DNA of 49,803 nt from Mariprofundaceae bacterium (GTDB lineage: Bacteria; Pseudomonadota; Zetaproteobacteria; Mariprofundales; Mariprofundaceae): assembly GCA_030950925.1 (NCBI GenBank), contig JAUZQO010000031.1, forward strand, positions 1-49,803. The letters run 5' to 3'. Under the pieces are notes generated by a model, which saw nothing but the letters and a program-made list of their open reading frames with translations, had not been told where the DNA came from and did not search any database. Both the position numbers and the translations under genes were made by a program. The first letter of the stretch is position 1, and the number at the start of each line of letters is the position of its first letter. Shown one piece after another: positions 1 to 49,803 of this stretch.

Positions 1-52
1 TTTTCTTCAATTCTGAAATACTTGCAGAACAACTGGATAAAACCTGCCTCAT
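1..52 (-). CDS. Type II toxin-antitoxin antitoxin, Phd/YefM/StbD-like (partial, runs off left edge)
   Basis: Only the first 17 codons lie in the window, read leftwards from an ATG at 52-50. An AAGGAG ribosome-binding site (complement of 58-63) sits 5 nt upstream, and a TATAAT-like -10 box (complement of 73-78) lies just beyond. The peptide starts MRQVL and continues SASISELKK. The pattern of a short beta strand followed by (A/S)S-I-(S/T)-(E/D)-L-K-(K/R) is typical of the N-terminus of YefM/StbD-type antitoxins, which bind operator DNA and neutralise a RelE/ParE-type toxin encoded downstream. A toxin gene would be expected beyond the left edge. The identification rests on 17 residues, so it is tentative; the start site itself is well supported. 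Confidence 0.5.
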   Translation of the reverse strand, partial: MRQVLSSCSASISELKK

Positions 53-177
53 ATTAACTCCTTAATAATAAGATTATAAAACAGTGCTAATTTTAGAGCT
101 TTTTTAAATTATTATCAAGTTGTATTAAAGGCATAACGACCTGCATGAGGGGCAGAGCGAAGCGATGTCCCTCTCGA

Positions 178-200
178 GGCACTGGGTCAGTTGAGTTTGA
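178..200 (+). repeat. IS left terminal inverted repeat
   Basis: This 23-bp sequence, beginning GGCACTGGGTCAG, is the exact reverse complement of 1300-1322. The match stops at both flanking bases, so 23 bp is the full perfect length. Confidence 0.95.
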
Positions 201-270
201 AAGGGTTTAAATTCAGTTTTTTATATGTAATTTCTTGTGAAAATGCGCTTTTTCACAAGGATTAGTATTC

Positions 271-1293
271 ATGATGTTACAAGAAATTAGATGCCCTCAA
301 TGCCATGCTTTAGACAAGACAAAACACATGCAGTATCAAGTTAAGAGTGGCGAAATACGCTTTATTTATGCCTGCAAAGGATGCCATAATCATTTTTCTG
401 AGACAAAAAACACGCCATTGGCAGGGCTTAGAACCAACATGGATACGATTATAAAAATTATGAAAAGTTTAAATGAAGGCATGAGTATCAATGCTACTTG
501 TCGAACATTTGAGGTTAGTCGAAATACAGTTAGAAATTGGTTGGATAAGCTCGGAAGTCTTAAAAAAACATTGTTATTATATGCTCAATGTCAAAAGTTT
601 GTGAGTCAAATTATTGAAGGCGATGAGCTTTATACCAAGGTTTATAAAAACACCCCGCAAGATGAATCACAAGGCTGGACGATTGTTCTCATGGAACGTG
701 CTTCTCGCTTTATTTGGCATTTAAAGTGTGGTGAAAAAGACCATTATTTATTCATGGATGCGATGGGAGTTGTTGCGCAAGTCATTGAAACAACACAGAA
801 ACTTTCGCTATTTACGGATGGCGAACGTCGTTATGGAAATATGCTTTTTGAAATATGTCATGAAGTTATTCGGACTGGAAAACGAGGTCGTCCAGCCAAA
901 ACATTGGTTGAAAATGTCATTGTTCGTGTTAAAAATAAAGGGTCGCAAGCACATAAAAAAGGACCTAAAAGAGAAAAATATCAGGCACCACAACCTGAAC
1001 ATCCAGCAACGACACTTGCGACTGAAAATCACGCCATTCATGCCAACCATTTGGAAGCTTTTAATAGTGCATTGCGACGAAAACTGTCCTGCTACAGACG
1101 TAGAACAAACACATATGCTAAGAATACAGAACGGTTGCAAGCGCGACTCAATGTACAATGGATTTTTCACAACTTTATTTGCAAGCACTTTACAACCAAA
1201 AAAGTGCCCGCTGTAGCTTTAGGGATCGTCGAAAAATCATTTTCTATCGCTCAGATGTTTAGAATGCAGGTGCTATCAACAGCTCACCCATAA
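271..1293 (+). CDS. IS1-like DDE transposase with N-terminal zinc ribbon
   Basis: This 340-residue protein would catalyse cut-and-paste or copy-type movement of the surrounding element. The N-terminus has a zinc-ribbon pattern (C8, C11, C35, C38). A helix-turn-helix region follows at about 70-95 (SRNTVRNWL). The catalytic domain shows candidate DDE residues at D118 (EGDELY), D183 (FTDGERRYG) and E262 (NHLEAFNSALRR). The single uninterrupted frame and the zinc ribbon fit long-form IS1-related elements or the IS1595 superfamily; I cannot choose firmly between them. An AAGGA site lies 9 nt before the ATG. The frame is complete and lies wholly between the inverted repeats. Confidence 0.85.
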   Translation: MMLQEIRCPQCHALDKTKHMQYQVKSGEIRFIYACKGCHNHFSETKNTPLAGLRTNMDTIIKIMKSLNEGMSINATCRTFEVSRNTVRNWLDKLGSLKKTLLLYAQCQKFVSQIIEGDELYTKVYKNTPQDESQGWTIVLMERASRFIWHLKCGEKDHYLFMDAMGVVAQVIETTQKLSLFTDGERRYGNMLFEICHEVIRTGKRGRPAKTLVENVIVRVKNKGSQAHKKGPKREKYQAPQPEHPATTLATENHAIHANHLEAFNSALRRKLSCYRRRTNTYAKNTERLQARLNVQWIFHNFICKHFTTKKVPAVALGIVEKSFSIAQMFRMQVLSTAHP

Positions 1294-1299
1294 ATCATA

Positions 1300-1322
1300 T
1301 CAAACTCAACTGACCCAGTGCC
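1300..1322 (-). repeat. IS right terminal inverted repeat
   Basis: Exact reverse complement of 178-200. It ends 29 bp after the transposase start-to-stop frame closes and defines the right boundary of the element. Confidence 0.95.
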
Positions 1323-1330
1323 AATGATAG

Positions 1331-1355
1331 ACCCTCGACACAAGCACTCGGGGGT
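1331..1355. repeat. Hairpin in intergenic repeat-like sequence next to IS
   Basis: ACCCTCGA (1331-1338) can pair with 1348-1355 over 8 bp, including one G-T pair, around a 9-nt loop. Together with GC-richer sequence left of the IS (about 131-173), it looks like one intergenic palindromic repeat that was split by the insertion. There is no T-run after the stem, so it is not an obvious intrinsic terminator. The rest of 1323-1528 is AT-rich and holds no gene that I can see. Confidence 0.4.
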
Positions 1356-1500
1356 GACGATCTATTGCAGTCAAGCGCGTAATATCAGTTTTTTAAAAAT
1401 AACGGTTGCGATGGACTTACAAGGTGATTTTTGAGTTTAGATAAAATCAAGTAAAATATTTTCAGGATGGTTCGACAAACACACAATATTTTATATCCTT

Positions 1501-1521
1501 ACCTCTTTTTTAGGCAGAGGT
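1501..1521 (+). promoter_or_regulatory. Hairpin covering the dusB ribosome-binding site
   Basis: ACCTCT at 1501-1506 is perfectly complementary to AGAGGT at 1516-1521 around a 9-nt loop. The right arm contains the AGAGG Shine-Dalgarno of dusB, so the fold would hide it. A six-pair stem is weak and may be coincidental. Confidence 0.3.
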
Positions 1522-1528
1522 TTCGATT

Positions 1529-2539
1529 TTGGCACAAGCAGTTCTTTCTGGATTTCAACTGGGTACACATCATATTTCATCCCCCGTGGTGTTAGCACCA
1601 ATGGCGGGTATTACTGATTTACCCTTTCGACGAATTTGTAGACGTTACGGTATTGGTTTAACGGTGACAGAAATGATTGCGTCACGAGCGGTGGAGCAAG
1701 GGCGCGAACGCACGGAACGTATGGCAGAGTTGGATACGGATGAATCGCCTGTTTCGATACAAATTGCAGGCTCAGATTCTAAATTTGTGGTCGATGCCGC
1801 GCATTGGGCTGTGGCGCATGGTGCGGATTTTGTGGACATCAATATGGGCTGCCCTGTGAAAAAAATATGTAAGCAAGTGGCTGGCTCTGCCATGTTAAAA
1901 GATGAAGCTTTGGTGGCACGCACCATTCGGGCGGTGGTGGAAGCGATTGATATACCTGTCACGCTTAAAATTCGTACGGGTTGGGATGAACCCAGTAAAA
2001 ATGTGGCGCGGATTGCTAAAATTGCAGAAGATGAGGGCATTCAAATGCTGACTGTGCATGGGCGTACCCGTTCTCAAATGTTCAATGGACATGCAAATTG
2101 GGAAGATATTGGTTTGGCAAAAGATGCGGTATCCATTCCTGTGATTGGCAATGGTGATGTGGTGGATGGTGAGAGTGCCTTAGAGATGCTGCGTGTTTCA
2201 GGTGCTGATGGGGTGATGATTGGTCGCGCCGTACAAGGTAATCCTTGGGTGCTTCAAGAAGTCCATGCTGCTATCATGGGCTTGGAAAAACCTACGCAAC
2301 CCACAGCCCAAGAGCGTTGGGATGTGGTGTTGGAGCATATGCAGCATTTGGCAGCGCATCATGGTGTGACATTTGCTTCCAAAGTCTCTCGAAAACATGT
2401 GGCTTGGTACAGTAAAGGATTTCGTGATTCCGCAGAGTTTCGCGGGCATTTTCAACGCTTGGATGATTGGCAAGCGCAGTTGGATACAGCAAAAGCGTAT
2501 TTCTTATCCTTGGATACAGAAGTGCTGGCATCGGTTTGA
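1529..2539 (+). CDS. dusB: tRNA-dihydrouridine synthase B
   Basis: This FMN enzyme reduces uridines in the D-loop of tRNA using NADPH. The 336-residue protein has the N-terminal LAPMAGITDLPFR flavin-binding signature. It also has the family active-site region INMGCPVKK with its catalytic Cys, an LKIRTGW strand, an HGRTR motif and the GADGVMIGRA phosphate-binding end of the TIM barrel. The start is a TTG preceded by AGAGG 8 nt upstream; no suitable ATG lies at the same point. Its stop overlaps the start of ntrB (TGATG), the classical dusB(nifR3)-ntrB-ntrC arrangement, so nitrogen control genes probably share its transcript. Confidence 0.95.
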   Translation: MAQAVLSGFQLGTHHISSPVVLAPMAGITDLPFRRICRRYGIGLTVTEMIASRAVEQGRERTERMAELDTDESPVSIQIAGSDSKFVVDAAHWAVAHGADFVDINMGCPVKKICKQVAGSAMLKDEALVARTIRAVVEAIDIPVTLKIRTGWDEPSKNVARIAKIAEDEGIQMLTVHGRTRSQMFNGHANWEDIGLAKDAVSIPVIGNGDVVDGESALEMLRVSGADGVMIGRAVQGNPWVLQEVHAAIMGLEKPTQPTAQERWDVVLEHMQHLAAHHGVTFASKVSRKHVAWYSKGFRDSAEFRGHFQRLDDWQAQLDTAKAYFLSLDTEVLASV

Positions 2540-3591
2540 TGAAATTTGATGAAAGACAACAAGATGTAACTTTTCCACTGTTGGGGATGATGCCTGTTGC
2601 TGTGGTTTTATTGGATAAAGCAGGGCATATCACGCATGCCAATGAGTTAGCACAAAGTTATCTAGGCACATCCTTGCGGCGTTTATCGGGCGTTCATTTA
2701 TCACGCTTTATGCAGCCTTCTTCCGAAGTTAAAGCGATGTTATCACGCGCATTGTTGGGTGAGACGGTGGCGGATGATGGGTTTTGTGGTCGTGATAACC
2801 ATATGCCGTATTCCTTACACTTTTCATGTCGGCAAGATGAAGAAGGGGTGGTCATTGCGCTGCTACCTGAAGCCAACCGTTCGGAAGTTGAAGAACATGC
2901 CCATCGCCATGAAATGGCAGAGGCTGTGGCGCGTATTGCTTTGGAAATGGCGCATGAAGTGAAAAATCCTTTGGCATCCTTGCGGGGGGCTGCGCAATTA
3001 TTGCATGAACAAAGTGTGGGAGATGCGAAGGAAATTAGTCAGCATATTATGGATGAAGTGGATCGTATTCGTCAGCGTATTGATCTTTTTTTACAAGTGG
3101 GTCCGCATGCCAATATTGCTAAATCAGCGGTCAATATTCATGCGCTGATTGACGATGTATGTATGAATGTGGAAGGGGTGCGAGTACAACGTGTCTTTGA
3201 CCCCAGTTTACCTGATATTTTATTGCATGAACAACGTTTTCGCCAAGCCATTGAAAACTTATGGCAAAATGCACTGGAAGCAGGGGCAGATCGGATTGTT
3301 TGGGAAACCCGTGTTGCGCCGATGGTGGCATTGCGAGGGCATCAAGGCATGGTGTTGGAGTTGTGTATTCGCAGTAATGGCAAAGCCATTCCTGAACACT
3401 TAAAACATCGTTTATTTGAACCTTATGTGTCAGGTAAAGCGCGTGGAAGTGGTTTGGGCTTGGCGATTGTTCAGCGTGTCATGCAAGAACATGGGGGGCG
3501 TGTGAGTGTGAAATATCGCAGGTATGACACATGTTTCATCATGCATTTACCTATTACTAAAGCCAATCAGGATCATGTATGCACGCATTGA
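2539..3591 (+). CDS. ntrB: Nitrogen-regulation sensor histidine kinase NtrB
   Basis: This 350-residue cytosolic kinase would phosphorylate NtrC in response to PII signalling. A PAS domain lies at about 15-110. The H-box MAHEVKNPL contains the phospho-acceptor H139, the N-box ENLWQNALEA (239-248) is intact, and the G2 box GSGLGLA is at 303-309. The G1 box is abnormal: the usual D-x-G-x-G reads S279-N-G-K-A283, so the Asp that contacts adenine is missing. No membrane segments are visible. The ATG shares bases with the dusB stop, and the 3' end overlaps ntrC by 13 bp, implying coupled translation. Gene order with dusB and ntrC supports NtrB rather than another sensor. Confidence 0.9.
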   Translation: MKFDERQQDVTFPLLGMMPVAVVLLDKAGHITHANELAQSYLGTSLRRLSGVHLSRFMQPSSEVKAMLSRALLGETVADDGFCGRDNHMPYSLHFSCRQDEEGVVIALLPEANRSEVEEHAHRHEMAEAVARIALEMAHEVKNPLASLRGAAQLLHEQSVGDAKEISQHIMDEVDRIRQRIDLFLQVGPHANIAKSAVNIHALIDDVCMNVEGVRVQRVFDPSLPDILLHEQRFRQAIENLWQNALEAGADRIVWETRVAPMVALRGHQGMVLELCIRSNGKAIPEHLKHRLFEPYVSGKARGSGLGLAIVQRVMQEHGGRVSVKYRRYDTCFIMHLPITKANQDHVCTH

Positions 3592-5009
3592 TTGTTGATG
3601 ATGATGCGGGTATTCGTTGGATTTTGTCGCGTGTCTTAAAAGAAGAAGGCTTTGATGTGCTTGAGGCTGAAAATTTAGCTGATGCAAAAGCCTTGCAATC
3701 TCAAACCATAGATTTGGTCTTTTTGGATGTTTTTTTGCCCGATGGCAATGGTATGCAAGCCTTATCTTCGGGCATGTTTACAGCACCTGTGATTATGTTG
3801 ACGGCTGAAACAACCTTTGGACATGCAGCCGAGGCATACCGAGAAGGGGCGATGGAATATCTCCCGAAACCTTTTGATTTGGATGAAGTCCGAAGCTTGG
3901 CGCAACGTGTGTTGGGCAGTGCTAAAAAGCCTAAAAAACAAGCGAAAAGTGCAAAAAAAAAACAGACTGCGGAAAAAGAAAAAAAGAGCATGATTATTGG
4001 GCGAAGCCCTGCCATGCAAGTGTTGTTTCGGACGTTGGGACGGGTTGCACCGTCAGATTTAACCGTATTGATTACAGGCGAATCGGGAACAGGCAAAGAG
4101 CTGGTCGCACACGAGTTACATCGTTTAAGTCATCGTAAGGATCAGTCGTTTATCGCCATCAATACTGCCGCGATTCCTGCGGAGCTACTGGAATCGGAAT
4201 TGTTTGGGCATGAAAAAGGAGCGTTTACAGGCGCGGATAAACATCGTACAGGACGCTTTGAAGATGCCGATGGTGGCACACTTTTTTTGGATGAAATTGG
4301 TGATATGCCCATGGTGTTGCAATCGAAAATGTTGCGTGTGTTGGAAATGGGCATGGTGCAACGCATTGGTGGCAATGAAGAAAAGAAGGTCAATGTGCGT
4401 TTATTGGCCGCCACACATCAAAATTTACAACAAAAAATTCGTGACGGACAATTTCGTGAAGATTTATATTACCGTTTAAATGTGATTCCTGTACATATTC
4501 CACCCTTGCGTGAGCGGCGGGATGATATTCCTGAATTGGCAGCAACCTTATTGCAACAAGCCTCCGATGAATTATCCATGACAGCACCGATTTTATTGGA
4601 TCATTCCATTGATTTGCTCAAACGCCATGATTGGTATGGCAATGTCCGCGAATTAAAAAATGTGATGCGGCGTTTGGCAGTGTTAACCCCTGGTGCAAGC
4701 ATTACAGTATCGGATGTGGCATTGGCATTGGGTCATGATGGTGGGCAACAAGCCTTGGGTGGCTTGGAATCTTTGGATGAGGCCGTGACCCGCTGTTTAC
4801 GTGCTTATATGGATAAACTGGGCTATGCCGAGGCAACAGGTTTGCACCATCACCTTTTGTCGATGGTTGAACCTGCCTTGTTAAATTTGGTGCTTGAAAA
4901 ATGTCGCGGAAATCAGTTGAAGGCAGCTGATATGTTGGGATTGAATCGCAATACCGTGCGTAAATTAATTCGCCAATATGAGATTGATCCAAGCGTCTTT
5001 AAGGAGTGA
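3579..5009 (+). CDS. ntrC: Sigma-54-dependent nitrogen response regulator NtrC
   Basis: This 476-residue activator opens sigma-54 promoters after phosphorylation by NtrB. The receiver domain has D10-type acidic residues and phospho-acceptor D50 (FLDVFLPDG). A very Lys-rich linker (about 115-137) follows. The AAA+ domain carries Walker A GESGTGKE (167-174), the sigma-54 contact loop GAFTGA (214-219) and Walker B GGTLFLDE (232-239). The C-terminus has a Fis-type helix-turn-helix ([16 protein letters not shown]). Its start lies inside the 3' end of ntrB. Its last 11 bp overlap the 3' end of the convergent rnhA gene. Confidence 0.95.
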
Positions 5010-5442
5010 CTTTGGGAATCCCTTGGCGTGCGAGTTCATCGGCTTTTTCATTGCCTTCATTGCCTGCATGACCTTTCACCCATTGCCAATCGACTGTATG
5101 AATATGATTCAAGGCATCCAATGTTTCCCATAAATCTTGGCTAACGACAGGCTTTTTGGCGGCATTTTTCCAGCCTCGCTTTTTCCAGCCTGAAATCCAC
5201 TCGGTGATGCCTTGAATCACATATTTGGAATCTGAATAAATGGTGATGTGTGATGGTTTTTTGAGTGCTTTCAGTGCTTCAATGGCAGCGCGCAACTCCA
5301 TGCGTTGGTTGGTGGTGTGTTTTTCACCACCGCACAGTTCTTTTTCATGTTCGCCATAGCGCAACCATACACCCCAGCCGCCAGGACCTGGGTTGCCAGA
5401 GCAAGCGCCATCGGTATAAGCAATGAGCTTGGGTGTATCCAT
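4999..5442 (-). CDS. rnhA: Ribonuclease HI
   Basis: This 147-residue enzyme degrades the RNA strand of RNA-DNA hybrids, removing primers and R-loops. The four catalytic acids are in standard context: D11 ([15 protein letters not shown]), E49 (NQRMELRAA), D71 (YSDSKYV) and D135 (EKADELA), with H125 in the flexible catalytic loop ([10 protein letters not shown]). Length matches typical bacterial RNase HI. The ATG overlaps the ubiB stop by one base (TAATG on the minus strand), so it is the last gene of the ubiE-ubiJ-ubiB-rnhA unit. Its final codons overlap the end of ntrC. Confidence 0.96.
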
Positions 5443-7046
5443 TAGGATTTGCGTTGAAAAATCATAATGATGCCGAAAATTAACAAGCTGCTACCTAAAA
5501 TAAGATGCCAATGGGGAATATGTAAGGTTTGTCCCAGTAGCATGGCAATACCGACAGCACTTAACAGTCCACCCATCAATAAGGGAAGAATAGAGGGCTT
5601 GGGCGGCTCCATCAATTTACTTTGTATGACGTGTTCAATCATGGTGTCCATGCGGGTGGGCAGTGTCATCCAGTCATGAAGTTGTGTTTTTAAATCTTCT
5701 GCGACATGTTCGATTTTGGCTTTGGGACCGAGATGTTTCATCATCCACGTGCTGACAAGGGGCTTGGCAAGCTCCCAAATATTTACATCATCGGCCAGCT
5801 CTCTGGCAACACCTTCAATCACCACCATGGTTTTTTGTAACAAGAGTAGTTCTGGTTGGGTTTCCATTTGAAATCGTTCGGTGACAGCAAACATGCAAAG
5901 TAATAATTCAGCAATGGAGATGTCAGCCAGCGGTCGGTTGAAAATAGGTACCGCAACTTCACGTAAAGCATCTTCAAAAGCAGAAATATTGGTGTCACGC
6001 GGTACATAACCTGCCTCAACATGAACAATGGCAGCTTGATGGTAATCAGCGCGTAAAAATGCCAGCAACATATCCGCAAGATAGCGGCGGGGTCGCAAAT
6101 CCAAGCGTCCAACAATGCCGAAATCAAGCAATACAATATCACCATTTTGAGCCACAAAAATATTGCCAGGGTGCATGTCAGCATGAAAATAACCATCCAC
6201 AAACACCATGTGAAAAAATAATGTGGTGGCACGTTCGCAGATTTTAAGGGGGTCAAGACCTGCTGCTATAATAGAGGCACGTTCATCAATAGGAAAACCC
6301 ATGATGCGTTCAGTGGTAAGGACTTCCACATGGGTGTAATCCCAAATAACATGGGGGACACGCACACCATCCAAGGCTTTGAAATTTTCTTCAAAACGAC
6401 TGGCGTGAGCGGCTTCAGCGCGTAGGTTTAACTCCCCGCGAATACTTGTGGTAAATTCTTCAACGACACACTTGGCTTTGAGGCGTTGATATTCAGGGAA
6501 ATAACGTTCAAACATCGTCGCAAGCAAACGAAGAATGGCTAAATCCGCTTCAATCGTTTTATGAATATGAGGACGACGAACTTTGACGGCGACTTGTTGT
6601 CCATCAGGCAGAATCGCAAAGTGAACTTGGGCAATCGAGGCGGCCGCAATCGGGATTTCATCAAAAGATTGATAAAGCCCACCGTCACCTGTTAAAGGCT
6701 TTTTGAAGGTGCGCTCAATGACGCTTTGGACATGTTCAAAAGGAGCTGGCGGCACATGATCTTGCAGTTTTTTTAATTCCAGTGCGACTTCGAGCGGTAA
6801 TAAGTCCACGCGTGTTGAAAGCATTTGACCAAACTTGATAAAGGTTGGCCCAAGTTTTTCAAGGGCTTCACGAATTTGACCGCCCAAATCATGCGGTAGG
6901 GTGTCATCACGAAAGAGCTGAATCAACCAAGCATAAGGGCGAAGCAAACGCATCCGCATGGCAAGGGCAGCCATGCCGTGTGAGGTTAAAATGTAGCCAA
7001 TGCGTAAAAGTCGAAGGTTGCGTCGAATATTGCCAGATAATTTCAT
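5442..7046 (-). CDS. ubiB: Ubiquinone biosynthesis atypical kinase/ATPase UbiB
   Basis: This ABC1/ADCK-family protein supports coenzyme Q assembly, probably by ATP-driven extraction or presentation of prenylated intermediates. The 534-residue sequence shows the family-defining KFGQ motif (71-74), an Ala-rich nucleotide loop AAAS (134-137) replacing the Gly-rich loop of ordinary kinases, and Lys155 (VAVKV). It also has the catalytic HADMHPGN segment (D290, N295) and DFG (308-310). Two hydrophobic segments at about 487-530 anchor the C-terminus in the inner membrane, as in other UbiB proteins. The start overlaps the end of ubiJ by 4 bp. Confidence 0.96.
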
Positions 7047-7702
7047 GTGTTGTGAGGCTTATGAAGATGTTCAGTGCGGTGTTCTAAGCGCGTTATTTTG
7101 GTTTTGAGGCGATTATTTTGATGGGTAAGCTGTTCCACGCCTGCTTGCCATGTTTGTAAACGCTGTTGATTGGGAGCCTCAATACGGTTGAGATAGTGTT
7201 GTAAGGTTTCTTTGGATGTGGATGTCAGCTTGCTTTCAACCTTCACCAGTGCATGTGCGGCTTTGGCCACACGGCTACCAAAAAACTCACCAAAGGATGC
7301 ACGCAATTCACTTTCCCAATTCAAATCGGCAGCGGCAAGCAACTTTTTGAAACGAAGCATGGCTTCAGAGTCGCCTGAGAGTTGAAGGACTTGCTGAAAG
7401 ACCAAGTCATCAGGGTCTTCGTGGGCAAAACACATGCGTGAAAAACCTGTCGTACTGGCCGTGATTTTTACGGCAATATCCCCCGAGTATTGCGGGTGAA
7501 CCCAAGTTCGCCCTGCCTTAAAGCCAAGGTAAAAAATGCTGTCCAAATCACTCACATGAATGCGAAAGACCTTCTGATTTAAGCCATCCAAATGCTCTTT
7601 TAATGATGTGTCACGTGAAAAGGCTAAGTCCAATACCGTTGACATGACCACGCATTGAACAGGTAAAGGGATGAGTCGTAAGGGTAAAAACATCACACTC
7701 AT
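7043..7702 (-). CDS. ubiJ: Ubiquinone biosynthesis accessory factor UbiJ (SCP2-like)
   Basis: The 219-residue protein lies between ubiE and ubiB, the standard position of ubiJ. UbiJ binds ubiquinone precursors through an SCP2 lipid-binding fold and scaffolds the cytosolic Ubi complex. The region about 20-115 has the alternating pattern expected of SCP2 domains (FRIHVSDLD, then IAVKITAS). The C-terminal 50 residues are a likely coiled coil rich in Gln, Leu and charged residues, which other UbiJ proteins also have. Sequence identity in this family is low, so the call leans on context. It overlaps ubiE and ubiB by 4 bp each. Confidence 0.85.
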   Translation of the reverse strand: MSVMFLPLRLIPLPVQCVVMSTVLDLAFSRDTSLKEHLDGLNQKVFRIHVSDLDSIFYLGFKAGRTWVHPQYSGDIAVKITASTTGFSRMCFAHEDPDDLVFQQVLQLSGDSEAMLRFKKLLAAADLNWESELRASFGEFFGSRVAKAAHALVKVESKLTSTSKETLQHYLNRIEAPNQQRLQTWQAGVEQLTHQNNRLKTKITRLEHRTEHLHKPHNT

Positions 7703-8457
7703 ATTTTGTAACCTCGATGCAGGGCAACAATGCCACCTGTCATATTTTCATGCCGAACCAAATCAAAACCCGCGTTTTGAATCATACGCTCAAAACGATG
7801 TTGATCGGGAAAGCGACGAATGGATTCGACCAAATATTGATAGGAATCACGATCACCCGTAATCCACTTTCCTAGGGCAGGAATGACATTAAAAGAGTAG
7901 GCATCATACATAACATCCAGCAGCGGCAAGACGGGTTTGGAAAACTCCAAGCAGATGAATTGTCCACCTGGTTTTAACACGCGATAAAACTCAGCAAGAC
8001 CTGCATCAACATCAACGAAATTTCGAATACCAAAAGCAATGGTAACAGAGTCAAAACTATTGTCGGTAAAGGGTAGTTCTGTGCCATCCGACTGAATGCA
8101 GTCCGCCGTACTGGGCAAGTATCCCGCATCGACAATACGTCTTGCACCTTCGGCTAACATCGGGCCATTCAAATCCGTTAAAATAGCGCGCCCTGAACCG
8201 CCTGCTTGCACCTGCATTCTTTTCAGTAATCCAATTGCGATATCACCCGATCCTGCGGCAACATCCAATGCGATGCCGTCTGAGCGAAGGGATGAGCGTG
8301 CAATCATGTGGGACTTCCATAATCGATGCATACCCATGCTCATTGCATCATTCATGATGTCATATTTACTGGCGACGGATGAGAAGACTCCCATCACTTT
8401 GCCTGCTTTTTCATCCGTGGAAACAGTTTCATAACCAAAATGTGTGTGTTGATTCAT
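7699..8457 (-). CDS. ubiE: Ubiquinone/menaquinone C-methyltransferase UbiE
   Basis: This SAM-dependent enzyme performs the C-methylation of the benzoquinol (or demethylmenaquinol) ring. The 252-residue protein has the N-terminal signature VFSSVASKYDIMNDAMSMG and the SAM-binding loop LDVAAGSGDIA (about 64-74). It also has the family motif FGIRNFVD and the C-terminal GGIVALHRGYK. It is the first gene of the minus-strand ubiE-ubiJ-ubiB-rnhA operon and is transcribed divergently from nrdJa. On the minus strand, TTGCCA and a TATAGC-like hexamer occur upstream, but the spacing is poor. Confidence 0.97.
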   Translation of the reverse strand: MNQHTHFGYETVSTDEKAGKVMGVFSSVASKYDIMNDAMSMGMHRLWKSHMIARSSLRSDGIALDVAAGSGDIAIGLLKRMQVQAGGSGRAILTDLNGPMLAEGARRIVDAGYLPSTADCIQSDGTELPFTDNSFDSVTIAFGIRNFVDVDAGLAEFYRVLKPGGQFICLEFSKPVLPLLDVMYDAYSFNVIPALGKWITGDRDSYQYLVESIRRFPDQHRFERMIQNAGFDLVRHENMTGGIVALHRGYKI

Positions 8458-8554
8458 GTTTGGAATGCTAGCATCTAGCTATATAAGCTCCAGTAAACTG
8501 GCAAATATTTGTAGATAACTTGCAAGTAATCTGCGTGCAAGGTCTGACTGTTTT

Positions 8555-8570
8555 ATACTACCCATTGTGG
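8555..8570 (+). promoter_or_regulatory. NrdR box 1 upstream of nrdJa
   Basis: ATACTACCCATTGTGG matches the commonly described NrdR-box consensus (ACACTATATATTGTGT-like) at 11 of 16 positions by eye. It begins exactly 31 bp before box 2, the three-turn phasing typical of paired NrdR boxes, and lies just upstream of the -35 hexamer. NrdR is the ATP/dATP-sensing repressor of ribonucleotide reductase genes; its own gene is not in this window. Confidence 0.7.
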
Positions 8571-8580
8571 TTTGATAATA

Positions 8581-8608
8581 TTGACACCCTATATGTAGTA
8601 CTTATGAT
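8581..8608 (+). promoter_or_regulatory. Sigma-70-type promoter of nrdJa-nrdJb
   Basis: A perfect TTGACA (8581-8586) is separated by 16 bp from TATGAT (8603-8608). Transcription would begin near 8615, giving a leader of about 77 nt. NrdR box 2 fills the spacer, so repressor binding would block polymerase. Confidence 0.75.
8586..8601 (+). promoter_or_regulatory. NrdR box 2 in nrdJa promoter spacer
   Basis: ACCCTATATGTAGTAC matches the NrdR-box consensus at 11 of 16 positions by eye, including the central CTATAT. It lies between the -35 and -10 hexamers and begins 31 bp after box 1. Confidence 0.72.
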
Positions 8609-8691
8609 GCGTCGCCCCTTATGGGACTAGCCTGTGGATGAGCAATGCTTTTGATCAGTGATGTTTCTCCTTGGCGTACGGAGATCATGCC

Positions 8692-10848
8692 ATGACATCG
8701 CAAATTCAAGCGTCCTTAGCACCAGTTAAAAACATCGAGAAAGATATTCCACTACAGCCCGCAAGTCAGGATATTTGGGACACCAAATACCGTTTGAAAG
8801 ATAAAAACAGCAAAGCTGTAGATGCTGATTTGTCGGCCACCTGGGAGCGCGTGGCGCGTGCTTTATCCAATGTTGAAGATGAAGGGAAACAAGCATATTG
8901 GTTCAACCGTTTTACGTGGGCTTTGGCACATGGTGCTATTCCTGCTGGACGGATTATGTCCAATGCGGGTGCTGAAGCTTATAAACCTGCGACATCCACC
9001 ATCAACTGCACGGTTTCAGGTACTATCCCCGATTCCATGGATGGTATTTTATCAATGGTGAAGGAAGCGGGTTTAACGCTTAAAGCAGGCTGTGGCATTG
9101 GTTATGAATTTTCTACTTTGCGTCCCAAGGGAGCGTATGTCACAGGGGCTGGTGCGTATACATCAGGACCTTTATCTTTTATGGATATTTATGATAAAAT
9201 GTGTTTCACTGTTTCATCTGCTGGCGGTCGCCGTGGCGCACAAATGGGAACTTTTGATATTTCTCATCCAGATGTCATCGAATTTATCAAAGCCAAGCGT
9301 GAAGATGGTCGTTTGCGCCAGTTTAATTTATCGTGCCTGATTACCAAAGATTTTATGGAAGCTGTGAAAAACGATCAGGATTGGCCGCTTATTTTTCCAG
9401 CCAATCAATCAGAATTGGATGATGCTAAAAACACCATTGTTTGGCGGCAGATGCCGCACTTTAAAGATGATGTGGTGCGCAATGATGGTGGTGAAGTGGC
9501 TTGCAAGGTGTATCGCACCATCAAAGCGAAGCGTTTGTGGGATGTGATGATGGCATCGACCTATGATTATGCTGAACCTGGGTTTATACTGATTGATGAA
9601 GTGAATGAGAAGAATAACAATTGGTTTTGTGAAGATGTGCGCGCTACCAACCCTTGCGGCGAACAGCCTTTGCCGCCTTATGGTGCATGCTTGCTGGGTT
9701 CTGTGAACTTAACGAAATTTGTTAAACATCCATTTACGGATCAAGTGGAATTTGACTGGGATATGTATCGTGACGTGGTGGCGATATTTACCCGCATGTT
9801 GGATAATGTGGTTGAAATCAATGGTCTACCTTTAGAGAAGCAACGCGATGCGATTGTGTCAAAACGTCGGCATGGGATGGGTTTTTTGGGTTTGGGTTCA
9901 ACCTTGACCATGATGGGTTGCAAGTATGGATCTTCGGAGTCTTTGGTCTTTACAGAAAAAGTATCCTATGAACTAGCACGCACTGGTTTTGAGGTTGGGT
10001 TGCAACTGGGTGAAGAAAAGGGTGTCGCACCAGTGATGAATGAAAATGTTGAAATTACACCCGAAATCATGGCAAAACGCCCTGAAATGGCTGATGATGG
10101 TATTAAGGTTGGGCAGAAGGTGAAAGCTCGCATTTTATGGGCAAAATACTCAAAATATATGCAGAAATTTGGCCAAACTGGGCGAAAAGAAGATCAGGAC
10201 TTGTTGGATGCGTTGATTGAAAAAGGATGCCGTTTTACCCATCATTCTTCGATTGCGCCGACGGGTACGATTTCTTTGAGTTTGGCAAACAATGCATCGA
10301 ATGGCATTGAGCCATCGTTTGCCCATCATTATGCACGTAATGTGATCCGTGAAGGCAAAAAATCGAAAGAAAAAATCGATGTGTTTTCTTATGAATTATT
10401 GGCATATCGTGCATTGATTTGTGCGGATGCTATGCCGCCTATCCATGGCGAAAAAAGCCAGCTTCCAGCATATTTTATAGCGGCAGATGAAGTCACGCCA
10501 AAACAGCATGTGGATATTCAAGCAGCAGCGCAAATTTGGGTGGATTCCTCTATTTCCAAAACAGCCAATGTCCCAACGGATTTTCCTTACGAGGATTTTA
10601 AGGATATTTATATGTATGCTTATGACCAAGGCTTAAAGGGGTGTACAACATTTCGTTATAACCCCGCAGTATTTCAAGGTGTGTTGGTGAAAGAGGAAGA
10701 TTTGGCAAAAACAACGTATAAATTCACCCTAGAGGATGGCTCTTGCGTTGAAGTGAAGGGCAATGAGGATATTGAATATGATGGTGAAATGCATACAGCA
10801 GCAAACCTCTTTGATGCACTCAAAGAGGGTTATTATGGTAAGTTTTAG
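8692..10848 (+). CDS. nrdJ: Class II (cobalamin-dependent) ribonucleotide reductase, catalytic part NrdJa
   Basis: This 718-residue enzyme makes deoxyribonucleotides by adenosylcobalamin radical chemistry and needs no oxygen or diiron partner. The sequence has the conserved ATSTINCTVSG and the glycyl-rich GCGIGYEFSTLRPKGAYV segment. The active-site loop N320-P-C322-G-E324 (NPCGEQPLPPYGACLLGSVNL context) holds the Asn/Cys/Glu set used in catalysis, and PTGTISL follows later. The ATG at 8692 follows GGAGA by 7 nt and is preferred over the TTG at 8671. No radical-generating NrdB gene follows. Instead a small TSCPD-type gene begins 9 bp downstream, the split NrdJa/NrdJb layout known from Pseudomonas. 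No cobalamin riboswitch is visible in the leader. Confidence 0.92.
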   Translation: MTSQIQASLAPVKNIEKDIPLQPASQDIWDTKYRLKDKNSKAVDADLSATWERVARALSNVEDEGKQAYWFNRFTWALAHGAIPAGRIMSNAGAEAYKPATSTINCTVSGTIPDSMDGILSMVKEAGLTLKAGCGIGYEFSTLRPKGAYVTGAGAYTSGPLSFMDIYDKMCFTVSSAGGRRGAQMGTFDISHPDVIEFIKAKREDGRLRQFNLSCLITKDFMEAVKNDQDWPLIFPANQSELDDAKNTIVWRQMPHFKDDVVRNDGGEVACKVYRTIKAKRLWDVMMASTYDYAEPGFILIDEVNEKNNNWFCEDVRATNPCGEQPLPPYGACLLGSVNLTKFVKHPFTDQVEFDWDMYRDVVAIFTRMLDNVVEINGLPLEKQRDAIVSKRRHGMGFLGLGSTLTMMGCKYGSSESLVFTEKVSYELARTGFEVGLQLGEEKGVAPVMNENVEITPEIMAKRPEMADDGIKVGQKVKARILWAKYSKYMQKFGQTGRKEDQDLLDALIEKGCRFTHHSSIAPTGTISLSLANNASNGIEPSFAHHYARNVIREGKKSKEKIDVFSYELLAYRALICADAMPPIHGEKSQLPAYFIAADEVTPKQHVDIQAAAQIWVDSSISKTANVPTDFPYEDFKDIYMYAYDQGLKGCTTFRYNPAVFQGVLVKEEDLAKTTYKFTLEDGSCVEVKGNEDIEYDGEMHTAANLFDALKEGYYGKF

Positions 10849-10857
10849 GGGTATATC

Positions 10858-11490
10858 ATGGTTGTGAAGATTGTTAAAAAAATTACTGCGTATGAAGTTG
10901 TCAATTCAGAGTCACCATCGCTTGTTGTTGAAAATGTGGATGCCCCTTTGTTGGAGCGTGATGAGATTCTTGAAGGAAGTACCTATAAGATCAAAACACC
11001 TGCATCAGAGCATGCGATGTATATCACGATCAATGATGTGATTATCAACCAAGGTGAAGAAAATGAGCATCGCCGACCCTTTGAAATTTTTATCAATTCC
11101 AAAAATATGGAACATTTTATGTGGATTGTTGCCTTGACCCGTGTGATTTCAGCTATTTTCCGAAAAGGCGGGGATGTCACCTTTTTGGTTGAAGAGTTGA
11201 AGGCTGTTTTTGATCCGCGTGGTGGTTATTTTAAAAAAGGTGGCAAATATATGCCTTCATTGGTGGCAGATATTGGCGAAGTGATCCAGCAACATCTGAT
11301 TTCCATTGGTATGTTGGAAGGTGTATTGGATACACCAGAGCTTGAAGCGAAAAAACAAAAGATCAAAGAACGTTTGGGTGACGCTGCGATGAAAAATGCC
11401 ATGCAATGTCCGAAGTGTGCGGCCATGACCTTGGTTCGCATGGATGGGTGTGATACATGTTTAGAATGCGGGTACTCCAAGTGTGGTTAG
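10858..11490 (+). CDS. Class II ribonucleotide reductase small component NrdJb (TSCPD domain)
   Basis: The 210-residue protein starts 9 bp after nrdJa and resembles the NrdJb component of split class II reductases (TSCPD family), needed for turnover of NrdJa. Residues about 30-155 form the TSCPD-like domain (RPFEIFINSKN, MWIVALTRVISAIFR, GGDVTFLVEEL). The C-terminus is Cys-rich: C184-x2-C187, then C198, C201, C204 and C209. Part of this may bind zinc, and the terminal pair may act as the redox relay that re-reduces the active site; which residue does which is inference. No terminator is visible after the gene. Confidence 0.85.
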   Translation: MVVKIVKKITAYEVVNSESPSLVVENVDAPLLERDEILEGSTYKIKTPASEHAMYITINDVIINQGEENEHRRPFEIFINSKNMEHFMWIVALTRVISAIFRKGGDVTFLVEELKAVFDPRGGYFKKGGKYMPSLVADIGEVIQQHLISIGMLEGVLDTPELEAKKQKIKERLGDAAMKNAMQCPKCAAMTLVRMDGCDTCLECGYSKCG

Positions 11491-11516
11491 GTGTAGATTT
11501 TTAACTTGCATTTTTT

Positions 11517-11549
11517 CAAGTGGTTATTTTTATCTTGCCAAGTGGCTAT
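11517..11549 (+). repeat. Pair of 11-bp direct repeats in atp operon leader, 22-bp period
   Basis: CAAGTGGTTAT (11517-11527) and CAAGTGGCTAT (11539-11549) differ at one base and start exactly 22 bp apart, two helical turns. A TATGAT hexamer (11547-11552) overlaps the second copy. The spacing on one face of the helix suggests a protein-binding site at the atp promoter. No good -35 hexamer is evident. Confidence 0.4.
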
Positions 11550-11596
11550 GATGACGCTAGAAATCGCCGCCATATTTAGAGGGTTGGAGGATTCGA

Positions 11597-11983
11597 TTGA
11601 ATTCGAATATGCAAGATAATGGTGCTTCTGAATGGTTTGAGGGGATTTCTTTTTTAATCACCTCTCAAATGGTTGTAAGCTCTTTAATCTCGCTGGCACT
11701 GTATGTTTTTTGGGGTTCATCTCAGGGTATCAGTGTTCTTTTAGGTTCTCTATTGGTCGCTTTGAATGCATGGTTGATGCAGCGCGTCTTTCGTCGTGAA
11801 GATGTGAATCAACGTGATATTTATTTGTCGGCCGCGTTAAGATATATATTGTTTATTGGGGCGCTTCTCTCCTTTGTTTGGCTAGGTTTGAACTTATTGG
11901 CCGTGCTTGGAGGGATGGTTCTCGCATATGTGGTGTCGTACTTTTTTTCTGCCTACACCTTGTTAAGCATTGGCAGAAGATGA
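11597..11983 (+). CDS. atpI: ATP synthase accessory protein I (AtpI)
   Basis: This 128-residue membrane protein helps c-ring assembly and stability. Four hydrophobic segments are visible at roughly 20-42, 45-62, 80-98 and 98-120, including the GSLLVALNAWLMQRVFRR loop that is typical of AtpI. It starts with TTG, 6 nt after a strong GGAGG; the ATG four codons later has no better site. It is the first gene of a complete ATP synthase operon, 29 bp upstream of atpB. Confidence 0.88.
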   Translation: MNSNMQDNGASEWFEGISFLITSQMVVSSLISLALYVFWGSSQGISVLLGSLLVALNAWLMQRVFRREDVNQRDIYLSAALRYILFIGALLSFVWLGLNLLAVLGGMVLAYVVSYFFSAYTLLSIGRR

Positions 11984-12012
11984 CGGGATGATTGATTTAA
12001 TGGGAGGTTGCA

Positions 12013-12900
12013 TTGGCAGCTGAGGAACATAGCACTGGGATTGCTGAGCACTTACAGTATTGGACATACTCGTTTCAGCAGAATTTACCCGTAGATGAAC
12101 GTAATCCATTTATGCAAATTCATATAGACACCATGTTGGTGACTGGTTTTGTAGCATGCCTTATATTAGGTTTTTCAGCATGGCTGAAAGGACGTATTGT
12201 TGAGGGTGCGCCAACAGGTGCGCAGAACGCAGTGGAGTCCATTGTTGGGTTTGTGAATGATACTGTGAAAGATAACTTCCCAGTTCATAATCCATTGGTT
12301 GCGCCTTTGGCACTGACTATTTTTGTTTTTATTTTCTTGTGTAATTTCTTTGATATTTTGCCTGCATACTTATTGGGGCATATTGCAGAAGGTCTTGGTG
12401 CGCCAGCATTTCGCCCTGTACCAACCAATGATTTGAACTTACCTGTAGCCATGGCTTTGGTGGTGTTTGCTTTGGTTCTCTACTATGAATTCAAACTTAA
12501 GCCTATTCACTTTATGAAAGACTTATTATTACAGCCTTTTGCAAGTCTTCTTTTGGATTCTAAAAATCCAGTCGTGAAATTTCTAGGCGTTCTTTTGATT
12601 CCATTGAACTTAACACTAAAACTCATTGAAGAGCTGGCTAAACCCTTAAGTCTATCCTTTCGACTGTTTGGTAATATGTTTGCTGGCGAAGTGATTTTTC
12701 TCTTGATTGCTTCACTTCTTTTGGTGGATAATATGCATGATCTGATGAGCTTTGGCGGTATCGTGTCTGAAATTATGGGATTATTGGTGGGCTTGGCTTG
12801 GTCGTTCTTCCATATGTTTATTGGCTTGTTGCAGGCCTTTATTTTTATGATTCTAACAGTGGTGTACTTGTCAATTGCACATCAGCCTGTAGAACATTAA
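12013..12900 (+). CDS. atpB: F0 ATP synthase subunit a
   Basis: Subunit a forms the two proton half-channels next to the c-ring. The 295-residue protein is strongly hydrophobic. It contains the essential Arg in LSLSFRLFGNMFAGE, the KLIEELAKPLSLS helix before it, and the C-terminal helix LLQAFIFMILTVVYLSIAH. A soluble N-terminal stretch of about 30 residues precedes the first membrane helix. The start is TTG with GGGAGG 5 nt upstream. Length is slightly greater than in E. coli. Confidence 0.95.
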   Translation: MAAEEHSTGIAEHLQYWTYSFQQNLPVDERNPFMQIHIDTMLVTGFVACLILGFSAWLKGRIVEGAPTGAQNAVESIVGFVNDTVKDNFPVHNPLVAPLALTIFVFIFLCNFFDILPAYLLGHIAEGLGAPAFRPVPTNDLNLPVAMALVVFALVLYYEFKLKPIHFMKDLLLQPFASLLLDSKNPVVKFLGVLLIPLNLTLKLIEELAKPLSLSFRLFGNMFAGEVIFLLIASLLLVDNMHDLMSFGGIVSEIMGLLVGLAWSFFHMFIGLLQAFIFMILTVVYLSIAHQPVEH

Positions 12901-12946
12901 GTTTAGCTTTAAAATCGTAGTTTTTAATTAAATAGGAGAGTATAAA

Positions 12947-13201
12947 ATGGAAGCAGAAGTAATTATTACAGCCGCAACGGCAATTTCAGTCGGGGTTATT
13001 TTAGCCGCCGCAGGTTTGGGTTCGGCGATTGGTTGGGGCTTGATTTGTTCAAAAACATTGGAAGGTATTTCTCGTCAACCTGAAATGCGCCCTCAATTGA
13101 TGTTTAACATGTTTATTTTTGCTGGTTTGATGGAATCTTTTCCTTTCATTATCATGGCTTTCGCATTGTGGTTCTTGTTCGCTAACCCATTCTTAGGTTA
13201 A
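12947..13201 (+). CDS. atpE: F0 ATP synthase subunit c
   Basis: This 84-residue hairpin protein forms the rotor ring. Two membrane helices flank the polar loop SRQPEMRP. The ion-binding carboxylate is E63 in the second helix (GLMESFPF). The Gly-rich helix-1 motif reads GLGSAIGWG (23-31), with Ala in one Gly position and a bulky Trp at 30, aligned with Ile28 of E. coli. I see no clear sodium-binding signature, so proton coupling is assumed. An AGGAGA site precedes the ATG. Confidence 0.95.
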   Translation: MEAEVIITAATAISVGVILAAAGLGSAIGWGLICSKTLEGISRQPEMRPQLMFNMFIFAGLMESFPFIIMAFALWFLFANPFLG

Positions 13202-13236
13202 GTAGTAGCTGGTAAATAAGAACGAGAGGCGGTCGT

Positions 13237-13719
13237 ATGAGTATTGATTTAACCCTAGTCGGGCAGTTTATTGTTTTTATTACAATGCTGCTATTGATGA
13301 AAAAAATGTTGTATGTTCCATTGAATGATGCAATGGAAGCAAGAACACAAAAGATTGAGGCTGGTTTGGCTGCTGCTGATGCAGGTTTAGAAGCTAAAGC
13401 TAAGGCGGATGCAGATGCCGCATTGCAATTGGATGCTGCGAAATCAAAGGCGCAAGAAATTGTTTCTGCGGCTGAACGACGTGCGGCTGAAGTGAAAGAG
13501 GAAGCTGTTATAAAAGCTCGTCTTGAAGCTGTGGCAATTGTTGATGCTGGTAAAGAAGAGTTGGCTTCAGAAGTGAGCCGTGCCAAACAGGATCTTCGTG
13601 AAGAAGTGGCTGGCATTGCATTGCAAGCAGCTGAGAAGATTGTCGGTGTTGAACTGGATGCAAAGCGTCATGCAGCATTGATTCATGCCAGTATTTCTAA
13701 AGGCTTTGATGCGGCATGA
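13237..13719 (+). CDS. atpF: F0 ATP synthase subunit b
   Basis: This 160-residue protein is the peripheral stalk. A single membrane helix near residues 5-25 is followed by a long, Ala- and charge-rich coiled coil (AKAKADADAALQLDAAKSKA and onward), typical of subunit b. Only one b-type gene is present, so a homodimeric stalk is expected. A GAGAGGCGG ribosome-binding region precedes the ATG. The stop overlaps the atpH start by 4 bp (ATGA). Confidence 0.95.
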   Translation: MSIDLTLVGQFIVFITMLLLMKKMLYVPLNDAMEARTQKIEAGLAAADAGLEAKAKADADAALQLDAAKSKAQEIVSAAERRAAEVKEEAVIKARLEAVAIVDAGKEELASEVSRAKQDLREEVAGIALQAAEKIVGVELDAKRHAALIHASISKGFDAA

Positions 13720-14240
13720 GTACCTCAAAGATTTCACGCCGCTACGCTGTAGCATTGTTTGACTTGATGCAGGAAGGTGTGATGTTGCTTCCCGCATTAA
13801 AACAAGCTTCAGACTTAACGTCGTGCGCTGAAGCAAAGGATGTTTTTGCATCCTCTGGCTATTCAGAAGCTGTGAAATGTGCGATTTTTGATAAAGTATT
13901 AAGTGATGATGGACGTGAAGAAGTGATGCGTTTGGTTGCATTGTTAGCCTCTCGTGGAAAAATCACGTTGTTACCAGAGATTTTGGGCGAGCTTGAGTTG
14001 TTAATTTCGCAAGCTGGAATTTCTGTGGAGGCTGAAGTTGTTTCAGCGGTTCCGCTTGATGCATCATTATTGAAAGCATTGTCAGATATCCTTGGTTCTC
14101 AAATTGGTAAGAAAGTAAGCCTCGTTGCACATGAAGATCCAAGCTTGTTGGGTGGATTGGTGATACGCATAGGGGATCGCAAGATTGATTGCTCGGTGAA
14201 GAGTAAGCTCGATGGTATGAAACGTGCCATTGTTGGCTGA
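13716..14240 (+). CDS. atpH: F1 ATP synthase subunit delta
   Basis: The 174-residue delta subunit joins the stalk to the top of the F1 head. It begins SKISRRYAVALFDL, the usual delta N-terminal helix. It ends with the family motif PSLLGGLVIRIGDRKIDCSV (delta/OSCP signature) followed by a short basic helix. Translation is coupled to atpF through a 4-bp overlap. Confidence 0.96.
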   Translation: MSTSKISRRYAVALFDLMQEGVMLLPALKQASDLTSCAEAKDVFASSGYSEAVKCAIFDKVLSDDGREEVMRLVALLASRGKITLLPEILGELELLISQAGISVEAEVVSAVPLDASLLKALSDILGSQIGKKVSLVAHEDPSLLGGLVIRIGDRKIDCSVKSKLDGMKRAIVG

Positions 14241-14273
14241 TAAGATTTAAAGATTAGGTCAGAGGTTGATAAT

Positions 14274-15815
14274 ATGAAGCTCGATACAGCGGAAATTAGT
14301 TCCATTATTAAAGAGCAAATCAAAGGGTTTGAAGCAGCGGCAGTGGATGCAAATGTGGGTAGTATTGTATCTGTTGCAGATGGTGTTGCTCTTATCCATG
14401 GTTTGGCTGGCGCGATGGCTGGTGAAATGCTGGAGTTTCCAGATGATACCATGGGCATGGTTCTCAATCTTGAAGAAGACAGTGTGGGTGCCGTTATTTT
14501 TGGTGAGTATACACACTTGGGTGAAGGCGATGAAGTTAAATCAACAGGTCGTATCTTTGAAGTACCAACCGGTCCTGAGTTAAAAGGTCGTGTGGTGGAT
14601 GCCTTGGGTCGTCCGATTGATGGTTTAGGCCCAATCAAAGCAAGTTGTACAGATGTTGTTGAAAAAGTTGCACCAGGCGTGATTGATCGTAAGTCTGTGG
14701 ATCAACCGATGGGTACAGGCATTAAATCCATTGATGCGATGATTCCTGTGGGTCGCGGTCAACGTGAATTGATTATTGGAGATCGGCAAACGGGTAAAAC
14801 TGCGATTGCGATTGATACGATTATCAATCAAAAAAATTCAGGTGTAACATGTATTTATGTGGCTGTGGGGCAAAAAGCTTCAACAGTAGCCACTGTGGTT
14901 CGTACTTTGAAAGAACACGGCGCACTAGATAACACTATTATTGTCGCTGCTTCAGCTTCTGAATCGGCTGCATTGCAATATATCGCACCATATACAGGCT
15001 GCACCATGGGTGAATATTTTCGTGATCGCGGTGAAGATGCACTGATTGTATATGATGATTTGACCAAGCAAGCTTGGGCTTACCGTCAAGTATCATTGAT
15101 CCTTCGTCGCCCTCCAGGTCGCGAAGCTTATCCTGGTGATGTTTTCTATTTGCATTCTCGTTTGTTGGAACGCGCATCTCGTGTATCTGAAGCCTATGTT
15201 GAAGCCTTCACCAAGGGTGAAGTTAAAGGTAAGACAGGTTCATTGACGGCATTGCCAATCATTGAAACGCAAGAAGGTGATGTGTCTGCTTTCGTTCCGA
15301 CCAATGTGATTTCTATTACTGATGGTCAGATTTTCTTGGAAACAGGCTTGTTTAATTCTGGTCAACGTCCAGCGGTGAATGTTGGTTTATCTGTATCTCG
15401 TGTGGGTGGCGCAGCTCAAACCAAAGCGGTGAAGAAAGTGGGCGGTGGTTTGCGTTTGGATTTGGCTCAGTACCGTGAATTGGCAGCCTTTGCTCAATTT
15501 GCATCGGATTTGGATGCTGCAACACGTGCTCAAATTGAACGTGGCAAACGTGGTATGGAAGTGTTGAAACAAGAAGAAAATTCACCCCAATCCATTGCTG
15601 AAATGACGGCTATTTTATACGCTTTGGGCAACGGTGACTTGGATGATGTTGAAGTATCAGCCATTGTATCTTTTGAAAGTGCTTTCTTAAGCTTCTTAGC
15701 TCATGAGCGTAAATCATTGGTGGATGACTTGAATGAAAAACTTGCGTTGACGGATGAAATTGTTGCCAGTTTACAGAAGGCAATTTCTGACTTTAAAGAA
15801 ACTGGCACTTGGTAA
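14274..15815 (+). CDS. atpA: F1 ATP synthase subunit alpha
   Basis: The 513-residue alpha subunit forms the non-catalytic nucleotide sites. It shows Walker A GDRQTGKT in the context [16 protein letters not shown] and the arginine-finger region later in the chain (ISVTDGQIF-type segment here ITDGQIF, then [10 protein letters not shown]). It also has the conserved [18 protein letters not shown]. Full length and no frame disruption. It lies 33 bp after atpH. Confidence 0.98.
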
Positions 15816-15825
15816 GGAGTAGATA

Positions 15826-16680
15826 GTGGCTTCTGCAAAAGAGATACGTGGTCAAATAAAGGCCACTCAGAATACGGCAAAAATCACCAAAGCGATGGAG
15901 ATGGTTGCTGCTTCCAAGATGCGGAAAGCTCAAGAACGGGTGTTGGATGCACGCTCTTATGCTGAAGGTATTGAGCGTGTTATTCACAATTTGATGCGTT
16001 CACATCCCGAATATAAACATCCTTTTTTGGTGAAACGCGATGTGAAACGCATGGGCGTGATAGCCGTTTCGACGGATAAAGGTTTGTGTGGTGGTTTAAA
16101 TACCAATGCCATGAAAAAAGTTTTGTCACTGATGGAGTCCTCTCCTGTTGATGTAGACTTTATGAATATTGGACGTCGTGCCAGTCAGTTTATGCGGCGT
16201 TTTGGTGGTAAAGTTCTTGCCAGTGTTGAAGATGTGAATGATACCCCATCTCTGGATGAAATTTTGGGTGTTGTGCAAGTGGCCATGGATAAATACATGG
16301 CAGGTGAATTGGATGAAGTTCACTTGGTGTATAGCCAGTATGTGAATACCATGACTCAAAAGCCGACGAGTATGCGCTTGTTGCCTTGTGATGATTCAAA
16401 TGTAAGCGAACAAGAAACCTATTGGGACTATTTATATGAGCCTGATAGTCAAGTTGTGTTGGATGGTTTGTTGCGTCGTTACATTGAGGCACTGGTTTAT
16501 CACAGTGTTTTGGAAAACAAGGCATGTGAACATTCTGCGCGGATGGTAGCAATGAAATCTGCAACAGATAATGCAAGAGACATTGTAAAAGATTTGCAAG
16601 TGACATATAACAAAGCTCGACAAGCAGCGATTACGCAAGAAATTGCCGAAATTTGTTCGGGTGCAGCGGCTTCGGCCTAA
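15826..16680 (+). CDS. atpG: F1 ATP synthase subunit gamma
   Basis: The 284-residue gamma subunit is the central rotor shaft. Both terminal helices are clear: KEIRGQIKATQNTAKITKAM with MVAASKMRKAQ at the N-terminus, and MKSATDNARDIVKDL with ITQEIAEICSGA at the C-terminus. A DKGLCGGLN motif lies in the Rossmann-like part. The start is GTG with AAGGAG directly upstream. Confidence 0.97.
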   Translation: MASAKEIRGQIKATQNTAKITKAMEMVAASKMRKAQERVLDARSYAEGIERVIHNLMRSHPEYKHPFLVKRDVKRMGVIAVSTDKGLCGGLNTNAMKKVLSLMESSPVDVDFMNIGRRASQFMRRFGGKVLASVEDVNDTPSLDEILGVVQVAMDKYMAGELDEVHLVYSQYVNTMTQKPTSMRLLPCDDSNVSEQETYWDYLYEPDSQVVLDGLLRRYIEALVYHSVLENKACEHSARMVAMKSATDNARDIVKDLQVTYNKARQAAITQEIAEICSGAAASA

Positions 16681-16700
16681 TCAGTAATTTAGAAGTTTGA

Positions 16701-18112
<1,412 letters not shown>

Positions 18113-18113
<1 letters not shown>

Positions 18114-18523
18114 TGTCGACCGTTGAAGTCCTCGTGGCGACAGCAGAGCGTGAGGTATACCGTGGCGAAGCTGATTTTGTGGTTGCTCCTGGTGCAGCTG
18201 GAGAATTGGGTATTATGCCAAAGCATACACCGTTGCTAAGTGCTTTATGTGCAGGTGAATTGAAAATTACGCGCGGAGAAGAGATTGATGAAGTGTTTAT
18301 CTCAGGCGGTTTTTTAGAAGTTCAACCTGATTGTATTACGGTTTTGGCTGATACAGCAGAACGTGCTTCAGATGTTGATGAAGCGTCTGCTTTAGAGGCT
18401 GAACGTAAAGCCAAAGAAATTGTGGATACGCATAACGGGGATATGGACTATGCCCGTGCAGCCAATGAACTTGCGATTGCGAGTGCACGTTTGGCATTTC
18501 TGAGAAAACGAAAGAAACATTAA
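18113..18523 (+). CDS. atpC: F1 ATP synthase subunit epsilon
   Basis: The 136-residue epsilon subunit regulates and couples F1 to the c-ring. The N-terminal beta sandwich contains GELGIMPKHTPLLSAL and the ISGGFLEVQP strand. A C-terminal helical hairpin ends with the LAFLRKRKK tail. It is the last gene of the operon; a strong terminator follows within 20 bp. Confidence 0.97.
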
Positions 18524-18542
18524 GGGTTATATTCTCTGATGG

Positions 18543-18572
18543 AAAGGGTCGCTTGTGCGGCCCTTTTTTTTT
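18543..18572 (+). terminator. Intrinsic terminator of the atp operon
   Basis: AAAGGGTCGC (18543-18552) pairs with GCGGCCCTTT (18557-18566) over ten pairs, one of them G-T, around a TTGT loop. The 3' arm runs into nine consecutive T residues (18564-18572). It lies 20 bp after the atpC stop. Confidence 0.93.
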
Positions 18573-18680
18573 GTGCTAAAAATCGGTGGTTATTTGGTTT
18601 ACTGTTGATTTTCCTTGTATGCTAGTTCAAGTATAAAATTATCCTTATCATGTTAAATGTTATTTGGATCTTGATTTCGA

Positions 18681-18821
18681 ATGCAGTTCTTCTCAGGCTG
18701 GATCCGAAACCAGTATGCAATGATATGTGTAGGTATCATAGGATGGTTTTTATGCTTGAATCATGTAGCAGGGCTTAGCAAGTACAGCAAGCAGAATAAA
18801 ATGCTGCTTTTAACTTTGTGA
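18681..18821 (+). CDS. Possible 46-aa small membrane peptide (doubtful)
   Basis: An ATG-started frame of 46 codons encodes a peptide starting MQFFSGWIRN, with a hydrophobic stretch (AMICVGIIGWFLCL) long enough for one membrane segment and a basic C-terminal part. No Shine-Dalgarno sequence is visible upstream, I do not recognise it, and frames this short arise by chance. It is listed only because the spacer is otherwise empty. Confidence 0.15.
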   Translation: MQFFSGWIRNQYAMICVGIIGWFLCLNHVAGLSKYSKQNKMLLLTL

Positions 18822-18882
18822 TTGAATAAATCAGTGGTAAGCTGAACAACGATAGATTTTTATAATGATGAAACGTTATAAA

Positions 18883-18898
18883 AAAGTTAATTAACTTT
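18883..18898. promoter_or_regulatory. 16-bp perfect palindrome before glmU
   Basis: AAAGTTAATTAACTTT is its own reverse complement and ends 18 bp before the glmU start codon, downstream of a TATAAT hexamer. This position would suit a repressor site. The palindrome is pure low-complexity apart from the GTTAAC cores, so chance remains possible. Confidence 0.35.
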
Positions 18899-18916
18899 CT
18901 TCTTCCGAGGTTTTTT

Positions 18917-20308
18917 GTGATTCCCTATTTATTTTCTGATGTGCACGTATTGGTTTTAGCCGCAGGGCAAGGTACAAGAATGCGTTCTGCGAAACCCAAA
19001 GTTTTACATGAACTGTTGGGTAAAAGTATGTTGGAGCATGTCTTAATAACACTGGAGAGCCTCAATGTTGCGGGAATTTCTATTGTGACAGGGCATGGTT
19101 CGAGTCAGGTGCAAGCTTCTATCAATATGCAGCACCAAGTGGGGTGGGTTTTGCAAGCTGAACAGTTGGGAACGGGGCATGCTGTTCAGCAGGGTGAATT
19201 GAGTTGTGCTGATGCTGAACATGTATTGATTGTATGTGGGGATACCCCACTTTTGCGTTCGGAGACATTGGCAAAACTCTTGAAAGAACATATTGCATCG
19301 TCAGCAGATATTTCTTTACTATCGGCGTTTCAAGATAAACCACATGGTTATGGTCGGGTTGTTCGTGATGAACATGGATCGATGCTCCATATTGTAGAAG
19401 AGCGTGATGCGGATGAAAGTACCCGAGCGATTCAGGAAGTGAGTTCGGGGATTTTCTGTGTGCGCAAGTCGATTTTATTTGATTATTTAAAGAAAGTCGA
19501 TAATAACAATGAGCAAGCTGAATATTATCTTCCAAGTATTGTCTCATTGGCGGCTAACGATGGTTGTAAGTTGCAGGCATCTCAAATGAATGATGCTGAT
19601 GAAATGTTGGGCATCAATGATCGCAGTCAACTTAGACAAGCGATAAAAGTTTTACAAGATAGAGTGGTGATGGATTGGGAAAGCCAAGGGGTTTCGATTG
19701 AGCAAGCTGAGACTGTTCGGATTGATGTATCGGTTCATATTGGTACAGATACACTGATTCGCTCGGGTACCCAGCTGTTGGGAAATACACATATTGGTGA
19801 TGGCTGTGATATTGGTCCTTATGCTGTGGTTGACCGATCTTGGGTGGATGATGATGTAAATATCCATGCCTTTTCCCATGTTGAATGTGCACATATTTCA
19901 ATGCGCGGGGAAGTTGGTCCCTATGCGCGTTTACGCCCTGATGCCCATTTGGATGAAGGCGTGAAAATTGGTAACTTTGTTGAAATTAAGAAGGCTGTGA
20001 TTGGTGAGGGCAGCAAAGTAAATCACTTGAGCTATATTGGTGATAGTGATATAGGTAAGAACTGTAATATTGGTGCAGGTTCGATTACCTGTAATTATGA
20101 TGGTGCCAATAAACATCGAACAGTGATTGGTGATGATGTGTTTGTGGGGTCTGGTACGCGATTGATTGCACCTGTTGAAGTGGGCGATGGGGCAACTTTG
20201 GGGGCAGGGAGTATTATTACACGGGATGTGCAGAAGCATGGTCTGACTTTGTCAGTACGCTCTGAGCAACGCTATGTGAAAGATTGGAAGAGGGCGACGA
20301 AAAAATAA
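18917..20308 (+). CDS. glmU: Bifunctional GlcNAc-1-phosphate uridyltransferase / GlcN-1-phosphate acetyltransferase
   Basis: This enzyme makes UDP-GlcNAc for peptidoglycan and lipopolysaccharide. The 463-residue protein begins with the pyrophosphorylase motif LAAGQGTRMRSAKPKVLH (about 14-31) and includes CGDTPLL. The C-terminal half is a left-handed beta helix of hexapeptide repeats (IGDGCDIGPYAVV and others) with the acetyltransferase motif NCNIGAGSITCNYDG. The start is GTG, 6 nt after CCGAGG. Its stop overlaps the glmS start (TAATG), joining two consecutive steps of the same pathway. Confidence 0.97.
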   Translation: MIPYLFSDVHVLVLAAGQGTRMRSAKPKVLHELLGKSMLEHVLITLESLNVAGISIVTGHGSSQVQASINMQHQVGWVLQAEQLGTGHAVQQGELSCADAEHVLIVCGDTPLLRSETLAKLLKEHIASSADISLLSAFQDKPHGYGRVVRDEHGSMLHIVEERDADESTRAIQEVSSGIFCVRKSILFDYLKKVDNNNEQAEYYLPSIVSLAANDGCKLQASQMNDADEMLGINDRSQLRQAIKVLQDRVVMDWESQGVSIEQAETVRIDVSVHIGTDTLIRSGTQLLGNTHIGDGCDIGPYAVVDRSWVDDDVNIHAFSHVECAHISMRGEVGPYARLRPDAHLDEGVKIGNFVEIKKAVIGEGSKVNHLSYIGDSDIGKNCNIGAGSITCNYDGANKHRTVIGDDVFVGSGTRLIAPVEVGDGATLGAGSIITRDVQKHGLTLSVRSEQRYVKDWKRATKK

Positions 20309-22137
20309 TGTGTGGAATTATTGGTGCGATTAAAAGTAAGTCAGTACAAGCTGATTTGTTACAAGGCCTGAAGAACATGGAGTACCGTGGTTATGATAGT
20401 GCGGGTATTTGTACGATCGATGGTATGCAGTTGGCGGTATCCAAGGCTGCGGGGAAGCTTGTCAATTTAACAGAAAGTTTAGAAAAAAAAGAACACACAG
20501 GGGTGATTGGGATTGGTCATACGCGTTGGGCGACACATGGTGAGCCAACGGTTGAAAATGCTCACCCCCATTGCAGTGAAAATATTGCTGTGGTTCACAA
20601 TGGTATCATTGAGAATCATATAGGTTTACGGCGTAAACTTGAGACCCATGGTATGTGTTTTGTCTCAGATACGGATACGGAAGTCATTCCTGCTTTGTTA
20701 ACCAAATTACTCAAGCAAGAATCTGATATGGAACATGTTATGCCTGTGTTGTTATCGCAACTGGAAGGGGCGTATGCCTTGGGCATTTTGAATGTGGAAA
20801 CGCCTGATGTTTTGTGGTTTGCCCGAAAAGGCAGTCCTTTACTGTTAGCACGTGGTTCACATGGGCATTACATTGCATCGGATGGTTTGGCAGTTGCAGG
20901 GGTGGCAACGGAGATGCTTTACCTTAATGAAGGTGAATGGGGATGTATTTCTCAACATGGGGTGAGAATTTTTAACCAAGAAGCTTGTGAAATGAGTAAT
21001 CATACATGGCAACCTATGCCACAACTTTCTGCAAGCACGGATAAATGTGGATACGAACACTTTATGCTAAAAGAAATTCATGAGCAACCGTCTATAATGA
21101 CGGACATCATGACGACGTATGCAAGTAAACAAGGTGTACAATTCCCCAATGTTCCATGGTTAAATGATGCGGAACTCCCTGAACGCATTGTCATGGTGGC
21201 ATGTGGGACATCATATCATGCTGCTTTGACAGCGCGCTATTGGTTGGAGCGTTATCTACAAGTACCAGTGGAAGTAGATGTGGCTTCTGAATATCGCTAT
21301 CGAAACCCCATTATCGGATCGAATACGTGGCTTATCACGCTTTCACAGTCAGGTGAGACAGCAGATACACTGGAAGCGTTACGTTTATTTAAGCGTCGAA
21401 CGCCTGACAATCGAACGTTGGCTATTTGCAATGTGGCGAGCTCATCTTTGGTGCGAGAATCCGATGGTTTTATTGCCTTGAAAGCTGGTGTTGAAATTGG
21501 TGTTGCTTCAACCAAAGCCTACACCGCACAGTTGGCAGTGTTGGCGTTGTTGTCAATGAAACTTGCGGTGCGTTCAGGCAGTATGTCTGAACAAGTGTGG
21601 CAGGAGCATTATCAATCCATGTGCCAGCTTGAAGTGGATATGAGCGAAACATTAAAATGTGTATCCGATATTCAATCTTTAACACCGTTGTTTGCGGATA
21701 TTCATGGTGTACTTTTTTTAGGGAGAGGTCCGAGTTTCCCATTGGCATTGGAAGGTGCTTTAAAACTCAAGGAAATTTCCTACTTGCATGCAGAAGGTTA
21801 TGCTGCAGGTGAAATGAAGCATGGTCCTATTGCCTTGATTGATGCACATCTACCTGTGATTATCATTGCCCCATGCCAGTATCATTTGGATAAGGTGATT
21901 TCGAATTTACATGAAGTGAAGGCACGTGGAGCCAAGGTGATTTTACTGACAGATGTAAGTATGGATGACTATTCGGATGAGGTTGAAAAGATCATTCCAC
22001 TGCCTAAAGGTGATTATTTTACAGCACCATTGTTGGCATCCATTCCCTTGCAACTTTTGGCATACGAGGTGGCGAAGTTTAAAGGAACAGATATAGATCA
22101 ACCGAGGAATTTGGCAAAATCGGTGACGGTGGAATAA
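20308..22137 (+). CDS. glmS: Glutamine-fructose-6-phosphate aminotransferase (isomerizing)
   Basis: GlmS makes glucosamine-6-phosphate from fructose-6-phosphate and glutamine. The 609-residue protein starts MCGIIGA, leaving the catalytic Cys as residue 1 after Met removal. The ATG at 20308 is chosen because it overlaps the glmU stop and because the catalytic Cys must be N-terminal. The glutaminase domain has GHTRWATHG; two SIS sugar-binding domains follow (GTSYHAAL, LSQSGETADTLEAL, GRGPSFPLALEGALKLKE). The end is the standard PRNLAKSVTVE. There is no room for a glmS ribozyme. Confidence 0.97.
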   Translation: MCGIIGAIKSKSVQADLLQGLKNMEYRGYDSAGICTIDGMQLAVSKAAGKLVNLTESLEKKEHTGVIGIGHTRWATHGEPTVENAHPHCSENIAVVHNGIIENHIGLRRKLETHGMCFVSDTDTEVIPALLTKLLKQESDMEHVMPVLLSQLEGAYALGILNVETPDVLWFARKGSPLLLARGSHGHYIASDGLAVAGVATEMLYLNEGEWGCISQHGVRIFNQEACEMSNHTWQPMPQLSASTDKCGYEHFMLKEIHEQPSIMTDIMTTYASKQGVQFPNVPWLNDAELPERIVMVACGTSYHAALTARYWLERYLQVPVEVDVASEYRYRNPIIGSNTWLITLSQSGETADTLEALRLFKRRTPDNRTLAICNVASSSLVRESDGFIALKAGVEIGVASTKAYTAQLAVLALLSMKLAVRSGSMSEQVWQEHYQSMCQLEVDMSETLKCVSDIQSLTPLFADIHGVLFLGRGPSFPLALEGALKLKEISYLHAEGYAAGEMKHGPIALIDAHLPVIIIAPCQYHLDKVISNLHEVKARGAKVILLTDVSMDDYSDEVEKIIPLPKGDYFTAPLLASIPLQLLAYEVAKFKGTDIDQPRNLAKSVTVE

Positions 22138-22138
22138 C

Positions 22139-23032
22139 ATGATGCTTACAGGGAAAACAAAGGTTTATGGTATCATCGGTCACCCTGTGACGCATTCATT
22201 GTCACCTGTTTTTCAAGGGTATTTTGCCGAACAATGTATGGTTGATGTGATATATGCTCCTTTTCCTGTTTGCCCTGAAAATTTTTCATCCGCACTGGCG
22301 GGCCTAAGCTATGCATCGGTGCAGGGTTTGAATATTACCGTACCCTTTAAAGAGACGGTGCTTCCTTACGTTTGTATGGATGATGATGTGCGTTGTATCG
22401 GTGCAGCCAATACTTTGAAGAACATCGATGGGCAGTGGTGTGCCTATAATACGGATTGGCAGGGTGTGCGTGAGGTTATGTTGGGAACAGGTTTAGCCTT
22501 GCAAGGCGGGCAGATGTTGATGTTTGGTGCTGGCGGAACAGCACGTGCAGTATTGCATGCAGCGGCAGTTCTGGGTTTTGCACGTGTTTTAATTTGTAAC
22601 CGCTCCAATGATCGTTGTGATAGTTTATGTCAACATGCTATGCGGCAGTACCCACAGATGGTATGTGAACCTGTGGTATGGGAGCAAAGTGCAGTGGATC
22701 AGGCGAGTGTAGGTTCGAGCTTGATAATGAATACCACAAGCATTGGTTTATCACCCGATCAAACATTCCCTTTTCAATTGTCGGGCGAAGGCTGGGCTAT
22801 GGATGCCGTGTATCGACCTGATGGCGAAACGGCATTTGTATTGGTAGCACGGCAGGGGGGGCGTTTGGTGGTGGATGGCTTGCCTATGTTGCTGGCTCAA
22901 GGCATGAAAGCTTTTGAAATATGGCATCCTGAACAAAGATTGGACATCTTAGATGTACTACATTGGATGGTGAAAAAGTTAAATCGAGCACCATTAAGCT
23001 TGCCTACTTGGGAGAATACCGATGAAACGTAG
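22139..23032 (+). CDS. aroE: Shikimate dehydrogenase (NADP+)
   Basis: AroE reduces 3-dehydroshikimate in aromatic amino acid synthesis. The 297-residue protein has the substrate-binding GHPVTHSLSP, NITVPFKE with the catalytic Lys, and NTDWQGV with the catalytic Asp. It also has a Rossmann loop FGAGGTARAVLHA and a C-terminal GLPMLLAQG. It starts 1 bp after the glmS stop at the first of two consecutive ATG codons, and its 3' end overlaps pilB by 11 bp. Confidence 0.96.
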   Translation: MMLTGKTKVYGIIGHPVTHSLSPVFQGYFAEQCMVDVIYAPFPVCPENFSSALAGLSYASVQGLNITVPFKETVLPYVCMDDDVRCIGAANTLKNIDGQWCAYNTDWQGVREVMLGTGLALQGGQMLMFGAGGTARAVLHAAAVLGFARVLICNRSNDRCDSLCQHAMRQYPQMVCEPVVWEQSAVDQASVGSSLIMNTTSIGLSPDQTFPFQLSGEGWAMDAVYRPDGETAFVLVARQGGRLVVDGLPMLLAQGMKAFEIWHPEQRLDILDVLHWMVKKLNRAPLSLPTWENTDET

Positions 23033-24734
23033 TCGCTTGGGTGATATTTTGTTGCGAAAGAAAGCTATTACTGAAGAGCAATTGCATACTGTGATGCGTG
23101 AAATGAAGATGAATGGCGTGAGCTTGATCTCAGAGTTGGTGAAGCAAGATATATTCAGTGAACTTCAACTGACGCAATTTATTGGCAAAAGCTTTGGTAG
23201 ACCCGTGATTGACCTGAGTAAAGTGGATGTGAGTAAAAACATCAAACAAGCGAATGTGTCCAGTATATCCGTTGACATGATGCAGGAAAAAAAAGCGATA
23301 CCCATTGGTCGTAAGGGTAATACGATTACATTGGCAGTGGCAGACCCTTATGATATTGATGGCTTGGATGCCATGGCATTTATGAGTGGCGCACAAATTG
23401 ATGTTGTGATCGTTCCTGAATCTGAATTGTTAGCAAAGCTGGATGAGTTGGGTGGTGCAGGGCAACAGATTGAAGATGTGATGAGTGCCATTGGTGCAGA
23501 TGAGATTGAAGTTGTTGAGACAGAAGAAACCAATATGGACGGTACTTCTTTGACGGCTGCGACAGAAGAAGCACCCGTCGTGAAGTTGGTCAATTTAATT
23601 TTCTTGGATGCGGTGAAGCGAGGTGCTTCCGATATTCATATTGAACCTTATGAAAAAACATTGCGTGTGCGATACCGTGTGGATGGCGTGTTACAAGAAA
23701 TGATGCGGCCACCGATGAAAATGCGTGATGCGATGGTGTCTCGCATTAAGATTCAAGCGAGGCTGAATATTGCTGAGCGGCGTGTCCCTCAAGATGGGCG
23801 TATTAAATTGCGCTTATCCAAAGCCAAAAGTGTTGATTTTCGTGTGTCAATTTTGCCGACGTTGTTTGGTGAAAAAGTGGTGATGCGCCTTTTGGATCAA
23901 TCCAGTTTGCAGTTGGATATGACGAAGTTGGGCTATGAAGCTGAAGATTTGAAGAACTTTCAACACCATATCCATCAACCGTATGGCATGGTCTTGGTGA
24001 CAGGACCAACGGGCTCGGGGAAAACAGTCAGCTTGTATTCAGCGGTGGCGGAACTCAATCAGCCAAGTGTAAATATTTGTACCGCAGAAGATCCCGTGGA
24101 GTTTAACTTTATGGGTATCAATCAAGTCAATGTGAACCCTGCGGTTGGTATGGACTTTCCTGCCGCATTGAAATCCTTTTTGCGTCAAGATCCCGATATT
24201 ATTCTAATTGGTGAAATTCGTGATTATGATACCGCTGCCATTGGTATTAAAGCTGCTCTGACAGGACACTTGGTGTTGGCAACTTTGCATACCAATGATG
24301 CACCTTCAACGATGACACGTATGATTAATATGGGTATCGAGTCTTTTCTTGTGGGTTCGGCGGTCAATTTGGTGACGGCACAGCGTTTGGGACGACGAAC
24401 ATGCAAAGAGTGTTCGGCTCCGATTGATATACCCAAGCAAGCCTTGTTGGATGCTGGTTTTCCAGAGGCTGATGTCGGCACATTTCAACCGATGCAAGGT
24501 AAAGGTTGTAAAGTTTGTAATGGCACGGGTTATAAAGGGCGTGTGGGTATTTATCAGGTGATGCCTGTGAGTGATGAAATTCGAGATGCTGTGTATGCAG
24601 GTAAAAACTCGGATGAACTCAATGATATTGCTGTATCCCAAGGTGTGAAAACATTGCGAATGTCAGCTTTAAATAAGGTGAAAGAAGGGGCGGTCTCTTT
24701 GGAAGAATGTTTGCGTGTAACGGTGGGTGACTGA
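23022..24734 (+). CDS. pilB: Type IV pilus extension ATPase PilB
   Basis: PilB is the cytoplasmic hexameric motor that drives pilus polymerisation. The 570-residue protein has two N-terminal MshEN-like half-motifs whose LG/LI positions are 29 residues apart (L6 and L35), then the GSPII_E domain. The ATPase core has Walker A GPTGSGKT (328-335), an Asp box, Walker B ILIGEIRD and the His box (TGHLVLATLHTNDA). A tetracysteine zinc site follows (CKECSAP, CKVCNGTG). It overlaps aroE and is followed by pilC with a 1-bp overlap. Confidence 0.96.
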   Translation: MKRSRLGDILLRKKAITEEQLHTVMREMKMNGVSLISELVKQDIFSELQLTQFIGKSFGRPVIDLSKVDVSKNIKQANVSSISVDMMQEKKAIPIGRKGNTITLAVADPYDIDGLDAMAFMSGAQIDVVIVPESELLAKLDELGGAGQQIEDVMSAIGADEIEVVETEETNMDGTSLTAATEEAPVVKLVNLIFLDAVKRGASDIHIEPYEKTLRVRYRVDGVLQEMMRPPMKMRDAMVSRIKIQARLNIAERRVPQDGRIKLRLSKAKSVDFRVSILPTLFGEKVVMRLLDQSSLQLDMTKLGYEAEDLKNFQHHIHQPYGMVLVTGPTGSGKTVSLYSAVAELNQPSVNICTAEDPVEFNFMGINQVNVNPAVGMDFPAALKSFLRQDPDIILIGEIRDYDTAAIGIKAALTGHLVLATLHTNDAPSTMTRMINMGIESFLVGSAVNLVTAQRLGRRTCKECSAPIDIPKQALLDAGFPEADVGTFQPMQGKGCKVCNGTGYKGRVGIYQVMPVSDEIRDAVYAGKNSDELNDIAVSQGVKTLRMSALNKVKEGAVSLEECLRVTVGD

Positions 24735-26065
24735 TGTCTATTTTTATTTGGACAGCGAAAGCTAAAGGTGGACGTCTGACAAATGGGGAAATGGATGTTC
24801 CCGATAAGAAAATTGCGATAGAAACACTGAAAAACAAAGGTATGACGGGCATTAAAGTTAAGAAAAGACCTGAATTTACTTGGACTGCCAAGACAAGAGA
24901 GGGGAAATCGATCAGTGGCGAAGTTTCGTTTGCCAACAAAGATATAGCCATTGCATCTTTGCGTAGGAAAGGTCTGAAAGATGTTAAAGTTAAAGCAAAA
25001 CCCCTTGAAATTGAGATGTTCGCCGAGAAGGTAGAAGAAAAAGATATTTCTATTTTCTTCCGTCAGTTATCCACCATGATTGATACAGGCTTACCATTGG
25101 TGCAATGCTTTGAGTTGGCAGAAAAAGGTAGTGATAAAAAAGCACTGACCAAGTTATTGGCGGGAATTCGTAACGAGCTTGAGAGTGGTACCCCGTTGGG
25201 CGAAACTTTACGTAAATTTCCTGATGAGTTTGACCGTTTATCTTGTGCTTTGGTGGAAGCGGGAGAGCAAGGTGGTATTTTGGATACGATTTTATTGCGT
25301 GTCTGTACCTACAAAGAAAAATCCATGGCACTTAAATCAAAAATTAAATCAGCCATGATTTATCCTGTCGCGATTTTGGCAGTATCTTTTATTGTGACAT
25401 CGATTTTGATGATTTTTGTGATTCCAGTGTTTAGTGAAATGTTTTCGTCGATGGGGGCAGAGTTACCCATGCCAACTCAAATTGCGATGAAGATTTCGGA
25501 TGTGTTTGTAGCCTATTGGTATGTGGTAGTTTCAGCCCCTTTTATACTGATTTGGAGTATCAAGTCGATTTATAAAACGCCCAAAGGTCACTACCAATTG
25601 GATAAATTACTTCTCAACCTGCCTGTGATTGGCGATGTGTTGCGTAAGGGGGCAGTGGCACGTTTTTGTCGAACCTTTTCAACCTTAACTGCGGCGGGCG
25701 TACCCATTCTCGATTCTTTGGATACGGTGGCAGAAACATCTGGGAATATTGTGATTGAAGAGGTGATTCTTTCTTGTAAAGATTCGATTAGCCAAGGTCA
25801 AACTTTAGCAGAACCGTTAGAAGAGAGTAAAATTTTCCCGATTATGGTGACACAAATGATTTCTATTGGTGAGCAAACGGGAGCATTGGAAACCATGCTG
25901 GGTAAAATTGCAGATTTTTATGAAGCCGAGGTGGAAGTAGCGGTGGATGGCATGACGGCTCTGATGGAACCGATTATTATGGCATTCTTGGGCGTGGTGA
26001 TTGGTGGTTTGGTGATTGCGATGTATCTACCCATCTTCCAGATGGCATCGATCGTTTCAGATTAA
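24734..26065 (+). CDS. pilC: Type IV pilus inner-membrane platform protein PilC with duplicated N-terminal module
   Basis: PilC is the platform on which PilB acts. This 443-residue version is longer than usual because its N-terminal beta-rich module occurs twice. Residues 4-45 (starting FIWTAKAKGG) and 48-89 (starting FTWTAKTREG) align with 18 identities in 42 positions, 44 residues apart. Two T2SSF domains follow (FFRQLSTMIDTGLPL and FCRTFSTLTAAGVPILDSL). Membrane segments lie at about 215-240 and 260-280, with a final one near 415-435. The duplication is real sequence, with no frameshift. Confidence 0.95.
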   Translation: MSIFIWTAKAKGGRLTNGEMDVPDKKIAIETLKNKGMTGIKVKKRPEFTWTAKTREGKSISGEVSFANKDIAIASLRRKGLKDVKVKAKPLEIEMFAEKVEEKDISIFFRQLSTMIDTGLPLVQCFELAEKGSDKKALTKLLAGIRNELESGTPLGETLRKFPDEFDRLSCALVEAGEQGGILDTILLRVCTYKEKSMALKSKIKSAMIYPVAILAVSFIVTSILMIFVIPVFSEMFSSMGAELPMPTQIAMKISDVFVAYWYVVVSAPFILIWSIKSIYKTPKGHYQLDKLLLNLPVIGDVLRKGAVARFCRTFSTLTAAGVPILDSLDTVAETSGNIVIEEVILSCKDSISQGQTLAEPLEESKIFPIMVTQMISIGEQTGALETMLGKIADFYEAEVEVAVDGMTALMEPIIMAFLGVVIGGLVIAMYLPIFQMASIVSD

Positions 26066-26077
26066 AGTAGCTGACGA

Positions 26078-27631
26078 TTGATTTCAGATCAACGTAAGCG
26101 CTTATTTGTGTTACTGTTATGGCGAGGCGTAGCAACCACGCTTTTATTGTTTATCACGACATCACTTTACTGGCCCATTACGGATGTGCAGCAACAGGGT
26201 TACCTCATTGACTTGATGTTGTTTTGGTTTGTCAATTTTGCGGTGCAGGGCTTGTTGTGCCGTTATGTTTACCAAGCCTTCTCTATGCAGTTGTTTTATC
26301 AGTTGTCATCGGATCTTTTGATGATGGGTATACTGATTTTTATTACAGGTGGGTTCCACAGCCCTTTTGTGTTGCTTCTTGGTTTGATTATCGTGGTTGC
26401 AGGTACGCAGGCTCGGGTTCTTTTGGTGTTAAGTATCACGGTACTTGCATGCATGACTTATTTATCATCGGTATATATGTTTGCATGGCTTGAATCTGCG
26501 CCTTTACTTGGTGGTGCGACGTTAAAACTTTTGTTGCAAACATCTGTTTTTTTTCTGGTAGGCGGTGTGATGGCGATGATTGCTCGTCGTCATGCATTAT
26601 TAACCATTGAAAGCCATCGAGTCGTACAAGAACACCAAGATTTACAGCGTTTACATAGTGATTTGATGGCTTCGATGCAAGAAGGGGTCTTGGTGTTGGA
26701 TGCGAATTTAACGGTGATGGACTGCAACCCTGCTTTTTTAGATGTGCTAAATAGAGATGTTGTTTTAGGCATAAAATTATCGCTTTTGGCCAATATGCCT
26801 GAAGCATTGATGTCATCGCTAGCATCGAAAAAGAAACAGGCTTTGCGCATGGAGTGGCAACATGATGGTGCCACCTATTTATTAACAGTGGGTTATTTCT
26901 CACAAACAGAAGGGGATGTTTACTGCTGGTTGACCTTGGTCGATGTTAGCATGTTACGTGAGTTGCAAGAAAAAATAACGGAGCAAGAACGCTTGGCTTC
27001 TTTGGGGCGTTTGGCGGCCATGTTGGCGCATGAATTTCGTAACCCCATGCAAACCATTGCCCAAGCGACGGAATTGATGCCACGTTTGCCTGAAAAAACG
27101 CAGCACAAAGTGCAGCGTATTGTGGCAGAGGAGGTGCAACGGTTGAACTGCTTGGTGACAGATATGTTGGACTATTCGCGCCCTGTACATACGGATGTGG
27201 TGCGCATGGATGTGCGTGCGGTGGTTGAAAAAGTTGTGCGGAAAGATGAATTTTTAGCTTATCATGTCGGTGTTCGTATCTGTTTGGATATGATAAATGT
27301 GGATGAACACCACTGGTGTCGGGTGTTGGAAAACTTGTTGCATCATGCAGTTGCAGCATCTCCCGAGGCTGAAAGTGTGAATGTTGTTGTGAACGAAGAA
27401 GGCGGTCGCTGGTGTTTATCTGTGCAAGATCATGGGGATATGTTGAGCGAAGGTATGCGGTTGCAGATGTTTGAACCTTTTGGCACGCACAGGGCTGGAA
27501 CAGGTTTGGGTTTGGCAACGGTGTGGCAGATTTGCGAAGCGGATGGTTGGCATTTGACGGTGGAAAGTGATCAGAATATGACATGTATATGTGTGAAATC
27601 GCAAATAGATGGTGGGGTAGAGCATGGCTAA
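26078..27631 (+). CDS. PilS-like membrane sensor histidine kinase
   Basis: The 517-residue protein has about six membrane segments in residues 10-170 with the PilS-type ITGGFHSPF motif, a PAS domain at about 192-290, and a HisKA domain with H318 (LAHEFRNPM). The ATP-binding domain is degenerate: the N-box reads N419-LLHH423 where a second Asn is usual, and the G1 box reads D451-HGD-M455 instead of DxGxG. The G2 box GTGLGLA (474-480) is intact. The start is TTG, with no strong ribosome-binding site but no alternative before the first membrane helix. Position between pilC and a sigma-54 regulator suggests pilin-gene control. Confidence 0.85.
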   Translation: MISDQRKRLFVLLLWRGVATTLLLFITTSLYWPITDVQQQGYLIDLMLFWFVNFAVQGLLCRYVYQAFSMQLFYQLSSDLLMMGILIFITGGFHSPFVLLLGLIIVVAGTQARVLLVLSITVLACMTYLSSVYMFAWLESAPLLGGATLKLLLQTSVFFLVGGVMAMIARRHALLTIESHRVVQEHQDLQRLHSDLMASMQEGVLVLDANLTVMDCNPAFLDVLNRDVVLGIKLSLLANMPEALMSSLASKKKQALRMEWQHDGATYLLTVGYFSQTEGDVYCWLTLVDVSMLRELQEKITEQERLASLGRLAAMLAHEFRNPMQTIAQATELMPRLPEKTQHKVQRIVAEEVQRLNCLVTDMLDYSRPVHTDVVRMDVRAVVEKVVRKDEFLAYHVGVRICLDMINVDEHHWCRVLENLLHHAVAASPEAESVNVVVNEEGGRWCLSVQDHGDMLSEGMRLQMFEPFGTHRAGTGLGLATVWQICEADGWHLTVESDQNMTCICVKSQIDGGVEHG

Positions 27632-29021
27632 TATTTTATTGGTCGAAGATGAGTGGAATGCGCGACAGGTATTGTCTTTGGGTTTAGAGACTGTGGGTCA
27701 TGATGTGTTGAGCTGTGCAGATCCCTATGAAGCTGAGCAAGCACTCAAAACACAGGCTTTTGATGTGATTTTGACCGATTTACGGATGGATGGTCGAGAT
27801 GCAGGTTTGGATGTGATCCGTATGGCTGCGAATTTATGTCCACGTGCGCAAGTGTTGTTGCTGACTGCCTATGCCAGCGCCGAAACTGCGGTGGAAGCGA
27901 TGCGGGAAGGTGCTTTTGATTATCTCACCAAACCTGTTTCCAGTGAGGAGTTAAGTGGCGCTGTGGAGCGTGCTTTAAGTGCCTTGCATGAACAAGAGCA
28001 AGTGGCGTTGCCCGTGGTTCCTGTGGGTAAAGCCAAGCTTGGGATTAAAAATACCACCAAATTACGTACTGATGGGGCAGGCTTTGATTTGGTGGGCGAG
28101 TCGGCAGTGATGCAACGTGTGAAAGACCGACTTGAGCGAGCATCGCAACGCGACTTTACAGTTTTGGTGACGGGTGAATCGGGAACAGGTAAAGAGTTGG
28201 CAGCACGTTTTGTTCATGCGCACTCCAAACGGGCTACATCGCCATTGGTTGCCATTCATTGTGGCGCTATTCCTGAAGGCTTGTTTGAATCGGAGTTGTT
28301 TGGACACCGAAAGGGGGCTTTTACAAGTGCCGATAGCAACCGTGTTGGTTTGGTGGAATCGGCTCAAGGCGGCACACTTTTTTTGGATGAAATTGGTGAA
28401 ATGCCATTAAGTATTCAAGTCAAACTGTTGCGTGTGTTGCAGGAAAAAAGCTTTCGCCCCGTTGGTTCCGATGAAGAAATAGCTGCGGATATTCGCATTG
28501 TGGCGGCAACAAACCGTGATTTGATGGAAGAAGTGAAGCAAGGTCGTTTTCGTGAAGACTTGTTTTATCGTTTGAATGTGATTCCCGTACATCTACCAGC
28601 ATTGCGTCAGCGGCGAGAAGATATTCCAGATATTGTATCGGTACTGGTGGAGCGAGCGGGTGGCGGGGTTATTATTCCCGAGGCGTGTATGCAAGCCTTG
28701 GTGGCACTACCTTTGTTGGGCAATGTGCGTGAGCTGGAAAACACCTTACAACGCTTGATGGCACTGTCAGATGATAATATATTGGATGTAGGCTTGTTGG
28801 ATGATATGTCACAACCCCGTGATATGGGGTCATTATCTTTGGCAGATATGCAGCGTGAAAAGCTTGATTTGGATCAAGTATTGGCAACGATTGAAAAGCA
28901 ATTGTTACAAGAAGCCTTGGATCAAACCCGAGGCAATGCCACCCAAGCAGCAAAATCTTTGGGCATCAGTTTTCGTTCCATGCGTTATCGGCTGCAAAAA
29001 TTAGACATGAAGGATATATAA
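27624..29021 (+). CDS. PilR-like sigma-54-dependent response regulator
   Basis: This 465-residue activator is the likely partner of the preceding PilS-like kinase, overlapping it by 8 bp. The receiver domain has D52 (LTDLRMDGRDAG) and K103. The AAA+ domain has Walker A GESGTGKE (184-191) and Walker B GGTLFLDE. The sigma-54 contact loop reads GAFTSA (231-236) instead of GAFTGA. A Fis-type helix-turn-helix ends the protein (QAAKSLGISFRSMRYRLQKL). By analogy with PilR it would activate a sigma-54 pilin promoter elsewhere. Confidence 0.88.
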   Translation: MANILLVEDEWNARQVLSLGLETVGHDVLSCADPYEAEQALKTQAFDVILTDLRMDGRDAGLDVIRMAANLCPRAQVLLLTAYASAETAVEAMREGAFDYLTKPVSSEELSGAVERALSALHEQEQVALPVVPVGKAKLGIKNTTKLRTDGAGFDLVGESAVMQRVKDRLERASQRDFTVLVTGESGTGKELAARFVHAHSKRATSPLVAIHCGAIPEGLFESELFGHRKGAFTSADSNRVGLVESAQGGTLFLDEIGEMPLSIQVKLLRVLQEKSFRPVGSDEEIAADIRIVAATNRDLMEEVKQGRFREDLFYRLNVIPVHLPALRQRREDIPDIVSVLVERAGGGVIIPEACMQALVALPLLGNVRELENTLQRLMALSDDNILDVGLLDDMSQPRDMGSLSLADMQREKLDLDQVLATIEKQLLQEALDQTRGNATQAAKSLGISFRSMRYRLQKLDMKDI

Positions 29022-29024
29022 TAG

Positions 29025-29798
29025 ATGGATGTGCAGACGTTTGTAATGTTGATGAGTGGTATGGTTGGCTTGATGGTGGGAAGTTTTTCCAATGTTTGTG
29101 TTTATCGTATTCCACGCGGTGAATCAATCGCCTTTCCGAGTAGTCACTGCCCCAATTGTAAGCATGATATTGCTTGGTATGATAATATTCCCTTGTTTTC
29201 TTGGTTGATATTACAAGGGAAATGTCGGCATTGTCAGCTTGCGATTTCAGCGCGCTATCCTTTTTTAGAGGTTTTAATGGGCCTAAGCTGGGCATTTCTG
29301 GCATGGAAATTTGGCCCAACCCCCATGCTGTTGGAAGCTATTGTTTTGGTAAGTTTGTTGTGGATTTTAAGTTTGATCGATTATGAAACAGGCTATTTAC
29401 CCGATGTTTTGACCTTGCCAGGGGTGTTCATCGGTGTGGCTTTTGCATACTGGGTTGGAGATATTCAATCATCATTGTGGGGTGTGGTGGTGGGCTATGG
29501 TGCCTTTTGGCTGGTGGCTAAATTATTTTTCTTAGTGACCAAAAAAGAAGGTATGGGTGCGGGTGATTTTAAACTACTTGCTATGTTGGGTGCCTTTATG
29601 GGCTGGCAAGCCTTGCCCTTTATTGTGTTTGTATCTTCTTTGGTGGGAGCTGTGGTGGGCTTTGCATACTTGAAATTATCGAAACAGGGAAGAGATACTG
29701 AAATTCCTTTTGGACCTTATTTGGCCATGGCAGGTATGTTGTGGTTTTTATGGGGGCATGAGATCTTATCAAGTTATCGAAGCTTGTTGTTTCCTTGA
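29025..29798 (+). CDS. pilD: Prepilin leader peptidase / N-methyltransferase
   Basis: PilD cleaves and N-methylates type IV prepilins in the inner membrane. The 257-residue protein has the N-terminal [16 protein letters not shown] segment and a zinc-type tetracysteine (C42, C45, C67, C70). The two catalytic Asp motifs are [12 protein letters not shown] and [14 protein letters not shown]. Seven to eight hydrophobic segments are evident. It is placed 3 bp after the PilR-like gene and just before coaE, the usual pilD-coaE linkage. Confidence 0.95.
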
Positions 29799-29814
29799 AT
29801 ATAGGGCGTAAGCT

Positions 29815-30408
29815 GTGACACGAAAGATTGCGCTGACAGGCGGCATTGGCAGTGGTAAAAGTACAGTGGCTGCGATGTTTTCCGAAAGAAATGTGCCAGT
29901 CTTGGACTTGGATCAAGCGGGACATCGTTGTTTGGATGATGCTGTTGTACGTGAACAGTTACAGGTAGCCTTTGGTGTGGATATTTTGGATGCAAGGGGC
30001 TTTGTACAGCGAAAAAAATTGGCGGAGAAGGCTTTTGCGGATAGCAAGGCCACTGAGCAACTCAATCGTATCTTGCATCCTGTGATTCTTGCCAAAGAGA
30101 AGGTTTGGCTTGCACAGCAATCGGCACCTTATGTCATCATAGAAGCATCGGTATTATTGGAATCGGCGGGAGAAGCACGCATGGATGCGGTGGTGGTGGT
30201 ACTGGCTAACCTTGAGTTGCGTCGGCAACGGGTGCTGCGGCGCGGCTATCAAGATGCAGCTACCTTTGAGAAAATTTTGCAATGCCAGTGTGATGATAAA
30301 TTACGTCGGATAAAGGCGGATTATATCTTAGAAAATTCGGGTGAACGTAGGGCATTAACATCACAAGTGATGACTGTACATCAGCAATGGATGCATGATT
30401 ATAGTTGA
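29815..30408 (+). CDS. coaE: Dephospho-CoA kinase
   Basis: CoaE performs the last step of coenzyme A synthesis, phosphorylating dephospho-CoA. The 197-residue protein has the P-loop LTGGIGSGKST (7-17), followed by VLDLDQAGHRC (substrate Asp region), the LNRILHPVI segment and the lid RRQRVLRRG. The start is GTG; the region upstream has GGGCG as a weak ribosome-binding site. Length is standard. Confidence 0.95.
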   Translation: MTRKIALTGGIGSGKSTVAAMFSERNVPVLDLDQAGHRCLDDAVVREQLQVAFGVDILDARGFVQRKKLAEKAFADSKATEQLNRILHPVILAKEKVWLAQQSAPYVIIEASVLLESAGEARMDAVVVVLANLELRRQRVLRRGYQDAATFEKILQCQCDDKLRRIKADYILENSGERRALTSQVMTVHQQWMHDYS

Positions 30409-30555
30409 CGGTTTTGTTGATGGTTTGTAGAAATGCGCCGTTGCCGTTCGGCAGTTCATTTTTACACGGTTCGCCCATGTGTGTTGTTCATTCATTTAAT
30501 TTAAGCGCGATTACGTTGTTTCTTGCTGTGTTCCCCCGACCTTATTGGAGTTTGT

Positions 30556-32436
30556 ATGTCATCTGAAGAAAATTCAGTTATTGAAAAAAAAGTAGTGAAA
30601 AAATCTGAGGATCATGTGTCTGAAACATCGGATGTGAAAAAGGTGGTCGCTGTGAAGCGTCGCGGTCGTCCGCGTAAAGTGGTGCTTGAGGATGCGAATT
30701 CTGTGGTGCAAGCAGATTCCAGTGATGTTGCCGCTGTAGAACCTGAAAAGAAAGCACCTGCCAAACGTCGCGGTCGCCCTCGTAAAGTGGATGTAGAGCA
30801 AAAAAAAATAGCCGCAGCAAGTGTGAAAAATCCTGTTGAAGGTGGTGATCCTGTCGCAAAGGTTACGATAGCTGAAAATATTGAGAAAGCTGATCCAAAA
30901 CCCAAGCGAACACGCGCGCCACGTAAGCCCAAAGTTGTTGAAACGCCTCCTGTGGTGGAAAAAACAACAGAAGAAGCGAAGCAAGTTTCAACGCAGTCAT
31001 CTGAAAAAGATGAAAGTCGTGCGCCTCGCCCTCACAATAGCCGTAATAACAGTAATAACAGTAATCGTAATAACAATAAAAACCGTAACAATAGCAACCG
31101 TAACTTTGATAAACGTCGCCGTAGCAATCCGAAGTTTGAAGAAGATGAGGCCGTATCGGATGAATTATCAGGCGTTCCGCTGCATATCCGCGATGTGGCA
31201 GCGATGCCTCCGAGTGAGTTATTAGAAAAAGCGGATGCACTTGGCATTGATAATTTGGCAGGTATGCGCAAACAAGAGCAAGTATCGGCTGTGTTGCGGG
31301 CGCATGGTTTGCATGGTGGTACGATTTATTCTGAGGGTGTGTTAGAGATTTTACCCGATGGCTTTGGTTTTTTGCGTTCTGCAGAAGCCAATTATTTATC
31401 GGGACCCGATGATGTCTATGTATCTACGCATCAAATCCGTCGCTCTTTTTTGCGTAAAGGTGATACGGTTACAGGTGAAATTCGTATTCCGCGTAAAGGT
31501 GAAAAGTATTCTGCGTTAAAAACAGTGGACAGTATCAATGGTGAACCGCCTGCTGTGGCTAGAACCAAGGTGTTGTTTGATAACTTAACGCCGTTATATC
31601 CTGATGAACGCTTAATCATGGAGGTTGCTGACCCAACCCATAAGGATAAAACAGGGCGTGTGATTGATTTGGTGTCACCGATTGGGAAAGGGCAACGTGG
31701 CTTATTGGTGGCTCCACCGCGTACAGGTAAAACCATGATGATGCAATCCATTGCCCATTCGATTGAACAGAACCATCCTGAAGCAACCTTGATGGTCTTA
31801 TTGATTGATGAACGCCCAGAAGAAGTGACCGACATGAAACGTTCGGTGAAGGGTGATGTGGTCGCATCCACTTTTGATGAGCCTGCCAGTCGTCATGTGC
31901 AAGTGGCTGAGATGGTGATCGAAAAAGCCAAGCGTTTGGTGGAACATGGCAAAGATGTGATTATTTTATTGGATTCAATCACCCGTTTGGCGCGTGCGTA
32001 CAATACAGTCGTACCTTCCTCTGGAAAAATTTTAACAGGCGGTGTGGATGCCAATGCCTTGCATCGTCCCAAACGTTTTTTTGGTGCGGCACGCAATATT
32101 GAGGGTGGTGGTTCTTTGACCATTATTGCCACAGCCTTGGTGGATACGGGTTCAAAAATGGATGAAGTTATTTTTGAAGAATTTAAGGGTACAGGTAATA
32201 TGGAAATCAACTTGAATCGCAAGTTGGTGGATAAACGTGTCTTCCCTGCCATTGATATTGCGCCATCGGGTACACGCAAAGAAGAGCTATTGATTGACGC
32301 TGAAATGTTGCAAAAAATTTGGGTGTTGCGTAGGATTTTATCACCGATGAATGCTGTATCATCCATGGAATTCTTGTTGGATAAATTGGCTTCTACCAAA
32401 GATAACAATGAGTTCTTTGAACGTATGAATCAATAA
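30556..32436 (+). CDS. rho: Transcription termination factor Rho with long disordered N-terminal extension
   Basis: Rho is the RNA-dependent ATPase helicase that ends transcription. The core spans residues from about 213 to 626: Rho-N helices ([16 protein letters not shown]-like), the RNA-binding cold-shock fold ([23 protein letters not shown]), Walker A APPRTGKT (386-393) and Walker [16 protein letters not shown]. Ahead of it lie about 210 extra residues of low complexity. Two exact KRRGRPRK motifs (34-41 and 70-77) resemble AT hooks, a weaker basic copy lies near 117-126, and residues 161-183 are Asn/Arg/Ser-rich. ATG 30556 follows GGAG by 6 nt and is preferred over an upstream frame start. 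The stop overlaps lspA (TAATG). Confidence 0.96.
31036..31104 (+). repeat. Low-complexity Asn-codon tract inside rho
   Basis: The tract encodes residues 161-183 of Rho, alternating AAT/AAC Asn codons with CGT Arg and AGT/AGC Ser codons. It contains repeated AGTAATAAC and CGTAAC units. Such short repeated units can expand or contract by slippage in multiples of three without breaking the frame. Confidence 0.8.
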
Positions 32437-32924
32437 TGTCAGGGCGTATGTATGTGCAGTTTGCGCTGCTGATTGTTTTGGTTTTATTGGATCAGTGGAG
32501 TAAACACTGGATTGAGCAGCAATTGCCATTTTTTCAGATGTCCGTCATCGACGGTTATTTTAATTGGGTCAAAGCGCATAACTTTGGTGTGGCTTTTTCG
32601 ATGTTTGCTGATTGGGATCATGCATGGCGTACGAACTTATTACTGATGATGACAGGGGGAATTGCATCGGTGGTTGCCTTTTGGTGGTGGAAAGAACGCG
32701 CTAAATCAGGCTTGGAAACATGGATGTTTGTGCTGATTCTTGCAGGTGCTATCGGTAATATTTGGGATCGTTTGACCTTGGGTTATGTGGTCGATTTTAT
32801 TGATTGGTATGTGATTTGGCAGGGCGTTGAATACCATTGGCCTGCTTTTAATGTGGCAGATAGTTGCATTTCAGTGGCAGTGGTGGGCTTGCTTATATCC
32901 AACTTTAAACAAGAGAAAACATAA
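32436..32924 (+). CDS. lspA: Lipoprotein signal peptidase (signal peptidase II)
   Basis: LspA is an inner-membrane aspartyl protease that removes lipoprotein signal peptides. The 162-residue protein has four membrane helices. Its catalytic dyad is D120 (GNIWDRLTLGYVVDFID) and D142 (FNVADSCIS). The N-terminal LDQWSKHW motif is also typical. Its ATG shares a base with the rho stop, so translation is coupled to rho, an unusual partner for lspA. Confidence 0.96.
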   Translation: MSGRMYVQFALLIVLVLLDQWSKHWIEQQLPFFQMSVIDGYFNWVKAHNFGVAFSMFADWDHAWRTNLLLMMTGGIASVVAFWWWKERAKSGLETWMFVLILAGAIGNIWDRLTLGYVVDFIDWYVIWQGVEYHWPAFNVADSCISVAVVGLLISNFKQEKT

Positions 32925-32925
32925 A

Positions 32926-33126
32926 GTGACAGCCCTTTGGCTGGGATTTCTATTTGGAAGTATTGGTCTTGGTTTTTTCTTGTATGGTAAAAAACAGCGC
33001 AAGATTGTTCCCTTATTGGTGGGTATTGGACTTTGTATTTTTCCCTATTTTATAACAAATTGGATACTCATATTGCTTGTGGGTGGGGTGTTGATGGTGA
33101 TACCGATGTTGATAAAACGATCGTGA
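32926..33126 (+). CDS. Conserved small two-helix inner-membrane protein
   Basis: A GTG start 1 bp after the lspA stop gives a 66-residue protein (TALWLGFLFGSIGLGFFLYG, then KKQRKIVPLLVGIG and onward). Two or three hydrophobic segments are joined by the basic GKKQRK loop. Similar small proteins occur in other proteobacteria and are sometimes labelled amino acid transport protein, but I know of no demonstrated function. A longer frame starting inside lspA exists; the GTG is preferred because it preserves lspA and begins at the family-like N-terminus. Confidence 0.7.
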   Translation: MTALWLGFLFGSIGLGFFLYGKKQRKIVPLLVGIGLCIFPYFITNWILILLVGGVLMVIPMLIKRS

Positions 33127-33143
33127 AATGAGGAGCTTCAATC

Positions 33144-33344
33144 ATGTGTGAAGAAAAGGTCAATCGTTGTGAATGTTTGGGTAAAACCTTTGTGCAGCTT
33201 AAAGAACTGGGTTCATTGGAAGCGGCGGTGGCATCGGGTGCAGGTCAAGAATGTGAGGGCTGTTTACCCTATTTGAAATTAGCCTTTGCCTCAGGTGAGG
33301 ATGTTTTTGACCTTGAAGACCTGCGTTTAAGTCAATACGAATAA
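33144..33344 (+). CDS. Small BFD-like cysteine protein, possible [2Fe-2S] protein
   Basis: The 66-residue protein has Cys at 2, 9, 11, 37 and 40. The pattern C9-x-C11, 25 residues, C37-x2-C40 resembles the C-x-C...C-x2-C ligand arrangement of bacterioferritin-associated ferredoxin (BFD) domains, with a somewhat shorter spacing than the usual thirty or so. The middle (LKELGSLEAAVASGAGQECEGC) fits the BFD helix-turn preceding the second Cys pair. A GAGGAG site lies 9 nt before the ATG. A [2Fe-2S] role in iron handling or electron transfer is an inference; no bacterioferritin gene is nearby. Confidence 0.6.
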   Translation: MCEEKVNRCECLGKTFVQLKELGSLEAAVASGAGQECEGCLPYLKLAFASGEDVFDLEDLRLSQYE

Positions 33345-33349
33345 ATGAC

Positions 33350-34390
33350 ATGCTGATACGCCAACATTCGCCAGTATTGTTATCGCTTGCTTGTTTGGTC
33401 ATTGTCATCGCAGGTGTACAAGCCGCAGCTTCGGTGTTGATACCGTTATTGTTATCCTTGTTTATGGCTTGTATTTGCTTGCCGCCTCTGCGCTACTTGC
33501 TGGATAAAGGTGTGCCATCGGCATGGGCGATTACTTTGGTGATGATGGGCTTGGTCTTGCTGGGTGTGTTTGTGGCAACCTTTGCAGGCGCATCGGTCGC
33601 AGATTTCTCACAAAATTTACCAACATATCAAAGCCGTTTAAAGCTTCAAATGTCAGACTTATTGCAAACATTGAATGGCTTGGGTTTGCACCTTTCCAAT
33701 CAAAGTATCCTTGCTGCACTTGATCCCTCGATTGCCATGGGCTTTGCAGGGAAGTTGTTGGCAGGCTTTGGCAATGTATTGGCGAATACATTTTTTATTA
33801 TCTTAACGGTTATTTTTTTACTGTCCGAAGCCATTTCTTTACCCCATAAATGGAAATATTTGGGTGAACATGCGCCCAAAACAACCGCTGTTCAGCAGTT
33901 TTTAGATAGTGTGAATCAGTATTTATTGATTAAAACGGCAGTGAGTTTGGTGACAGGTCTTCTGGTGGCGTTGGGCTTATCATTTTTGGGTGTGGACTAC
34001 CCGATTCTTTGGGGCTTGTTGGCATTTTTGTTAAACTATGTTCCCAATATTGGTTCGATGATTGCGGCTGTTCCCGCTGTATTATTGGCATGGATTCAGC
34101 TGGGTGGTGAAGGTGCGATTTACACGGCAGTGCTTTATATGGTGATTAATATTGTCATGGGCAGCGTGGTTGAACCTCGTTTTTTGGGTAAAGGTGTGGG
34201 TTTATCCACGCTTGTTGTGTTTTTATCCTTGGTCTTTTGGGGCTGGTTGTTGGGGTCGGTGGGCATGTTGTTATCTGTGCCTTTGACGATGATTGTCAAG
34301 TTGGCATTGGAAGCGAATGAAAAAACACAATGGTTGGCGGTTCTTTTAGGCCCTGATATTGCAGAGCCGATAGAAGTTGTAAAAAGTTAG
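33350..34390 (+). CDS. AI-2E family transporter (PerM/TqsA-like permease)
   Basis: The 346-residue integral membrane protein shows the AI-2E transporter family pattern: paired N-terminal helices (SVLIPLLLSLFMACICLPPL), a soluble amphipathic middle segment (about 85-130), then the conserved FLGVDYPILWGLLAFLLNYVPNIGSMIAAVPAVLLAW. It ends with VEPRFLGKGVGLSTLVVFLSLVFWGWL. Members export diverse small molecules or ions, and substrate cannot be predicted from sequence. It starts 5 bp after the preceding small gene. Confidence 0.88.
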   Translation: MLIRQHSPVLLSLACLVIVIAGVQAAASVLIPLLLSLFMACICLPPLRYLLDKGVPSAWAITLVMMGLVLLGVFVATFAGASVADFSQNLPTYQSRLKLQMSDLLQTLNGLGLHLSNQSILAALDPSIAMGFAGKLLAGFGNVLANTFFIILTVIFLLSEAISLPHKWKYLGEHAPKTTAVQQFLDSVNQYLLIKTAVSLVTGLLVALGLSFLGVDYPILWGLLAFLLNYVPNIGSMIAAVPAVLLAWIQLGGEGAIYTAVLYMVINIVMGSVVEPRFLGKGVGLSTLVVFLSLVFWGWLLGSVGMLLSVPLTMIVKLALEANEKTQWLAVLLGPDIAEPIEVVKS

Positions 34391-34401
34391 GAGTGATTGC
34401 A

Positions 34402-34611
34402 ATGAATACAGAACAAGGCATCATTGAGTTACAAACCAAATATACATATCAGGAAAATTTGTTGCAGATCTTGAATGAAGTGGTGACCCAGCAACAACAA
34501 GAACTGGCATCTTTGAAAGATGATATGAATCGTATGCGAGAATCTTTGCGGGGCATGATGGGTTCGCAACTTGCCCGACCTGATGAAGAAGTTCCACCAC
34601 CGCATTATTGA
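34402..34611 (+). CDS. slyX: SlyX family protein
   Basis: A 69-residue protein with an N-terminal coiled coil (IIELQTKYTYQENLLQILNE, then VVTQQQQELASLKDDMNRM) and the characteristic C-terminal PPPHY of SlyX proteins. The ATG at 34402 is 8 nt after TAGGAG and is preferred over a GTG three codons upstream. The molecular role of SlyX is not established. Confidence 0.88.
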   Translation: MNTEQGIIELQTKYTYQENLLQILNEVVTQQQQELASLKDDMNRMRESLRGMMGSQLARPDEEVPPPHY

Positions 34612-34642
34612 AGGTGATTAAATTGAATGACAAGGAGAGGTT

Positions 34643-35464
34643 ATGAACCATTTACAAGAAGTGATTGAGCAAGCTTGGGATACACGCAACGATTGGAATA
34701 TGGATTCTGCGGATGCAGAAGTTCGTTCTGCTGTGATTCGTGCCGTGGATTTATTGGATGCTGGTGGTATCCGTGTGGCAGAGAAAGGTGAAGATGGTGT
34801 TTGGAAAACCAATGAATGGTTAAAAAAAGCAGTATTATTATTTTTCAAACTGCATGACAATGAAGTGGTTCATGGCGCAGGCACAACTTATTTTGATAAA
34901 GTCCCGCAAAAGTTTGCCAACTGGGGTGAAGATATGTTCCGTAAGGGTGGGATGCGTGTTGTTCCACCTGCATCTGTGCGTAAAGGCTCTTATATTGCCA
35001 ATAAAGTCGTATTGATGCCATCGTATGTAAATATTGGTGCTTATGTGGATGAAGGCACCATGGTGGATACATGGGCAACCGTGGGTTCGTGTGCGCAGAT
35101 TGGTAAAAATGTCCATTTATCGGGTGGTGTTGGTATTGGTGGTGTTCTTGAGCCATTGCAAGCCACGCCAACGATTATTGAAGATCACTGTTTTATTGGT
35201 GCGCGTTCTGAAATTGTTGAAGGTGTGATTGTGCGTGAAGGTTCGGTGATTTCCATGGGTGTGTATATTGGGCAATCAACACGTATTTTTAACCGTGCCA
35301 CAGGTGAAGTGAGTTATGGTGAAGTGCCAGCTTATTCGGTGGTGGTTTCAGGTTCGATGCCAGGTGCTTCAGGCGGCCCTAACCTTTATTGTGCGGTGAT
35401 TGTGAAAACAGTGGATGCAAAAACACGTTCAAAAACAGGGATTACCGAATTATTACGTGAATAA
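34643..35464 (+). CDS. dapD: Tetrahydrodipicolinate N-succinyltransferase
   Basis: DapD acts in lysine and diaminopimelate synthesis by the succinylase route. The 273-residue protein has an N-terminal helical domain and a left-handed beta-helix C-terminal domain with hexapeptide repeats ([54 protein letters not shown]). The end [14 protein letters not shown] is family-typical. AAGGAGAGG precedes the ATG by 5 nt. Confidence 0.97.
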
Positions 35465-35482
35465 TCGGTTTGAAGGGAGTGT

Positions 35483-35510
35483 TTACTGCATTGGATCGAT
35501 GATGCAGTAA
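35483..35510 (+). promoter_or_regulatory. 9-bp perfect hairpin between dapD and the orphan ATPase gene
   Basis: TTACTGCAT (35483-35491) is perfectly complementary to ATGCAGTAA (35502-35510), with a 10-nt loop. No T-run follows (GACTTCTT), so it could be a weak terminator for dapD or an operator or leader element for the next gene. A TTGACA hexamer begins 7 bp after it, without a usable -10 partner. Confidence 0.5.
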
Positions 35511-35551
35511 GACTTCTTGACACGCTTGGGTCGCTTACCCATCGTGTTAGT

Positions 35552-37978
35552 ATGAAAAAAATTGCCTCTTCTCCCCGTCAAGCATCATCCCAAACAGTTA
35601 GTATCAATTTACTCTCAGGTGAGACGCTTGACGGTTATTTACGGGGCTTCTCATCGGCGATGCATGAATTGCATTTTTTTCGAACGGGTGCAGATGGTCA
35701 GGTGATTGAGCAATGGTTGGCAGCCAAAGATATTGTCTATATTGGTCAGCATCATAACGAGCAAAGCAATGACTTACCAACGTACCAAGAACAAAAATTA
35801 GAAGAACTTAAAATCACCACTATTCATTCGGAAACATTCCATGTACAGGCATACCCAGCATTGCCCCATGCGCCAGGTTTTTTCGCTATTAGCAACAATA
35901 AGTTTACGCCCTATCGACGTATTTTCTTTTATCGACGGGGTATTCATTTTGAAGAACAGCCTGAGAAGTTGGGTGATTTGTTAATCAGTGAGAATTTAGC
36001 ATCACCACAAGAAATTCAGCATGCACTTGATTTACAAAAAAAAGAAACGCCACCTTTGGGTGTGGTGTTAAAAGAGCAGGGGAAAATCACGGTTAAAGAT
36101 ATCAAGCATGCTTTGGATGTTCAGCGACATAAGGACATCAAGCTTGGTGATATTTTGATGGAAAGAAAGCAGGTAACCCAAATGCAAATTAAAGCGGGTC
36201 TGAAAGAACAGATTCGCTCGAAGAAAGCACTGGGTACTATTTTTGTCGAGACAGGTGTGATTACTTCCAAAGATTTGTTGTCGGCACTGCACTTTCAAAA
36301 GCACCAAAAATTGAGGCTGGGTGAAATTTTAGTCGAAGCCAAGCTGATTACAGATCTGGATCTGGATCTGGCATTGGCAGAGCAAAAGGTTCGCGGTTTA
36401 CGTTTGGGTGAGATTTTATTGAGCACTGAGGTGATCACAGAGGATCAACTGTTGTATGTTTTGGCGAAGAAGTTTCATTTGCCTGCGGTGGATTTGGATA
36501 CCTATAGTATCAATGAAATGGCTGAAAGTGAAGTGACACGTAGTGTTATTGAAAAATACCAAGTGTTACCCATTGATTCGGATCAACACACCTTAACCAT
36601 TGCTTTGAGTGATCCTTTGGGCTTAGAAGCTTATGATCAAATTGCTTTTGCCACAGGAAAAAAAATCCATGAAGTTATGGTCAAAGGTTCGCAATTGAAG
36701 GCGCGAATTGAGCATTATGTGGAAGAAGAAGAATACAGTGATGAGTTGTCGTGTGAATTCTTGCATCAAGATGGAGATATGGGTGATGAGGAGTACAGTG
36801 AGTTAGAAATTACTGAGTCGACACAAGATGCCCCGATTGTTCGTTTGGTGAACCGTATTATCAGCAATGGCTTGAAAAAAGAAGCTTCGGATATTCATAT
36901 TTTACCACAGAGCAATAGAATTATTCTGGCATATCGGCTAAATGGACAATTGATTTCTGAAAGTGCCTTGGATAAGAGTTTGCATGCGAAAATTTCGGCG
37001 CGTATTAAAATCCTAAGCGGGATGAATATTGCAGAACGGCGTATGCCGCAGGATGGGCGTATGATTTTACGGGATGGTAAACGGAAGTATGAATTTCGTG
37101 TGTCCTGCATTCCCAATGCTTATGGTGAATCCTTGGTGTTGCGTGTATTGAACAAAGATATGGCTGTGGATTTGGATATGCTGGGGCTGCGTGATGAGGA
37201 TATTCAACATTTATCAGACATGGCACACAAACCTTATGGACTTATTCTTGTTACAGGTCCGACGGGTTCGGGTAAATCTACGACCTTGTTTGCAGTTTTG
37301 AAATCTTTATCAGATATGCCTGTGCATATTTTAACGATTGAAGATCCAGTGGAATCGGAAATCAAAGATGCCAACCAAATTCAGGTGAACAACCAAATTG
37401 GTCTGACCTTTGCACGTGTATTGCGAAATGTACTTCGTCACGATCCTGATGTGATTATGATTGGTGAGATGCGTGATGAAGAAACTGCATCCATTGGGAT
37501 TGAAGCGGCTTTGACGGGGCATCTGATGCTTTCAACACTACATACCAATTCAGCGGTTGATACAATTATTCGATTGAATGATTTAAATATTCCCAACTAC
37601 TTGATTGCACCCTCCTTGTTGGGTGTGATGAGCCAGACCTTATTGAAAAAGCTGTGTGTAGAATGTCGCCAAGCTGTGGCTGCGAATGATGTGGCCTTTG
37701 CCAGGGTGAAAAGCTTTGGATTTGGTGAAGCCGAGCAACTTTATGAAGCAGTGGGTTGCTCTGAATGCCATGAAACGGGTTATTCAGGACGTGTGATGGC
37801 GTATGAATTTTTGGTGGTGAATGAAGTGGTGCGTCAGGCGATTCATGATGGTGTGACAGGGCAAGCGTTACAGCGCATTGCGGTGGAATCAGGCATGGAA
37901 CCCAAAGCCAAAGTTGCCTTTCAATTGGCGGTGGATGGTGTGATTGATTACAAGGACTTTATTTATTCGGCAATGTAA
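35552..37978 (+). CDS. Orphan GspE/PilB-family ATPase with six MshEN-like repeats
   Basis: The 808-residue protein has a beta-rich N-terminal domain (about 14-130) opening with INLLSGETLDGYLRGF, which I do not recognise firmly. Six tandem repeats follow with LG at 140, 169, 198, 227, 256 and 285, an exact 29-residue period (for example KLGDLLISENLASPQEI, RLGEILVEAKLITDLDL). A GSPII_E domain and ATPase core come next: Walker A GPTGSGKST (569-577), IEDPVE, Walker B IMIGEMRD, HLMLSTLHTNSA, and a tetracysteine (C702, C705, C736, C739). MshEN domains bind c-di-GMP through paired 24-residue motifs with a 5-residue spacer. No pilus or secretion genes flank it. No clear Shine-Dalgarno precedes the ATG. 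Confidence 0.88.
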   Translation: MKKIASSPRQASSQTVSINLLSGETLDGYLRGFSSAMHELHFFRTGADGQVIEQWLAAKDIVYIGQHHNEQSNDLPTYQEQKLEELKITTIHSETFHVQAYPALPHAPGFFAISNNKFTPYRRIFFYRRGIHFEEQPEKLGDLLISENLASPQEIQHALDLQKKETPPLGVVLKEQGKITVKDIKHALDVQRHKDIKLGDILMERKQVTQMQIKAGLKEQIRSKKALGTIFVETGVITSKDLLSALHFQKHQKLRLGEILVEAKLITDLDLDLALAEQKVRGLRLGEILLSTEVITEDQLLYVLAKKFHLPAVDLDTYSINEMAESEVTRSVIEKYQVLPIDSDQHTLTIALSDPLGLEAYDQIAFATGKKIHEVMVKGSQLKARIEHYVEEEEYSDELSCEFLHQDGDMGDEEYSELEITESTQDAPIVRLVNRIISNGLKKEASDIHILPQSNRIILAYRLNGQLISESALDKSLHAKISARIKILSGMNIAERRMPQDGRMILRDGKRKYEFRVSCIPNAYGESLVLRVLNKDMAVDLDMLGLRDEDIQHLSDMAHKPYGLILVTGPTGSGKSTTLFAVLKSLSDMPVHILTIEDPVESEIKDANQIQVNNQIGLTFARVLRNVLRHDPDVIMIGEMRDEETASIGIEAALTGHLMLSTLHTNSAVDTIIRLNDLNIPNYLIAPSLLGVMSQTLLKKLCVECRQAVAANDVAFARVKSFGFGEAEQLYEAVGCSECHETGYSGRVMAYEFLVVNEVVRQAIHDGVTGQALQRIAVESGMEPKAKVAFQLAVDGVIDYKDFIYSAM

Positions 37979-37986
37979 GCCGAAGC

Positions 37987-38013
37987 CTGTCGGATTGAGA
38001 TCGTTCCTGACAG
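37987..38013 (+). terminator. Possible terminator after the orphan ATPase gene
   Basis: CTGTC (37987-37991) pairs with GACAG (38009-38013). Two further G-C pairs inside are possible with one bulged T, and the sequence TTGTTTT follows. The stem is short and the loop long, so efficiency would be low. The rest of 37979-38163 shows no gene. Confidence 0.3.
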
Positions 38014-38163
38014 TTGTTTTAGGATGGAACTAAGCTTTCGTTCATTATTCGAATCATCACCCCAGAGTACATCACCCTCGCGTGCCTGTGTCGGGATACT
38101 CGATAAAAGAATGTGAGCATGAACTGTGCTTGATGATAAGAAATGATTTCGTAGTTTGCTGGC

Positions 38164-39516
38164 ATGACAAAATATTCTTTACCTTCACACATGGTCACCA
38201 TTATTGGCGCAGGCCTAGCAGGATCTGAAGCGGCTTGGCAACTAGCCAAGCGTGGCATCAAGGTTCGCTTGCATGAAATGCGTCCAAGCCTGATGACACC
38301 CGCCCACAAAACAGGAAATTGCGCTGAACTTGTCTGTTCCAACACCTTTCGTGCCGATCATTTGGAAAATGCAGTCGGACTATTGCATGAAGAAATGCGC
38401 CGCATGGATTCATTGATTATGGCTTGTGGTGATGAAGCACGTATTCCCGCAGGGACAGCCTTGGCAGTCGATAGAGAACAGTTTTCTGCCTTGGTAACAG
38501 CAAAACTACATGCTGAACCTTTGATTGAGTTTGTTGATGCTGAAGTCACTGATATTCCTCCAGAAGGTTTGGTACTGATTGCTTCAGGACCTTTAACATC
38601 CGACGCTTTGTATCAAGATATTCAACGCCTGACAGGTGAAGATAGACTTTGTTTTTTTGATGCTATTGCACCTGTATTGGATGCTGAATCTATCAATATG
38701 GATGTTTGTTATTGGAAAAATAGATATGATAAAAATGTTGAAGAAGGTGCAGCGGGTGACTACCTCAATTGCCCTATGAACAAAAAACAATACCAAGATT
38801 TCATCAAAGCATTGGTCGAAGCCGAAAAGGTGGCATTCAAAGGTTTTGAAGATATTCCATTTTTTGATGGCTGCATGCCGATTGAAGAAATGGCTGAACG
38901 TGGTGAAGATACGCCGCGATTTGGCCCCATGAAACCCGTAGGTTTGGCGCATCCTGAAACAGGTGAGAAAGCCTATGCGGTGGTGCAATTGCGCCGTGAT
39001 AACCGTATGGGTTCATTGCTAAATATGGTCGGTTTTCAAACAAAAATGACCTATGGTGAGCAAAAACGTGTGTTTTCGATGATTCCAGGGCTAGAAAATG
39101 CCGAATTCTTCCGTTTGGGATCCTTACATCGCAATACATTCATTAAATCACCGGCTTTGCTGGACAAAACATTACGCTTGAAAAAAGATCCGCGCATTTT
39201 GTTTGCAGGGCAAATTACAGGTGTTGAAGGCTATGTGGAATCTGCTTCGATGGGTTTGATGGCAGGTCGATTTTTGGCAGAGATCATCGCTGGAAATGAA
39301 CCTTCATCACCACCTATCGATACTGCACATGGTGCATTGTTGGGGCATATTTCGGGCACGCGTGTGGAAGATTTTCAACCCATGAATATCAACTTTGGTT
39401 TGTTGCCATCGGGTCAAAAACGTGTGGGTAAGCGCCGCTTATCCCGTACCGAACGCCGTCGTTCAGTTTCAGATCTCGCATTGCTTTCTTTGCAGGTTTG
39501 GTTGCAAAGTGATTAA
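38164..39516 (+). CDS. trmFO: Folate/FAD-dependent tRNA (uracil-54-C5)-methyltransferase TrmFO
   Basis: TrmFO makes ribothymidine-54 in tRNA using methylenetetrahydrofolate and FADH2. The 450-residue protein begins with the FAD-binding [21 protein letters not shown]. It then has LHEMRP, C53 and C58 in [15 protein letters not shown], the FDGCMP motif with C237, and the closing [20 protein letters not shown]. Cys positions match the two functional Cys regions known in this family. Its last 4 bp overlap the end of the convergent glycosyltransferase gene. TrmFO presence is taxonomically informative because Gammaproteobacteria normally use TrmA. Confidence 0.96.
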
Positions 39517-40754
39517 CTGACTGGGCGATTTTTTGCTTCAATCCAACGGGACATAAATTCAGTGCTGCGGTGATGATGGTGGCGCAGCATCGAACCTGTG
39601 AAATTATGCAGGCGATGGGTTTCAAGCTTGTTATAAATGGTCAATATATGTTGAATCAGTTGAGCTTGATGTTCTTCGACGTTAAACCAGTGGCGTAAAA
39701 TATCAAAGCCTTGTTGCTGGGCTTGTTGCCAAGCTGTTGCATCTTGATACAAATCAACGGCAGCTTGTACAAAGGCTTCTGGCTCATCCACAATATGACC
39801 AGCCCAAGGCAAATCACCGTGCATGCCTTCAGCACCCACCGATGTGGTGATCGAAGGTGTACCAACTTGCAGGGCATCAGCAAGTTTGGTTTTGATGCCT
39901 GCGCCAAAGCGTAATGGCGCAAGGCAAACCCGCGCTTGTTGTGTGACCTCTAAAGCAGATGCCGCACGACCTTTGATATAAAAACCATCCTTGGGTGCGT
40001 GAAGGGCTGTGGCTTTGGGTGGAGCATACGAGCCATAAATATGCAGTTCAGCTTTGGGAAGGTGTTGGCGAATCAAGCCCCATATCTCTTGTTTAAGCCA
40101 TAACACGGCATCCCAATTGGGTGCATGACGAAAGCTACCAATGGTCATAAAATGTTGCCGTTCGTCAAAGTTTGCTATCTGCTTGGGAGCATGATGATGG
40201 TTGAGCATAAATGGGCAGTGGTGCAAAAGTTCAGGCATGATGTGAAAGGTATCTTGAAGGATGTCCATTTCTACATTTGAAATCATCACCGATAAGTCAG
40301 ATCGCCAAATAGCAGCAATTTCACGTTTGGCAATATCACCATATAAATCACTTAGTTTGGGCTCACGTACCACGCGATGGGTTTGTTTGCTTTGTTGATG
40401 ACGTGCTTGACGTAAACAATGCAAATCAATGGTTTCCAAAACACGCAAAGCAGCGGGGCACTGAGTTTCAACACGCCAGCCAAATTGTTCTTCCATGGTG
40501 AAACGATCAAAAAGAACAATATTTGGGTCTAATTTACGAATAAAATCATCAAAATCATGGCAATTGATGCGGATTTCATGCGTTTTTACGCCAAGTTTGC
40601 TTAAATCATCACCATATTGCCCCTGAGCCGCAGGACAGGCGACATCCACCTGCCAACCTTGTTGGAGGAATAAGTGAATCCATTCCATGATGCGTGTGCC
40701 TGCTCCAGATGATTGAGATTCAGGAAATACACTGGCGATGATGAGTGTGCGCAT
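39513..40754 (-). CDS. Glycosyltransferase, GT-B fold, group 1 (GT4-like)
   Basis: The 413-residue protein begins like a GT-B enzyme ([20 protein letters not shown], Gly-rich acceptor loop). Its C-terminal half has [15 protein letters not shown] and the donor-binding segment [20 protein letters not shown], then [14 protein letters not shown]. This pattern is seen in sugar transferases of cell-surface polysaccharide synthesis, with a candidate basic and acidic donor site in that segment. Donor and acceptor cannot be predicted. The C-terminal tail has a natural HHHH run. It starts 2 bp after the DUF493 gene and converges with trmFO. Confidence 0.85.
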
Positions 40755-40756
40755 AT

Positions 40757-41032
40757 TTATAATACCATCTTAACACTGGGATGGGCTGAAAAATCACAAT
40801 ATAAATCATCAAGTTGCTTTTGGTTTTGAGCCTCAAATGTCATGGTGATGCTTGTATATGTGCCATTTTTACTGGCTTTTTGTTGTACCTTCACCTTTTC
40901 CATACCATCAATATATTGGGCTGCAAGGGTTAGCATGGTGGCTTCAAATCTATCTGAAGTGATACCCATAATTTTGATGGGGAAGGTGCAAGGAAATGTC
41001 AGTAATGTTTCGGGGGGCTGCTCGATGGACAT
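40757..41032 (-). CDS. DUF493/YbeD family protein
   Basis: A 91-residue protein with the compact ACT-like fold pattern of the DUF493 (UPF0250, YbeD) family: TFPIKIMG near the N-terminus, a central helix, and TSITMTFEAQNQKQLDDLYCDFSAHPSVKMVL at the C-terminus (given here in part from residue 60). YbeD in E. coli has been linked to lipoate genes, but no lipoate gene lies here. It heads a two-gene minus-strand unit with the glycosyltransferase and is divergent from the suf operon. Confidence 0.85.
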   Translation of the reverse strand: MSIEQPPETLLTFPCTFPIKIMGITSDRFEATMLTLAAQYIDGMEKVKVQQKASKNGTYTSITMTFEAQNQKQLDDLYCDFSAHPSVKMVL

Positions 41033-41049
41033 GAATAAAACCTCTCATA

Positions 41050-41132
41050 AATCCTGAATCATGCCGTATTTTTCAAAACCTTGAAGGCTTCGGGGTTGTT
41101 TCACATTTAATCCTGAATAGATTCCTCCGAAT
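41050..41132. promoter_or_regulatory. Candidate operator region of the suf operon
   Basis: The 10-mer AATCCTGAAT occurs twice in direct orientation (41050-41059 and 41109-41118). The second copy overlaps two small dyads sharing a centre: GAATAGATTC (41115-41124) and ATTCCTCCGAAT (41121-41132), 17 to 34 bp before the regulator start codon. This is a likely autoregulatory site for the Rrf2-type regulator and may also affect the divergent DUF493 gene. Confidence 0.45.
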
Positions 41133-41148
41133 TAAAATGGGAGGGCTG

Positions 41149-41616
41149 ATGCTTCGATTAACCCGTGTCACGGATTATGGCATTCTTTTGATGACAGAAA
41201 TGGTATCCAAGCCAGCACTACAGCGTTGGACTGCCAATGATTTATCACAAGCGACCCATGTGCCTGCGCCGACAGTGAGTAAAATTTTACAAAGCTTGTT
41301 GCGCGCAAACTTATTGCTTTCCGTGCGTGGTGCGCAGGGTGGTTATCAGTTGGCGCGTTCAGCCAGTGATATTTCTTTGCAAGCCATTATTCATTGCCTT
41401 GAAGGGCGCATTGCCTTGACGGAATGTAACCTTGAAAACAATGATTGCGAACAGTCCGCTTTTTGCTCCACCAGTCATCATTGGAAACGTATCAATCAAT
41501 CCATGCTTGAAGCATTGGGCAATATTAGTTTGGCAGATATGGCGGATGAGCATTTTATGCCTGTCTTTACAGTCAAACGTGGTGTGCCGATTCAAAGTAT
41601 TTGTGAGGTCGCATAA
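41149..41616 (+). CDS. SUF system Rrf2-family transcriptional regulator
   Basis: The 155-residue protein matches the SUF-associated branch of Rrf2/IscR regulators. It has an N-terminal winged helix ([15 protein letters not shown], then [16 protein letters not shown] and [13 protein letters not shown]), followed by a three-Cys cluster site C93, C100 and C106 that would hold a [2Fe-2S] cluster. Spacing is x6/x5 against x5/x5 in IscR. The ATG at 41149 sits 5 nt after GGAGG and gives the family N-terminus; an earlier ATG at 41137 overlaps that ribosome-binding site. It leads the suf operon and overlaps sufB by one base. Confidence 0.93.
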
Positions 41617-43079
41617 TGGCGAGCAATGAAGCTATTCAAAAAGATTTGGAAGCACGGGAGTATGATGCGGGTTTTGTCACCGATATTGAATCCGATACCT
41701 TGCCTCCTGGCTTGAATGAAGATGTGATTCGTCAAATATCTGCCATCAAAAAAGAACCTGAATGGATGTTAAACTGGCGTTTAGAGGCATACCAACATTG
41801 GTTAACGATGGAAGAACCCACATGGGCAGCGGTGGATTACACACCCACAGATTACCAATCTATTTCTTATTATTCTGCGCCAAAATCGGATAAAGATGCG
41901 CCTGAAAGTTTGGATGACATCGATCCCAAGTTGATTGAGACTTATGAAAAACTGGGCATTCCTTTGCGTGAACAAAAGATGTTGGCTGGCATTAAGGGCA
42001 GCAATGTGGCTGTGGATGCAGTGTTTGATTCGGTATCTGTGGCAACGACATTTAAAAAGAAACTCACCGAAGCGGGGGTGATTTTTTGCCCGATTTCGGA
42101 AGCAATTCGTGAACATCCTGAGTTGGTCAAACAATACTTGGGATCTGTTGTGCCGCAGCAAGATAATTTTTTTGCTGCCTTGAATTGCGCGGTCTTTACC
42201 GATGGTTCGTTTGTGTACATCCCCAAAGGTGTACGTTGCCCGATGGAATTATCCACATATTTTCGTATCAATGCCTTAAACACAGGACAATTTGAACGCA
42301 CCTTGATTATTGCCGATGAAGGCGCACATGTATCTTATCTTGAAGGCTGTACTGCGCCCATGCGTGATGAAAACCAACTGCATGCTGCGGTGGTGGAATT
42401 GGTGGTGTTGGCGGATGCTGAAATCAAATATGCGACCGTTCAAAACTGGTATCCAGGGGATGAAAATGGTGTCGGAGGCATTTATAACTTTGTGACCAAA
42501 CGTGCCGATTGTCGTGGTGACCGCTCCAAAGTCTCTTGGACACAGGTGGAAACAGGTTCAGCGATTACTTGGAAATACCCCAGTTGTATTTTACGTGGCG
42601 ATGGTTCGCGTGGTGAGTTTTATTCGGTGGCAGTCACCACCCATTGCCAGCAAGCCGATACAGGCACAAAAATGATTCACTTGGGTAAAAATACGAGCAG
42701 TACGATTATCTCCAAGGGTATTTCAGCAGGTCGTGCGCAACAATCGTACCGTGGTTTGGTGCGTATGGGTAAAAATGCAGACAATGCCCGCAACTATACC
42801 CAATGTGATTCCTTGCTGTTGGGCGATCAGTGCGGCGCACACACCTTCCCTTATGTGGAAGTAAAAAATCCAACAGCGACCTTGGAGCATGAAGCCACCA
42901 CGTCAAAAATTGGCGAAGATCAGTTGTTTTATTGTCAGCAACGTGGTTTATCCGAAGAAGATGCCGTGAATATGATTGTGAATGGTTTTTGTAAAGATGT
43001 GTTTGATGTGTTGCCCATGGAATTTGCGGTGGAAGCCAATCGTTTGATGGAAGTTAGTCTTGAAGGTTCGGTAGGCTAA
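41616..43079 (+). CDS. sufB: Fe-S cluster assembly scaffold component SufB
   Basis: SufB forms the SufBCD complex on which Fe-S clusters are built. The 487-residue protein has the N-terminal helical region ([15 protein letters not shown]), the [19 protein letters not shown] motif and the beta-helical core ([22 protein letters not shown]). The C-terminal [20 protein letters not shown] holds the Cys implicated in cluster formation, and [20 protein letters not shown] (split here) closes the fold. The gene follows the regulator directly. Confidence 0.97.
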
Positions 43080-43089
43080 AAAAATATTG

Positions 43090-43148
43090 ACCGCGAAGGT
43101 GCGGAGGCACGGAGCATTTTTTTTCGTGAACTTTGTGATGATCGTGGT
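43090..43148. repeat. Imperfect palindromic repeat between sufB and sufC
   Basis: The 87-bp gap between sufB and sufC contains ACCGCGAAGGTGCGGAGGCA-type sequence followed by eight T and CGTGAACTTTGTG. The two ends are imperfect inverted copies of each other. This resembles a dispersed intergenic repeat family seen in various bacteria. It interrupts an operon that is otherwise nearly gap-free, and could form an RNA hairpin that adjusts sufB against sufC levels. Confidence 0.45.
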
Positions 43149-43166
43149 TTGTGAAGGTGAATAAAC

Positions 43167-43913
43167 ATGTTAGTGATTAAAGATTTACATGTCTCTGTTG
43201 ATGGCAAAGAAATCCTCAAGGGCTTGAGCCTCACCATCAACGCAGGTGAAGTCCATGCCATTATGGGTCCCAATGGTGCGGGCAAGTCCACACTTTCCAA
43301 TGTGATTGCTGGGCGTGATGGTTATGAGATTACATCGGGTTCCGTGATCTATAAAGGTGATGATTTACTGGTGATGTCTCCTGAAGAACGTGCTTGGGCG
43401 GGTGTGTTTTTAGCTTTTCAATATCCTGTTGAAATCCCTGGTGTAAACAACACTTACCTTTTGAAAGCTGGTGTGAATGCCAAACGTAAACACCAAGGTT
43501 TGGAAGCCTTGGATGCCTTTGATTTTATGCGTGTGGTGAAAGAGAAAGCCAAATTGGTGGAGCTTGATCCTAGTTTTTTAAGCCGCTCCGTGAATGAAGG
43601 TTTTTCAGGTGGTGAGAAAAAACGTAATGAAATCTTTCAAATGGCCGTGTTAGAGCCTGATTTGGCCTTATTGGATGAAACCGATTCAGGCTTGGATATT
43701 GATGCGCTTCGTATTGTGGCGGGGGGTGTGAATAAATTGCGTTCACCTGATCGTGCGATTGTGATGATTACCCATTATCAACGTCTGCTTGATTATATTG
43801 AACCCGATTTTGTGCATGTATTGGCGAATGGTGTGATTCTCAAAACAGGTGATAAATCGCTTGCACTCAAGCTTGAAGAACATGGCTATGATTGGGTGAA
43901 AGAAAACCTATGA
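43167..43913 (+). CDS. sufC: SufBCD complex ATPase SufC
   Basis: SufC is the ABC-type ATPase that powers the SufBCD scaffold. The 248-residue protein has Walker [10 protein letters not shown], the Q-loop [10 protein letters not shown], signature [10 protein letters not shown], and Walker [13 protein letters not shown] with the catalytic Glu and D-loop, followed by an H-loop His in MITHYQRLL. The stop overlaps the sufD start by 4 bp. Confidence 0.98.
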
Positions 43914-45157
43914 ACCTCATCCAACAAACAAGACAAGATGCCTTAGCATTGTTTGAAAAAGTGGGCTTACCAAGCAAACGTGATGAAGATTGGAAATACA
44001 CCGATGCTTCACGCTTAGCAGACCTGCTAGAGCTTGGCGAAGCCGATACATCGTTAAATATTGAAGGTTTGGGTATCACAGATTTGGATGCCTATCGCAT
44101 GGTGTTTATCAATGGTATGTTGAATGAACCCCAATCTAATCTGCCTGCTGATGTGCGTATGGTATCATTGGCTGATTTGCAATCGGATGTTGCTGATGAG
44201 GATCGTGAAGACCTTGCTCAACTGTTTAAAATTTCAGGTGATGAGCCTTTATTTAATGGTTTGATGGCACTTAATGCTGCCGTGGCAACAGGTGGTGCGG
44301 CGGTTTGTTTGGCGGATAACAGTGTATTGGATAAGCCCTTGTATATCTTGCAAGTGAGCAATCAAAACAATGTACTTCGCCATGGTCTGATGCTTGGTGT
44401 GAATGCGCAAGCACAAGTGATTGAACACTTTATCAGTACGGGTGAAGCACATGCCTTAAGCAACTGTGTCACGGCAGTGATTCTGAAAGCAGGTGCATCA
44501 CTGGAGCATACGCGCTTGCAACAAGAGGGTAAAAAACAATCCCATGTAGCGCGAGTCGAAGTGAAGCAGCTCCGTGATTCATCGTATACCTTTCATGGGG
44601 TAGAATTGGGCGGCATATTATCGCGTACAGATTTAGTGGTGAGTCTATCCGAGCAAGGCGCATCCTGTAATTTGAATGGCTTGTTTGTGTTGGATGGTCG
44701 GCAACATGTGGATCATCATACACGAGTGGATCATAAAGCTCCGCACTGCATCAGCCGAGAAAATTATCGCACGGTGTTGGATGCTCGCTCGCATGGTGTA
44801 TTTAATGGTAAAGTCGTGGTGCATAAAGGAGCAGTCAAAACGGATTCATCGCAATCCAATGGTAATATTCTACTGTCCAAGCACGCCCAAATTGATACCA
44901 AACCTGAATTAGAAATTTATAATGATGATGTGAAGTGTGCGCATGGTGCAACCGTGGGGCAGTTGGATGATAAACAACTCTTTTATTTGCGTTCTCGTGG
45001 CATATCAGAAGCGGCAGCTCAAGAATTGTTAACCTTTGCTTTTGCGGATGAAGTGTTGGCGGCGATGAGCAATCAAGTGGTTCGTTCCTATGTGGAAAAA
45101 GAAGCCTTTGCGAAGTTGCCGCATGGTGCTGATCTTGATGGGTTACTGGGAGAATGA
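43910..45157 (+). CDS. sufD: Fe-S cluster assembly scaffold component SufD
   Basis: SufD pairs with SufB in the SufBC2D scaffold. The 415-residue protein has the N-terminal [13 protein letters not shown] motif and the C-terminal [22 protein letters not shown], whose His is thought to help cluster formation. The ATG at 43910 overlaps the sufC stop and gives a normal N-terminus; an upstream in-frame start inside sufC is less likely. It overlaps sufS by 4 bp. Confidence 0.96.
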
Positions 45158-46371
45158 TGAACATCCAAGCTATTCGAAATGATTTTCCTGTATTACATCA
45201 GGAACTATATGGTAAGCCACTGGTGTATTTGGACAATGCAGCCACCACCCAAAAGCCACAATGTGTGATTGATACGATTCGCCATTATTATGAAAAGGAT
45301 AATTCAAACATTCATCGTGGTGTGCATACGCTTTCTGAACGTGCTACTGCGGCTTATGAGGCTTCACGCGAAACCATTCGTGGCTTTTTTAATGCAAAAT
45401 CGACCAAAGAAGTGATTTTCACACGCGGAACAACCGAAAGCATCAACCTCATCGCCTCATCTTGGGGTGGTCAACATATTGGCAAGGGTGATGAGATTTT
45501 GATTACCCACATGGAACATCATTCCAATATTGTGCCGTGGCAAATGTTGTGTGAACGCACGGGCGCAGTGTTAAAAGTCATTCCGATGAATGAAGCGGGT
45601 GAATTGGATATGGATGCGTTTACATCTTTATTATCCGAACGCACCAAGTTGCTGGGCGTGGTTCAGATGTCCAATGCACTCGGAACCATTAACCCGATTG
45701 AAACCATGGTTCAGGAAGCGCATGCGGTTGGTGCATTGGTGTTGGTGGATGGGGCGCAAGCGGCTGCCCATATGCCTGTGGATGTACAAGCCTTGGATAT
45801 TGATTTTTATGTGACCTCAGCGCATAAAATGTATGGTCCAACGGGTGTGGGTGTGTTGATTGGTAAACAAGCGTTGTTAGAAGTCATGCCACCGTATCAA
45901 GGTGGTGGCGACATGATTTTGACGGTCACCTTTGAAAAAACACAATACAACGACTTACCCCATAAATTTGAAGCAGGTACCCCCAATATTGCAGGTGTCA
46001 TTGGTTTTGGTAAGGCCATTCAATACATTCAAAGCATTGGTTTGGATCATATCGTCGCGCGTGAAAAGGTATTGTTGGATTATGCCACTGCAAAAGCTCA
46101 AGCTTTTGATGGTTTAAAACAAATCGGTACAGCCAAAGAAAAATCCTGTGTGCTTTCCTTTGTGATGGATGGTGTGCATCCGCATGATTTGGGTACGATT
46201 TTAGACCGTGAAGCTGTGGCGATTCGTGCAGGTCATCATTGTGCCATGCCTGTGATGCAATTTTATAAAGTGCCTGCAACAGCGCGTGCCTCGTTCTCCA
46301 TTTATAATACAGAAGCTGAAGTGGATGCTTTGTTTACAGCACTCACCAAGGCAAGGGATATGTTTGCATAA
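45154..46371 (+). CDS. sufS: Cysteine desulfurase SufS
   Basis: SufS takes sulfur from cysteine as an enzyme-bound persulfide. The 405-residue PLP enzyme has LVYLDNAATTQKP, TRGTTESINLIA, the PLP Lys K225 in SAHKMYGPTG, and the persulfide Cys C363 in RAGHHCAMP. This is the short extended loop of group II desulfurases, matching a SufU partner. Two adjacent ATG codons are possible starts. The stop overlaps sufU by one base. Confidence 0.98.
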   Translation: MMNIQAIRNDFPVLHQELYGKPLVYLDNAATTQKPQCVIDTIRHYYEKDNSNIHRGVHTLSERATAAYEASRETIRGFFNAKSTKEVIFTRGTTESINLIASSWGGQHIGKGDEILITHMEHHSNIVPWQMLCERTGAVLKVIPMNEAGELDMDAFTSLLSERTKLLGVVQMSNALGTINPIETMVQEAHAVGALVLVDGAQAAAHMPVDVQALDIDFYVTSAHKMYGPTGVGVLIGKQALLEVMPPYQGGGDMILTVTFEKTQYNDLPHKFEAGTPNIAGVIGFGKAIQYIQSIGLDHIVAREKVLLDYATAKAQAFDGLKQIGTAKEKSCVLSFVMDGVHPHDLGTILDREAVAIRAGHHCAMPVMQFYKVPATARASFSIYNTEAEVDALFTALTKARDMFA

Positions 46372-46826
46372 TGTTTAGTTTAGGTGATTTATACCAAGAG
46401 GTCATTATCGACCATACCAAAGCCCCTCGCAATTTTGGTAAGTTAGAGCCATGCAACCATGATGCAGAAGGCTACAATCCTTTGTGTGGCGATCAGTTGC
46501 ATATTTATGTGCAGGTGACCGATGCAAACATCATTGAAGATATAAAATTTGAAGGGCAAGGCTGTTCGATTTCAACGGCTTCTGCATCCTTAATGACACA
46601 AGCCTTAAAAGGTAAAACATTGTCAGAATTTAAGGATTTATTTGACGCGTTTCATGCGATGGCAACCGCCGATATGGATGATAAGCCTGATGAAGAAGTC
46701 TTGGGTAAACTTGCCGTGCTTGCAGGTGTCAAAGAATTTCCATCGCGTATCAAATGTGCCACGCTTTGTTGGCATACCTTAAAATCTGCGATAAACGATG
46801 CTGCTGAACCAGCAAGGACAGAATAA
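46371..46826 (+). CDS. sufU: SufU-type sulfur-transfer protein
   Basis: The 151-residue protein belongs to the IscU/SufU family. Zinc and sulfur-relay ligands are C39, D41, C65 and C129. An insertion of about 20 residues between C65 and C129 (LFDAFHAMATADMDD region) marks it as SufU rather than IscU. SufU accepts persulfide sulfur from SufS. No SufE gene is present, consistent with SufU filling that role. Confidence 0.94.
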   Translation: MFSLGDLYQEVIIDHTKAPRNFGKLEPCNHDAEGYNPLCGDQLHIYVQVTDANIIEDIKFEGQGCSISTASASLMTQALKGKTLSEFKDLFDAFHAMATADMDDKPDEEVLGKLAVLAGVKEFPSRIKCATLCWHTLKSAINDAAEPARTE

Positions 46827-46827
46827 T

Positions 46828-47382
46828 ATGGCAAGTGGAAAGATGATTACAACCAACCGAGATATTGATGCCATTTTGATCCCATTGGGTACACCTGTGA
46901 TTATCCCCGAAGGCGCGCAAGTAGCGATTACCCAAGAATTGGGTGGTACTTATACCGTATCTGTGAATGGCAATTTAGCGCGTGTGGAAGGTAAAGATGC
47001 GGATGCTTTGGGCTTGGATGAAAAACAAACTGTTGAACCTGAAAAAGGCATCAAAACAGCGCATGGTCCTGTCGATGAACAACACGTATGGGCCGCTTTA
47101 AGAACCGTCTTTGACCCTGAAATTCCTGTGAATATTGTGGATTTGGGTTTGGTCTATGATGTGCATGCGGTGGATACCGATGATGGGGGTAATGCTGTAG
47201 AAATCACCATGACACTGACCGCTCCGGGTTGTGGCATGGGGCCTTTTATTGTCGATGATGTACGTGCTAAAATCTTGGATGTCGAGAATGTGACAGAAGT
47301 GAATGTTGATTTAACCTTTGAACCACCGTGGGACAGGGCTTTGATGACAGATGAAGCCAAATTGCAATTGGGGATGTTCTGA
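46828..47382 (+). CDS. sufT: Fe-S assembly protein SufT (MIP18/DUF59 domain)
   Basis: The 184-residue protein has a N-terminal beta-rich extension (TTNRDIDAILIPLGTPVIIP) typical of SufT and a C-terminal DUF59/MIP18 domain with DPEIPVNIVDLGLVYDV. It has a conserved Cys, C135 (TLTAPGCGMGP). SufT helps mature Fe-S proteins, especially under high demand. The ATG at 46828 lies 1 bp after the sufU stop; an earlier in-frame start inside sufU is less likely. The stop overlaps the Rieske gene (TGATGG). Confidence 0.93.
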   Translation: MASGKMITTNRDIDAILIPLGTPVIIPEGAQVAITQELGGTYTVSVNGNLARVEGKDADALGLDEKQTVEPEKGIKTAHGPVDEQHVWAALRTVFDPEIPVNIVDLGLVYDVHAVDTDDGGNAVEITMTLTAPGCGMGPFIVDDVRAKILDVENVTEVNVDLTFEPPWDRALMTDEAKLQLGMF

Positions 47383-47696
47383 TGGCTGAATGGATTGATG
47401 TTGTTGAAGCGGCGGCTTTTCCAGCGGGAGAGCGCAAGGTGATTCAAAGTGATGCGGGTGAAATTTTAATTTTTCATAGGTTAGATGGTTATTTTGCTAT
47501 TGAAGATCGTTGCTCTCACGATGGTGGCGATATTGCACAGGGTGTTTGTGAGGGTGATGAGATTATTTGCCCAAGACATGGCGCACGCTTTTGTATCAAA
47601 ACAGGCGAAGCCCTAACGCCACCTGCTTTCGAAGATATCGAAACATTTCCTGTACGTGTACATAAAGGTATGCTGCAAGTGGATATTGATTCGTAA
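47382..47696 (+). CDS. Rieske-type [2Fe-2S] ferredoxin
   Basis: The 104-residue protein is a stand-alone Rieske ferredoxin. The cluster ligands are C44 and H46 (CSHDGGDI) and C63 and H66 (CPRHGARF). It has no membrane anchor or signal peptide, so it is cytosolic. Similar ferredoxins often end SUF operons and may supply electrons for cluster assembly, but no specific role is proven. It lacks a second Cys pair for a disulfide, as in dioxygenase-type Rieske ferredoxins. Confidence 0.93.
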   Translation: MAEWIDVVEAAAFPAGERKVIQSDAGEILIFHRLDGYFAIEDRCSHDGGDIAQGVCEGDEIICPRHGARFCIKTGEALTPPAFEDIETFPVRVHKGMLQVDIDS

Positions 47697-47699
47697 GCC

Positions 47700-47888
47700 A
47701 TGAAAAAAGATTCGAAGTGTTTGGAATGTCGGCGTTGTGAACATTATTTTATCACGTGGAAGCCAAACTTTCCGCATGGCTGCCGTGCATTTGGCTTTGA
47801 ATCCAAGTTGTTACCATGTTTGGAAGTGCGCTCGGCCTCACAACTACATTGCTTGAAATTTAGCGAAAAATGTCGTCATATAAGCTAA
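47700..47888 (+). CDS. Conserved 62-aa Cys-rich protein of unknown function
   Basis: The protein has seven Cys at 7, 10, 13, 28, 40, 51 and 58. The core reads CRRCEHYFITWKPNFPHGCR followed by AFGFESKLLPC. Similar short proteins with the C-x2-C, TW...FP.GC..FGF.SK pattern exist in many bacteria and are sometimes mislabelled uracil-DNA glycosylase. The Cys set suggests zinc or Fe-S binding. It begins 3 bp after the Rieske gene and is the last gene of the suf operon, which hints at a link with iron-sulfur metabolism. No terminator is obvious after it. Confidence 0.75.
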   Translation: MKKDSKCLECRRCEHYFITWKPNFPHGCRAFGFESKLLPCLEVRSASQLHCLKFSEKCRHIS

Positions 47889-47908
47889 AAAGCGATGGGT
47901 TTAAAATG

Positions 47909-47920
47909 TCATCATGATGA
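47909..47920. promoter_or_regulatory. 12-bp perfect palindrome upstream of rpoH
   Basis: TCATCATGATGA is its own reverse complement and lies in the 94-bp gap before rpoH. TTGCTT (47927-47932) and TATGAT (47948-47953) follow with a sub-optimal 15-bp spacer. The palindrome could be an operator or simply chance. Confidence 0.3.
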
Positions 47921-47982
47921 AATTAGTTGCTTTTAATGTTGTATGATTATGATAGCGATACTTTTTTCTTTGGAGGTTGATG

Positions 47983-48813
47983 ATGGCTGCTGTAGGCGTA
48001 ACAGATTTATCGAGTCTTTCACTATTTTATCGTGATATAAAACAAACATCGAAATTATCACGCGAAGAAGAAGCGAATTTATCACGCCGTTGGCATGAAC
48101 ATAAAGATCGTGTGGCTGCGCGTGAATTGGTTGTGGCAAACTTGTATGGTGTGGCGGCGATTGCGCGTGAATATAGGCATTTTGGCTTGCTAGAAGGCGA
48201 TTTGATTCAAGAAGGTACGCTGGGCTTAATGCATGCCGTTAAACGCTTTGATCCTGAAAAAGGCTTTCGTTTGATGACCTATGCATCGTGGTGGATTCGT
48301 GCCTCTATCCATGATTTTATTTTACGTTCTTGGAGCATTGTGAAGCTTGGAACCAACAAGTTACAACGGCGTATTTTTGCAGGTCTACAAAAAGCAAAAA
48401 ATGCGATTGCTGCGGTGGATGGTCGCAAGGCTGATGAAGTTGGTGCGGAATATGGCATCAGTGGGCAAGCATACCAAGAGACAGCGGCTGCATTCTTGCA
48501 AAGAGATGTATCCTTGGATGTTGAAGTCGAAGGGCAGACAATGTTGGATGACTTGGCATCCACCGAAGCTTCTCCTGAAGAGTTGGTGGCGGCGTCGAAT
48601 TGGCATGAACATCAGAAAAATCAATTGGCAGCCGTGATGGCGGTGCTATCACCGCGTGACCGCTATATTGTGAAGCAGCGTCATTTGAGTGAAGAGCCTG
48701 CAACACTCAAAGATTTATCTGAAGCGTTGGGTATTTCCATTGAGCGAGTGCGCCAGTTGGAAAGTCGAGCCATGAAAAAAATGAAAGCGGCAGTGGTTGA
48801 TATTGCTCCTTGA
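47983..48813 (+). CDS. rpoH: Heat-shock sigma factor RpoH (sigma-32)
   Basis: RpoH directs RNA polymerase to heat-shock promoters. The 276-residue protein has region 2 (LIQEGTLGLMHAVKRFDPEKG, here in part, then FRLMTYASWWIRASIHDFIL), the RpoH-box-like segment LQRRIFAGLQKAK just after it, and region 4 (LSPRDRYIVKQRH, LSEALGISIERVRQLE). It lacks sigma-70 region 1.1. ATG 47983 is 6 nt after GGAGG and is preferred over the ATG at 47980 and the TTG at 47977, which crowd the ribosome-binding site. Confidence 0.95.
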   Translation: MAAVGVTDLSSLSLFYRDIKQTSKLSREEEANLSRRWHEHKDRVAARELVVANLYGVAAIAREYRHFGLLEGDLIQEGTLGLMHAVKRFDPEKGFRLMTYASWWIRASIHDFILRSWSIVKLGTNKLQRRIFAGLQKAKNAIAAVDGRKADEVGAEYGISGQAYQETAAAFLQRDVSLDVEVEGQTMLDDLASTEASPEELVAASNWHEHQKNQLAAVMAVLSPRDRYIVKQRHLSEEPATLKDLSEALGISIERVRQLESRAMKKMKAAVVDIAP

Positions 48814-48843
48814 CGCTTCTTTGTGGCACTTTACATTGCCGAA

Positions 48844-49803
48844 ATGCTAGAAAAACCTACCGAAAATCCTTTGAATCAAGCCATTGCCTTATGCCAAAGC
48901 GATATGGTGAAGGTCACTGCCTGCATTCATGAAAATTTAAAATCAGATATTATGATGATTCCAGCCATTGGTCATTATATTGTTGGCAGTGGTGGAAAGC
49001 GCTTACGCCCGTTGTTGTGTTTGTTGATTGCCAAACTTTTTGACTACCAAGGTGACCGCCAAATTTCCATGTCAGTCGTTGTAGAGTTTATTCATACGGC
49101 ATCATTGTTACATGATGATGTGGTGGATTCATCGGATCAACGGCGTGGTAGCCCATCTGCCAATGGTGTCTGGGGTAATCAAGCCAGCGTTTTGGTGGGA
49201 GATTATTTATTTTCACGGGCTTTTCAGATGATGGTGGCTGATGGTGATATGGCGATGCTTTCGTTGATGTCAAACGTCACCAATGCTTTGGCTGAAGGGG
49301 AAGTATTGCAGCTATCACGAACTTTTCATTTGCAGATGACAGAAGCGGAATGCTTGGAAGTCATTGAGCGTAAAACAGCGGTGTTGTTTGCGGCCGCCGC
49401 AGAAGTTGGCGCACATGTGACGGGTCAAGATGACGTGATGATTCGCAATATGGCCGAATATGGCATGTGTTTGGGCGTTGCTTTTCAATTGATGGATGAT
49501 GCGATGGATTATGTCTCCGATGATGAAGCAGCAGGCAAGCCTGTGGGTCATGACTTGGAAGAAGGTAAAATTACCTTACCATTGATTCACGCGATGCATC
49601 AAGATTTAAGCTTGGCAGAACGTGTGGCAGCGATTGCAGAGCGTGATGGCTGTTATGAAGGTGATGATAAAGCATGGGTTCGAGAACGGGTGCAACATCT
49701 TCAAGGTGCTAAATATGCCATGCAACGTGCGCAAGAGTATGCCAATCGTGCCAAGACATTGTTGCCTGAAACAGGCGATGAAAAACTTCTTCAACTACTG
49801 GAA
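48844..49803 (+). CDS. Long-chain polyprenyl diphosphate synthase (IspB-like), C-terminus beyond window
   Basis: This trans-prenyltransferase would make the side chain of ubiquinone. The 320 codons in the window are open to the right edge. The first Asp-rich motif is DDVVD (91-95) in HTASLLHDDVVDSSDQRRG, and the second is DDAMD (218-222). GSGGKRLRPLL binds isopentenyl diphosphate. Small residues (Ala, Ser) four and five positions before the first motif favour long products. The ATG at 48844 has no clear ribosome-binding site; a GTG at 48823 is an alternative. With only the last few residues missing, the gene is nearly complete. Confidence 0.9.
   Translation, partial: MLEKPTENPLNQAIALCQSDMVKVTACIHENLKSDIMMIPAIGHYIVGSGGKRLRPLLCLLIAKLFDYQGDRQISMSVVVEFIHTASLLHDDVVDSSDQRRGSPSANGVWGNQASVLVGDYLFSRAFQMMVADGDMAMLSLMSNVTNALAEGEVLQLSRTFHLQMTEAECLEVIERKTAVLFAAAAEVGAHVTGQDDVMIRNMAEYGMCLGVAFQLMDDAMDYVSDDEAAGKPVGHDLEEGKITLPLIHAMHQDLSLAERVAAIAERDGCYEGDDKAWVRERVQHLQGAKYAMQRAQEYANRAKTLLPETGDEKLLQLLE

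Follow-up and report, generated by a model that had tools for sequence, protein, structure and literature searches.

MshE of Vibrio cholerae (PMC5013675; PDB 5htl) binds one c-di-GMP with two motifs of 24 residues joined by a linker of five residues, and this MshEN_N part of the protein forms a four-helix bundle. The contacts to c-di-GMP are made by the motif positions 1 (Arg stacking), 2, 17 and 21 (a Leu cluster), the backbone of positions 3-4 and Gln 24 (PMC5013675). Through MshE, c-di-GMP promotes pilus extension (PMC7096442). Three consecutive GSPII domains before one motor have been reported only in Deinococcus-Thermus (PMC11731258). In PilF of Thermus thermophilus these MshEN-type sensors carry several motifs, up to seven, and precede one PilB-type motor (PMC11731258, PMC12002112). 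Each is a complete GSPII domain with its own C-terminal subdomain, and the three occupy ~480 residues. GSPII-C has a proline at position 1 of motif II, yet it binds c-di-GMP at ~0.3-0.5 uM (PMC11731258), whereas GSPII-A is similar in sequence and has a near-consensus motif I, yet lacks binding (PMC12002112). ITC on PilF argues against extensive cooperativity (PMC11731258). In Acinetobacter, both TfpB and PilB serve the pili (PMC8213720). What multiple PilB homologues do and how MshEN domains gate pilus motors are questions that the field has yet to answer (PMC11656802).

The window, a stretch of 49,803 nucleotides from a Mariprofundaceae bacterium, encodes besides a canonical PilB an orphan assembly ATPase, here named X, with the following features:

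23022..24734, + strand: canonical PilB of the pilBC-pilSR-pilD cluster, MshEN motifs degenerate
35552..37978, + strand: gene X, orphan PilB/GspE-type assembly ATPase, 808 aa
35591..35956, + strand: N-terminal beta domain of X, residues 14-135, ten predicted strands, probably DUF6982/Sm-like (AF2 pLDDT mostly 80-95; homologue domain matches; alignment)
35963..36049, + strand: MshEN unit 1, residues 138-166, motif I of dyad 1
36050..36136, + strand: MshEN unit 2, residues 167-195, motif II of dyad 1, PLG type
36137..36223, + strand: MshEN unit 3, residues 196-224, motif I of dyad 2
36224..36310, + strand: MshEN unit 4, residues 225-253, motif II of dyad 2
36311..36397, + strand: MshEN unit 5, residues 254-282, motif I of dyad 3, canonical RLG...Q
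36398..36484, + strand: MshEN unit 6, residues 283-311, motif II of dyad 3, final Gln replaced by Lys throughout the clade
36473..36730, + strand: MshEN_C subdomain, residues 308-393, the sole one in X (Pfam MshEN match)
36818..37903, + strand: T2SSE motor domain, residues 423-784 (Pfam T2SSE, E 3e-117)
37256..37282, + strand: Walker A, GPTGSGKST, residues 569-577 (P570-K575 invariant in the alignment)
37655..37768, + strand: tetracysteine C702, C705, C736 and C739, typical of PilB/GspE extension ATPases (invariant columns)

The ATPase motifs named in the initial annotation were confirmed. With the T2SSE domain, and with Walker A, Walker B/His box and tetracysteine all kept as invariant alignment columns, X is a PilB/GspE-type secretion ATPase. 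The best 50 matches of a fold search with the full-length protein all contained a motor; among the matches listed, PilF, PilB and GspE were the nearest structures to the motor of X. The PilB model outscored the GspE model on X, but the 505.3 bits obtained with the canonical PilB model TIGR02538 are below its equivalog cut-off of 675.65, and pilC is located with the other pilB (23-26 kb). Like TfpB of Acinetobacter baylyi, X accompanies PilB as an additional extension motor that is phylogenetically distinct and encoded as an orphan; by score it is not a TfpB (NF053534, 403.7 bits versus an equivalog cut-off of 850), and no multi-dyad array is reported for TfpB in the text consulted (PMC8213720).

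The repeat array occupies residues 138-311 with unit starts at 138, 167, 196, 225, 254 and 283. The six LG pairs at residues 140, 169, 198, 227, 256 and 285 and their exact 29-residue period, the observation that had drawn attention to the gene, were verified and lie far above chance: self-similarity at lag 29 was 1.20 BLOSUM62 units per residue, the maximum of 5000 shuffles was 0.035. A profile built solely from canonical two-motif proteins outside the X family scored units 1-6 with 26, 30, 17, 24, 45 and 29 bits, while the shuffled control had its 99% level at 8 bits and a maximum of 14.5 bits in 2000 shuffles. The profile search suggested by the initial annotation was positive with NF053729 (NCBIfam, MshE-related c-di-GMP motif), which matched X in three stretches with 131.7 bits (E 5.8e-39), but Pfam MshEN covered residues 308-393 alone, mostly the MshEN_C part. 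A chance or low-complexity repeat was ruled out by the shuffle tests and the exact LG period, and an assembly artefact by the conservation of the array in 24 genomes, including single-contig or complete ones. DUF4388, considered as a better family, reached 24.5 bits, under its cut-off.

The MshEN two-motif signature (R/K/L)LGxx(LVI)(LVI)xxG(LVI)(LVI)xxxxLxxxLxxQ with a spacer of ~5 residues is present as six units in three dyads. Units 2 and 4 depart from it with P/A at position 1 and unit 6 with K at position 24; positions 10 and 17 also deviate in some units. Odd units begin with R/K-LG, units 2 and 4 mostly with P/A/S-LG. Unit 1 is closer to unit 3, and unit 2 closer to unit 4, than neighbouring units are to each other, and the self-similarity at lag 58 (1.43 per residue) exceeds that at lag 29, thus the block that was repeated is the dyad of 58 residues, which makes up one binding site. 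The variable linker between units 3 and 4 prompted us to consider the alternative pairing (2,3)(4,5); (1,2)(3,4)(5,6) agrees better with the lag-58 signal and with the comparative spacings (29/28/29, 30/34/30). Judged by sequence, the array is three MshEN_N sub-domains sharing one MshEN_C and not three whole MshEN domains. Of the three stacked MshEN modules originally proposed, the six motifs and three dyads before one motor have therefore stood, but the C-terminal subdomain is a single one. Dyad 3 together with MshEN_C corresponds to the MshEN domain of MshE, which has the same motif and spacer lengths and contact positions but only one dyad and no Lys in place of the final Gln of motif II. 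PilF shares with X the consecutive sensors before one PilB-type motor and, in GSPII-C, a PLG-type second motif; it differs in its three complete domains. X has one Pfam MshEN/MshEN_C match, units contiguous at 29 residues, three dyads head to tail within 174 residues and an added beta N-terminal domain, and it occurs as an orphan paralogue in a genome that also has a PilB. Sensor and motor are each of a known kind; X combines them in a compact form with an amplified sensor, which is conserved in one proteobacterial family.

The nucleotide-contact residues, a point raised in the initial annotation, are retained across the 24 six-unit orthologues in units 1-5. Gly-3 was found in 24 of 24 in all units and Gln-24 in 23-24 of 24 in units 1-5, while position 24 of unit 6 is Lys in all 24; the guanine-stacking sites are filled by Leu, Ile, Val or Met. 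Dyad 3 may bind c-di-GMP only weakly, because unit 6 has Lys for Gln in every member. In the deltaproteobacterial four-unit homologues, Gln 24 of the second unit of the AB dyad is mostly lost, and its retention in the six-unit clade suggests constraint. A proline at motif II position 1 need not prevent binding, since GSPII-C of PilF has it and binds. A first AF2 model had low confidence in units 2 and 4, where its alignment lacked coverage, and units 1-4 were refolded alone. This gave eight helices with a mean pLDDT of 81 and, in answer to the structure prediction called for at the outset, the four-helix MshEN_N fold of PilF GSPII-B and MshE: the model superimposed on c-di-GMP-bound GSPII-B over 57 residues at 1.0-1.4 A with a Foldseek probability of 1.00, the E-values of this short match being weak (best 0.06). 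Each dyad (1+2, 3+4, 5+6) is predicted to form a four-helix bundle with room for a single c-di-GMP, and a hexamer of X could hold up to 18.

Full-length six-unit matches in the X protein family were obtained in 24 of 398 sampled genomes of the phylum, all in the family of the window; its genus contributes 3 and a single sister genus the other 21. In a quick motor tree the six-unit proteins grouped with full support in a single clade, which branches inside a set of four-unit relatives from the same bacterial family; the survey of repeat numbers advised in the initial annotation hence yielded six units in 24 genomes and four in the nearest relatives. The period had been described as free of drift. 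It is exact, at 29 residues throughout the array, in the own genus, but in the sister-genus orthologues (L186-L203, L116-L118) units 3 and 4 are spaced by 30-35 residues, while the other spacings remain 29. Two X-like motors of 859 and 743 aa lie nearly back to back in one genome (G041, L123:1-2577 and 3339-5501). Motors with four motifs occur in Fibrobacter (spacings 29,31,29), Desulfuromonadales (30,34,30) and other Pseudomonadota (29,28,29). Like X they have tandem MshEN_N dyads followed by MshEN_C and motor, and those of the delta group share its beta N-terminal domain; unlike X they possess four units, and most delta-group proteins have no binding Gln in unit two of the AB dyad. One PilB-type motor of 957 aa (L030, G057) has two four-unit arrays, eight motifs in all, with an MshEN_C-like stretch after each. 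Such four-motif motors, found in the present analysis, are not described in the literature consulted on MshEN motors. Six MshEN_N units with gaps of 29,31,29,28,29 also occur in a protein of a related family (L206, G038:C26, ORF from ~793), which was assigned by eye from the sequence as an NfrB-like glycosyltransferase; its array is apparently independent of X and part of a non-motor protein. As far as these sequences indicate, multiplication of MshEN_N dyads is a recurrent theme across motors and NfrB-like glycosyltransferases. In this family nature provides graded doses of c-di-GMP-binding motifs on the same kind of motor: 2, 4, 6 and, in one case, 4+4.

For the N-terminal domain, initially regarded as unrecognised, matches of homologues suggested an assignment. 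Residues 14-135 form ten strands predicted at high confidence (AF2), and the domain is kept in members of the X family and in homologues from Desulfuromonadales, Syntrophaceae and Myxococcales. DUF6982 (Pfam PF22478) matched 5 of 22 homologues (best 5.6e-5), while the window protein itself was unmatched; weak LSM matches were found in 4 of 22 (best 0.056). A PDB sequence search with the profile of the domain returned weak matches to Sm/LSm and designed proteins and nothing else. The domain is probably Sm-like, of the DUF6982 type.

In the window X stands alone between dapD and trmFO, as first described, with no adjoining pilus gene; the pilBC-pilSR-pilD cluster ends ~6 kb upstream. This isolation does not extend to the sister genus: of its 19 genomes in which the upstream side of X is visible, 16 have fimV/hubP (FimV_N 2e-21, FimV_core above cut-off) directly upstream of X, in the same orientation and no more than tens of bases away. 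Downstream of X follow often PAP2, holC and a PilZ-domain gene. In the own genus a fimV linkage of X was not seen; two FimV_N genes are present elsewhere in the genome. The genome encodes four assembly-type motors and three PilT-type motors, but only two T2SSF platforms, PilC and GspF, thus X needs a shared platform. A T2SS-like cluster with secretin, GspE and GspF is located on contig C40. Its secretin (C40/L152) is the single secretin-domain match of the genome despite the PilB/PilC/PilT system; PilQ may lie in an assembly gap. Ten GGDEF matches were found in the genome, therefore the signal c-di-GMP is probably made.

The initial annotation gave the window PilB just one motif pair. One pair is present, and it is degenerate, with Gln replaced by Met in motif I and Gly by Ile and Gln by Ser in motif II. 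Xanthomonas XpsE, which is known not to bind, carries changes of the same type (PMC5013675). Five further PilBs of the family (L024, L026, L029, L032, L033) are similarly decayed, i.e. six out of six PilBs looked at. GspE of the own genome has no recognisable MshEN motif, and motif I of a fourth motor, on contig C15, is without LG. X is therefore the only assembly motor of this genome with intact MshEN motifs.

Repeats, dyad-level duplication, retained contact residues, predicted fold, intact motor motifs and motif loss in the other assembly motors form the computed basis for a functional proposal. We consider it probable, with moderate confidence, that X is a second type IV pilus extension ATPase with three tandem c-di-GMP-binding MshEN_N dyads, gated by c-di-GMP and sharing PilC. 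Binding of c-di-GMP to the array would open or stabilise the N-terminal ring, and the altered ring may permit or promote pilus extension, by analogy to the effect of c-di-GMP on MshE. X would work on the existing PilC platform beside a predicted c-di-GMP-blind PilB, comparable to TfpB and PilB in Acinetobacter, and may read a polar c-di-GMP pool organised by FimV/HubP, as proposed for DgcP and FimV in Pseudomonas (PMC7033161). Against this proposal counts the lengthened 3-4 linker of the sister genus, which falls inside dyad 2 under the favoured register, where a fixed linker is expected. Further points against it are the failure of the similar PilF GSPII-A to bind, the Lys of unit 6, the lack of a pilus gene next to X in the window and of a fimV linkage in the own genus, and the ITC on PilF, in which cooperativity did not show. 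A more far-reaching scenario is tentative: c-di-GMP control may have moved from the decayed PilB to a FimV-linked second motor, whose sensor was expanded to three sites in each subunit, at most 18 in a hexamer, for a graded or ultrasensitive read-out of the polar pool. Cooperativity is not implied, because the PilF data argue against it in extensive form.

The extra dyads could instead be structural or protein-docking bundles without nucleotide binding, like PilF GSPII-A, leaving X at most one live site. The P, A or S at position 1 of units 2 and 4, the deviating positions 10 and 17, the failure of GSPII-A to bind in spite of its near-consensus motif I (PMC12002112) and the loss of Gln-24 from the AB dyad of delta-type and distant family homologues would fit such a role. 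But Gly-3 and Gln-24 of units 1-5 are kept in 23-24 of 24 orthologues, unlike the second AB unit of the delta type, and GSPII-C binds with its proline, so that we judge purely structural dyads unlikely. Still less credit is given to X driving a machine other than the type IV pilus, either as an alternative T2SS motor or in a pseudopilus or DNA-uptake machine. This is suggested by the T2SS-like cluster on C40, by the position of X apart from the pil genes in the window and by the PilB score below the equivalog cut-off (505 versus 676); however, the T2SS already has its own GspE beside its platform, the sister-genus X is linked to fimV, a type IV pilus/polar hub gene, and not to gsp genes, and the PilB model scores X above the GspE model. 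That the array serves as a polar c-di-GMP buffer or sink and not as an allosteric gate appears highly improbable: the many potential sites inferred per hexamer and the FimV linkage in the sister genus would suit a sink, but the array shares its polypeptide with a motor whose catalytic motifs are intact, and no precedent was found. The family combines a PilB predicted to be blind to c-di-GMP with an X predicted to sense it, which makes the role of each site directly testable. Three leads are the most useful: amplification at the level of the dyad, linkage to fimV and an apparent transfer of sensing from PilB to X.

The C15 motor (L153:6641-8839, - strand) is also an orphan assembly motor and combines MshEN, with its degenerate motif, and T2SSE with a C-terminal REC domain. 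It adjoins genes for CheW, MCP, a hybrid CheA and probable CheR/CheB, and from this arrangement it looks like a chemotaxis-controlled pilus motor.
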